Part shown: piece by piece, positions 1 through 64,000 of the stretch
Position numbering within the stretch: position 1 is the stretch's first letter
How the letters are laid out: each line of letters begins with the position of its first letter
Origin: Ilyonectria destructans
Lineage: Eukaryota > Ascomycota > Sordariomycetes > Hypocreales > Nectriaceae
Assembly: GCA_020740775.1 (NCBI GenBank)
Contig: JAHEWK010000002.1
Span: 4,774,001 to 4,838,000, forward strand
Reading direction: 5' to 3'
Length of the DNA stretch: 64,000 nucleotides
The notes under the pieces: model-generated
Database searches by the model: none
What the model saw: the letters and a program-made list of their open reading frames with translations, nothing else
Told to the model about the DNA's origin: nothing
Translations under genes and position numbers: made by a program

Positions 1-62
1 GTAAACTGCTTGCTGCAGTACTGACACAGCGGGATAACGGTCTTGGGTCTGCCTCGAGGCAT
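1..62 (-). CDS. C2H2 zinc-finger protein, N-terminal fragment (runs off left edge)
   Basis: Reading leftward, an ATG at 62 opens a frame that stays open to the window edge (about 20 codons). It begins Met-Pro-Arg-Gly-Arg-Pro-Lys and then shows CQYCSKQF, the first half of a C2H2 zinc finger. Many fungal C2H2 regulators begin with a short basic PRGRPK-like stretch directly before the first finger, so a nuclear DNA-binding protein is likely. An in-frame stop at 90-92 lies upstream, which supports this Met as the start. The histidines and everything downstream are outside the window, so the call rests on one half finger. Confidence 0.55.
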   Translation of the reverse strand, partial: MPRGRPKTVIPLCQYCSKQF

Positions 63-1462
63 TTGAGGAATCGCTTCACGGAATCTCTCCTATTCCCGGC
101 TAAGTTGCCTCCTCCGCGACATACTTACGTGGATTGGTAATCTGCCATTTTGTGCTGATATCACGTGATGTACCTCTTGTGGCGCAGAGTCGCATCTTTG
201 AAGACGGACAATAATCTTTGTGTTACTTTTGCTGGCAAGTGACATGTTGTCATATTCCGTCAAAGGTGCGGAAGAATCTGGCAACTGGACGTGCTGAGAG
301 TCGTTTGTCGCAGTGGTGAGAACAATCGAACTAGGATATTCCCTCTTGTACGACGGATGCTCCCACCTATTCTTGGAAGCTTTATCTCGGAGACACGGAA
401 TTACAACACATCGAAGGGCAATGGCGATCGCTGGTAGATAAGCCACTCCGAAATATTTGTGCTTGTGAATCTCACATTGTTTCTTTATGGTTTTATCCAG
501 AGGGATAGGTACGGAGATGATTGATCAGAGGAAGCCATTCAGTACGGCCAGAATATTAGACTAAGCCTCAGGCTTTTTACCGTAGATAGAATAACTTCAC
601 GGGTGTCGGCACAGACACCTCGAGCATACCTCATAGGTAACTTACAGTGGCTAGTAAGCATGTACTTCCTTGTTGTTCATTTCCTGAGGCCAGGGATTCA
701 TCGGCCATTTGAAGCTCGTCACGACACCATCAACAACCCCAATCTCAACCAGGCCGTGTATACAACCTTATCGTTTGACTCAACAATAGGATCTGGGTGG
801 ATGATTGGTATCTATCCGATCGTAAGGATAATACTGGGACGTCGCTGTCAATTGAGACTTGTAGCAAAACCCGTCACAGGTGCGAGTCCTCTTGTTAATG
901 AAGGGTTCATCTTTATACCTCCCCGGCCCCTGTCAATCGATGCACAAGCAACGCACAGTGCCAATGATGAAGTATAGAATCGTATGATAGCCTCGGCTTG
1001 AACAGCAGATTAAGCATCACGATGCAGAGCGGTCATTCATAGCCTAATTCTCAGATGATATTTCCTCCATAAATGACCTCTCACTCGACCCACTACTCTG
1101 CAGATGGCCGCTGTCTGCCCCTCCCGGAATAAAGATAATACCTAGGCAGAAGAGCTCCTCCCCCAAGATCAACAGGAGCCGAAGCCGACACAAACCGTCA
1201 GGACTTTTATCAGATATCAATGTCGATCAGATAGCGTGTGTATTGAAAAGGCGCCACGTATGTAGATAGAGGGCGTTATCGTTCGAGGGCGTTTATGGTT
1301 AGAAGGCGCACATTAGACCTTGGACTATTTAAGCTGAGGTTAGATTCAGATATTAAGACTCTAACTTTGATCTCTATATCAGTCTCAAATCTCATTAACT
1401 GCATTCAATCAACCGCCCACTTTCAACAGCCTCAATCTACTCCGCAACGCCCATCCTCAATC
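63..1462. other. Intergenic region, no supported gene
   Basis: Open frames here (for example 90-446 minus and 603-977 plus) encode no recognisable domain and look like chance frames. The stretch probably holds the promoter of the leftward C2H2 gene and that of the rightward aldolase gene. Confidence 0.5.
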
Positions 1463-2374
1463 ATGGCCCCCGCAGCCACTATCAACCCCGCAGCAAGCGT
1501 CACGGCCAGCATCAAGCCGAAGGAAGCGTCGCACACCAACCATGGCCAAGAACTCGCCAACAAGACGCCGCTGCAGGCCATGTCACACGGCGATGTTGTC
1601 CTGCCTGGAATCCCGACACACCCCGATTTTGCCTCCCACCGCAAGTGGCAGCTCGAGCACATGACGGCCGCCTTTCGCCACTGGCATCGCGAGGGCTACG
1701 TCGAGGGCATGAGCGGCCACATCTCGGTTCGCGACCCCGAGTTTCCTAACGCGTTCTGGACAAACCCGTTGGGCCGTCACTTTGGACTGCTCAAGGTCAG
1801 CGACATGATCCTTGTGGATTTGGACGGCGCCGTCATCGGCGGCAATCGTACACGTCCTCCCAACACGGCCGGGTTCCTTATCCACGCGGCAGTTCACAAG
1901 GCACGCCCTGATGCCCACTCCATCTGCCACTGCCACAGCGTCTACGGCAAGGCGTGGTCAGTCTTCGGCCGGCGCCTGGAAATGCTGACCCAGGACTCAT
2001 GCAAGTTCCGCGGCGACGCCCATAGTGTCTACAACAGCTACGGCGGCGTAGTCCTGGGAAGCGAAGAGGGTGATCGCATCGCAGAGGCCTTGGGGCCGAA
2101 GGGTAAAGGGTGCATCTTGCGAAACCATGGCCTGCTGACAGTTGGAAAGACGGTGGATGAGGCGGCGTTCCTGTTTACGTCGATGGAGAACTCTTGTCGC
2201 GTGCAGCTTCTAGCGGAGGCAGCGGCTGCGAACGGATCTCCGAAGGTCCTCATCACCGATGAGGAGGCCAATTTCAACTTTGATGTTGAGAGCGACCCGG
2301 AAATCTGCTATTGTGAATTCCAAGTATACTATGACTTGGAGGATGAGCTGTCCAATGGAAGCTTCAAGAACTGA
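1463..2374 (+). CDS. Class II aldolase/adducin domain protein
   Basis: A single-exon 303-residue protein of the class II aldolase/adducin head family. These are zinc-dependent enzymes acting on sugar phosphates or related substrates, although many fungal members have no assigned reaction. Visible family features are EGMSGHISVRDP near the start of the domain, a central ICHCHSVYGKAW that supplies metal-ligand histidines, and LRNHGLLTVGKTVDEA, which carries the third histidine. The frame is open from 1295, but the Met at 1463 starts the conserved protein; the upstream 56 codons are serine/isoleucine-rich and look like 5' leader. The roughly 45 residues before the domain are low in complexity. 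The substrate cannot be read from the sequence. Probably cytosolic, as no signal peptide is seen. Confidence 0.88.
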   Translation: MAPAATINPAASVTASIKPKEASHTNHGQELANKTPLQAMSHGDVVLPGIPTHPDFASHRKWQLEHMTAAFRHWHREGYVEGMSGHISVRDPEFPNAFWTNPLGRHFGLLKVSDMILVDLDGAVIGGNRTRPPNTAGFLIHAAVHKARPDAHSICHCHSVYGKAWSVFGRRLEMLTQDSCKFRGDAHSVYNSYGGVVLGSEEGDRIAEALGPKGKGCILRNHGLLTVGKTVDEAAFLFTSMENSCRVQLLAEAAAANGSPKVLITDEEANFNFDVESDPEICYCEFQVYYDLEDELSNGSFKN

Positions 2375-3394
2375 GTCATTTCATAAGTTATACTGAGCTA
2401 GTTGGGTATATACGCTGGACTGCAGATCAATGCTTAAACCCAACTCCAAGATAGCAACTGAAATCCCTACAGTCATATCACGTAGAGACTGAATCCCTTC
2501 GTTCCGCACTTCTTCAGCCAAATCCTTACTCTAAATGTCATCGCCATTCTCAATAATAGACTTCACAGTAGTCCATGCTACGGTCATAGAGAGTCGTGCA
2601 AGTACCTTGACCTACAACGACTAGCTGTGGACTCTAGACAAGGCACAAGGGCATGGCTGGACAAGGGTGAGCTGCACATTCCCCAGATATTCCCCGCAAG
2701 CTTTTTGTAGACTACAGACTGTAGCCACAGGCGGTTCGAATCAATTAGCGATTAAAAAATAAGCTCAGATTATTTCTGAATCATGTGTCTCAAAAGTTAC
2801 AACGTTCGATTCTCGGCGATTCAGGAGGTTAGGATTGATGATAGCTGGGTGACGCGTCTAAATGTGGAAACATGAACGATGTACGTAGTAAATGGCCCCG
2901 ACGTAGATCAAATAAGGGGAGGAACCGTCGCTTACGTATGAGCATACGTTTTAAACGTTCTAGCTGCGAAGAAAGGGGTTTATTTCTCAGATTTGACTGA
3001 AAAGGAAAATCCGCCTATTATATTCATATCATAGTTCCCCGATGCAGCATTTGGTCGCGCTCTGGCTCGCCTTTTGCAGACCCAAAGCCAATTCATCCTA
3101 TTCAGATATTTCGCCTCCTTCTTTTTGCTAACTATGTAATCTCTCCCCCACAAGATGGCAATTTTGATGTTGGAGCATCATCAGTGCATCGCCCAACGCT
3201 GCGATTGCGCCGCGTCGTCTGTGGAGAAGCCCCCACAAGTGGGAAATATGCATGCCAGGTGTCTTTCGCATAGCTTGGCCACGCGGCTTGACGTAGCCAG
3301 TTCGACCAAGGATATATAGAAGGAATACCTGAAAATATGTCGTATCCGAGTACCTGGCCGGCCAGTTGCTGAACCACTTGCAACAGCCCAAACC
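2375..3394. other. Intergenic region, nothing recognised
   Basis: Holds the 3' end of the aldolase transcript and the upstream region of the arylsulfotransferase-like gene. The minus-strand frames at 3128-3438 overlap one another in different phases and show no domain. Confidence 0.5.
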
Positions 3395-5327
3395 ATGTCA
3401 CAAGGCCAATATTCCTCAGCCTTGCTGGGTTCCTTCAACGCCGGCTGGTTTCGGCCTCGTCGCTGCGGCTCTCAGGTATCTTGGTTCTTCTTTGGTGTTT
3501 GCCTTTGCCTTGTATTAGGTGTAACAGGGACTATTTATGTCAGCCTTCTACTCAAATGGTTGTTTGCCCGCCTTCATTGGAGAAATGACTTGACGTGGTA
3601 TGACATAGGATGGTATGGACTTGCGCCAACAGCCGAATATCAGTCCTTTGACCATCCGATACCAGCCATTGAGTTCCTCCAGCAAGATGCTCGATGCAGT
3701 CAAGACTACATATTTCTTGCACCTCGAGGACCCCTGGTGGCAGAACCGGGTGGTGTCATGTTGGACGCAGTGGGCGATCTCGTATGGCGCCAGATAGACC
3801 CGGGAGGTGACACACAGGACTTGAAAGTACAGGAATACTTTGGCGAAAAGTACTTGACATTTTGGGTTGGGGAAGAAATTGGAGGCCGTAAACAAGGCTC
3901 CTGGTTCATGGTAAGATAGGATGAGAATAACCCAGCTATGCGGCAACTAACCAAACTAGATGGACAACACCTACACCATCCGACACGAGATTCTCCCTGG
4001 CGGAGACTACGATACCGGGGATATGCATGAGTTTCAAATCACAACAGACAACACAGCCTTGATCACCATATACGAGCCGATTGTGGCGAACCTCAGCCCT
4101 ATCGGAGGTCCATCCGAAGGCTACTTGCTGGACAGCATTTTTCAAGAAATTTCAATCAGCACCGGCGAAGTTCTATTCGAGTGGTCAGCTGCTTCTCATG
4201 TTCCTCTGGACAACACATTCTGGACCACCAAACTCTGCAGAGATGACTCGAACTCCGCGTTCAACGGGTGTGGCCACAATGAGGATTCTGCTTTCGACAT
4301 CTATCACCTAAATAGCGTCGTAAAAGATGAACAAGGCAACTATCTCATTTGTGGACGAAATGTACACACAGTTAGCTACATCAATGGTGTTACAGGGGAG
4401 ATAATATGGAATTTGGGCGGGCCAAACAACGAATTTGAAGACCTGTCGGACGGGGATGCAACAAACTTCTCATGGCAGCACCATGCGCGCTGGTACGAAT
4501 ATGGACGAAGCATATCACTGTTCGATAACGGAGGCTCGACGATTGAGGCTGCGTCCGAAAGCAGGGGCATGCTCATCGACCTCGACATTGACCGTCGCAT
4601 TGCGACATCACGAGTTTCATACTACCACCCTCAGCAGATGAGATCACTCTCTCAAGGAGACGTGCAAATATTGGACGACACTGGAAATGTCTTCATCGGA
4701 TGGGGGCGAAGTGCTGCTATCACAGAGTTTAGCTCTAACGGAGAGGTCTTGTGTGATGCGAGATTCGGGGCTTCAGTTTTCTTCTCGTTCGGTCCAGTGA
4801 CTTCATACCGGGCTTTCCGTCACTCTTGGGTCGGCAAACCGACTACTCAACCAGACGTCGTTGTTTTAGATGATACTATCTACGTGAGTTGGAATGGTGC
4901 AACTGAAGTCACCAAGTGGCAATTGGAGGCGACAGACGAAGACGAAAATGGACAAGACGTGGAGTTTGACATCATTTCCCAGACTTTTCGAGAGGGATTC
5001 GAAACTGAAATCAGAATCCCGACTCAGAAGCAGTATTCTGCCATCCGGTTAGTGGCGTTGGATGTTGAGGGCAACGTTCTTGGCATTTCCGACGTGATTG
5101 ATTGCGACTTTGGGGTTGAGTGGATAACCCCAATGATGATTGTTATTATTGCTTCGATAGCCATGGTGGTGGGCTTTTTAGCCACTTTTTTTACGGCGGC
5201 GGTGTTTTATCGGCGTAGGAAGAGGAATCAAGTGGCGCTGAGCGAGTACGAATTGCTTGCCGGAGGGGATATTTTGGATGGCGAAGAGGGGCAGTTGTTT
5301 CAGTCACATATGATCCCCAGGAGTTGA
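3395..5327 (+). CDS. Arylsulfotransferase-like (ASST, Arylsulfotran_2) membrane protein
   Basis: Two exons, 3395-3910 and 3960-5327, join in phase 0 across a 49-nt intron (donor gtaaga, branch ctaac, acceptor tag) to give about 627 residues. The sequence fits the fungal arylsulfotransferase family, a beta-propeller relative of bacterial ASST: YIFLAPRG, LVWRQ, LTFWVGEE, DMHEFQIT and ALITIYEP, then FQEISISTGEVLFEWSA, an order typical of these proteins. A hydrophobic stretch near residues 30-53 and a second near the C-terminus, followed by RRRKRN, suggest anchoring at both ends with the propeller on the lumenal or extracellular side. Sulfotransfer activity is only inferred, because many fungal members are uncharacterised. 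An earlier 5' exon cannot be excluded. Confidence 0.82.
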
Positions 5328-5834
5328 CGTTTCGCAGATTCTTGATCTAACCGATCTTTTCCTTGATTCTTAGCGTAAGCGATTTTTTTTTACATGTTAG
5401 ACAATCACACGAACGACGTGTGTAAAAAGCGAAAAGAATAGAAGTTTGACATCTCATTAATATTGAGATTCCGTGTATTCTGTAAGGCGACGAAGCCTAC
5501 TCCTATGAGAGACCTGTTGAAGATATACACTTACATAGACTACCTCCTTACTTGGCGTTGAGTTATTGGAGCTTCAGGTGCCGTGGGGTGTCCAGTTTTG
5601 AGTTGTCCCTGGGTATAACTTATTGTTTCTTTTTATCTATATGCTATAATTTCGAGTGAGCCTTCTCATATACTTTGGGCTCTGACTTCTCTATAATGTT
5701 TCTACAGGTTCGTATCGAGGGCCATCGGTCTTTCTTGTCTAGGACACGAAAGAAGTGCCGAATTCTCCAGGGCCATTTTATAAATATTCGATTGTGGCTT
5801 TTAACCGATTCGCGCACTGGCTATCGAGCTTCGC
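5328..5834. other. Intergenic region between convergent genes
   Basis: Lies between the 3' ends of the ASST-like gene and the leftward receptor-like gene. AT-rich and without a supported gene; it should hold both polyadenylation sites. Confidence 0.5.
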
Positions 5835-7273
5835 CTACACCATTCCGGACGTTTTGCGACCAGATAGATTGAGGTCAGACATGTTGACGTCGGACTTGTT
5901 ACTGCCAATCTCGATGTGAATTTCGGTTTCTTGGATAATGTGCCGGCCGCTCGAGTCGTCATCCTGTAATCGATCCCATTTTGCCTTTCCTGAGACCGTC
6001 GTGCGCGTTTGGCCGTGGCTGTGCGTGTTGAGGGGTAGCGGGGTGTCGCCGCGGTAGTTTGGTCTCTGTAGATGCGCCTTAAAGATTAACAACCGAGTCA
6101 ATGATGTTACAATACCATGGAGTGCTTACGGATCTGGGGGTGAGCCCTGTTGATCGGTTGGTGGAGCCGTTTAAGCATTTGGTGAAGAGCTTTAGGGATG
6201 GCAAGGAACATGCGATGATGGCGAAGCTGGACTCGAGCAGTGACCACAGAAGGAGGCGGCCTTCGGCGACTACGAGACGGTGCTGATTAGCCTGGCAGTT
6301 AATCTTGGAGGAATAGTTGTGCCCACCCATGTAGTCGTCTGGGTACGCTTTGATGTCAATATACTTGTAGCTCACGATGCGCATAAGTGCCGCAATACTG
6401 GCCAATATTCCCAGACTGAGTACCCCAACAACCGAGATTTTGGTACGCCGCGGCATCTGTAATGAATACACGATGAAAAAGGGAGTGATGGCGCAGGCCC
6501 AATCCGAGACGACCTGGACCGAGGTTCCGACATAGCTGATGATCAAGAACCCGTCGGCAGACTTGCAATGGCCCCTTGCAGCTATCAGTTTGGTGCTTGG
6601 AGAGGGGTTGCAGAAGACGTACAGCTTCACGTTCCAATTTGCGGCGAACGGCACGCAATTGGTAAACAGCCAGATCATGCACCCAGTTGCTGTGACAGCC
6701 ATGAGGCCCATGATGCCATACATGAAGTAGACGTACTTCTTCTGCACGCAAATCTGTAGAATCATAAATGCGATGGAGAACTTGGTGATGGATGAAGAGC
6801 CGTAGTATGTCATCTCGTAGTACAGCAGGTATTCCCTGCCTCGAATCCGGATGAACTCCTGCAGGGGGAACTTATCGAGGTACGCATCGTGTGCCCCGAC
6901 TCCATAGCGGACGGCCAATACGCCCATAACACTGGCGGGGATAAAGGGCAACTGAGAGAAGAAGAAGTATTGTTAATTGGCTGGTGAGGACGGCGGCTAC
7001 TCGGACGCGCGTGGTGGTAGGGGGGATGCTCACAAAGCCGAAAACGGCAAGCCAGTCGTTGACTTTCCATTTTTGATGCGACTCGACTCGGAATGCGCGC
7101 ACCCAAACGCGGAGAGCAACGATGATGGCGCATACGACGGTGAAGACGTATATCAGCACCTCGATGGCCCGTCCGAAGCCCACGGAGGCGATGGGCGGCT
7201 GGGCGTAGGCGATGTCGGCTATTTCCTCACCAGTGAGGTTCGCGGTGGATGTCATCCTCGAGGACACCAACAC
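5835..7273 (-). CDS. PTH11-like rhodopsin-fold integral membrane protein
   Basis: Minus-strand gene with exons 7273-7034, 6951-6130 and 6065-5835. Both joins are phase 0 (introns 7033-6952 and 6129-6066), giving about 430 residues. Seven hydrophobic segments, a conserved W/F-rich middle (MIWLFTNCVPFAANW), a Cys pair and a polar acidic tail fit the fungal rhodopsin-like domain family of PTH11-related receptors. A further 57-nt intron at 6326-6270 (donor GTGGGC, CTAAT branch, TAG acceptor) is likely: removing it keeps the frame, deletes an unusual polar insert before the last helix, and gives 411 residues. No CFEM domain precedes the helices. Such proteins sit in the plasma membrane and are thought to sense surface or chemical cues. 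Ligand unknown. Start may be the Met at 7273 or 7255. Confidence 0.83.
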
Positions 7274-8840
7274 AGCCGGGACTTGTTGGTCATGGCCAGA
7301 CTCAGAGGACGCGGCAGTCGGAGTGGTAAGGGGGCCGACACTCGATACATATCAACACATACTGCATCTTGCAATGATTCCTCGCCGCTCCACTGGGGGA
7401 AATCGGCACTTTGCAACTTAAAACCTGCCTTGAGACCCGGGACTAGGACCCATGCGGGTATTGAAATTGCGCATTGAGCAGGGTGAGTGCCTGCCGCCTT
7501 CCAGGAGAGAGTAGTATCGGACAATGTGTTTATGCAGCGGCCCAAGACAGTTGTCCCCAAAACTAATAATGAAGGACGTGATCGCTCTCGGGTCAGTACA
7601 ACCTCCCCAATCACGACAGGAACCAGATCCTAGTCTGCTTATGCCGATCTTGATTGCCGGGTTACGCTCGACGATTTTTCGTATTTTCTTCATAAAATGT
7701 CCTTCGGCTGTTGCGTTAACAAGGGATATTCCAAACGTCCAGGAATGATCTGACGAGAGAAGAGGCATGTTGTGGGTCAACATTGCCAACAATGAGCCCC
7801 TGTTGGTTCGTTTATAGAAGGAGATATCTTTTGTAACCATGACCCCTAGTCACTCAAGGATCTCAGACAGGGGACAACAGCCGTGGTTGCATGATGACCT
7901 GGAGACAGCGGGAGCCCCACCCGGGACGCGCATCCGGCCGTTAGTGTAGCAGTCGCCGACTCGGTTGGCAAGCTACGAAAGGACATACCCGCATATGTTG
8001 GTTGTTGGTTGTTGGTTATGCGTAGTATTCATGCCAAATCCCCTGCGGACAGGAGTTGAGTTGTCATAGCGGGGATGAGGTGCCAAGAATCTCACAGGCC
8101 CTGTCAAGGAAAATCTTTCACATGTGCCTACCAATTAAGGGAACAAAAATACGGCGGAACTTTTGAACAATCACTCTCTCTTCAGAAACGCTTGCAGGCA
8201 GATTCATCAATGAGCTCACGATTGTGATAGTGTGAGAATTATCTATGATATAGTTGTTTCCAACTCATCTGGCTCCCTCTGCGACGAATGCGTCTTATCC
8301 CAGCCATATTGCAGGCCTGGCCTGGCCTGCATATCGCCACGTCCGACTCAACCCTCCCTCTGCCGGCTATATTCCAGGTTTTTGGCCCTGTTCTCATGAA
8401 CCCATGTTGCTGCATGTTGCACCATGTTGTCGAACTGTCGGAGGATTCGACGAAGCCGACCAACAGTTGTACCCACAGCAATCTTGACGCCTCTATCCAT
8501 CGGACAGCAAACGAACTCGTTCTAGCGCCGTCACTAATGCGACGAGGACCAGTGTTAATATCCTTGTGAGCCTGACGTTGCAGGTCGTCTCTGTTCCGTG
8601 AGTTGGTTCAGTTTGCATGGGAACTATAGCCGGCCGTCTCACTAAAAGGGGCAGCTCAGTCGGCAACGGGATGTCCACGGCATCCCCACGACTTGTATTC
8701 ATAGCACATAGCCTTGCCGCTCTTTACATTTCAAAGAATATCCTCGGGGGTCTGTGATATATTCCCACGCCTCATCCGTCCCGCCTCTGCTCACGAAACG
8801 ACCCCATCCGTCCCCAGCGACGTTGACGAAACAAATACCA
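7274..8840. other. Intergenic region between divergent genes
   Basis: Lies between the leftward receptor-like gene and the rightward acyltransferase and probably holds both promoters. Contains a short TTGGTTG-type run near 7998-8020. Overlapping frames (7418-7840 minus, 8239-8569 both strands) show no domain. Confidence 0.45.
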
Positions 8841-10329
8841 ATGTCCTTTTTCAGGGGTCCCGCGGCACCCGCCCGCGTTCCGACCGATCGAGTAATCCCT
8901 CTGCACTTTTGGGACGAGAGCCCACTGTACAGGAGGATTGCACTATACAACCTAAAGGTCTTTGACGATGTGCTGGACCCGGAGAAGCTTCGAGGGAGTC
9001 TCGAGACGCTGGTCTCACAGAACACTTGGCGGAAGCTCGGTGGAAGGCTGAGGAAAGACGTGAGTCAATGCACACTGAGGCATTGCAATGCATGTCTGAC
9101 GCAGGTACATACAGGCCAAGGGGGGGCTCGAGTACCATGTTCCAGCCGAGTTCACCACGGTTCGCCCAGCTGTCGGGTTCGCACACGTGGATCACGGCGA
9201 TGTGGCCATAGCCAACCATCCACTGGCCTCGCGGTTACCCAAGCCATCTGCGCGTCCCGCCGTTGTGGGAGACCCCGACGAGTGTATCGATCTGGCATGC
9301 GGACCGGGTTGTCCAACATCCATCGATGACTACCTCTACACGGACCGGCCGTTGCTGGGTCTCCATGTTGTCTCTTTCAAGGATGCCACGCTGGTTACTC
9401 TGCATTGGCTGCATATAGCATGCGATGCCCTGGGTATGAAGGCGTTGGTAGGTGGCTGGGTCCTTGCGATGCAAGGCAAGCCGATTCCCGCGCAGCAAGG
9501 CTTCGACTACGACCCGCTCGCCGAGTTCGGCAAGCATCCAAAAGAACCACATAAACTGGCGGACCAGCGCATGACAACGTCGTCGTTGCTCACGTACGGC
9601 TTCAAGAACGGGTACAATCTGCTGGTCGGCAAGAAGGAGTGCCGCATGGTCTGCATTCCCGGCCAGTTCCTGAACAAGATTCGTAGCGATGCTCTTCAAG
9701 AACTCGCGGCCGCCGGTGTCGAGAAGCCGTTTCTCACGGACAACGACATTCTCGTCGCCTGGTGGACGCGTATAGCGCTATCGCACCTCCCGGCGGACTC
9801 GGAACGTCCTGTAACTGTGCAACTCGCCATGTCGCTCCGCAAGCCGTTAGAGAAGGACCTGTTGCCCCCGGAGAAGCCATTCGTATCCAACTGTTTTGGG
9901 TTTAGCAACCTACTACTCCCCGCGAAAGACTTCAAGCAGAAACCCATAAGTAGCATTGCAGCACAGATGCGAACTGCGCTCAGCGAGCAGAGCACTCGCG
10001 CGCAGGTCGAGGCGTATCAAGCCATGGTGCGAGATTCTGTGGCCCCCCTGCCCGTCTTTTTCGGAACCGGTGCGACGTATCAGATCTCATACTCGAACTG
10101 GACAAAGGCGGATCTTTACGGGGCCGACTTTTCGGCAGTGGCAGTGAAGCCGAGGGAGACGCCGCTGTATGCTTCGTACATTGCGCATTGTCAAGTTCCT
10201 TTTCAGTTCCCTGAGGGCTTTATTGTGGTGGGCAAGGACTCGAAAGAGAATACCTGGCTTTGCGGGTATCGCACTCAGGGGTTGTGGGACGTAGTTGAGA
10301 AAGAGTTGAATGAGCTTAGGGAAACGTGA
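8841..10329 (+). CDS. BAHD / trichothecene 3-O-acetyltransferase-like acyltransferase
   Basis: Exons 8841-9059 and 9115-10329 join in phase 0 across a 55-nt intron (donor gtgagt, acceptor acag) to give about 477 residues. The family is the acyl-CoA-dependent transferase superfamily (Transferase, PF02458), which esterifies secondary metabolites. The catalytic HxxxD motif is HIACD, His173 to Asp177. Before it come [18 protein letters not shown] and [12 protein letters not shown], then [18 protein letters not shown], all usual in the fungal branch. The C-terminal DFGWG structural motif is not seen in its plant form; YGADFS occupies that area. An upstream in-frame Met at 8754 would add 29 residues with no family similarity. 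The neighbouring receptor-like gene, decayed Zn2Cys6 regulator and broken SDR suggest an old metabolite locus. Acceptor substrate unknown. Confidence 0.85.
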
Positions 10330-11197
10330 TGGAGCGACATTTGGGTGATCTGTTTTTTTTTGTTTGATACTAATAGTGTTTTAATTATTCGTAACTGAAC
10401 TTGGTCTCTTCTATTGTGGGTTTGAGGGGTAAATACGTACAATCAGACTCATTCGTGTCTGACTCTAGGTTAGACGACTTGGCGACTTGACATGTCGATA
10501 TTTCCAACTCCACAAACTCCGCCAACTCCCCGCTTGAATGTGGCTTGTATCCTCCCCTGACCATGGAACCCTGGCAAAATGGCGAAATACCCCCTATAAT
10601 CGCGGCCGATCAGGGCAGGCAGCGGGCGGTTCCGCGGGCCGCTTAAGCGAGTTCAGGTTCAGTGTGGCTGGAGATAATGAATAAATTGAAAATTTTCGAC
10701 TGCATAATTCGCTCCACACTTTCGGCGAGCTGCGCTGCCTGTTCTGGGCCCCTTGCTGTTAGGCGACGTGTCCCATTTTTCCGACGCGGGTGGCTGCGGT
10801 CGCTCCCGAAGCCAGAGTTATTTCTTGAAGAAACGAATATGGTACTGGACACTTATAGGGCTCACATCACTACTGGTAGCTTAACTAGTTAGTTAGTGTT
10901 AGTGCGGAGCCGTATACAAAGATCTAGAGAGATAGAGACGTGGGGTTGTGGAATATGCTGGGGAAAATCCCTCTCCCGCCTACAACGCCAATAGCCGATC
11001 CCTCGCATCGGTGCAACCTCGCTTGTGAAGTCATCTCCGTCCTCGATACGACGTAATATATCCTGAGATGTCCTTTGAAGCAGCTCCGGAGCGTAGAGTC
11101 GGGCCATCACGGGCACGTGGTCTACGAGTATCTACAGGATGACATGCCTCAAGCAATGATTTCTCCCTGGTTACTCGCATTGACTCTGGATTGAAGC
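10330..11197. other. Intergenic region, nothing recognised
   Basis: Follows the acyltransferase stop. Short frames (10643-10892 on both strands) show no domain. The missing 5' part of the decayed regulator at 11198 should lie here, but I could not identify it. Confidence 0.45.
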
Positions 11198-12317
11198 TTG
11201 ACATGTAGAGCAAGTCGTATCAAGTGCGACGAAGAGCGCCCGACATGCAGAAAATGCGTCAGGTCCCGCAAAGAGTGCTCTTATGCGGGGCGTCTTGACC
11301 CTGATGACAGCATCGCCACGTCGCACTCGCCAGCTTCGACCACGCAGACCCAGTTGGAAGACGGCAGCGACTCCCGCAGTCTTCTTCCGCGACATGGAAC
11401 ACATCTACTCCCATCACCATCCAAGGCAATGATCTTGCTTACTTTCAACACTGCATCCCGGTCATCGGTCCAATGCTTGACCCCTTTGATCCGTCTCGGC
11501 ACTTTACCAACGTGGTTCCTCACTTGGCACTTCACAATGTGGGCGTGCTCAAATCCATCCTGGCCGTTGCTGCACGGCATTGGCCCCACGCAGACCGACG
11601 CCCTGGATTCAATCATTAATATCGAGAAAGTTCGCGAGGAGAGTCCATAGAAGCCCCGAATCTAGATGGGGATGCCGCCACGCGATATTACTATGAGATG
11701 CCACACGAATCGACTATATCGCCGCCAAGGTTGTCCAATTTGCAGGCATGGAGGCTGCTGCGTCGGCCGAAAGTATACAGCAACGGATAGACAACGGAAA
11801 CAAGTTGCTTAAAGATCTTCACAGCTGGAATACAATGCTTCCCGCTTCTTTAGCCTATAGCTACCGCTGCCGAAGGAGACTAAGGAGACGGATCTGCACA
11901 CTTTGAACCCTTTGGATTCATCCCCCGTCCCATGCGGGAGCAGTGCAGACGTATCACTTTGCCATGATCGCATTGCTAATCCACATGCCATCCGTTGGTG
12001 GAGTTGATGCCTACCGAACTCGCTAGCGACAGCTTGACGATAGTTTTCGCGTCATCTGCGGCATATCAAGTCATAATTTTGCTCAAGGCCTTCTGGAATT
12101 CGTCAGCATACAAGCACTCTACGCTGGTGAGTCACCATCCTCTCATACTTGGAAAGGCCGAACTCAAACGCTCGGTGATGGCTGGGCTATGTGTGCAAAC
12201 ACCTGCAAAGAAAACAGCTCTTTGGAGATTTTGCAAAAGACGATGGACGCTAGCAAGTTTCCCGCGACTGACGTGATCGATAAACTGAATAGGTATTGGG
12301 AAACTTCTTCATATTGA
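11198..12317 (+). pseudogene. Decayed Zn2Cys6 (fungal-specific) transcription factor
   Basis: The remains of a binuclear zinc-cluster regulator read in several frames. At 11198 the frame gives TCRASRIKCDEERPTCRKC and further Cys, a zinc cluster lacking its first cysteine because a stop lies just upstream. Near 11401 a different frame continues with the regulatory domain (DLAYFQHCIPVIGPM, then LALHNVGVLKSILAVAARHW). Later pieces in shifted frames resemble ATRYYYEM, a W..LP segment, a YHFAMIALLIHMPS helix, and a C-terminal end stopping at 12315-12317. The several frameshifts and internal stops cannot be repaired with plausible introns alone, so loss of function is the simplest reading. It follows an acyltransferase, the usual place for a pathway regulator in a fungal metabolite cluster. 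Confidence 0.72.
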
Positions 12318-12497
12318 TGGAATCTTCCATTTCGTGTATTTGCAAAACCTTTTTGTTAATTTGGCAGCTTTTAGCTGTCTCAATATTGACTTCCTACAAG
12401 TTACAAATGTATCTATTTACTGTAAAATAGTGGTAATTGGTTATTAGAGCATCAGCTCCCATCGTGTACGTCCTTAACTGCATCTAAAACACACCGC

Positions 12498-13121
12498 TCA
12501 CGACGCCCCCACATTTCCAGCGACGGGAATGTCAATGCCCGTCGTGTAACTTGCAGCATCAGACAGGAGATAAGCATATGCTCCACCAAGCTCCTTGGGG
12601 TCAGCCAGCCTGGGCATGCCGCCGTAGTATTGCATCTTCAAGTTCCAGTCCGGCGCCTGGTCAACAAAGTACGTCATGGCCGTCTTGACGAAGCCTGGCG
12701 AAATCGAGTTGACGCGGATGCCGTGCGCCCACTGCATGCCGAGCGTGTGCGTCATGTTCCGTACGGCGCCTTTGGTCGCGTCGTGGTTAGCGACGATGGT
12801 GTTGATGGCATTTTCGATGCTCTCTTCTGATGTAACATCGCAGTTGAGGTAGTGCAGGCCCTCAGGGTTGGCGTTCTGGATTGCCGTGAGCTCCTCACCG
12901 GGCTCAAACAGGTCAAGGCTGTAAATGATGGGGGCCTCGTTGGCAAGGCAGACTTCCGCAATGCCCAGCCCAATACCTCTGTTGGCGCCCGTGATAGCAA
13001 TGATCTTGTTCTCTAGGGAGACCTTCCAATTGTGGTTGGGTCCTGGTTGGGTGTTGAGGAAGGGCATCACCGCGTTAGCAGCTTGGGCAGCGACCTCGTT
13101 TGAGGTGCTATTAGCTGACAT
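12498..13121 (-). pseudogene. Short-chain dehydrogenase/reductase with deleted catalytic core
   Basis: An open 207-codon frame (Met at 13121; 25 more in-frame codons upstream to 13196). The N-terminal half is a clear Rossmann fold: KIIAITGANRGIGLGIAE (TGxxxGxG), then LNCDVTSEE. The C-terminal third is also clear: IRVNSISPGFVKTAM and LLSDAASYTTGIDIPVAG. The central part is missing: INTIVANHD runs straight into ATKGAVRNMTHTLG, so the NNAG strand, the catalytic Ser and the Tyr of YxxxK are gone, roughly 55-60 residues compared with normal family members. The deletion keeps the frame. No splice sites are visible that would restore the segment. The protein can hardly be an active reductase, so I list it as a pseudogene, although it could still be translated. 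It may be a remnant of the cluster that held the acyltransferase. Confidence 0.7.
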
Positions 13122-14016
13122 GATGAAATATGATCTGGATCTTCTGAGATTGTGAGGCGTGCGGCTTGCTGGCCTTGAAAATCGGGTATACTTCAATCGA
13201 GGCTGGCGCTGATCACGGTGGATCTCACGATGCTACCAAGTGAGCCGAATAGAAACCTTTGAGCTGCCGCAAAGAGGAGCCGGAAGGAAATGCCCGGTTT
13301 TGGGCGTCAATGCGCACCGGCAGCCCGGGGATTGACAGAAGGCCGCTTGATATGTTGGCCGCTGGTTGGCTTGAGTGTCTGTTTGTTTGCCTCGTATCGC
13401 ATGCTTCACGTAGCCGCCTAAAAATGTCGTCAGTTGGTTGGCTAGGCAGACAAATCAAGGCGGGGGTTGAAAGACGTGGCCTGATATGTCTCGTCAAACA
13501 CTCGTCTGTATGTGCGGGCGGCGGACAAGTGCTAATGTAGGGAGAAGAATAAAACGGCGATACTTGTCCGGAATCTGGGAGGAAAGTATGCTATCTAAGA
13601 TCAATAAAGGTAATAGGTATCCAAAGCGCTCATTCTTGCATTCACTCTGCACTTGGGGGAGTAATCGTTTGGGTTACACTGCACCCACATCCCAGTCTGT
13701 ACCGACATGTTGGACCAAGACAAACCGAAACCTACAGTGGTGTAACTGTGGCTTGCCGGCGTGTTTTTTCCACAGTTTCCACGGATTTCCATCTTGGACT
13801 TGCTGCTACAGGTACCCGTCAGCTTGGGGTTTGGCAAACAATAACAAAGAATCCGCGTGAGCGATGATGATTGCCAACGACAATGAGATGAAGAAACCGC
13901 CTAGCAAGTCGCTCTTCTATTGCGATTCGTAACTCTCATTTTTCTACTTTACAACCACGTCTAGCTGCTTGATTCGCAACTGCTGGACCTGTACCTGCGT
14001 TATTTAGTCTCTGATC
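13122..14016. other. Intergenic region between divergent genes
   Basis: Presumed promoters of the leftward SDR remnant and the rightward chromodomain gene. The frames at 13225-13860 show no domain. Confidence 0.45.
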
Positions 14017-15066
14017 ATGGTATGCACCACCGACAATTGATCTGCTGCGTTCAGCCTCTATTTTAGCTCGCACACCAGCCCTAACCACATCCTCATCCTT
14101 GCGATACATAAATGCTAACCACCGAATCTACAGACGCCCACATCTGGCCACCAAAATCACGCCACTTCTCCTAATGGGCCCGACTTCAACGTCACCAGCC
14201 AAGTGAGGGACCGGGAAACCAACGCTCACAACGCATTTGGACAAGGACGGAGCAGGGACGAGGATGACTACCCCACGACAACCGGCGGCCAAGCATCGCG
14301 TCGCATTTCTCTCAGACCAGCGATTCGATCACCGTCGATCCATACCAGAATAAGTCGCAGAAGCATCAGTGTGGCTAGCCAAAGCGCCATCATCGAAGGG
14401 GAAGAGGAGGAAGCCGACAGCCGCGATATGGCCACCTATCGTCAGCGCGTCGATCCCAGAAGTCTTTTCTCGCCACCATTTCCGCCCGATGACGACCGAG
14501 ATACTCCGCCGTTCTCCTCTCACAATAGCGACAACGACTTATTTCACGGATGTGAATCCTGGGGGGTTCTTGATCCATCTAAGAGTCAGGATGAGCATCA
14601 GGAACGTGATTACTCAGAGTACCTTCTTACGCGCCAGGCCAGAAATCTCACCCAGGGGAGTGATGGAACCTCTTCTGTCATCATCACCAATCATCAACGT
14701 CGAGATCCCTACGAGCTCTTCAACTTACGGATCACCGAAAATGGCTTTACGTGCTGGCGCCGCGAAGAGAGCGTCGAGGCTGACGACCGCGCCGCTGTGC
14801 ACAACTACTGGGCCAACCTACCTGGTGGACGCGAGGGCGCCATGAAGCACGACGTGTGGTACATAGTAGATATCGAAGCCCATCGTCCCTCAGACACAGG
14901 TCATTTAATGAAGGTCCTCTGGCTCGGATCCCCCGTCAGAAACTGGGAGCCTGCCCATCGCGTCCGCCAAATTGCGCCCGACCTGCTTGATGAGTACTGG
15001 GAAGGATTGGCTGATAAATATCAGAGAGCTTGCAGAGAGGAGGGGAAGCTGCGTCGGTTGGCATGA
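14017..15066 (+). CDS. Chromodomain protein with a start-codon-only first exon
   Basis: The frame 14134-15066 is open but lacks a good ATG at its head. Upstream, ATG at 14017-14019 is followed at once by a canonical donor (gtatgc). A 114-nt intron with branch gctaac and acceptor ctacag ends at 14133, which joins the start codon in phase 0 to the long exon and gives 311 residues. The C-terminal 60 residues resemble a chromodomain: VWYIVDIEAHR, then MKVLWLG, NWEPAHRVRQ and LLDEYWEG, matching the usual YeVEkIl / vkWkGy / tWEP / ll.eyw pattern. The rest is polar and Ser/Arg/Asp-rich and probably disordered. A chromatin-reading role is inferred; the aromatic cage is not fully conserved, so methyl-lysine binding is uncertain. 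Some fungal chromodomains come from Ty3/gypsy integrases, but no retroelement sequence is next to this one. Confidence 0.68.
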
Positions 15067-16820
15067 TTCGGCGGGACTGAAACGTTGACTGAGAGAATAG
15101 TTGTGATGCTGGGCTGGAGGTCCAGACGTGGCTAGCTGTCTTTGTTGTCAACGCGCTGTTGTCCTACCAAAATGTAAACTCATGACTCTCGTTCATCGAG
15201 AAAGGCGTCATTGGATTTTGTTGACATTCCGCCGATGTCGCGTAGGTATTTCATAATTAGTCTCTCACTAGATTCGGCAATGAGTTGGTAGATGGTCTAG
15301 ACGGATTTGCCAGAGACCGTCAAAAATTATTCTTTGAGGATGCGGAGACAGAACTTGCCAACCTCAACATTGCCTATTTTTTTTTCTTTTTCGCGAAATG
15401 CTCTATAGAGGAGGCCCGGATGACTTTCCACGCTCTTTGGAGGCTTCGATTGATGCTAGTGAAGAGGGACAAGGCCTTGCAGGTGTTACAGACAAATATG
15501 TCCAGCCTTGCGGGTTCATGTGCTCACTATGGGCAAGCCAGCTGACTGCGACCTGTACTTTGTCGTGGTTTGTCAGCTTTACTTTCTCGTGTTCTCGGAG
15601 GGCAAGATTTACATTCCACAAAGGTTGTCCCGCCTGCGCTTGCGCCCAACAGTACACGGCTCAGAAGAGATTGCTCGCACGGAATCTTGGCGCTATCGTT
15701 ACGAGCTCGAGTCGAACAACAACAGCAAATTCAATCGTGCGAGCACTACCGAACCTGTCTCGCGCTCACAGAGGCAAGGTTTCCGGACCTGTCCTCGGAT
15801 TGATTGCAGATAGGATTCGGATTGGCATGAAAGGCAGCTGAGGCGTTTGCTAAAGTGGCAACTCATTGTCAGGCTAATACGTCTAGACCTGACTGCATTT
15901 TGACAGCCTTCCAAATTCTTTTCAGCGCATTTGTCCTCGTGTATCAGCCGGCGAAAGATGACCTGGGTGCTATCTCTCTACTTCCTCAAATGATCTCAAG
16001 AATGAAGAAAGAACCGGCAACGAGATGCGGGCATTGAATAATCTCACACGTAAACTACGTTTTGGTTGCGGTCAAACACATGTATCTAGCAGAGATGCTT
16101 TACGAGCGTGCAAATGGTCACCAAGGTCATGATCACAGGAACCAGGCGCTGCATACGCAAAGGGAGTTTCTCCATGCTTTCAACCTCAAATCCACCCACC
16201 GCCCCAAGTATCTGGATGCCTGGACGTGCAGATGGTTGAGAATATGTCGCGCATACATGCTTGGGAGAATCAATGGTGAGATTGGACCCGATGTTTCGTG
16301 CGAACTGTTCCCGTTTGATACTCTTTGGCCGTTGTTTAACGGGGATCATGATGAGGTCGACTCCCTTGACTTTCTGTATTCGCAAAACTATACTAATAAT
16401 ATATCCCCTTTCATATAACTGATGATATTGAGTAAAGCTAAAGAAACAACCAAATATATCCCCTTTCACTTCGCCTCGTGGACCAGAACTGAACTGCCAG
16501 CACCAGATGCGCCAAATTCCTGATACTCTAGGGCTCTAGCTTGGTGTCATCCTAGACTTTTCGGGACCGAGGGTACGTCTAGATCGGGTTTGCCCCTATT
16601 GCTAGGCAATGCACGTTCACCAAAGTTCATAAAAAGACGGGCTGGATTTAAAGCATTGGAACAGGGAGTCATGCCCATGCAGTAGCGTTTCGGTTGAGCT
16701 ACTGATGCTTCGATGTTCGAGAAGAGGGTAGTGGAATTATAACCCAAACAATTAAATTCTTTCCAAGTAACATGACATAGTCCTCTGATGACGTTCCCTA
16801 GGATTATCTTTGCTAACCCT
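15067..16820. other. Gene-poor region, no supported gene
   Basis: Overlapping frames at 15285-15914 and 16062-16469 run on both strands, give no recognisable domain, and include a run of phenylalanine codons from a T-rich tract. Bases 16547-16820 are open in the permease frame but lie beyond its spliced stop. Confidence 0.45.
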
Positions 16821-18424
16821 CTAAACTGATCTGCAGGTGAATGGTGCGTGGTCGCTACCGGTTGAGATTTGGTGATTCTGTGAATAATTAGCAATCTTGT
16901 CATCGCGCGAGCTTCACCAGTGAGGCGGCTTACAATATCGACAATGGTGGAGTATGTGCCGCCGACCAGGACTACAATTCCGATAACGAAGACAATGATG
17001 CTTCCAATGCTCATGGCGATATTCTCTCGAGCATACCACTTTCCCTTGCACAGAAAAACGAACCACATAATACCGGGGATATAGAATGAGAAACCCGAAA
17101 CGAAAAGCGCGGAACAGAGTGACAGGAGGTCGGAGAAGATGGGAATGGTCTCGGCGATGATCCATGCGATGATTGTGAAGACGGCGACAATCAAGATCCA
17201 GCTAGCCCAGCCGATAGGAGTGTTGATGTAGCGGTGAATCGAGTTCTTGTAGATTCGGCCATGGACATAGCGGAGGGCAACAGTCGAGTTGATAGAGCCC
17301 GAGATGAAGATGACAGGCAACGCAATGCCGAAGGCGATTTTCGAGATAAGATCGCCAGCAGAGAGCAGAGCCGGCGACTGAACGGTAGACCCAATAAAGG
17401 CGTAGCAGAGCGCACCAGTCAGGGTGTAGATCAAGACCTGCATCACACCGTTCGCCCAGATGGACTTCATGAAATCCTTGGGTGTGTGCATCTCATCCAT
17501 GAAGGAGAACTGCCCAATAGCAAAGCTGTAGGCGAAGACAATGTTGCTGACGGCAACAAATGCCTCGGAAAAGCTCAGATCGTCCTTGGGATAGGCAGAC
17601 CACGTAACGCCAGACAAACCGCCGGGTGAATCGCTAGCCTGAATAGCCGTTGCGATAATGGTGAGTCCAATTGCGGCAAGGATAGAAACGAAGTCGATGT
17701 AGCCAAGGATGGCAACTTCAGTGAATGAGGGAGGAATCGCAAGAATTAGAAGGATGATGGCCGAGACAGCGGAGAAGGCGATCGAACAGACATGTCCTCC
17801 GTTGATAGTGACCAGGGCAATGCTGCCAGTCAGAGCGTGCGATCCAACGACGAGAAGCAGCTCCAGAACGAAGGCAGCACCGAAAATCTCGTATCCCAAG
17901 CGGCCGAGTCCGATTTTGCCGAGCAACAAACGTCCAGCGTCTGCGTAATGCGAAATGTCGGGAAACGCCAATTTGACTTCACCGACAATGTAGCTAGTGA
18001 ATACAGCAGCCAAGCCCAGGAAAACGGTCAGAAAGACGCCGAGGATCATTCCTAACGTGTGAAAGGCACTAGGAAGACTGAGGGCACCAAGGGCGACGGC
18101 TTCCACGACCAGCACGATGGACAGACGCTTCCAGCCCAACCGGTGGAAGTGGGCGTTGCCCTCGGTAGCAATCTGCTTCATCCGGTCATCGTTCAGTTCA
18201 CTCGACTCGCCGAAGATGTTGTTGTTGTCGTCCGTGTTGTCAGGGTATGACTGCGTTGGTGTCGCGACTTTCTGAAGACCGGCTTCAGGGTCCTGTTGCT
18301 GGTTCTTAGCAACTGAGGGCGGCGCGGCGGCAATATCTTGGCCCATGTTGATATGGCAGTCCAGCAGTCGCTGAACGGAATTGGTAGAATGCGGGTGAGA
18401 AGAACGAGGAGGTGTGGGGGACAT
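16821..18424 (-). CDS. Mtr-like amino-acid/auxin permease (Aa_trans family)
   Basis: Minus-strand transporter of the amino acid/auxin permease family, close in layout to the fungal neutral amino-acid permease Mtr. About eleven hydrophobic helices follow a polar N-terminus; typical segments are LGALSLPSAFHTLG and FAYSFAIGQFSFMDEMHTPKDF. The unspliced frame runs on to 16547 with an unlikely polar tail. A 56-nt intron at 16933-16878 (donor gtaagc, branch gctaat, acceptor cacag) restores an end of NHQISTGSDHAPFTCRSV with a stop at 16821, like the FTC-type ends of the family. Exon 1 is 18424-16934. The Met at 18346 has a stronger context (AACATGG) and gives 489 residues; the Met at 18424 gives 515. 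Likely plasma-membrane proton-coupled uptake of neutral or aromatic amino acids. Confidence 0.88.
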
Positions 18425-19536
18425 GGGAACGAGACAACGGGGTCGAGGGGTATTACTTAAGAGGACAAGGACTGACTCCGGAGAGCGGAGATGGATGACA
18501 GAGCTTGATTGAAAGTCTACATAGGGCGCAAACTACATGATATCAGAGCCCACATGGTTCAAGGAGTCTGGGGTGGCAATGGGCCAGAACGTAGTTGGAA
18601 ACACGGAAGGCTCCACAAGCCGCACGCGGCAAGCAAGGTGAACCTGGAGACAGAGGCTGCGCGTGACGACAGGTACATGATATCTATTCCCTCACTAAGA
18701 GACGGGTTGCTAGGGAGTTCCGATAAGGTCAGAGCGGCTCGGCATTGGCGATAGTGAGGCGGGTTGGCTCGGGATTTCGAATCCTCTGAGTCGTACTCCG
18801 TAGAGCGGGTCAGGTTTACGACCGTCTTATCAGCAAGTGGCAAGTTAGAACGTGCAAAGATCCGCATGCGGCCAATGTTGAACGTTACAGCCCACTGAAT
18901 ACGGGTAAAATGTTGTACGTAAAAACGCGCTTCGTCGACGTAAGAGCTCGCGTTCACCGGCGTCGTTACGTCGTGGAAACTCAGCCATTGGCGAGGGCCC
19001 CTGGAAAATATGTCATAGAATGAAAAGATGGCCCCAGCCAAATTGCTGACTCCTGCTAGACCGGCCGAAGTGGAGCAGAACTTTTCTCGATCCATTCTAG
19101 AAGCTCCAACGGATCCGACGAGACCCTCTCAATCCCGTGGTAACGCCGTCAAAGTGGAGTTATCGCGGCCCACCCGAGACGGCCCTTGACCCGTTAGGTG
19201 CCGCGTCGGTAGAAGAGTTTTTCTCTCGACGACGCGACGTAGGATGCGGATCATCTCATATCTGCAGACGCCCCGGAATCTGGCCTCTTCCAATGTCCAC
19301 TACGAGATAAACGCGGGGGAAGTGGCATGGTTCAGCTTGATCCTGGAACTGATAAGCTGGGGAGAGTAGCTTCTTAACTAATGCCATCACCCAAGAATTA
19401 CTCAACCTTGACACATTGAAAGGACCCGATTTTTAACGAATTTCTGATTTTGGGGATTTACGAACACGATTTACGGCGATGTTCCAATTTTGGTCCCTGA
19501 AGATCGTGTTTTATAGCCGCTGTAACTGGGAATTAT
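18425..19536. other. Intergenic region upstream of the permease
   Basis: Promoter side of the permease and 3' flank of the next leftward gene. A 178-codon minus frame (18559-19095) shows no domain and was not accepted. No repeats noted. Confidence 0.45.
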
Positions 19537-22190
19537 TCAGGACTGGTCTTTGTCATGTTCACTTCTGTTCGTCAGGTTTGGTCGTAGCAGATTTGCGTCC
19601 CTGACTCCGCAAGCCACGGCAAAGCTGATGAACCAGACTACAATCATCAGAAGCAGTGACAAAAGCACTGTTAACAGTGGGCCGGAGACGGTAGTCGGAA
19701 CTGGAAGAACAGCGAGAATCAGGCGCTACCTCGTTGTCAGCATTATAAACAGGAGAATGATGAGGAGTCTTTGCTTTAACATACCGTCATTTCCATCACT
19801 GCAATGACTAAAAGAAGCATGATCACGGTTAATATCAACCCAACTACGGTAAGGTTATATCCACTCTCTCTGAAAAGTCTTCCAATTAGGATATGACGAA
19901 ACATCATCAGCAGACTCAACAGAGCCAGCACCATTAAGATAAGAGACAAAATGATATTTAGATGGAGAAAATCCACACGATTATGATACTACCTCGTTGT
20001 CAGCATCATTACCAGGAGAATTATTAAAGAGCATTGCCTGTAACATACCGCCAGTGATGTAGTGATTGACACAACCAGGGCCAAGCTGCTAAGGGTCAAT
20101 ACTACTTTAGGGAGGATACCCAATGGTGTGTCGGGATAGATTATTTGCTCAGTGCTTTCCCAAGAAGCACTTGTGTGTTGACGACGCATTGAGCGAACTC
20201 TCAAATGTTCGTCGGATTTTAGTATCGTTTGCACATCCATTATTCCGAGGTGGTATGGATTTGATGGAAGGACGCCATTAACCTGAGGCCCCGAAACACT
20301 CACGATCTCAGGATAAGAAGATTCGTAGGGGTTCTTGGTTTCATGGCTGGCACAGAATTCGATTCTGTGAATAGACCAGTCACAGGATTTGATATTCCGA
20401 AACAAACGCTCGGCAGTCATCATGAGAGCATATGGCTCCGTTCGAGATACTGCCATGATCATACCGCAGAGAAAGGACTTTCTGACTACCCATGAACCCG
20501 ACGTCCCGGATGCTATTCTCATCAGCTATTTCGCTTGAAAATCCCAATGGCCTCATCAAAACTCACCCAGCCGAGAGGCAAATTTGACTTTGCGCAATGA
20601 AAACACCTGCCCATGAACAGCAAGACATGTGGAGCCTGGAAGGAGTTCGCCCTTCAATTTAGGTTGAACCCCGAGTTCAATCGTTACAGGACCTTGGACG
20701 AGGTCAGCGTCCCGTTTGAATCCCGTTATGACCTGGCCCCTCTTGGTTGGTGTTGGTGATTTGATGGTGTAGGAGCTAGGCATCGCGAAGCCAGCAGCTG
20801 TTTTGAGCGGCAGCAAAGCATGATCTATGTCTTTAGAAGCGCCTCTGGAGGGTGATTGATCTGGCTGGTAATATCGCGTACCACCATAATCCGATTGAAA
20901 TGATGCTCCGAGAAAGTTCAGCGATGTGCCAGTGCTGACACTACACCATTCAGAAACAAGGAGAGGGTCTCGAAACCCAGCATAATCCAATGACATAACA
21001 TCTTGGTCCTCCATGTCGCTGTCATTATCAGATGATGTTTCTTCATCGTCTTCATCATCAACTTCAGATTCCGAGATGGTGATATCACTATCACTGACTT
21101 CTGAAGGTGGAGACTCAGACAAGGTGCTTTTGCACGGCTGAATGACGAACTGGTTCGGAACAGGCAGGTTATTCAACATGCCATGAGCTGTTGTGACTCC
21201 ATACTGAGCCGCCGTTCCATTGATTGAAATGGCACCTCCGATACGGCCAATATGATGCAAGTAGGTATCGCCAGCTCTAATAGTGGAACAACATAGGAGG
21301 CCACTAGCTGTTGTTGCATCATGTGATGGGATTTCGATGTTGATGTAAAGCGTGATGTCCTCAGCGAGCTGGATGCCATTGGTGAGGTCCAAGATGTTCA
21401 CATCCATCGTTTCCTCCACACTAGCCAATTCGGGAGAGCCTTCGTGGACTTCTAATGGTAGCTTCAGCCAAGTGATATCATTCATGGCGGCTTTGACATC
21501 CTTGCAAGCCCAACGGCTGCCACATAGAATCCATACACTAGGCACGAGGGTGATACATCGCGCATCACGAGGAGCCCTACCCGACATACGTAGTTCAAAG
21601 AAGACATTATGGTCTTTCGAAGCGACGTGAGACCGAGCTCCTCGATCGATACTCTTCCGATATATGTCCATCGTGACTTCCGTCAGGTCTGTCATGAGTC
21701 GCCCGAAATCCTTTGTGTTCCATTGTTCCATTATATCGGATGGAATTTTGGCGTCATCACCTTCAGCTAGATACACGCGAGCTCCTTTGAGGCGTTTGAA
21801 CAGCTTCACATTTGTTGGGTTTATAGGGCGTTGAGAAATGTCTTGGAAACTAGGCGCCTCTGGTATTGAGGTTGCGGTGCTGGGTCCACCGTTATTTATG
21901 ATCTGAGAAGTTCCACTGCCGATGGACGACGATGTTGATGAAATGATGGAATCGACACCAAGTTGCGCCGATCCCATGTTGCTTTCTTCCGGGCCCCGTT
22001 GGCTCGCATCTTTGAGTCTCCAAGGAGTGGCATATCTTAGATGTATCCAGCTCTGCATTCGTCGTTGTATACTTTGTTTCCAAGACATTCTTTCGAGAGG
22101 CAGGTGAGGTGGGACAATTGGAATTATCGCTGGATCGACAATGGGACAATTATCTGTGGCTTCCTCATCTCCATCTTCAGTAGAGCGCAT
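19537..22190 (-). CDS. Trypsin-fold protein with four C-terminal membrane helices (module A)
   Basis: Four exons on the minus strand, 22190-20567, 20512-20049, 19988-19785 and 19725-19537, all joins in frame, about 826 residues. After an N-terminal domain (residues about 150-290, also seen in the module B partner) comes a trypsin-like fold. The likely triad is His336 (GVTTAHGM), Asp456 (DIDHALLPL) and Ser546 (GTSGSWVV). The residue before the serine motif is Thr where family members usually have Asp (GDSGSW). A Ser/Asp/Glu-rich insert lies between His and Asp. Hydrophobic helices follow at about 674-696, 703-727, 741-764 and 781-803, suggesting membrane attachment. Introns 2 and 3 are near copies of each other. 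The gene is divergent from the helical gene at 22678. The frame extends upstream to a Met at 22328; 22190 has a better start context. No described family name is recognised beyond the peptidase fold. Confidence 0.75.
19726..20120 (-). repeat. Duplicated exon-end plus intron unit inside the module A protease gene
   Basis: Intron 2 (20048-19989, 60 nt) and intron 3 (19784-19726, 59 nt) both begin GTATGTTA, share TTCTCCTG in the middle, and end in the same 18 nt, GCTGACAACGAGGTAG with the two bases before it. The coding sequence just upstream of each encodes a hydrophobic helix of similar length with a similar Val/Thr/Leu pattern. This points to tandem duplication of an exon end together with its intron, adding membrane segments to the protein. 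Confidence 0.75.
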
Positions 22191-22677
22191 ATTAGATCGA
22201 GGCAGGATTGAACGATGAATGATGCCTCGAATAATGAAATCGCTGACGGGAAACAAAGGGAGAGGTGGAGGCGGTCCACAACTGTAAACAAAAAGAGAGG
22301 AGGAACAACGGCAGTCGCCACCTAGCATCAGATACTGGAATTGACTGTTGTCGATGAAATTTTAAAAAGAGGCGTATGTTCAGCCTCACTCATCTGAGGT
22401 GTCGTAATCATGGCGGTCAGCGGGCGGACAAATCAGACGAGGCACCCAATCATGTCAGGTCGTTGTTGATTATCTCACTTTCAAACAAGGCGTCTTACCC
22501 CGCTTAGGCATCAATAGAAACCCGACGCAGTTTTGCCTTGTGGCGCTCTTATGTGACACTAAGTTAGTTTAGAGTAAAGTGTCCGCGAACCATGGGGAAG
22601 CCCGGAATGCATAAATTGAAGGGTTGTGGCGACTTCAAACTCGCCCGGCACGCTAGTTGACAAGAACAACAAACACC
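22191..22677. promoter_or_regulatory. Bidirectional promoter of module A
   Basis: The 487-nt gap between the divergent starts at 22190 (minus) and 22678 (plus) must hold both promoters. It contains the 19-nt element at 22437-22455 that recurs in the module B promoter. If translation starts at 22328 instead, the gap is 349 nt and still contains the element. Confidence 0.65.
22437..22455 (+). promoter_or_regulatory. Shared module element, copy A
   Basis: Reads ACGAGGCACCCAATCATGT. The same 19 nt with one C-to-T change lies at 27045-27063 in the other module's promoter. It contains a CCAAT core. Around it, ATGGCG and CAGCG upstream are also shared with the other promoter, so the conserved block spans roughly 45 nt. 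Function as a regulator binding site is inferred. Confidence 0.65.
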
Positions 22678-23769
22678 ATGCAAGAAGCCCATGTTTTTCA
22701 AGCTTTACGAGGCATATGGCCTCATATTCCCGACGACGATTTCCGACAGGATATATACTCCAACTTCATGACATTTGTCCATCTACAAATGAAATTCGAC
22801 TCGACATGGCCAAAATCATCCGGTCAAATAGCCGTGACTGGACATCACATTGTGTCCTTAATATGCGAACTTGCTCAAGCGAACGATTTATTATCTTCCA
22901 AAGAACGAGCCATCGAGTCAGCGACAAGGCTGACATCTTTCGACTCGCCATCAATGGAGCCTGCTCTATCGTTTGCCTACCTGGACCTCGCATTACGCAT
23001 CATGTTCTTGTTAGATATTCGAGCAGCTCCGCAAGAAAGCTACCCTTCACCGACTTTTACTCCTGCACCATTTGTAAAATGGGAAAGTGGTTCTAGTCTT
23101 GAAGAATCTATCAAATCACACTTCTTCAGTCGACAGTCTTTCACGACAAGTACAAGTACTGGCAGGATCGACGCTACGTTATCAATACCATATTTATGCA
23201 ACACCAAGAACTTCCGAGTGTTCTGGACGTCCAATCTTGCAGACCACTTAAGCATCAACTGGAAATCGCGAATCATCAACGTTTATGAACATAAAATCGT
23301 TCTTTGGAATCATCTTCAAACTCCTAAACGAACAATCATTCCCCACACAATACTCGGGGAAGCTATAGACACCCTCAACCTTATTTTCCCTTTGGGCGAT
23401 CCTCTCACAAAATTGTTTCTGCAACAAAACGGCAAATCATTCTACGGTTTAGGCTACTGCGGCAGGCCGAGGGATTCCTGCTTAGATTTGGGGCATTTCC
23501 AACATTGGAAGCATCGAATTGCTGACTTGGTAGAGATTATGAACCAGGAACCTCGTGGTTTAAAGCAATTAGCTCTGGAAAGGAATGGGAAAAACCTCTT
23601 ACCTTTCTTGACCTTCTGGGTTGCAATTGGCGTTGCTCTCCTAGCCTTTCTCAGCATTCCCTTTGGTATTGTTTCGATGTATTACTCCAAGATGCAGTAC
23701 GAGCTAGCTCGAGATCAAGCTTGCCTAGATCCGGAGGCTCGGCAGTCTTTATCGCGGTACTGCACGTAG
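22678..23769 (+). CDS. Helical protein with C-terminal membrane segment (module A partner)
   Basis: A single exon, 363 residues from the ATG at 22678 (frame open from 22657 without an ATG). The protein is mostly helical with no known enzymatic motif. A segment reading FWTSNLADHLSINW, then INVYEHKIVLWNHL, then KRTIIP and IDTLNLIFPLGDP, aligns with the module B protein in the same order. Near the end an HWKHRIADLVEIMNQEPRGL stretch precedes a hydrophobic helix (LLPFLTFWVAIGVALLAF and on) and a short polar tail, so one C-terminal membrane span is likely. I know this arrangement as a widespread unnamed fungal family. It is divergent from the trypsin-fold gene and shares its promoter region. A role as a membrane effector or partner of the protease is inferred from context only. 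Confidence 0.78.
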   Translation: MQEAHVFQALRGIWPHIPDDDFRQDIYSNFMTFVHLQMKFDSTWPKSSGQIAVTGHHIVSLICELAQANDLLSSKERAIESATRLTSFDSPSMEPALSFAYLDLALRIMFLLDIRAAPQESYPSPTFTPAPFVKWESGSSLEESIKSHFFSRQSFTTSTSTGRIDATLSIPYLCNTKNFRVFWTSNLADHLSINWKSRIINVYEHKIVLWNHLQTPKRTIIPHTILGEAIDTLNLIFPLGDPLTKLFLQQNGKSFYGLGYCGRPRDSCLDLGHFQHWKHRIADLVEIMNQEPRGLKQLALERNGKNLLPFLTFWVAIGVALLAFLSIPFGIVSMYYSKMQYELARDQACLDPEARQSLSRYCT

Positions 23770-24908
23770 GATGAAGCCCATTAAATACTAAAATTATGTA
23801 TCACTTTTCTCGTGAATATTTATTTGGCACACCCAACTGTTGCCTATTATTTCAAGGCATTCCAAATTCACAAGTATGAACTGGCTAATTGCCACAGCCC
23901 ACACAGGGAACCCTAAATAGGGAAGAGAAGGGTCCACCGTGTCTGCAAAACCTCATGGATTGCAACTAATCCCATCGCTCAACCTCACCCTCTGGCCCTA
24001 CTAGAGCATAAACTCCAAGTCTTCCGATTAACCTATACTAACACATCTGGAGTCAATGTGATTGTTACATACATGGAGTTGATATTGGTCGACTCTCAGT
24101 GTACTTAGTTATCACTTGCGTCTCGAGGTAAGTATCCCTTAGCTTGTTAACCAGTTGTCATCGGTACGTGTTTCAGTTGACTTCTAAGTGTTACAGGTAC
24201 TGAATCATCTACAAAATCTACAATTCCGCTGTTCATGTTATTTCCCGACCCCGTATACACCCTTTTCACCCGTAGTCCTCTTTCCCATCGCGACAGCCTC
24301 ACTCGCAACCGGTCCTGGTGTCTAAAAGTCTACCATTAGCTAGTTGGGCTTCGTATTCCCTATTATAAAACATACGTTGCAGATATTATAATGACGCCTT
24401 GGTCTGATCATCGTGGATGATGTATGATGACCCGTTTGCATACTGAATAGGTCTGTTGTCAAAACTGGTTCGAAAGCCGGGTATTTTTATTTTCATGACG
24501 GAGCCCAAGTTTGATAAAAAATATGATTCAACAGACAAGACAGAAGCACAATGACGAAGATAGAAGTAATATAAATACAAATGCGCCCAGATATCGGGCT
24601 ACTATTAAACTATTAGATTGAGGCGAGGTATACGATTGGACACCGGTCATTTCAACTGCCTGCCAATGTGCAAAAGAGGCAAAGCGGGGCTGATTGGTAT
24701 GAACAGCCAGTGCAGCCTCAATATCAGACTTGGGCTAGTACTCTCAAGAGTTTATGCGAATATCTAAATGAGGCGAATTGAATGATTGGGTACGAGCTCT
24801 TGACCCAACCCTAGCATTGGACTTGCGTCATTTATGATGTCCATCCCATAAGAATAGTGATGAGCGAGCCAAAACACCAATCCACAAGCGGGTCCATCGA
24901 GATCCAAT
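23770..24908. other. Intergenic region between module A and the tRNA-Leu gene
   Basis: AT-rich, no supported gene. The 64-codon minus frame at 24386-24580 has no recognisable domain. No duplication boundary was detected by eye. Confidence 0.45.
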
Positions 24909-25010
24909 GGTGAGATGGCCGAGTTGGTTATGGCGCCAGGTTAAGGTCAACCTTAACACCTCAATTTCCTGGTGGAGCAATCCTCCTGGGTTCGAATCCC
25001 AGTCTCATCA
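24909..25010 (+). tRNA. tRNA-Leu (anticodon AAG) with a 20-nt intron
   Basis: The acceptor stem GGTGAGA pairs with TCTCATC at 25003-25009, followed by discriminator A. The anticodon stem is CCAGG/CCTGG with loop TTAAGG, giving anticodon AAG. The intron occupies 24947-24966, directly after position 37. A long variable arm (TGGAGCAATCCTCC) fits a leucine tRNA, and the T arm is CTGGG-TTCGAAT-CCCAG. A T-run terminator follows at 25011. The gene sits between the two mirror-image modules. Confidence 0.92.
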
Positions 25011-25714
25011 TTTTTTGTCATTTGGAGTGACTGCGCTGACGAATATACCGTATGTCGAGTACAATTGCACGGATGCATTGACTGTCTGTCTGTCCATTAT
25101 TAATGTCACAAATTTTGATGACGAGGCTATTTGCTTTTTACCTGTTCAACGAGACCAGGCTCAATTTCACTGCAAGATGAACATGAAGTTCGGAGGGTTC
25201 AAGTAATAGTGCACATCTCGCTCACCACACATTCACTGCAACTTCGTGTTGAGTTGCTCTTACAGTTACCACGTTGCCGCAATATAGAACGTTAGATTTA
25301 AATTAAGAAAAAGTATACTGTCCCTTTTGCTCGGTTTATGATCATCTTAACTTCAATCAACCCAGTGCTATACTAACCAAATCCCAATTCTCGGGACCCT
25401 AGACCTGTGCACCTGTATGAAGTTTGGAGCCGGTTCAGCCCGACGAGTCCCAAATCTGGTGCGGCAATTTTCCTATTCGCTGACGTGCGAGTTTTCACAA
25501 ATGCGAGGGTGAGCGTAGCCCTCATACCTAACCAGCCTGGGTGTTCATATCATTCAAAAAACAGATCCTGCGTAAAAGCGTAACGATTTGAAAGAACATT
25601 GAACAAATTCGAGTTCACTACTTGATTGTGAAAATTAAAACTGTTGAACATCCGTTTCCTGCAACCACAGCTCGTTCCAAAGTGGTGCACAGCAAATATG
25701 CCCCCTTTCGCAAT
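25011..25714. other. Intergenic region between tRNA-Leu and module B
   Basis: AT-rich, starting with the tRNA terminator T-run. No gene recognised; contains the 3' flank of the leftward helical gene. Confidence 0.5.
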
Positions 25715-26940
25715 TTAGCCAGGATGCTTCCACGCCTCATATGCGACCCAGGCTTGAAATATACCCACGGCAAGCCCAAATATACCTAATAAAACAGCTA
25801 TAATAACACCAACAAGTGTCGCCATCATCACGTGTCTCGCTTTACTTCTTTTGTCCATCCAAACTTCCAACAAGCTTCGAGGTTTGGGGTTTTCAATTTC
25901 GTCAAATAGATCCATAAGCCGAGACCCCCAAAACCAGTAGCTTGTCTCAGATTCATTCTGTCGCTGATACAATGTAGTGCCGAAGCGCAAGCAATCGGGA
26001 TCGAAAAGCTCTTTCGAGACAAGCGACCGAAGTAAGGACTGAGAATCTGAGTCTAAAGGGAAGAGGATTCGCAGAGATTGTAGAGTTTCAAGAGCCAGCT
26101 GTCGTGGTATAATTTCCCTTCAATCATAAGAGGTTTGTAACGTTCTCGAAACGCGAAGTTTACTCACCTTGATGTGCTGCCCGTTTCTGACGGCTCTTCG
26201 AGAACTGACGATCTGAGGTGTTCTCGTAACACGCTAGTGAGGTGATAAATCTCCAATATCCCCGTTTTCTGATCTAATCTCAAGTGATCTCGCAGCTCTG
26301 TTGTTCCTTGGATCTTCAGGCCAGCAATTCGTTTGAGCTTAATTGCTGATAACTCTGATTTTATGTCGATAGGCGATTCACATCCTCCATCCAAACTTGG
26401 ATGCTCCCTAAATGGAAAGGTAGATGTCGTAAAGTCAGCTGCGGATTGATCACTTCTCCAGACGCATGGTTCTCTTCCAGATTCCAAGAGACCTCCACTT
26501 TGGTTTTCGACACAGCAACTGACCATGAGGAGGACCCTCATAGCCAAGTTGAAGGCCCGGTGTTGGTCGTCTAGCGAGGGCAGCTCTCCATTTTCATTGC
26601 TTCTAATAGCGAAATGAGATGTCGACAGTTCGCTTCGAGGAGCAGATGGCCGTTCCTGCAAAAGCTCAATGATTTCAAATAAGTCTTCATGGCCTCTCAA
26701 CGCCCGTGGAGCATCAGGCATAAAGGATTCTGGGACGTATGATCCTGCGACTTCTTCGTAATATCGGAAGAATGGCCCAAGTCGCAGAAGTCGGCGCTGT
26801 GGACATTCTTGCCCTTCGCATGGCTTGGCAGTAGAGCAGGCAGTACATGATGTCCAGCCCCAGAGAATCCGACACAAGGTCTGGAATCGAGCATCATTCA
26901 CGCCATCAAGCGGACACAGAAAAGTATTCAAATCGGCCAT
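25715..26940 (-). CDS. Helical protein with C-terminal membrane segment (module B partner)
   Basis: Exons 26940-26168 and 26117-25715 join in phase 2 across a 50-nt intron (donor gtgagt, acceptor gaag), giving 391 residues. The join yields SREIIPRQLALETLQSLRIL then FPLDSD, which aligns with KRTIIP, IDTLNLIFPLGDP of the module A protein; another acceptor (after ccacgacag) breaks the frame, so this choice is well supported. Upstream, ELRDHLRLDQ and LEIYHLTSVLREHL match the A protein's ADHLSINW and INVYEHKIVLWNHL. The N-terminus has several Cys (CTACSTAKPCEGQECPQRR), absent from A. A single hydrophobic span (VMMATLVGVIIAVLLGIFGL and on) lies near the end, followed by an aromatic-rich tail. Divergent from the trypsin-fold/RfeG-like gene. 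Function unknown; the link to the protease is by context. Confidence 0.78.
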
Positions 26941-27020
26941 AACGTAAGGGAATTTAACATGGACGAAGACAACCAGATCACTTGGTTCCGTGTAATGACT
27001 TTCTCCGGTACGCCTCGCTT

Positions 27021-27035
27021 ATGGCGCAGCGCCAT
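27021..27035. repeat. Perfect inverted repeat in the module B promoter
   Basis: ATGGCGC-A-GCGCCAT, two 7-nt arms around one base. A looser outer pair, GCCTCG at 27012-27017 and CGAGGC at 27046-27051, encloses it; the outer right arm is part of the shared 19-nt element. The form suits a dimeric regulator site. The module A promoter keeps ATGGCG and CAGCG here but not the perfect symmetry. Confidence 0.6.
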
Positions 27036-27044
27036 GCTGCCAAA

Positions 27045-27063
27045 ACGAGGCATCCAATCATGT
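27045..27063 (+). promoter_or_regulatory. Shared module element, copy B
   Basis: Reads ACGAGGCATCCAATCATGT, one base different from the copy at 22437-22455. Both copies lie on the plus strand although the gene order of the modules is mirrored, so relative to the protease gene the element is reversed, which suits a site serving both directions. Confidence 0.65.
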
Positions 27064-27287
27064 AACCAACACTTCAGCAACCATCATCCATGGCATGTGA
27101 TTAGCCACAAAAATGCACATCTTGAGGCCGTGAAGAAGGCAGTGTACTCTTCTACGCTGTGACTGGTTCCAACCCCGCTCACGGTTTCAAGCCCAGCGAG
27201 GCCTTCACTGTACTGCTCGCAATCGCTTTCTGCCTCATTCTCAGCGTCGAGAAGTGGCATACAGATATGCTTTCAAGAACCAGTACT

Positions 27288-30074
27288 ATGGCCGACGTTC
27301 AAATTGAGAGAGGCCACAGTTTACCTCTCTCAAAACTCGACACTGTACCTGAGAGCTCCCCGGTAGCTGATTTGGGGCCAAGAACAGCCAAGGCCATCCA
27401 GGATCCCAACGATGAGGCAACAGTGACAATTCCGCCAGGAGCTTGCAAAGAGACACACTCGACGATCGCCACTCTTCCAAGGGCCACTCCGTTCCCATTG
27501 GAGAACGAGAAAGGCCTATTCGAGTTCAAGATGGACGTTGCCGCGACGAAACTCGCTCGGTTCAGAGAAATCGTGCCGGAAATTGAGCGGCTCCTTCTTA
27601 ACTACCTACAGTCTGCCAAACAATTCTTTAGGAGTTCTATTCCTATCAAAGCTATAGCAATCCGATACTTGGTTATTGGGAAGGACGTCTCTGATGCCAA
27701 GGACTGCCTTGTCGTTTTCTGTTCCACGGCACAGTACAAACGTATAAAGCGTTTTTTCGAGAATCACAAAGGCGCCAAAGCTTTGTGTGAGCCGCCCGAT
27801 TTGTCGGCTCCATTCTTCAGGGTCATCATCAGTCCCCGACCTCTCAATTTGACAGTTGGAGAGGAGCACAATCGGCTTCAACACAACTTGGCGGTGTCTT
27901 CAAACTCGGCGACTAAAGTATCCGACTCTGAACCTAATCGAGACAGGATCGCTAGCCCTTCGCCCATCGAAGTATATTGCTCTCCAGCTCAGCTATCTCA
28001 AGAGACATTATGCGGGGCTCCCATCCGATTTGTTAATGGATTGGGAGAGGTTCTACATGGAACCTTTGGTGGTATTATCAAGGTAGTCCAGAGTGACGGA
28101 GATTTCCAATTATATGGACTGACAGCTAGCCATGGCTTCGTGGACTGGCAACCTTCTTCCGTGTCGTCTGACTCGGGTCTTGCCACTGACGAAATGTATT
28201 TTGATGAAGAAACCCGCAGGCTTATCCAACTGGAACATTCCGACGGAATGGGAGATGAAATATGTTCCGAGGGCGAAGACAATGAGCAAGAACATCAGCG
28301 CTCCTTAATTCGCGCCGATGTTGACCGGGTATCGATTTCCGAGTGGTCATTCGTCGAGTCACAAAAGCTCGGTAACATTCTCAACCTGTTTAAAGACTAC
28401 ACTGATTGTGAGGATCAATACCTTGACTGGGCTTTGTTTACATTGGATCCTACTGTCTATCGGCCAAACCTGTTCTTCTCCGAAACTAAAACTCGGAAAT
28501 TTCAATTGACGGCTGCCTCTGGGAAATCTCTGCCAGAAACAGGATGCCACCCCGTCGTCATCATGGGACGACCCTCTCAAGGCTCCAAGTCTGGCAGTCT
28601 CTCAACCATGCCCACGAGGGTTTTACTAGCCCCAGGAAAGGGATTCGTTGATGTCTATACGTTGAGTTTAGACACTGGTTCCGGTAAGGTTGCTGTGAGC
28701 CTATCCCTAATAGAGCTAATAATTGCAGTATCAAGCGGAGACTCTGGTTCATGGGTAATCGACCCGGTAATGGCAAAGGTATATGGGCACATCATTGCGA
28801 CTGATATGCTGGGCGAGGTGTACGTGATTCCTCTTGAAAGCATCTTTGAGGACATACGACGATACTACCAGGCAAATTCCGTCCAAATATCCTCTCTCTC
28901 TGACTTTGAAACCAAACGCAAGTCCCATGGTAATCAAGCCGAACATATGACAGAGCGTTCAGATGGTACGCCTTCTCACGTCGGTGACCACGAGGGTGCT
29001 CCTGAGTCTAGCCGTGTAGATCAGGCAACTAAACCTACCTCACCAATGCCGCAACCAGTGGTCCACCCGTCTAGCTCAAACACAAGTCGCAAACGCAGTG
29101 CACCTAACCCGGGCAGCTTAGGTCTTGGTACCTTGGAGGAGAAGCAGGAGCCTACGAGCGGACGAGGGAGCCGACGAGGAAGACACAGTTACCCCATTGA
29201 TGATACCGGCCCTTGGCGTGGTGCCATACGACAGAACGAATATTTCGTGCCTCGAGATGGCATCGACCGCGAAGTCATCTCTGCTGACATCACTCGCTAC
29301 CTAGGCAATAACGCCCTAGTTCGTCCCGGTCACTATGAGGTATGATATGTTTATCATGGTGTTCTCTGTACCTTGCAGCATGTCCGCCATTCAGACGCTA
29401 CCCCAAACTTGCTCACATTAGATTCAATGGCTGATTGGTCTCTCCATAGCACCCGCAAACCGGCCAAGTCGTCCAAGGTTACTATATCACCGCCCACCGG
29501 AATCTGACAACGGTATGTTCTCTCCGCCTGCAAATGTAACTCGTTCTACGCATTTTACGTGTGTGGGCTAGTACGGTTGGACTCTAACCGCACTTCACAG
29601 GCCATGATCGAAGATCTCAAGGCAGACTCCGCACGATGGGATAGCGAGAGACGAGCGCAGACTTCGCGCAATACTACTGGAGGTATTCATGCCTCGAGAA
29701 ATGCCAGTGGTGTTCCCGCAAGACACTCATCTAACTCACCTGTAGTACAATACTGGGACTCCGAGACGCACCAGTCGCGCCAACACAATGGCCCCACCGA
29801 TGCTTCCTACCAGCAGGATCCCTATGCCCGTGACTCCGGCTTTGACGGCCCCAGATACCCAGGCGCAAACGCTCCCGGATACACTGGTCCCGCTGGCTCA
29901 GAATACCAGCCACAGGTCTATGCAGCCCCAAGTGGTGTGTATAGTAGTTACCTGCAGCCCGCCCAAACCGCCTCCAGTGCAATACAACCAGGATATCCAG
30001 CAACCACTTCTACCTTCCATCCTGCCCAGAGTTCTGTATTGGATCAAGCTTTGCGGCCTGTGAAGGACCCTTAA
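27288..30074 (+). CDS. Trypsin-fold protein fused to an RfeG-like C-terminal domain (module B)
   Basis: Exons 27288-29339, 29450-29512 and 29601-30074, both joins phase 0, about 862 residues. An N-terminal domain (IRYLVIGKDVSDAKDCLVV and on) precedes a trypsin-like fold with His282 (LTASHGF), Asp380 (YLDWALFTL) and Ser486 (SSGDSGSWVI), then VYGHIIATDMLGEVYVIPLE, as in the family. After a Ser/Pro-rich linker the last 230 residues read YFVPRDGIDREVISADITRY, VRPGHYEHPQTGQ, GYYITAHRNL and MIEDLKADSARWDSERR, then a Tyr/Pro/Gln/Ser-rich tail; this resembles fungal proteins annotated as transcription factor RfeG. The two parts share one open exon, so the fusion is seen directly, although an unrecognised gene boundary near 28950-29100 remains possible. 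The Met at 27288 has a good context; a Met at 27267 is also in frame. Divergent from the helical gene at 26940. Confidence 0.76.
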
Positions 30075-31396
30075 GCCGCTACGGGAATGAACATGACTTA
30101 GAGTTTGTTGGAACACGCTTCTGATGCCATGTGTGATTGCCCAGCCACTGCAAGGGCTTCCACCCAGAAAGCGGCGAATTTACTTGAGAGACTTTGATTT
30201 TGGAGCCTCGATTTTTAGTCAATTTCTCTTAATCTACTGCTACTCATATTTCCCTTCGTCTCCCTTAAACTGCGAGTTCCATGACTTAATGTGTCATACT
30301 GTCACCCCTCAGGTTACTCATTGCACAATAGTTTCTACTGCCAGGGAAAGTATCAGTTGGTGATTTCTAGTCAGTAGGGCCGCCAAAAGCATCTACAAAG
30401 ATTCGGAAATTACATCTGCGAGAGCTGGGAGCCCGTACTCGGCTCACATGCAATCCCACCGCTACTACTCTGAGAAGGCGGTACTCCGAGGTTTTAATCC
30501 GCGGCATAAACATTCGAATATTTCTCTGCCCATTGATAGGTGTCTCTTCAACGCGTCAGATGGCAAATCCGGTATTTGTCCATCGAAAGCCAAAAGGCGA
30601 TCTGGTCGTGCTGTTCCCTGGCGGGAACGGTCCATACTTGCTGCGGCCAGTGAAAAGGGAAGATAAATCTAACCCTAAAAGGTGTGGATTTATTGTCGAG
30701 TGCTTTGTAGAGGGGATTATGTATTGGAATTTCAAAGCAACTGGGTGGATGAGCAGATCTTTGTCTTGGTGCAACACATCAGTGTTCTTCCGCCCCGTTC
30801 TAAATGGGTAGTTACTGTCCGGCCTCCCGATCGGCGTAGTGCCTCCTTAATTCTGAAGTTATCCGGGATCACTTTCGGGTTCGGTCTCGACGATTTCTCC
30901 GTTGAACCATTGAATCATGAAATCTGTCATACCCACCTCGTATTCTTTTGTGGATAATTGTTTCATCACCCGCACACACGCCAATAAAGTCGCACGCGTG
31001 TTGGGGATCTACAAGGGCTCCGGAACTCGGCTCATAAATATGCGACGCTGCAGCCCTGTCCTCCGTTTCGAAATAGTAGCCCAGTGGAGCGCTTGTTCAT
31101 TTGTTTTCCCACCAAAGAAGATCTACTTGTTAGTATGCTCCATTGTTTCTCAGTCTCCCACTTCGGAACCTTTTGTGCCGATCCGCTTTTCTGGTTTTGT
31201 CAGGGCTTGCTGAGCCTGGCAACTCAAGCATCATACCATAATTAAGGGGGACGTTTCGAGCGAATAGTCCACCAATCATGCCATCTGCTAAGAGGCGGTG
31301 ACCTGGAATAGACGTCTATAACTATGACAGCCCTACGGTATTCTTGGCTCAGCAAGTCCTCTTTCTCAAGTGTCAATCAGTTCTGAATCAATCACA
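30075..31396. other. Intergenic region with an unassigned degraded-looking frame
   Basis: A frame at 30533-30811 reads VFVHRKPKGDLVVLFPGGNG and KRCGFIVECFVEGIMYW, then appears to continue one frame over as DEQIFVLVQHISVLPPRSKW. This could be a decayed gene, but I cannot assign a family. The rest, to 31396, is the upstream region of the secreted-protein gene. Confidence 0.35.
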
Positions 31397-32246
31397 ATGC
31401 CTTCCTCTAACCAGATCCTTTCTGCGCTGGCCGCAGTCGCCATCACCTCTGCCAACGCGGCCATGGGCCCTGCGTTCAGCACCGGCCCCGTCGCCGACAA
31501 CTCCTTCATCCGCGAGTCGACTTCCACACTCGTCCTACCCAATGTTCCCAGCGGCGGCTCTACCGATGGTATCACTTCCCTCTGGGTTGGCATGGGCACG
31601 TCCAACGGTGACTTGATCCAGTCGATTGCCGACAACTGGCAATCCTCTTCCTGGGAGATATACGCCTATACCCTCCTGAAGACTGGAGGTAAATTCTGAT
31701 CTTTATATGATTTGAAGTCCAAGCACTTGATGCTAACGTAACTATTAGACAACTCCCAGATGCCTGTTCAGGGCCCGTCTGGCTCCGCCGGCGAGGGTGA
31801 CAAGATTACGATGCACTGTAAGTGCCAACGCCCTTTCCCCTAATGCAGCGAGGGACGAACACTTACTCCAATCTTTTACAGACAAGTTCGATGACTCCAC
31901 TGGTAACTACACTCAGACCGTCTCGATCAACGGCAACACTGTTTCCACCCTCTCTACCAGCGACGGTCATGCTCAGGGTTGGGGCTCCGCCGTTGAGTGC
32001 GCTGAGGATAACTGTGGTACCGTTGGCGCCCATTGTAAGCCCTTTCTAGTTTGTGTACCTGGCAATTGGAACTAACTGTGACTAGCCTGGATCGACACCA
32101 AGATCATCCTGGATGTCGCTGACCCCAACTACATCAACACTCTTGGCAAGGCCGAAGGTGTCACCGGCGACATGTCTACCAACGATGGTGGAAAGACCTG
32201 GACTGTCACCACTATTGACATCCCCGAGTTCAGCTTCGCTTCTTAA
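31397..32246 (+). CDS. Small secreted protein, beta-rich, unknown function
   Basis: Four exons (31397-31688, 31749-31817, 31882-32034, 32086-32246), all joins phase 1, give 224 residues. The first 21 form a signal peptide ending SANA before AMGPAF. The mature chain is rich in Ser, Thr, Gly and Asn with alternating Trp/Tyr: TSLWVGMGTSNGD, WEIYAYTLLKTGG, ITMHYKFDDSTGNY, GWGSAVECAEDNCGTVGAHS and a final SFAS. The pattern suggests a concanavalin-like or related beta-sandwich; it vaguely recalls eqolisin-type folds, but no catalytic Gln/Glu pair could be placed. Two cysteines (VECAEDNCG) may form a disulfide. Likely an extracellular protein; function not assignable. Confidence 0.85.
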
Positions 32247-32724
32247 GTGCTAAGAGTTTGACTCGAGTGTAAATATGTATCTAGCTTGGCATTAGATTAT
32301 GCTTTTTTACTTCTGTATGTAGCCCTTGAGCTGAGATTCTCAGCAAAATGACAAATTCAACCATGATATGGCATCTTGAACTCTTAATTTGGCCAAGCTG
32401 TTCTAAACTACCTGCACTTGCTACTTGCCGAGGACTTCGTCGATACATAGTATAGCCCTGGGCTCGGCGGAACTACAAGAGACTTGCTGATTAGGGCACA
32501 GTAAGGTCTCAGAGAAGGGTTCGGAAGTAATGCCACCAATTACATAGAGTATGCATAGTGGCTCACCACAAGACCACCTTCAGCTTAGGTCAGAGCGGCA
32601 TTAGTTTAGCAATACATATCAAGATGGAAATTGTTAAGCGCAACTGTCAGAATATGCAATATGCTATAGTTTTACAATATATACATGTAGAATCTAGAAT
32701 GTCCTCGCAAGTGCAGAATATTCT
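32247..32724. other. Intergenic region between convergent genes
   Basis: 3' flanks of the secreted-protein gene and the catalase-peroxidase gene. Nothing else seen. Confidence 0.5.
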
Positions 32725-37126
<4,402 letters not shown>

Positions 37127-38369
37127 TTAAAAGACTTGACAACAACCCAGCCCCCAAGTTCCTCTGTGGGCGTAGTTGAACACGCCATATCGGTTACCAA
37201 CAAAGCAGACAGCTCCGTCCAACGTCTCGTGCGTCTGACCAACCGTCGCTGCTAAATGAAAACTTTGCACCGGCAGGTCTAACGTTGATGTCGCAGCTGA
37301 CCCGCAACCAGACACTTCCGCTTGAGACTTCTGTGCTGTCAATCAGGTCCTAGCCTGTTACCTGAAAAGTCTTCCGTGCCGGTAACAGGTTTAACTCTTG
37401 CTTGGGTAGGGGATAGGGGTAGCTGGAGCCCCACTGGTCTCCATTGACTAACTCGACATTTGGCCAGCCTCATTCCGAGTCATCGGAGCGAGTACGGGAT
37501 TCTGCCTCCAGGCCATCTGTCAACGAATGCAATGTAGTATCAGTCACCCTGTGGTGTATCGACAATGGCACCTTGGTATGGGCTGCTTGCGTTGGGAACG
37601 GGGTTTCCGTTGTTCTTGAGGACGCGGTGTTACTGGTCATACGATCCAAACGGACCACCGCTGGACTTGAGGATGATTTGGCCTTGACCAACCCCCGGGT
37701 CTGTAAGCCAGATGTAGTATGTGCCATTGATTTTGTAGAAGCGAGCGCCTTCAGTGTATCCGAGCTCAGGAATTGTGTGAAAGACAGTCTCGACTTTCTT
37801 GTGTTGCAAGTCGTCTGTCAATTCCGCAACCCAGATTTGAGCGTCGTTTCCATCTGAACCCAGCCGCCATATGCGGCGTACATGGTTCCGTCATGGTCAA
37901 TTACCAGGCCATCGTCGTAATAGCAGTAGTCGCTGATTACAGAGGTTTGTTCCCAGGGACCCTAAATATCTGACGCAGTATAGATGTACGTTTTCTCCGT
38001 ATCTTGGATACATCCAATCCAATAGAAAATCCCGGACTGTTCTTGGTACCTCAAATAGGAAGCATAGATCCCCTGGTTGTACGCACTGCTACCCTGCAGG
38101 CTAAACTTGGGATCAAAGTCGAGGGAGGGGACCGAGCGAGAAAGGTATTCCCAGTTCACAAGGTCATATGATCTCAGAATTTGTGCTGCTGGAGAGAAGT
38201 GCATGTTTGATGCTGAGTAGTAATAGGTGTCGTTGACACGGATCAGATCCGTGTTTGCAAGATCCTGCTAGAGAAATGGCTGTGAAAAGTCTTCAGCAGA
38301 GGCGGCTCCGAACAGTGTCAGGGTTGTTGAAAGCAAGAAGGCAGTATAAGAGTCGATGATAAGAACCAT
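37127..38369 (-). pseudogene. GH43-family glycosidase pseudogene
   Basis: An ATG at 38369 starts a clear signal peptide (ending FGAASAEDFS). Soon after, the frame stops where family members have Trp before QDL (TGG to TAG). It resumes as ANTDLIRVNDTYYYSASNMH, FSPAAQILRSYDLVNWEYLS, a SSAYNQGIYASYLRY stretch and, after another stop, GPWEQTSVISD and DDGLVIDHDGTMYAAYGG, all typical of the five-blade propeller of GH43 xylosidases/arabinofuranosidases. A frameshift then leads into AQIWVAELTDDLQHKK and GYTEGARFYKINGTYYIWLT, more stops (at positions of GSYDQ and QGDW) and a shifted beta-sandwich tail ending near 37127. At least four stops and two frameshifts show loss of function. It would once have been a secreted hemicellulose-degrading enzyme. 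Confidence 0.85.
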
Positions 38370-39097
38370 TCCCTTAAATGATGCTGAATGGGTTGGAACT
38401 ATTTTCTCAGATTGGACTAATCCCATGGGTTCTCTGGCTCTTTAATACTTCAAGTCCAGTTTGTTTGCCTCAACTCGAACCGCCAGCTTCTGGACATGTA
38501 CCATGCTGGATTGGATATTAGAGCCATCGAGGAGAACCTTGCATACATTCCCTTACTGGCGCGGAGACAATCTGTCTACCAAAGTCGGATCATTCTGATG
38601 TGTACTATAACTATCTCCTGTAGGGTAATGACAGAGTTGCCTACTCTCGACACAGACGTTGAAGAAAGCTCCGGTGGGGTATTCTAATTGTTGCGCGATT
38701 GAGACTGTTCACTGGTTACAATTCTTGCCCTGGTTTCCGGCTGAACCTAATTTGGCTCTCCCCCCGCACTCTAATTAGCCGAGGGAACAACCCTGTCAGT
38801 CTATAGTCGGCCTGTATACCCTCAACCTGAGTACAATCTCTACATGGGGCTTGTCGAAAGCCAAGGTGTACATACCACAGTCCATACAGTCTCACTATGG
38901 GTATCCACACTCCTGGCAGCGTGGATTGTGGTTCAACAAGGCTTAACCTGAATGGTTGATCGTGGGACGCCATGACAAGCTTTCAATTCAGTTGTTCCAT
39001 TTTTGGACCGAGTAATTTTGAAGAGATTGAGCTCCCCAATCTCTCAATTGGTACAGAAAGCTCTTCCAAGTGAGGTGACTCGTTAATATATTCTATG
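38370..39097. other. Intergenic region, nothing recognised
   Basis: Between the glycosidase pseudogene's start and the 3' end of the regulator gene. The 85-codon minus frame at 38716-38973 has no domain. Confidence 0.5.
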
Positions 39098-41967
39098 TTA
39101 TCCAGCCTGAGCCCCACTGCTTCCCTGATCCTCTCGAGGGGAAGTAAAATTTGTTTGCCCAATAAATTCCATCACCTGGTCATTGTTGTTGAACCAGTCT
39201 TCTAACTCTGCTGGGTTACTCATCCATATCGGGTTAACTCCCTGGTGGCCCTCAATGCCACCCATGGCATCGGCACCAGTAGCATGCCTGGCTACCTCGT
39301 TACGGCCTGGATATAATCCAGTCGCCTCCTGTTGTGCGTGGTTAAGGCCCACATGGGTGAAGCCAAGCGCGTTCAGGCAGGTATTTAGCTCAGCTCCAGC
39401 ATTCGGTTGGTCCACGGGTGGGGTCGACTCGCGAAACTCGATATAACGAAGCGCCACACGGTAAAGCGCTTTGGATAGGCGATACATGTTGGCGGCGGCG
39501 TCTGGGACTGGTGGGCCAGTGTCTATCGAGGCGACAAAACTCTGGAGGCGGGAGAGATCGATTTCATCCCTGGTCTCGATGACTTGACAGAAAACCACAA
39601 TAAAGGGTATAAATGGAGCGTAAAGTAACGTCCTATGCGAATTAGAAACATTCAAGAACCTAGGGGTGATATTCCCTGCTCGAGGTAATAAAGGAGGCAC
39701 CCCTAGATCTAGCCACATCGCCACTTACCACTGTACATATGCACGATAGTACATGGAATGATTATGTTCGAGAAACCTCATACAATCTTGATGGCGCTCG
39801 AGTGTTGCTCTCGCAGCTTCGATGCACTCTGGGGCGAATGTCGTGGGCTTTTCCAAGGGAGAGAGGCTTGAACGATATACAAGCGTGAGGAGCGAGAGGC
39901 GGAAAATATCATCCGTGATGAATATGAACTTCGACATTGGCTTCCCAATCTTGTCGATCATTTCATTGACCAATTTTCTCTGCCTCAACAGTCAGCTTAC
40001 AAACTTGGACATAAAATTTGAGCGTTGACAGCGCAATGGGAATTACTCACACCCATTCCGTATTGCTTTCTCCTAATCTCGTTCAAGTCATTCGCGAGGG
40101 CCTGCACTCGAGACTGCCGCACCTGAACCGGTTGGACAAGAGAATTAGGGCTGTATAGAAGCTCATAGATACTCCCTTGACATCTAGCAGTCATAATCCA
40201 CAAGGAAATATTCGGTGACAGTGGATTGGGATAAAAGTCCTCCATATCGGGCATAGACACAGTCACATCCCAATCTGGAATCGTTGAGGCGCGTCCTAAG
40301 CGGAGTGACAAGCCCTTTTCGACCATATACACATTCCAGAAGAGAAATCTTTTGCGCTGGATAGTCTTGGTATCGTCATTCTTCATAGACAAAACTTGGT
40401 GATATCCCAGCGTCTGACACAGTTCAGCTGCCTTGGATATCAGAGTCCAGCAGAGCAAGGGTTTTGAAATATCAATAGCGTGAAAGGCCTAGGCAATTCG
40501 TTAGCCATTTTAAGCTCTGGTAAAGACTGGGGCATCCATACACCTAAAAGAAGTGCGCCAATCATACGAGAAGTGGCAGGGAGGTGCAAAGGCAAATTTG
40601 CAAGGGCCGTCTCTAGATTAGAACGGCACATTTGGAGATATGGAAGTATCTCATCCTCCTGTTCTGGAGTGCGAGACACGTAATCCAAGAATAGGTTCAG
40701 AAGACCGGCATTCGCCGTAATAAAGTCGGCTTGGGAATAGTTTTCGGAAAAGTAAACGTGGAGGCAGAGCTCTGAGAAATTCTCCAAGGGGGAGAACTCG
40801 TGGATCATGGTGACCATCTCTGTGGGTACGGCTGAGAACCGATAAGATCATGTAAGCTTAAATGACGACTGAGAGCGGCAAATGACAGGAAATCATGGCT
40901 GAAGATGTTTGAGTGGGGGAATCACCTTTTGCGGCGCGTATCAAAGCCACGGTCATTTGGATGGGCGGTAATTCATTGCCCCGGAAAGAGACACATGGGA
41001 TTGGGTGGGCATCGGGATACGACATGCTAGTTGCGCCGTTGTGTTGCTTTAGAGAATCGACAACATGGTGCAGAGAGGCTAAGGTATGCTGCATCTCAAG
41101 GCTCGCGGAGTCTTGTATGGAGTCGTTCCGAAAGGCGTTCTGGAGGAACTCATTGGCGAAGGCGGAGTGGGCTGCTAGGGACGACTCTCCCTCGACAGCG
41201 GGACTGTCGGAAGCTACCATAGTCACATGGCCAAGGTGGGCGGACGTCGATGTCGGTATGGAGGGCGTAGGTGAATCTGCCGGGCTCTCTTTGAACGGCG
41301 TTGGTTGAGCACCCGGAGTTGAAAAGCTCATCTGCAGGTCTTGAAGGAGTTGGGTGACTCCTTCGAGCCGACGATCAATGACATCGATCTTTTTCTCACT
41401 ACGGAGTGGCAAAGCAGTCAGGGTCGGTTCTCATGGTCGAATTCTTTGGATCTGGTTGGGATGAAGACTCACTATTGGGCGGACAGGAGGATCCTCGTGC
41501 GCTTCTCTTTGGGGCCGGTGTTGGTGTGGCGGCAGGGGATTTTGGCGCCGAGACAGTAGGAACACGGGGAGTTTCTGTCACAGCGGATCTACACTGTTTG
41601 TATGAGCCATGCCAGAGCGGCCAAATAGATGGGTTTGCAAATAAAGAAGCGAGTGTGCAGCTATAATGGACCGACCAGACAGTCATACATGCGTCCATCC
41701 ATCTCTACATCCATCGCGAATGAATGCAAAGAGCTACAGCACTCACAAGGCGGAACTGCAAAGCCCGACAGGGGTGTCTGTCTGACCCAGGAAACTCCTT
41801 AAACACGTACCTTTCGGCCGCGACAAGCGTCACACTGCAGGCATGTAAGCGAGAGAGATGAGATTCCGGGGTCATAACCTAGCACTGACAGCTCGGCGGA
41901 TTCCAACCGCCGGCGGCTCGTTCAACTGCGAGTCGGAACCCTCGTCTCGGGGAGAGTCGTGGGCCAT
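39098..41967 (-). CDS. Zn2Cys6 fungal-specific transcription factor, eight exons
   Basis: Eight exons (41967-41890, 41834-41811, 41588-41473, 41398-40926, 40831-40542, 40488-40051, 39979-39729, 39632-39098) join to exactly 735 codons including the stop. The zinc cluster is split over two introns: RRA | CDACRGRK | IRCDRNSPCSYCLGAKIPC, with Cys27, 30, 37, 43, 46 and 53. Linker and coiled-coil follow (QYEKKIDVIDRRLEGVTQLL), then the fungal-specific regulatory domain: ENFSELCLHVYFSENYSQAD, GALLLGAFHAIDISKPLLCW, KAAELCQTLGYHQ and LFWNVYMVEKGLSLRLGRAS. It is a nuclear regulator. The layout resembles activators of plant-polysaccharide genes, and a GH43 remnant lies next door, but the target is not known. 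Exon 2 is a 24-nt microexon. Confidence 0.9.
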
Positions 41968-42842
41968 ACGGCGCAATACCGGTTGCAGCGGGTGAAACAA
42001 CGTCAACTGCGGGCGGCTGTGAGGCCGAGGAAAAGTCTAACGGGGAAGGCGTCCGGTGGTTAAGAAGAATAAGTCTCGATAAAAATGTCGTGCTATTTCT
42101 CGCGCCCGGACTTGGCCATTACGTCAAGGATTGTGTTTGACTCGCCGCGACTCCACGCGGAACACGCGGATTCCGCGCACGCGAACCACTCCACTGGGCG
42201 GTTCATGGCGAGAGTGGATCCGGCGAACACTGCGTCTCTGATCTAGTCAGTGCGCAGAGAGCCAAGCCATGACGAAAATCAGTATTAAATTATTAATAGC
42301 CACGTTCGTATTTAGGCGTCTATTAATAGCTACTCTAATCTCACTTTTGTTCTTATATAAACGATTTCAGCCCACTGGATGCCCAGAGTGTCTCTTGTCA
42401 AGGCCCAAGATAGGGGTTCAATCCCTTGCTAAATGTGCCGACCCCAGGCCACGATGGAAGATGAGTCTGCAGGCGTCCCGTTGAGACCAGCCGACTTGGC
42501 ATCGGGATATTGGATATCCAAAAATATCACTCGAACCTGGAAAAACCGTGGCGTTGCGGGTCTGTAAGGCAACTGGCGACATCTCATGCGACGTTTTTAC
42601 TCGATCTCCGGTGCAACCGAGAAGTTGTCCCTCGTTGATGGCCTATGATCCCTTCTGTATTCGACTAGGTTCCTCCCGCGCCGCCCCATGACGCCGCCAA
42701 ACTATTTCAATCCCATCAACCCCAAATAGCTCGGATACGCCTCTCGGAGTGGGCCAGGATGCCTCCCGTCAACCCACGTGGTTAACCCCGGGACTCTATT
42801 TTGACAACATATCTGTGGGTCTTCTTCATCCAGGAAACGAAA
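41968..42842. other. Intergenic region with an AT-rich patch
   Basis: Promoter side of the regulator. Around 42280-42360 an AT-rich patch carries two copies of TATTAATAGC about 30 nt apart, possibly a small decayed insertion. No gene recognised. Confidence 0.4.
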
Positions 42843-43439
42843 CTAGACAAGGCTTTTCTCGAAGATTTTGTAATCAGTCGGCGCTGCGAGAATCTTGGCC
42901 AATTCTGGGTAGTCGTCGCCAAAACTCCCAAGCTTGACGACTTTATAACCCATTCTCAGATACCACGCCTGCAATCTTTCCTTGCCCGCGTGCTGGAAGG
43001 TGGTGGGTACGAGCAGCTCAAGCTGCATAATTGTGCATCCACGTCTGCGGCATTCGTCTTCGGCGAACAGAGCCATCTGCCGACCTAGTCCCGTCCCTGT
43101 GTGCTGGGCATCGAGTGCCAGCATGCCGAACTCGCCGCGGTCAGACGTCAGAAGCTTGATGAAGATGCAGCCGACGGGTTCGCCGGTGCTATTGAGGTAA
43201 GCCACCGCGAGTTGGCCGTTGCGGAAGAATTGAGCAACTTCTGCCGAGGAAGTGCGCTGGTACGAAGGCAGGAATATGTCCTGTTCAGCGTCGGCGTAGA
43301 CGGTATTAACGATGTCGGTTATAGTAGCGACGAGTGAGGCGTCATCTGCGCTGGTAGGGGGCGGGATCTTGATGGTGATGGCATTATTTTGATCGGCCAT
43401 GCCGGTCTTGTTCTCGGCCTTCGACGCGTGGTCTATCAT
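42843..43439 (-). CDS. GNAT-family N-acetyltransferase
   Basis: A single exon of 198 residues (Met at 43439; a second Met at 43400 starting MADQNN gives 185). The GNAT fold is seen from about residue 45: LAVAYLNSTGEPVGCIFIKL (beta strands 2-4), EFGMLALDAQHTGTGLGRQM with the acetyl-CoA loop (Q/RxxGxG-like HTGTGLG), then IMQLELLVP, and ERLQAWYLRMGYKVV (motif B, Trp-Tyr near the alpha-4 helix). Members acetylate small molecules or proteins using acetyl-CoA; the substrate here is unknown. No signal peptide. The C-terminus (YKIFEKSLV) resembles the KxL ends of small fungal GNATs. Confidence 0.88.
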   Translation of the reverse strand: MIDHASKAENKTGMADQNNAITIKIPPPTSADDASLVATITDIVNTVYADAEQDIFLPSYQRTSSAEVAQFFRNGQLAVAYLNSTGEPVGCIFIKLLTSDRGEFGMLALDAQHTGTGLGRQMALFAEDECRRRGCTIMQLELLVPTTFQHAGKERLQAWYLRMGYKVVKLGSFGDDYPELAKILAAPTDYKIFEKSLV

Positions 43440-43927
43440 CTTGACACCTTTATTACGTTGATGGAAATGATTCCAAACTCCTTTAACCAGTTTAAGAAGA
43501 GTAGCGCAAAAGTGAGAGATTTTGGTGAGTTGGTAAGATTCGACTTGTCCGAAAATCTTAGCGATTCTGAGGTGTTTAGTTGCGGGTCGGGAGTCTTCCT
43601 ATAGCAATTATTCAGGTTGTCTCACTGTTTTGTCCCGTTTTGAAGCATGAAAGCAACTCTAAGAGCGAATAGGGTCTTAGCGGGGAAGATCTTACTTTGT
43701 ACATCACGTAATATACTTGCTCATCAATGCGTAGTCCGTAGCATAAGCGCTTGTGAGATAGTTCAATCTCGCCCACCAGCGGTCAACTGAACCAAAGAGC
43801 GTACATGGTGCATCAAGAAAACCACATATCTGATAAATTGGGGTGGGTATTGAGGAGAGTTCATTTTAGCTTCATATTATACACGCTGTCTCTACCTCAG
43901 TGAGATAAATCAGCATAGGCGCTGCCC
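43440..43927. other. Intergenic region, nothing recognised
   Basis: Upstream of the acetyltransferase and downstream of the TMEM14 gene. The frame at 43389-43604 shows no domain. Confidence 0.5.
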
Positions 43928-44389
43928 TTAAACGCCATATGTAAACTCCCGGTACTTCTTCTGGTAATAGTACGTCGCAAGTCCACCAGCAGCACCAAGG
44001 GCAAGCGGCACAGGTGCCCTCGCTCCCGTCTTGATTATTCTGGGAACGGCAGAACCAGTCAGAAGCACACTGTTGGCGAGCGCAAGCTCCGCACCGTAGT
44101 CCTTGTTCTGCTTGAGGAGGTATCCTAGCGTGCAAGAGTCAGTTCAACAGTCCAATGCGTGGCTTTGAAGACCATCAGAGAAATAGTGGGACGACAAACC
44201 AGCATAAGCGTATGAGACACCGAGTCCGACACCGGCGACGAGAGAAGGAACTGAGCGCGTTCGCAGATAGCCGGCGGTTCCGCCAGCGGTCACTACCAAT
44301 TGACATCACGGTCAGTGGCCAATCGCCTGGTTAATGTCGCGGATGAACTCACAAAGCGCGGCGAGAGTGAAGGACGGATGTTCAGCCAT
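43928..44389 (-). CDS. TMEM14-family small membrane protein
   Basis: Three exons (44389-44353, 44292-44200, 44124-43928) join to 108 residues; the second intron uses a weaker donor (gtttgt). The product has four hydrophobic stretches with glycine-rich turns: LTAGGTAGYLRTRSVPSLVA, GVGLGVSYAYAGYLL, LANSVLLTGSAVPRIIKTG and PVPLALGAAGGLATYYYQKK. This is the TMEM14 (Tmemb_14) family, whose animal member TMEM14C acts in the mitochondrial inner membrane in porphyrin supply. In fungi the role is not established; an organelle membrane location is likely. None of the pieces is long enough to stand out as a frame, but the splice joins and the family match agree. Confidence 0.87.
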
Positions 44390-45370
44390 GATTGAGTGAA
44401 TTTGTGTATTTCGTGTTTCGGTGAAGACAGAAACGTGGCGGGAACACGAGGGCTCGAGTTTTCCAGATGCTCGCGTCTCGGTGTTTCGCGCTTCGGGGGA
44501 ATCTCGGCAGAATGTGAGGTGCTTGGCGATGGCACCATTCTCCACTCGATGAAGAAAAAAGAAATCGCGAAAATGGATTCTTTAACGGATCAAGAGAGAT
44601 AGTGGGTTGCAAGATAATTACTCTCAGTTGCTTCTGTAATACACATGACACTTCAACCCAATTCTCTACTCCATATCTCATGCGGTCATGAGACTTTACT
44701 GAAGTGGTCTCATCTCCAGGGTAGGTTCACATTGACTGCAGTTTCCAAGCCTCATCCTTCTATACCAGCCGAATGATTAGTGTCAAGAGGTTAAAATGTG
44801 GCATTGCGATGAAGATTACTAGCTATCTACCTAGGGTGAGTGAATTGGCGCCTGTATGAGTTCCCGGCTGCCTGAGGCTACAGCTGCCGTAGGCGGTCGT
44901 GCGTTTCCTTCAACAACACAGCCATGTTTGTTTGTGACGTGGGCCAAGTATGAGTCTTCCGGTTGAGCGCCTGCCGAATGTTTGTAGTTGTTTATGGTTG
45001 CTACATAGCCCAGCAATTGAATCTGTTATTAATTGCATTTGCGCTGGCAATTAGGCAGCAATTGGAGAAGCAAAGTCGATACGGGAGGCCCACCAACGCC
45101 GCCATTGGTTGTATGTGATGTTTCACACGGGACATCACCAACCGCTGAACATGACTGGCTGCCTGACTTTTTCTACTTTCTGTTTGCTCGCTCTTCGATG
45201 CCTCAGGAATTTCACCCTGTTGTTCAGGTCAACCTCGCTCCCCGCATTCTCTGCTGCTCGTTTTCTCAAACCTACATCACCTTGGCCCTGACCCGCAAGA
45301 CACGACAACAAAACGCGAAGATTTGACTACGAGAAAGGAGGAAAGAAGATCGGTGGATCGGTGGCCTGAA
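44390..45370. other. Intergenic region between divergent genes
   Basis: Promoters of the TMEM14 gene (left) and the large helicase gene (right). The small frames on both strands at 44293-45326 are not supported. Confidence 0.5.
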
Positions 45371-48300
45371 ATGTCTTCGCACTGGAGGTAAGACTCTCGA
45401 GTTACGCCGGACGCTGTGTGACGATGCTGACAACCCCAAAGAGCCCGTGGCGCTGGGCCTCTTCTCTCGGACGACTCGCTCAAGCCCTGCTTCTCTTTCA
45501 AGCGACAAGGATTTTGCAAATTCGGTACTAGATGTAAATTCTCCCACGATACCACCGAGACACACTCAGGTCACGCTTCCCAACCTTCCAACAACGCTCC
45601 CCGCCCTCCCCGTCCTCCCCGCGATGGAAAGCTGCTCGAGTGGAAGCGCCTGTTGGAGCAGGGCTACTCGCCAGCCAGGCTCGCTGCTACAGCCGTCAGT
45701 CGCTTCTTCCAACTTGGCCTCGAGTTGATGGATGGCGACGTTGGCGCTGCGCAGGAGGCCATCAAGCTCCTCGCAACCGACGAGGGCCTGGGCTTCATCA
45801 AGCTCGTTTCGGATCGACACATCCCGACTGCAACACGCGAGGCTGCCAGACTCGCCTTGTGGCAGACTAAGGTCAAGCCGCTCTTTTCCCTTGTGACTCA
45901 CTCCCGTGTCATCGATTCTGCCGTCTTGGAACAACAGGTTGCTTCGGTCTTCAACTTCATCTACGGAGTTGGTGGCGCCCGCATGCAGGCTTTCTTCGAC
46001 TACATCGTCCGACTCGTCAAGTCCTGGCCGACAGTCACTCCAGATACTCTGTCCCGAATGGCAACGGTGGAACTGTCTCTTGCTGTCTTGTCGAAGGTGG
46101 TGGACTGCAACAGCACTGCCGCCCTTGGCCCCGGCTTTTCCAAGTTGGTTTCCGACTTCGTCGAAATCATCAAGCAGCCGTCGAACCCAGACGAAGAATT
46201 CCCCCAACTTCAGGCCGCCAAGTATCTGGAGTACATCCAACAACGGCAGGAAGTGGGTGACAACATACCGGAATTCCAGCGTACCCATGTCCCCGTCACT
46301 CGAGAGACGTTCGTGTTGCGGCGAGACCTTCCTGGTCGCTTATCCGCCGATGGCCCGCGCCACGACAACGACCATACGGACATCACGAAGATCAAGATCA
46401 TGCCTACCTACCAGGAGATTGTTTCACCTCGGGGAGAGTACTTGCCAACCAACGACCCGTCCGAATGGCATGTCAAGGGTATTCGTGGACGTCTCGACAG
46501 GGAATTTCGTCTCGTGAGAGAGGACACTGTCGGACAACTTCGAGACTCCGTTCGAGAGATGCTCGAGTTCGCCCGGAACCTCAACGAAAGCGCCGCCCAC
46601 CGATCTCAAAACAGCATGAGAACGTACACATACGACTACCCCACCGCGATCGCCGTCGAATTCCACAGAATCGGTGGCCTAGAGATGGTGGTCCGCTGCG
46701 ACCAACTCCCTGCGGTCCAAAAGATGAGCGACACTCGGCGAAAAGATTGGTGGATGCAGAGCAAACGACTGCAAGCGGGCGCACTCGTGTGCATGTTCGA
46801 CGTGACTGGCTCGATGCTTTTCTGCACCGTGTCTGATACAACTATGAGAAGCAAAGATGACAAGGAAGCCCGACGAAACAAAGACGAAGAGACTGATGAC
46901 GGCGCGGCGCGTTCGCCGCCTCTCACGCTTTCAGACGACCCAGAATCGCTCTTTGTCAAACTCCAGCTTGTCGACGAAGGCAAGCATGAGATCAAACAGG
47001 CCATGGAATGGTACCGGGATATCCGCCCTCTTCGTCGGCATCTTGTTGAGTTCCCCGGTGTCCTCCTCGCATCCTTCCAGCACACCCTCACAGCCCTGCA
47101 ACAAATGCATCACAGACCCAACATCCCTTTCCAGTCTCTTCTAGCGCCAGCGGATGGTTCTGCACCAGAGGAGATCAAGGCACCTCAGTATGCGAGGCAA
47201 TTTGGCTTCGCGTTCGACCTGAACACTATCACCAGCAACAACACTGCCTATGCCATCAATCCCCAGCAGCCTCCCGATCCAAGCCAACTTGCAGAACGGT
47301 CTACCCTCGACTCAACTCAGTCCGCTGCGCTTGTGAACACGCTGTCAAGGGAGCTTTCACTCATCCAAGGCCCTCCTGGCACTGGCAAGAGCTACACTGG
47401 AGAAAAGATTGTCAAGGTGCTGCTTGCAAACAAGGACAAGGCCAAGCTTGGTCCCATTTTGTGCGTTTGCTACACCAATCACGCCTTGGATCAACTGCTG
47501 GAACACCTGCTCGACGACGGGACCAAAAGCATCATTCGAATCGGGTCTCGATCGAAATCCGAGCGACTCCAGAACCTGAACCTCCGCACCGTCGTCAAAG
47601 GATTCCTTCGGACCAAATCGGAGAAGAGTGGCCTCTATTCAGCGGAGCAACTGATCAAGGAGCATGTGGGCCGGGGGAACGAGCTGCTCAGGCAATTGTC
47701 AGTTTGTGACTCCTGGAGATCCGTCAAGAATTTCTTAGCCACCGAATATCCCCGACATCACACAGAGCTTTTCGGAGAGACTTCCGTTGGGTGGGAGACG
47801 GTCAGACATCAGCCAGAGAATATCATCGACATATGGATTCAGAGTGGGCCTCGACTTCAGAACCCCAACCGCTCTCCAGACATCCTCAAAGCACTTCCAC
47901 TCCAGACCATGACGTACAACGAGCGACTGGGACTGTATCGCCACTGGCTGAAGAGTATCAGAGCCCCGATCATCGCAAAGCTTGTGACCGTCCAAGGACA
48001 ATACAACGAAGAGATCAAGCACCGGGACCGAATCCGCGGGGATGTGGACTTGCGTTGTCTCCAGGAAGCCGAGATCGTCGGTGCCACGACAACGGGCCTT
48101 GCGAAAAGCCTGGAAACTCTTCGCAAGCTACGATGCAAGGTCATGCTCTGTGAAGAAGCCGGTGAGGTGCTCGAGGCGCACATTCTGACTGCTCTTCTCC
48201 CGTCCGTGGAGCATGGCATCTTGATCGGCGACCATCTTCAACTCCGACCCCAGATTCAGAACTACGACCTGCAGAGCACCAACCCTCGCGGCCAACAGTA

Positions 48301-51300
48301 CTCACTGGACATGTCGCTCTTCGAAAGGCTCGTGCAACCGCCACATGACACTGACCTGAGAGTTCCGTACAGCATTCTCGAGACGCAGAGGCGAATGCAC
48401 CCATCAATCGCCGAACTGGTTCGATCCACGCTCTACCCAGCCTTGAAAGATGCTGAGACGGTCACGAATTACCCTGGCGTGGTGGGAATGAAGGAGAGAC
48501 TGTTTTGGTTTCATCACGAACGGCTCGAAGGCAAATCGCAAAGCAACGACGCTCTGAGCACATCCCACACCAACGACTTTGAAGTCGAGATGACCGCCGC
48601 TCTCGTCTCCCACCTTTCGCAACAGGGAGCGTATGCCCAAGGAGACATTGCAGTCCTTACGCCATACCTGGGACAGCTTCACCGCCTTCGTCGCCGGATG
48701 GAATCCATGTTCGACATCTGCGTGAACGAGCGAGATCTGGAAGAACTCGACGCGCTTCAGGCCGATGGCGCGGAGGTTCCCGTGGCTCGTACATCGCTCC
48801 TCAGCAAGACGTCTCGCGTCAGCAAGACAACCCTTCTGAAGAGCGTCAGAGTCGCAACCGTCGACAATTTCCAGGGCGAGGAAGCCAAGGTGATTGTGAT
48901 CTCGCTAGTCCGGAGCAACCCCCAGAGCAACTGTGGCTTTCTGCGCACCTCGAACCGGATCAACGTCCTCCTCTCGCGAGCGCAACACGGCATGTACATC
49001 ATTGGAAACTCGGACACGTACAGGGAAGTCCCAATGTGGGCAAACGTCATCAAAATGCTTGCGAAGAACGACAATTTCGGCTCAAGCCTCGAGCTTCAGT
49101 GTCCTCGGCACCCAGACACACCCATTCTCGTCTCCGAGCCGGATCACTTTATGCAATTCTCGCCCGAGAGCGGCTGCAACAAGCCGTGCGACAAGAGGCT
49201 TCTCTGTGGGCATTCTTGCCCTGGACGATGCCACGCAGACAATCTGCATCTCGCCGTCAGTTGTCTCGAAGATTGCCCTCGGTTGAAGAAAGGTTGCGAC
49301 CATGCCTGTCCTCTTCGGTGCGGAGAGCCCTGCCAGTCCAAGTGCCAAGCTTTGGTCGAAAACATCAACCTCTTGCTTCCGTGCGGTCACCATCTCGCAT
49401 CAGCAAAGTGCTTCCAAGTTCAAGACCCCCAGTCGGTTCGCTGCATGACGAGGGTCTCGCGAGCGGTTCCAGGGTGCAACCATTCTGTCACAGTCCTATG
49501 CCACGAAGATGTCACTGATGCCAACTACCAATGCAAGGCCTTGTGTGGACACGCCCGGCCTTGCGGTCATACATGCAAAGGCACCTGCTGCGTTTGCAAC
49601 ACGCGAGCAGAGGGCAAGGTGGTGAAGCAGAATCATGGGATATGTAAACAGCCATGTGGCCGAAACTATTCCACCTGTCGCCACAGTTGTATTCAGCTAT
49701 GCCACGATGGCACTCAGTGCAAGCCCTGCGGTCAACAATGTGAGGTACGCTGCAGCCATTCAAGGTGCAGCAAAGCCTGCCACGAGCCTTGTGATCCCTG
49801 CGCCGAAAGTGCGTGCGAATCAAGCTGTCCTCACGCTAAATGTACGGTGCCGTGTGCAGCGCCTTGCAACTGGGTGCCTTGTTCTCTGAGATGCGAGAAG
49901 ATGTTAGATTGCGGCCATCAATGTGAGTTAAAGGTCCACGACAATCTTCAACTACTGTTCTAACCAACCTAGGCCCTTCCCTTTGTGGCGAGACTTGTCC
50001 AGATTCCATGTATTGTCAACAGTGTGCGTCTCCAGAAATCAAGGCATCTTGTGTCGACTTCATCGAGATGAAGGAATACCACGAAGTCGACTTGAACGAG
50101 GAACCATGCATCTTTCCCGACTGCGGTCATTTCTTGACCGTCTCATCCATGGACGGAGGGATGGACATGTCAGCGCACTACAAGCTGGATGACAACAGAC
50201 TACCAAGAGACATTCTGGGAGGCTCCAAGCCATTCTCCATGGACGACCAAGGTGTCAAAGGATGCGCTACGTGCCGCGGACCTCTTCGAAACATCTCCCG
50301 ATACGGCCGTATTGTGCGCCGAGCCATACTTGACATTGCGACAAAGAAGTTCATCGCTTGGTCGAATTCCGAGTACCTCGTCCTTGCAGAGCGTCTCGTT
50401 GCGGAACAGGAGAAGTTGGCAAAGACACCCGCACCTCCTATGATCGCTGAGTCTGCCAAGAAAGACGGCAACCTGGCTCTTCCTGGTTCGCGATCGAGAC
50501 AAATCAACGCCTTGAAGAACGTTGTGGGCAAGGAGCGATACAGACCCATCAGTAAATATCGGAACCAACTGATCGCGTACTCTCGGAAGGTGGGGAAGGA
50601 AGAGCAGCCCTTTCAGAGAGTTGCAGAGCTCGTCCGGTATGCCAATCTTCAGCATGACACAGACAAAGAGTTCCAGTACGACCAGTCCATCATCCAGGTC
50701 AAAGGGGTACTCCTTGCATCTGCGTTGCTAATGAAGTGCGATGTTGCGATTCTTTTTGACTTCTTGGGAGTTCTACGTCCAAGTAAGTCATCGTCTGCCG
50801 ATCCAACGGCCCAGTTGGATCTTTCGGCCTTCCTCCAGGATTGCGAGTCTTTAATCCAGCTTGCACATTCTACTAAGTTTCCGCGGGAAGAGGTCCAGGG
50901 GCACATATTCTATGCACAGTTGTGTGCGTTGTGCCGTTCCTTTGGCCCCTCTGCGCGGTCGCAAGAACCATCAACACAGCCAGCGCCCAATCCATCGCCA
51001 CCAGTTACTGGAGTCCAGGCCAAGACTCCAGATGAACTGAAAGAAATCGGGCTCGACCATGTCACTCAAGCTCGACAGTTGCTGGAAGAATATTCATCCA
51101 CGGCTGTGTTCAAGAATGAGGTCGACGCCATCGAAAAGACTTTACTCGAGAGCTTTTACAGTCCAGTCACTGCGGAGGAGTTGCGCGAAGTCTATTTGGC
51201 TTCAGCCGCAGAATTAGGTGGCACAGGTCATTGGTACACTTGTGCGAATGGCCATCCGTTCTCAATCAACAACTGCGGCATGCCCATGGAAGAAGCCAGG

Positions 51301-51417
51301 TGCCCAGACTGCAACGCTCCCATTGGCGGGCAGAACCATACAGCAGTGGAAGGTGTGAGATATGCCACTGAGATTGAGGAGATTGCCAGGGGAGTTGATG
51401 GACTTGCACTCGAGTGA
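45371..51417 (+). CDS. ZNFX1-type helicase with CCCH, NF-X1 and RZ zinc fingers
   Basis: Three exons (45371-45387, 45442-49922, 49973-51417) join to 1980 residues. The 17-nt first exon supplies MSSHW. A CCCH finger follows at once (CFSFKRQGFCKFGTRCKFSH). The central part is a UPF1-like SF1 helicase: Walker A GPPGTGKS near residue 650, motif II CEEAG near 909, GDHLQLRP, then DNFQGEEAKVIVISLVRS and INVLLSRAQHGMYIIG. Next come NF-X1-type Cys/His fingers (CGHSCPGRCH, CGHARPCGHTCKGTCC and others). The end carries an RZ-type finger, GHWYTCANGHPFSI, CGMPMEEARCPDCNAPIGG. Animal ZNFX1 and fission-yeast Hrr1 work in small-RNA silencing and antiviral defence, so an RNA-silencing role is likely. The frame is intact, with no sign of transfer. 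Confidence 0.95.
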
Positions 51418-51980
51418 TGCGTTATGCGCATGAAGGATCGCAGGAGGATTGATGGTAGTCTAGGCTTGTTAGTTGCCGCATTCTGTTGGACGAAATGTTG
51501 ATGTGATTCTCGTGTAAATCTGCTTCGATTTCTGGCTCTTTGTTCCATGAGGATATTTGGTGGGAATAGGTATCTTAGAGTGGTTGCCAGCCAAGATAGG
51601 TTGTGAAACTGAAACTCGCAAGGCAGAATCAATGAAGACATTGCCTCACGTCCCGAATGATTGTCTATATAGAATCTCAACGCGAGCATGTCTTTGGTGC
51701 ATATCAACGGCAATAATGTTAGACAAGGCCAAAGTATCATCGCCGCTCAAGTTTGGGTGTTCAACTTGGACCATTAATCGATCGAAGTGCATAGGCGAAC
51801 CAGTCACGAGAAGAAAAGATGTTCAAAATACCACAAATATCTTATAATCTATAGAATAATATACGAACAGCCGCCATCTTTTTGCCACCTTGCTCCCTCG
51901 GCAACATGCCTAATGCTCCACAACCTCGTTACAACGTGATATCCATGACTGGACTCGCAACGCACATCCTCTGCCCCTAT
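51418..51980. other. Intergenic region between convergent genes
   Basis: 3' flanks of the helicase and of the secreted-protein gene. Nothing else seen. Confidence 0.5.
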
Positions 51981-52628
51981 CTAGCAGGTCGATCCGTCAG
52001 TGTTGCCGCAAGCGTTGCTGTCTGTGCACTCAGATCCGCAGCCGTAGTTGATGTAAGTGGTAGGAGTATCCTGAGTCCAGTCCGCCATGCACTCAGTCTC
52101 GTCACCGTTGCCCCAGTTGCATCGGTGACGACGGTAGCCGTTCTGGCGGAGGACCTGCTGCTGGGTCCAGATAGTGTGGCATTGGGCGTCGTTCCACGTG
52201 CAGGCCGTGGTATCCGTGGCCGATTCGCAGCGCGATTCCTCGGTCGTGACGGTGACACTCAGGCCCAAGCTGAACTCCTCGAGCTTGAGGCCAACTTCGG
52301 CGCTGATGGACTCAGATCGACTCTGGCAGTTCTGAGTGCCAGCCAGCTTGGTGGCAACGCAGGCGCTGGTGCCGGTGCAGTAGATGTTGCCCGTAGCCTT
52401 CTGCCACTCCAGGTACTCGACCGACGCATCGACAACAAAGTAGTCCCACCAGCACTTGCGAATCAGGGGGAACTTGTAGGGGTGCGAGACGCCATCTGAA
52501 GTGGCGTAGGTGCCCGAGTCGTCGGTGTACTGGCCACCGTACTCCTGGGATTCATCGTCGCAGTTGGCCACGGCGTGGGCGGCGCCAAGGAGAGCGGCAG
52601 AAGTGAGAAGAGACTTGAAGAAGTGCAT
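51981..52628 (-). CDS. Secreted cysteine-rich protein, unknown function
   Basis: A single exon of 215 residues from the Met at 52628 (the frame is open to 52733, but those codons precede the signal peptide). MHFFKSLLTSAALLGAAHAV is a signal peptide. The mature chain is rich in Cys (about 15), Thr, Asp and Glu. It includes KCWWDYFVVDASVEYLEWQK, a middle section of alternating Ser/Glu/Val (EVGLKLEEFSLGLSVTVTTE) and CTWNDAQCHTIWTQQQVLR with RHRCNWGNGDETECMADW. The Cys count and small size fit an extracellular, disulfide-stabilised protein of effector-like or wall-associated type. I recognise no named family and assign no activity. Codon use is strongly C/G-ending, as in highly expressed genes. 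Confidence 0.85.
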   Translation of the reverse strand: MHFFKSLLTSAALLGAAHAVANCDDESQEYGGQYTDDSGTYATSDGVSHPYKFPLIRKCWWDYFVVDASVEYLEWQKATGNIYCTGTSACVATKLAGTQNCQSRSESISAEVGLKLEEFSLGLSVTVTTEESRCESATDTTACTWNDAQCHTIWTQQQVLRQNGYRRHRCNWGNGDETECMADWTQDTPTTYINYGCGSECTDSNACGNTDGSTC

Positions 52629-55010
52629 GATGAAGAAGATGGGTTGGTTGTAGTTGAAGTTTGGTTGTTGTAAGAGATGAAGAGATGATGCGATGGAATG
52701 TAGAGGAGTTTCTAGAAAGGGCTCTCCTAGCATCTTAAATAGTCTTCATGACTGCTACTTGGTGAGCCTTGGGGTTCTATCTGCAATGAAAGGATTGATG
52801 CAACAGAACGAATAAGTGGAGAGGTTCAGGAGCTGAAGGAATATGTGGAACATGCAACATCACAACTACTCTATCGCTGGTCCGTGACAGCACAGGAATC
52901 CTCGAAGGATCCGTGTAGCGGAGGAATAGGTCTGACAAGGGTACGCCGCATTGACGCTGCGACTAAGATGGCAGGTCGAAGATGACATAAAAAGGCAAAA
53001 CAGATGATTAACGCTGGCTTCACATACATTGGGGTCGAAGTCACGCGACACCCGTTCAGGGCTTTCGTATTTTACCGCCCCCAAGGGCTTCTAATAATAC
53101 GCCTGCGGACGTTAGACATGCAGCCAGGTCAGCTAGTCGTTGGTTAGCGGCAGCTTTCTTCATGTTTCAGATCCTTCCATCCCACGAGACCTCAGCTTGA
53201 CCTTCTGGTTCTATACACCTGCCTAATGAATGTAGTGTTCTTTGATCCTTCAATTGATGGATGGACAAAGAGTGTCAATTTATTGCTTTTTTGAGGAGAG
53301 ATAGACAGGTGTGAATTCAGAACAATGGCCAGGGACCGAGAAACGGAGAAACAGGTTGGCTCATATCAAGCTGCTCACAGCAACACTATCTAGTACAGTC
53401 ATTTACCTTCAACCCAGATCATCGAAACAGCGCCCGTGAAAACATGCCAGCCCACGAGAATCCGGGGAGTCTCGATGATCCAATGGTTATCTGGCCTAGC
53501 TCCCAAGAGGCGGCCGCCCTGCAAGGGTCCAGGAAGCAAAAAAGCGGGACTTCAATGCCGATAGTGGCGCAATCATCAACACTAGACCTGGATTGGCAAA
53601 GGCTCTCGTGATCCAAGCCTCGCATCTCCCCATGTGGCTATCAGCTGTGGCTCCTCCTGGTGCAGGTTATCAGAACTGCTCGTCTAGCACTCTGTTACTC
53701 TGGATCAACCTTGAAGACTGCATCGGAGACTCCGTCGGAGACACCGGCATCCGGAAAAACACGGCTGTGCATCATGCGGCAGATGGAGTGAAAGTGGAGG
53801 AATGATCTGACCAGGCACGGCACTTATCTGTTCCAACGCACCGATTTTGTTTGTCATGCACGGAGATGCAGGGGAACAAGATAGCAAGAGTACTATGAGA
53901 ATGAATTCAAGATTCGAAGAGGGGAGAAACCATAGAATTCACTGTCATTATTCACCTCCTTTTTCCTACGCTTCAGTATTTGTTTCTGGCATTATGAGTA
54001 TTCATTTGAATCAACCCTATTGCAACATCAACTTAAAATTCACGCAAGTACGTAATTTGCTAAAGTTCAAAGAGGATCTACATAGTATGCCCCCGTTTCT
54101 TCATTTTGCTGCCTTGTTGACCCACTGTTGGATGCGTCAGGCTTGTTCAGCTTCGAGTGCCATCCCATGGCCGAACAATGCCCTCAAAATTCGACCATGA
54201 TTGCTAAAAGAGTGCTGTTATCTTAGCCAAGGAAAACCCATGGCTTCACAGCTAATTTTTCCAACCGTGTAAGTCGTCTCCTCTATTCAGAGGTGGCCAA
54301 CTCTAGGGGAGGTATTTTGAGTTGACACTAGGCCATGCATGCTATTTTCTCACCCACATAACGTACAGCCCCAGCAATGCTATTAATAAATGCCTGTTGT
54401 TGGCATAGATAGATAAGGGTCTTTTTTTTCTAGAACATTTTTTAGCCGCTCTAACGCAGGTATTAAATCCACCACTCGTACGGAGTAGATAAGGAAGTGT
54501 TTCTTGGTGATCCTTGGAAATGTGCACTCCTTATCGGTGTCTTACTGATACACAGCGGCATCTTGTCGCCCTTTTATAAAATTACGCAATCGCTTGTCTA
54601 CGTCACACTACTAGAATTGGATATAATTGCTGACAGTGTGTACAAATTAGACTAGACGTGACTTCTCATTTCTCCAGAATTTGACCACCTTCGCATGTCC
54701 TACCGTGCACTCGATTCTTGGTCTCTTGGACCACTGCCAGTTGTAACACGGAATGAATGAAGGAAAATTGCTACTATTCCATTGCTTGTCACAAAAATTG
54801 CCTTCATGAGTGTTAAAACATTCACCATTCTTTTTTCACAGATAGATCAGAGCCAAAGTTAACCCTTACAAGAAATATCTCGCCACAGATAGTTGTTTTA
54901 GTCAGTTCAGCTACCAATGTTGAGCGGGGATCTATCTCAGAAGTATTTTGCAAAGTGAAATGGCATATGCGTGTATTTAACGCCATAGGCCACTAGAAAG
55001 GAAAGAAGTG
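52629..55010. other. Long gene-poor, AT-rich region
   Basis: Starts with the upstream region of the secreted-protein gene. No frame beyond that shows a domain. AT content rises from about 53.9 kb. No transposon ends were recognised. Confidence 0.5.
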
Positions 55011-55164
55011 CCAAATAACTTGCACTGTGGTAGAGTTCGGTACGTACCCACGGGAGCCAAACCTCCACCCCATGAATCACGAATCTACAGGGACACCATC
55101 AACAACCCGCACCGCAAAAGATAATTCTTTGCGCGATAGTTAAAAAGAAATAACTTCCAAAGAA
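55011..55164. repeat. Tandem repeat unit 1
   Basis: Starts CCAAATAACTTGCACTGTGG and ends at CTTCCAAAGAA. It closely resembles the next unit from 55168, sharing GGTACGTACCC, GGGAGC, CACCATCAACAACCCGCACC and GATAATT. Two or three bases separate the units. Confidence 0.8.
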
Positions 55165-55167
55165 AGG

Positions 55168-55343
55168 CCAAATAACTTGCACTGTGGCAGAGTCCGGTAC
55201 GTACCCGCGGGAGCTAAGCCTCCAGCCACCCCATCACCAATCCCCCAAAAAAAAAAAGAACGCCGCGCAACACCATCAACAACCCGCACCGCCAAGAGAT
55301 AATTATTTACGCGATAGCCAAAAAGAATTAAATTCCAAAGAAA
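55168..55343. repeat. Tandem repeat unit 2, abutting tRNA-Thr
   Basis: A second copy, about 22 nt longer because of an A-run and a GCCGCGCAA insert in the middle. Its right end touches the 3' end of the minus-strand tRNA-Thr gene, so the unit is the tRNA's immediate downstream flank, duplicated. Confidence 0.8.
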
Positions 55344-55428
55344 TGCCCCCAGGCGGATTTGAACCACCGACCTTTGCATGCCTTGCAGGTCATACAAGTG
55401 CAACGCTCTACCCCTGAGCTATAAGGGC
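55344..55428 (-). tRNA. tRNA-Thr (anticodon TGT) with a 13-nt intron
   Basis: Read on the minus strand: acceptor GCCCTTA pairs with TGGGGGC (two G-T pairs), followed by discriminator A. The D arm is TAGCTCAGGGGTAGAGC. The anticodon stem is TTGCA/TGCAA with loop CTTGTA and then A, giving anticodon TGT; the 13-nt intron TGACCTGCAAGGC follows position 37. The T arm is GGTGG-TTCAAAT-CCGCC. Ignoring the intron, GCA could be misread as a Cys anticodon, but the stem pairing then fails. Confidence 0.88.
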
Positions 55429-55889
55429 TTCCTGTAACAGCATGTGACGTTAGACTGGAACGGAATCATCTTAAGTAATTGGCATCACATGCGCAGCTAC
55501 TGAAAAACTTGCGGAACTTGCATGGGGAATTGAATAGCCGCTGAGGTTTTCAAGGTTTCACATGGAAATGAAAGCTCGACTCAACTGAGTCGCAAATACC
55601 GGATATTAGGGAAAACCGCCGATCCTCATGGGTTCGGAGGTGTTGCATTCCCGGGAAAGAATGCCAAGCTGAATTCAGCTAGCTCGTATTAAGTTTAATG
55701 GAGCTTACAGTGAATGGCATTGTAGAGTAGGGGAACGGATTCTGATGGCCATCAGAAGTACATAACGAGCAGTAATATCAGGTCCAAGGCTTTATTCTAA
55801 CAGCAAAACACTGGACACTTGAACATTTATTGTCAATTCGCAACTTGTGTGATAAAAATTTCAACATGCCGAGAACCGAGTAGTCAGAC
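55429..55889. other. Intergenic region, nothing recognised
   Basis: Between tRNA-Thr and the hydrolase pseudogene. No domain or repeat seen. Confidence 0.5.
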
Positions 55890-56799
55890 ATGAGTCAGAT
55901 CGATGGCGAGCTCGAGGCGGTGCGAGTCTCTTTTCTTCTAGCATACAGCCTAAGACATTCTCAAGATCCTTGCAAAGCTCCCCGCATTGCCTCCAACTCC
56001 TCCCACAACCGAGGCACTACGAACGAGACTCCAGGATCTCAAGAGTTCCAGGATGGCAGCAATGCATTCCCCGGAGCCTATTGCCGACGTGACTGAGACG
56101 GATAAGAAAGTCACGGCACGCGACGGGTTTTAAAATCCTATCAGAGTATATCAACCTAAAGACACAGAAAACAAAGGCCCATTGACTCTTCTCTTTCGTA
56201 GAGGAGGATTCTCCCTTGGTGGACTGGAGAATGAGGAGGCACACTGCAGGGAATTTGTTCAGAAGCTGGGTGCTGTTGCCGTGAACGTGCACTTTCGCTT
56301 GGCGCCTGAAAACCCCTTTCCTGCGGCTCCAAATGATTGTTGGGATGCGCCGAAGTGGGTAGGTAAAGAACGAACTTCCCACAATCCTATGGCTTTAGTG
56401 GGAAGTCTTGTGGAATAACATAGGCGTCTCTAACGTTTTCTAGGCGGCTGAGAGTGCCAGTTCGCTCAGCACTGACCCCTCGAGAGGGATTATACTCTTG
56501 GGAACTTCGGCTGGAGCTCAAATGTTGGCATCTCTCGCTCTAGTGGCCCGGAGAGAGAACTTGTCTCCTCCTTTGACGGGCATTGGGCTCTGAACCCTGT
56601 GGTTTTGGATTTTTGTTCCATTTAGAGACGAGTTTCTTCTTAACTACTCCGCACAACCGCTAATGTTAAGACAAGACCTGAAGTATATGCCGGTTTGCCT
56701 CATGCATTTTGGACTGCTCTTCCGCAGCTAAGCAGCAGTAGAAGGTTTAATGAGGAAACATTATCCGGGATTCAGTGGCTGCTAGAGCAGGTTGTTTAG
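55890..56799 (+). pseudogene. Alpha/beta-hydrolase fold-3 (HSL-type) pseudogene
   Basis: Possible start at 55890. In a shifted frame, LPALPPTPPTTEALRTRLQD and VTARDGF lead to a TAA stop, then PIRVYQPKD and LLFRRGGFSLGGLENEEAHC. The oxyanion motif HGGG is changed to RRGG. VNVHFRLAPENPFPAAPND follows. A possible intron (about 56359-56444) leads to GIILLGTSAGAQMLASLALV with the serine elbow GTSAG. After more stops and an apparent loss of the aspartate region, VYAGLPHAFW (catalytic His) and GIQWLLEQVV end at a stop at 56797-56799. It was once an esterase or lipase-like enzyme; stops, frame changes and the lost histidine show it is dead. Confidence 0.8.
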
Positions 56800-57743
56800 A
56801 TTGTTAGGTGATAATGGGTTGACAAGAGTCCATATTATTATGCTAGTTTATTTCTGATCCAATTTAGCACCAGCAGACTGAAAGAAATACTTCGAATGGT
56901 ATGAAACTAACTTGAGCTTGCGTTTCCCCCACAGTCCTTACCCGAACTTACTTATGGATAGATGTTCATGGCAGACACAACACTAGGTACTTAACGATGG
57001 GGAAGCTGAATGGCAATCATCTGAAGTAAATTCATTTCAGGTCAACTAAAGGGATCTAACACATCCACTCTTTCGTCACGGCGCTTTGAAGCGAGTCGGG
57101 GGCAGCATGAGTGGCTATTCTGCTCCTTACAGCGTGTACCACGACGTTTTGGACACTATGTATTTGTAACTAGGTAATTTACTCGGCGAATGATTCAATA
57201 AATCCGATATTTGTTCACTTCCCCTCATATTTTCCCCATTCCTTGGACCATACAAGCCCTGTGATGTGTCCAACGAGCAGGAAGCCGCTAATGCAACCGG
57301 CTGACGCGCTAGGTGTGGCCTATGACGAGGGTGTCTTCAATCCTCACTATATTTCCATAATAAATGAGTCGATATATTTGGGGAATTCAGCTTCCTCGTT
57401 GATGCGGTTGGCCTTTCGATTCAGTTTGTGGAATACAAGTGGAACCGTGGCAATTGGAGCTAAGACGATGCTATCTCCGTTCAATCTTCCCGGGACTAGT
57501 ACTTAACTCCGGATATGAAGCCGTGCATCAACGAAAATGATTGTGATGATTTCGATGGCATGGCTGATCCCCTCATTTTAGATGTGTTGTATGGCGAAAC
57601 TTTCCGTTAACTCCACTCAAGTGACGATTCCGTTGAATGGTAGAAAAGCATTTATATCTCCCTCTCAGCTCTCCTTCAATCTGGAAGATATCCAACATCA
57701 CACACTTCAAGCACCTCGAACACTTACTTGAACTCCCACCAAA
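56800..57743. other. Intergenic region upstream of the AKR gene
   Basis: The 87-codon frame at 57243-57506 shows no recognised domain. A TTTATAT run near 57650 is a possible TATA element about 90 nt before the reductase start. Confidence 0.45.
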
Positions 57744-58766
57744 ATGGCTACTCCACGCTCAGCTCTCCGGGTCGTTCTCGGCAACATGACCTTTGGAAAA
57801 GCGAAGACCGAAGGTATCCGCGTCACTGACCCCGCCATCATGACCGCCATGGTCGACGCCTTCCAGGCTCATGGACACAACGAGATCGACACAGCCCGCG
57901 GCTACGGCGGCGGAACCTCAGAAGAGACGTTGGCGGATTTGGGCTGGCAGTCTCGTGGCCTTGTCATGGGAACCAAGCTCTACCCCTTTGGCCGGGCTGC
58001 AATGTCGGCCTTGACGTCGCACACGTATACGCACCAGACTGGTGAGGTTCGACGCGGCTTATTGGACTCCTTGAAGGCGTTGGGAGCAGACAAGGTCGAC
58101 TTGTTTTATCTCCACGGCCCGGACAGGCAGACGCCCTTTGAGGAAACACTCAAGGAGGTGGATGATCTCTACAAGGAGGGATACTTCCAGCGATTTGGAA
58201 TCAGCAACTACATGTCCTGGGAAGTGGCTCAGATGAACGAAATTTGTATCCGAAACGGCTGGATCAGACCCACCGTCTACCAGGGAGTCTACAACGCACT
58301 TCACCGCGCCATCGAACCAGAGCTCATGCCGTGCCTAAGAAAGTACGACATGAGCCTCTACGCATTTCAGCCGCTCGCGGGCGGCTTCTTGACGGGACGA
58401 TACCGCCCAGATATGAAGGAGGATGACTACGAGGCGGGGTCCCGTTTCGATCCCAAGAAATGGCAGGGAAGGTTGCATCAGGATCGCTACATCAACGAGT
58501 TTTATTTCGACGCGCTGGCAATCATTCGCCCCGAGATTGAGAAGGCTGGGCTCACGATGACGGAATGCGCATTGCGGTGGCTGAGCCATCACAGTGTGAT
58601 GAAGAGGGACACCGGCGACAAGGTGATTGTGGGAGCCAGCAGCGTGAAGCAACTGGAAGAGAATTTGGAAGGGTTGGAGAAGGGACCTTTGCCCGAGGAA
58701 ATTGTGCAGGCGATGGACGCTGCATGGCTCAGGGTCAAGGGAGTAGTACCCAAGTACTGGCATTAA
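57744..58766 (+). CDS. AKR7-type aldo-keto reductase (aflatoxin-aldehyde-reductase-like)
   Basis: A single exon of 340 residues with no introns. The protein is an aldo-keto reductase barrel using NADPH to reduce aldehydes. The catalytic set is Asp49 and Tyr54 (EIDTARGYGGG), Lys78 (GTKLYP) and His124 (FYLHGPDR). Further family marks are VDLFYLHGPD, RFGISNYMSWEVAQ, TVYQGVYNALHRAIEPELMP, YAFQPLAGGFLTGRY and VIVGASSVKQLEENL. The layout and the NALHR segment place it in the AKR7 group with aflatoxin B1 aldehyde reductases. Probably cytosolic detoxification. It is isolated from any pathway genes here. The start Met is in a good context (CAAAATGG). Confidence 0.95.
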   Translation: MATPRSALRVVLGNMTFGKAKTEGIRVTDPAIMTAMVDAFQAHGHNEIDTARGYGGGTSEETLADLGWQSRGLVMGTKLYPFGRAAMSALTSHTYTHQTGEVRRGLLDSLKALGADKVDLFYLHGPDRQTPFEETLKEVDDLYKEGYFQRFGISNYMSWEVAQMNEICIRNGWIRPTVYQGVYNALHRAIEPELMPCLRKYDMSLYAFQPLAGGFLTGRYRPDMKEDDYEAGSRFDPKKWQGRLHQDRYINEFYFDALAIIRPEIEKAGLTMTECALRWLSHHSVMKRDTGDKVIVGASSVKQLEENLEGLEKGPLPEEIVQAMDAAWLRVKGVVPKYWH

Positions 58767-59914
58767 ATCTGACATTTTAAGTAGATGAATTTGCAAGAGA
58801 ACATTGATCATACGAGTTGAGTTGAAAGTCCTGAGAGAAATACGAGAAATGTGAAGTGGGCGTGCGTCGATGCGAATCTGGTGCGGGAGAAATTATTATG
58901 AGCTAATTAGAGGCCGGATCGGGATAAGAGGAGGCCTCTGGCAGTTGGTCCCACGTGCTTACCTAGTTCAGCATTCCAGCAAAAGCAAAAGCAAGAGGAG
59001 AGCGAGCGGGGTTGGAGCGTTGCGGGCGCTGAAGGTGAATATTGGGGTGGCTGTGTAGCTGGCTTTGAGTCTGTGGAAACGCCCGCAGGGAGCATTGTCG
59101 TCATTGCGCGTCAGGTGTTTGTGGGATGAATATTGGGGAGCTGTATTGTGCAGTTGGATTATCGGAGAATTGAGTCGACTTGGGGTTTGCAAGAAATACA
59201 GACTCGTTCGTCTGTTGAGTCTACCATCCGGAGTGAGTCTTGAACGCAGCAGATTGAACAGAGAGAACCCTAACATTTCCCACAGACGATGACGTCGAGA
59301 TTATTCCCTCAGCAGAAGCCATGCTTACAGGCACATGCCCCCTAATTCTAGACCAACAGCCGCTCACTCACTCCCTACTTACGCCGTCAATTAACGCCAA
59401 CCCGAGTTGGCATCACCCCCGGCGACACAGATTCCCGCCCTTGCGCGATTTTCGGCCTACTCGAATCAAACGCTCGCGCTACAACTAGCCACCCCCTCCC
59501 GTCTCCCGCTGCCGTGTTTCGTCTACCGGGGGAAAGGTACACGATACATTGTGCGCTCGTCTTGGCTGAGATGCTTCAAGGTTACGTCTACGCATCGGCC
59601 GGTAGACATTGCAGATGGCCACGCTGGTCGTTGGCTATCCGAATCTGGCATTCCGAGATTAGCTCGCAGCGTCAGTTATCAGCACATTTTCTGACCATGC
59701 TCCTCGTGTAATTGAGCCCGGGGCTGGATGGCGTTTTTTGGCCCTCTCGTAGTGGTGTTGGTGGTGGTATAAAGGGGCCGTCAGTGTGCCAAGGAAAATT
59801 CCAACCACATCCGCCTGCCCATCACCAGTATTCGCACCACTCAGTTCTTCCTCGCTCACTCCATATCACATACTAGGACCTGCCAGGTGCTCCCTATTTT
59901 ATTATTTATCTGAT
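58767..59914. other. Intergenic region upstream of the potassium transporter
   Basis: Contains the TATA-like box noted separately. Frames at 58870-59711 show no domain and overlap on both strands. Confidence 0.5.
59768..59773 (+). promoter_or_regulatory. TATA-like box of the HAK/KUP gene
   Basis: TATAAA, 142 nt before the start codon, in a GC-richer setting. Position suits a core promoter with a 5' leader of about 110 nt. Confidence 0.4.
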
Positions 59915-62464
59915 ATGCCTGAAGAAGACGCCATTGAGCCTGCCAGTCGAATCCAGTTCGATGACGGAATCCATCCTGTGCAATCTGTCCGCCGCAGCGC
60001 CGTAGACCGCCAGTCCAATGCGACTGACCTCGATGACGAGGAAAAGGCTCATCAAATCGCCAACACGGATTTGAATGTGAAGCACAAACAGGTTCGTCTA
60101 CTGCCCTACCACTATTTTGGCGGCATCAACTAACACTGCCTCAAGAACTACTCAGGCTTCCTCCTCCTCTGGGTCGCCTTCCAGTCCACCGGCATCATCT
60201 ACGGCGACATTGGCACGTCGCCGCTCTACGTATACTCCTCGACCTTTACTAGCCAGCCGTCATGGGATGACCTGGTTGGCTCCCTGTCCATCATCATCTG
60301 GTCGCTGACCCTGATTGTCACTCTCAAATACACATTCATCGTCCTACGCGCCGACGATGATGGCCAGGGTGGCACATTTGCGCTGTACAGCCTTCTGGCA
60401 AGATACACGAATATTGTTAAGGGAGACCCTAAAAATGACGATACGGTCAAGCTGGAGCGCTACCACACCGGCGAGCTAAAGCCAGGCGGAAAAGGCCTCC
60501 GCAAGTTCCTGGAGAATTCCCCAGCGGCGCAATTTGCCCTCAAGGCTATTGGTGTCTTGGGCGTCTCTCTTGTCATGGCTGATGGTATTCTCACTCCTGC
60601 GCAGTCCGTACTAGGAGCCATCCAGGGCATCAAGGTGGCAGACCCGACCCTCACGACTCCAACCATTGTCGGCATCTCGTACGTCTTGAGTAGTGTCTCT
60701 TCCCACGCCTTACCGCTGACAGATTGTTTGCAGTTGCACCATCCTCGTCCTCCTCTTCCTCATACAACCCTTTGGCACATCCAAATTGGGAACCTGTTTC
60801 GCCCCTATCGTCACCGTGTGGCTCCTCTTCAACCTTGCTTCCGGTATTTACAACCTCGCCATGCATGACCACACCGTTCTCAAGGCATTCAGCCCGCATT
60901 TTGCCTTTACATATCTTATTCGCAATGGATACGAGGGTTGGAAGTCACTTGGCGGTCTCTTGCTCGCCTTTACTGGCGTGGAAGCCTTGTTTGCGGACCT
61001 TGGAGCCTTCAGCAAGAGAGCCATCCAGATTTCATGGCTATTCTTGGCCTATCCTTGCCTCATATTTGCCTACGCTGGACAAGCTGCGTTCATCGCCAAT
61101 GACAAGAGCGAGACAGCTTTTACCAACCCGTTCTTCTATACCGTACCGCCAGGAAGCTTCTACTTCAGGTATGGAAAGCTTTCCAAAGGCCAGGATGTCT
61201 GATGCTAACAGCCTCTAGTCTCGTCATCGCAGTCTTGGCTGCTATTGTTGCGTCCCAAGCCATGATTACGAGCACCTTTCAGCTGCTCTCGCAGGTTCGT
61301 ACTGTGTTTCGATCAGACCGACTGGTTCTTGCTAACTTGGGTCAGGTCATGCGTCTCTCGTATTTCCCTCACATTAAAGTCGTGCACACAAGCAACAAAT
61401 TCCACGAGCAGGTATACATGCCTATGGCCAACTGGCTTCTCATGATCGGAACCGTTGCTGTCACTGGAATTTACAACAACGTAAGTCACCGTTCTGGCTA
61501 GACATCGCCGCCAATCCTAGAGCCACATTCTGACTTCCTCCAGACCACTTCGCTCGGACAAGCCTATGGAGTCTGCGTCATTCTCGTCACATTTATATCG
61601 ACCTGCATGGTCTCCCTCGTCGCCATTCTTGTCTGGCGCATTCCATCATTTGTTGTGATACCCATTTTCCTCATTTTCGCAGCCCTCGACGGCGCTTTTA
61701 TGTCTGCGGTGCTGACCAAGGTGCCCGACGGTGCTTGGTTCACTCTCCTCCTTGCATTCATTCTATCTTCCATCTTTATCCTCTGGCGCTTTGGCAAGGA
61801 AGCGCAGTGGTCTGCAGAGTCACTTGACCGCCTGCTGCCCTCTGATGTCCTCTCCGATTCAGACAGCCAGGATTCTTCCTCTGTCACGAGACTCACCGAG
61901 TCGTTTGGCAGTACGCCAGTCAGTACCGTCCCCGGACTCGGCGTCTTCTTTGACAAGTCTGGCGATTCATCGGTGCTCCCTGTTAGCTTCGCACACTTTG
62001 TGCTGAAGTTTGCAGCTCGTCCAGCTGTTCTAATATTTTTCCACATGCGGCCACTGCCGGTGCCCTTCGTGGATCCTGCTGACCGCTTTGTTGTGACACG
62101 CACGTCAGGAATCGCCAACTGCTACAACGTCGTTCTGCGACACGGATATGCAGATGATGTGGTTCGACCCGGCATGGCGCGCGATCTCGTCGCACAAGTC
62201 GAGTTGGTCGTTTCGAGGGCGGCTGCGCCTGATGCCGCGGAGTTGAAAGCTCTGCGCGAGGCCTACAACAGCCAGATCGTATATGTCTTGGGCAAAGAGA
62301 CGATGAAAATTAAGCGGGATGGTCGATTCAAGGCATGGGCCATCACACGGTGGATTATACTGGAAATATTCCTCTGGATCAGGGAGAACTCCAGGACCAA
62401 GATGGCTAACGTAAATATCGATGTGGACAGATTGGTCGAGGTTGGCTTCTTGAAAGAAATTTAA
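59915..62464 (+). CDS. HAK/KUP potassium transporter
   Basis: Six exons (59915-60091, 60146-60678, 60734-61168, 61219-61294, 61346-61480, 61544-62464) join to 758 residues. Two introns use the weaker donor GTTCGT. The protein is a KUP/HAK/KT potassium symporter of the plasma membrane. Its acidic N-terminus is followed by about twelve helices. Marks include GIIYGDIGTSPLYVYSSTF, LRADDDGQGGTFALYSLLAR, GVSLVMADGILTPAQSVLGA, FTGVEALFADLGAFSKRAIQ, AYAGQAAFIAN, FFYTVPPG, ASQAMITSTFQLLSQ and VYMPMANWLLMIGTVAVTG. A cytosolic tail ends with IRENSRTKMANVNIDVDRLV. It is the high-affinity K+ uptake type of fungi such as Neurospora HAK1. Every exon joins with frame kept, so the gene looks intact. Confidence 0.94.
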
Positions 62465-63198
62465 GGTAGTCTGCGACGACTGGTTGGCGTCTAAACACAG
62501 TTGACAACACAAATCTGAAGTAGTAATTTACAAAATTGTGCTAACTTGTCGAGCTAAAACTACTCCACGACTATCTGAATGCACCCAACCCGTATCTCGG
62601 TTAGGATAAGGCAGGAAGCCGATGAGGAAAATATGAATGTGTTGCAATGCCGCGATAGGACGAGATAAATCTCAAAGAATGTTTTCTGTCAATCAGCTAT
62701 AGCTTCGGCAAGACAGGCCCAGGAAAAATTCAAACTTATGGATCGCCGGATGTAATGAATATAATTTTTGAGAAGAAATAACACTCTGCTTTGGATAGTG
62801 AATACTTGTAGACTCGAGCCTGAGAGGACAGCCGAAGAATAGGGCCAAAAAAAAGGACGACTGGGTCTTTTTGGTCTACTTCAAGATATTGAGTACAATA
62901 ACCAGAGGTCGATGTGTTTGTGTAACCCTTTTTTGTAGAGTAGGTAGTGTTAGTTGATGGTAAGCTTACATGATGTCATAGGCGTCCAGTTGAGCAGCGA
63001 ATACTTCGTACTTCAGTGCTGACAGACTGAAGTGGAGTTTGGAAATAACGTGACCTTAACCTAGCGTCACTATCTCAGAACGGCAGATTGCGGGGTTTAA
63101 GATTTGGAGGTTCAACCTCAACCTCCTAATCATGTCTTTGCTAACCCTGTACTATCGCAATATCGCACATGTCAATTACCCCATCATCTTTGATCAAG
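62465..63198. other. Intergenic region, nothing recognised
   Basis: 3' flank of the transporter and upstream region of the HET-domain gene. No domain or repeat seen. Confidence 0.5.
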
Positions 63199-64000
63199 AT
63201 GCGGCTCCTGAACTCGACGAGTTTCGAACTCGCTGAGTTCGTGGGCGATGACATCCCAACGTACGCCATTCTTTCGCACACTTGGGACATTGAAGAAGTT
63301 ACCCTCGACGATATGAGGCGGCGAGATTTCGATCACCTGAAAGGATTTGCCAAAATCAAGGGCTGTTGCGAGCAAGCGGCACAAGATGACTTGCAGTGGG
63401 TGTGGATCGACACTTGTTGCATCGACAGGCTATCAAGCGCGGAGCTGTCCGAGGCTATCAATTCCATGTATCGGTGGTATCAAAACGCCGAGGTCTGTTA
63501 TGTTTATCTATATGATGTCCCTCCGCCGGACCCGTTCTTGGATAAGCACCTCTTCCAGAACGCTCGGTGGTTTACCAGAGGGTGGTGTCTGCAGGAGCTC
63601 ATTGCTCCACGAGAGGTAGAATTCTACGCGGAAAACTGGACGGAATTGGGGACAAAGTGGAGTTTATGGCAGGCCATATCCGACACAACTTCCATTCCGG
63701 TCGCTATTCTTCTTCAAGACAAGCGACCTGGGGATTTTCCCATCGCCCAACGCATGTCATGGGCATCGAAGCGAAACACGACGAGGGAGGAAGACATGGC
63801 GTATTGTCTGCTGGGCATCTTCGATATCAACATGCCTCTTCTCTATGGAGAAGGTCGAAGGGCATTCATTCGACTCCAGGAAGAAATCATGAGGCGAGGA
63901 GTGGATTACAGCATCTTCCTTTGGCGATCAAATGCTTTTCATGATACCACAGGACTTCTTTGCGATTCCCCTCACTACTTTCCAACAGACGGAGTGCCCA
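63199..64000 (+). CDS. HET-domain protein, 5' part (runs off right edge)
   Basis: ATG at 63199 opens a frame that is uninterrupted to the window end (267 codons). It begins MRLLNSTSFELAEFVGDDIP, the standard head of fungal HET proteins, then YAILSHTWDIEEVTLDDM, KGCCEQAAQDDLQWVWIDTC, CIDRLSSAELSEAINSMYRW, YQNAEVCYVYLYDV, RWFTRGWCLQELIAPREVEF and MAYCLLGIFDINMPLLYGEG. These are the three conserved blocks of the HET domain (PF06985), found in heterokaryon-incompatibility proteins that trigger cell death on non-self recognition. Domains after the HET domain, which would set the subtype, are outside the window. The domain is complete and its blocks are well kept. Confidence 0.93.
   Translation, partial: MRLLNSTSFELAEFVGDDIPTYAILSHTWDIEEVTLDDMRRRDFDHLKGFAKIKGCCEQAAQDDLQWVWIDTCCIDRLSSAELSEAINSMYRWYQNAEVCYVYLYDVPPPDPFLDKHLFQNARWFTRGWCLQELIAPREVEFYAENWTELGTKWSLWQAISDTTSIPVAILLQDKRPGDFPIAQRMSWASKRNTTREEDMAYCLLGIFDINMPLLYGEGRRAFIRLQEEIMRRGVDYSIFLWRSNAFHDTTGLLCDSPHYFPTDGVP

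Follow-up and report, generated by a model that had tools for sequence, protein, structure and literature searches.

Divergent pairs of a predicted chymotrypsin-fold protease and a helical membrane protein in Ilyonectria destructans, candidates for a fungal cell-death system

Known fungal self-destruction involves NLR–HeLo and protease–gasdermin gene clusters. We analysed a stretch of 64,000 nucleotides (the window) from the 71.7 Mb assembly of Ilyonectria destructans, in which a preliminary description had noted two pairs of a trypsin-fold protease gene and a membrane protein gene around a tRNA-Leu gene. It had proposed that each pair is a two-part cell-death switch of the HET-Q2/HET-Q1 kind. 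The locus raises the question whether the two neighbours belong together, and, if so, whether they could kill the cell.

The five elements were all found across positions 19537–30074, in the order and orientation given by the preliminary description, namely PR1 (−), TM1 (+), tRNA-Leu, TM2 (−) and PR2 (+), with each pair divergent (Table 1; open reading frames, splice models and ARAGORN). The start codons lie 487 bp apart in the first pair and 326 bp apart in the second. TM2 is identical (100% over 391 amino acids) to an annotated I. destructans protein (P0053), and PR2 probably has further exons up to about position 30074. The predicted introns of PR1 and PR2 match in place and phase, both lying just before the codon of the nucleophile. 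None of the four proteins matched a Pfam family above the cut-off. Hydropathy revealed two hydrophobic segments at the C-terminal end of PR1; a 65-bp repeat (19726–19789 versus 19989–20053, 80% identical) lies at the 3′ end of the gene, where these segments arise. A default ARAGORN run gave only a tRNA-Cys, and the tRNA-Leu(AAG) appeared when introns were allowed; we considered this gene as a functional part of the pairs, set the idea aside and propose no role for it. The flanking genes at 16547–18532 (−) and 32725–34005 (−) resemble, by eye, an amino-acid transporter and a catalase-peroxidase, and no link between them and the pairs was seen. The labels transporter-like, catalase-like, transposon-like and chitinase-like, here and below, were given by eye and are presumptive.

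Table 1. Features of the two gene pairs, in positions of the window
Feature	Position	Strand	Basis or structure
PR1, chymotrypsin-fold protease, pair 1	19989–22190	−	ATG at 22190; open reading frames and splice model
PR1 exons (more 3′ exons possible)	22190–20567 and 20512–19989; predicted 54-nt intron 20566–20513	−	splice model
TM1, helical protein with predicted C-terminal membrane segment	22678–23769	+	single exon; homologues and own paralogues
tRNA-Leu(AAG) with 20-nt intron, between both pairs	24908–25011	+	ARAGORN with introns allowed
TM2, helical protein with predicted C-terminal membrane segment	25715–26940	−	exons 26940–26168 and 26117–25715
PR2, N-terminal domain, chymotrypsin-fold protease and C-terminal copied segment	27267–30074	+	exons 27267–28683 and 28729 onward
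Predicted 45-nt intron directly before the PR2 Ser codon	28684–28728	+	splice model
Bait-like tail of PR2	29220–30019	+	segment duplicated, introns included, from the gene at C12:4.471 Mb

The two proteases are homologous, with 16% identity, a common N-terminal domain and an alignable catalytic triad (TTAHG / DIDHAL / SGTSGSW in PR1; TASHG / YLDWAL / SGDSGSW in PR2), in agreement with what had been proposed from their motifs. The catalytic His is kept in 16 of 16 aligned rows. Among the 13 cores of this genome that have a TM neighbour, the Asp is present in 12 (it is Asn in locus L013); 8 use Ser and 5 use Cys as the nucleophile. The His-Asp-Ser/Cys order with G-x-S/C-G, together with a double beta-barrel in the predicted structure, places the family in the PA clan. 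The model of P0173, a protein 99% identical to PR2, matched rice NAL1 (NARROW LEAF 1) and other chymotrypsin-fold proteases; the alignment with NAL1 covers both domains (model residues 128–591) at 15% identity and an rmsd of 5.7, in a whole model of low confidence. NAL1 is a plant developmental protease, and we know of no membrane protein linked to it; it differs from the present family, which has an acidic insert and variable tails. Pfam scans gave no S8 or CHAT match in the PR open reading frames scanned and no NB-ARC or NACHT match in these and six PR homologues. In 10 of 13 proteases a Gly-His follows 15–16 residues after the nucleophile, which hints at a preference for cleavage after Glu or Gln, as in glutamyl endopeptidases and 3C proteases. 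The protease model at L008 ends 72 residues after the nucleophile.

TM1 and TM2 are likewise homologous (20% identity). The TM alignment shows nine invariant columns (W, F, H, L, P, E, F, L, P) in 19 rows, so that the helical proteins form one family, as the preliminary description had supposed from common motifs, rather than being unrelated in structure. A C-terminal hydrophobic segment was found in 13 of 13 TM proteins examined from this genome and in 165 of the 172 homologues listed (of 222). The AlphaFold2 model of TM2 (pLDDT 92.6) consists almost wholly of helices, 18 in number, besides 3 short strands; its helix 353–388 is the predicted C-terminal membrane helix. Among the Foldseek matches listed there was no known pore former and no convincing match; no gasdermin was among them either, a list which by itself leaves room for a gasdermin fold. 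Pfam scans of TM1, TM2 and the L010 TM protein gave no HeLo match and nothing above the cut-off. Only one of the 172 listed homologues, P0036 from Thozetella, a homologue of TM1, shows a precomputed Pfam domain; it carries ankyrin repeats after the region of the membrane segment.

We searched the genome separately with TM and PR queries, so that linkage was found independently from both sides. The TM queries gave 16 loci; the PR queries gave 17, or 18 counting a remnant at L003/L021 found on inspection. An independent PR match lies within 5 kb at 14 of the 16 TM loci, or at 15 on inspection (which adds L003), always divergent; from genome-wide matches alone, 14/16 TM and 14/17 PR loci are linked. 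TM neighbours are present at 15 of the 18 PR loci (the others are L015, L019 and L020), and the sole TM locus without PR is L014, a weak, truncated relic near transposon-like open reading frames. With random placement a TM locus would have a PR locus within 5 kb with a chance of about 0.24%, giving about 2e-35 for 14 of 16, under a null that ignores duplication of whole pairs and is broken if pairs duplicate as units. The PR remnant at L003 comes from inspection and a profile rather than from the genome-wide searches. The loci L014 and L016 are relics, and the profile E-values for L003, L014 and L016 are not independent because the profiles include members of these loci. Two candidates were dropped before counting: C67:2546778 (L017; E 0.041, two stops, no match to the PR profile) and C12:4471250 (L018), which matches only the tail of PR2 and has no protease. 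The genome thus holds 15 pairs, 12 apparently intact and 3 decayed. Four of them lie within about 433 kb of the 1.41 Mb contig C10, at 601 kb (L008), 736 kb (L002), 839 kb (L010) and 1034 kb (L007), which makes this region a local hot spot.

Divergence is matched between the two members of a pair. Over 13 pairs, the PR and TM distance matrices gave a Pearson r of 0.84 and a Spearman coefficient of 0.66, and none of 20,000 Mantel permutations reached the Pearson value. The four closest pairings are common to both trees (first window pair with L010, second with L002, L004 with L005 and L006 with L007); the latter two are sisters in both, and L008, L009, L011, L012 and L013 are set apart from the rest, while the deeper branches and the order inside this last group differ between the trees. 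Most pairs share only about 13–25% protein identity; the nearest paralogue of PR1, at L010, has 34% core identity. The preliminary description had called the window pairs mirror images, which is correct for their arrangement, but the symmetry is incidental, since the two pairs fall in two distant clades; for the same reason, and given the low PR1/PR2 and TM1/TM2 identities, we rejected a recent inverted duplication of one of them. Among 185 open reading frames from 11 loci and the window flanks we found only two cross-locus similarities. The flanks thus share almost nothing, and what is conserved is the pair rather than a larger block.

Damage also coincides. Both genes look intact at 12 of 15 loci (open models, triad present) and are damaged at 3, with no mixed locus: at L003 both are broken into fragments with stops, at L013 the triad Asp is Asn and the TM gene has an in-frame TAG, and at L016 both are truncated. 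Were damage to strike 3 of 15 genes in each family independently, the two sets would coincide completely once in 455 cases, a figure to be read knowing that damage was classified after the data were seen and that the protease damage at L013 is a single substitution. Duplication and decay of whole pairs would likewise be expected to produce both the co-variation and the shared damage. A chitinase-like open reading frame, L003 6300–7712 (+), lies between the two broken genes of that pair.

For other species we drew on 27 PR homologues, from a search that limited scoring to the 7,994 candidates with most words in common. Sixteen come from named genomes with a contig, and 4 of these match a listed TM homologue in species and in a contig of equal size (Monosporascus sp. 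MG133, Trichoderma harzianum, Clonostachys byssicola and Xylariales sp. PMI_506). Two of the four have consecutive locus tags, DL767_007299/007300 in Monosporascus sp. MG133 and Trihar35433_172/173 in T. harzianum. The other 12 gave no match to the listed TM contigs, which says little because the TM matches had been grouped at 90% identity and the listing covered 172 of 222. Neither of the two outcomes that the preliminary description had named as refuting its proposal occurred, and the expectation that the linkage has been kept despite much divergence is supported: adjacency and divergent orientation are strongly enriched, as counted in this one genome, and 4 of 16 PR homologues elsewhere are apparently linked. 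The best named TM1 homologues among those listed are from Xylariaceae, at about 50% identity, and relatives of TM2 and PR2 are found in Trichoderma, Monosporascus and Ilyonectria. This uneven distribution possibly reflects transfer.

What follows the protease differs from locus to locus. Pfam identified TPR (L004), ankyrin (L016), Gti1/Pac2 (L007), DUF7896 (L013) and transglutaminase/Rad4 domains of PNG1-like type (L012), as well as a weak PH match (L006); tails of PR homologues have EF-hand, GATA_AreA and Rad4/transglutaminase domains. Where it goes beyond the Pfam matches and the source names of its homologues, calling the L012 tail PNG1 is presumptive. Sensor-type tails occur in 7 of the 14 TM-linked PR genes that have a C-terminus; in the other seven (PR1, L002, L005, L008, L009, L010 and L011) Pfam recognised no tail domain, and by eye we take the L010 tail to contain a coiled coil. 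We searched for donor genes of four tails, and each of them proved to have a free-standing relative in the same genome. The PR2 tail is 78% identical to its donor, about 330 kb away, over 770 aligned bases, with another 66 bp at 82%, and the introns were copied too. The L012 and L007 tails are 71% and 75% identical to genes of this genome over 156 and 261 amino acids, respectively, and the L006 tail is 48–63% identical to its relative, in a fusion that depends on a predicted 51-nt intron. Each of the four tails compared thus duplicates part of another gene of the genome, as in an integrated decoy. PNG1-like tails are present on two distant protease clades, at L012 and in PR2-like Trichoderma proteins, perhaps through two separate gains or through exchange. 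Several of the tails look like sensors or baits, the bait reading being drawn from this likeness to integrated decoys; they could be substrate adaptors instead.

Two of the proteases without a TM neighbour are associated with known cell-death domains. At L015 4106–7743 (−), a canonical 50-nt intron connects the protease frame to an open reading frame in which Pfam recognised HeLo (26.2 bits against a cut-off of 23.2), so that the locus is predicted to encode one HeLo–protease fusion protein, which may be a form of the system with a single protein. The middle part of the HeLo frame is presumably kinase-like, as judged by eye; Pfam gave only HeLo. At L020 121–6187 the protease gene and a HET-domain gene (E 3e-24) are transcribed divergently, and a zinc-finger-like frame is joined to the PR-type protease frame by a predicted intron. 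It appears as if other executioners may replace the TM protein at these two loci.

We compared the pairs with described systems. According to PMC12881547 and PMC10197012, about 80% of the gasdermin genes of fungi are found in clusters with sensor proteases, and such clusters consist of a multidomain S8 or CHAT protease, often with ANK, TPR or WD40, beside a gasdermin under its control. The present pairs resemble these clusters (HET-Q1/HET-Q2), as far as they are described there, in having adjacent genes for a multidomain protease and a membrane protein and in being present several times per genome. Their parts are different: the protease is a chymotrypsin-fold Ser or Cys enzyme with its own N-terminal domain, the partner is mainly helical with a predicted C-terminal anchor, and the four tails compared copy other genes. 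The proposal of a HET-Q2/HET-Q1-like switch survives as the best reading available, given the sensor-like tails, the L015 fusion and the L020 HET gene, but without the HET-Q parts. In the HET-S/NWD2 and HELLP/PNT1 pairs, too, a putative sensor is linked to a membrane-acting executioner, and L015 adds a protease with a predicted HeLo domain; unlike them, the protease frames scanned have no NB-ARC or NACHT, and signalling would be by proteolysis. Putative integrated decoys have been reported in Sordariales NLRs (PMC12258605), and there, as in plant NLRs, a receptor-like protein holds a duplicated domain of another gene; here, in contrast, the carrier is a protease. In multicellular bacteria, trypsin-type peptidases are coupled to effectors, sometimes with membrane segments (PMC7159879); this likeness is one of description, and the domain partners differ. 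In the literature listings and passages searched, those of PMC9815663 and PMC4986451 among them, we found no description of a divergent pair of a chymotrypsin-fold protease and a helical TM protein.

Since the pairs fit the logic of gasdermin clusters and integrated decoys with other parts, we favour a sensor or bait protease with a membrane executioner. The protease would be intracellular, and its locus-specific C-terminal tail would probably act as sensor or bait; attack on the tail, or contact with non-self, may activate the enzyme, which would then cleave its helical neighbour, with its predicted C-terminal membrane anchor, as a substrate; the cut protein would likely permeabilise a membrane and kill the threatened cell. 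We judge the chances that a bait- or sensor-tailed protease activates a neighbouring executioner of cell death to be evenly balanced. The families, the divergent linkage at 15 loci, the matched divergence, the joint damage, the catalytic residues and the copied tails were read from sequence, and the protease fold, the membrane anchor, the cytosolic site, the splice models and the fusions are predictions. More tentatively, and with some doubt, the proteins might constitute a new class of fungal immune receptors, 'guard proteases', which carry baits copied from the fungus's own genes (PNG1-like, Gti1/Pac2, PH-type) or repeats (TPR, ankyrin) and cut a dedicated tail-anchored killer of a fold unmatched so far. 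On this more tentative reading, the pairs would add a third chassis for fungal cell death to NLR–HeLo and protease–gasdermin. A large unnamed family that seemingly follows one logic with these systems but is built from unrelated parts would broaden what is known of fungal immunity and offer a new candidate killer fold. The copied tails would indicate the fungal proteins that are targets of invaders, for which there are few leads so far. As the unit is two neighbouring genes, the pairs are directly testable in laboratory yeast or Neurospora.

Other explanations account for part of these observations. The pair might be a membrane-linked proteolytic signalling unit that causes no cell death, in which the helical protein serves the protease as anchor, as inhibitor or by presenting its substrate, and the tails recruit targets. 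The closest solved fold, that of NAL1, belongs to a developmental protease, one tail is a copy of a transcription-factor domain (Gti1/Pac2), and PR1 has a hydrophobic C-terminus of its own. However, the strong divergence, decayed copies and varied tails resemble conflict genes rather than housekeeping ones, and with the predicted HeLo fusion and the HET neighbour they make this explanation rather unlikely. Tight divergent linkage, decay at 3 of 15 loci and the uneven distribution of homologues would also suit a poison–antidote pair of the selfish or meiotic-drive type, the protease destroying a poisonous membrane protein. This appears improbable, as an antidote has no need of repeats or bait-like tails, and the predicted fusion of one protease with a killer-type HeLo domain suggests activation, not rescue. 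A reversal of roles, with the membrane protein as sensor and the protease as executioner digesting cell proteins, would be consistent with the large, confidently modelled helical part and its conserved columns, with the ankyrin repeats of P0036 and with the half of the proteases that have no recognised tail domain; yet in 7 of the 14 linked cases it is the protease that carries sensor-type domains, and on the membrane side only P0036 does so among the 172 listed homologues, so that we regard such a reversal as quite improbable.

The linkage itself might be passive, whole pairs spreading by duplication and the neighbours never interacting, which would yield matched distances and shared damage. 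It is very improbable that this is all, as adjacency persists down to about 13–25% protein identity while the flanks share almost nothing, and in other genera the two families share a contig (contigs being equated by size). There is hardly any chance that we have mis-described an ordinary fungal gasdermin–protease cluster, despite the shared arrangement, in which a multidomain protease gene adjoins one for a membrane protein: the protease model has a chymotrypsin fold rather than S8 or CHAT, and the TM model is nearly all helical, with a predicted C-terminal membrane helix and no convincing Pfam or Foldseek match. A mis-annotated HET-Q cluster was set aside on the same differences in protease fold and helical partner.

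Two further observations concern the composition of the unit. At L019 2919–4871 (+) the PR N-terminal domain occurs alone, at the end of a frame that is zinc-finger-like by eye and contains an exact acidic repeat, and neither a protease part nor a TM neighbour was matched there. Downstream of the protease at L008 (7162–7776, +) and at L011 (2190–2684, −) lie related unnamed open reading frames with 38% identity, which are a possible third member of the unit.
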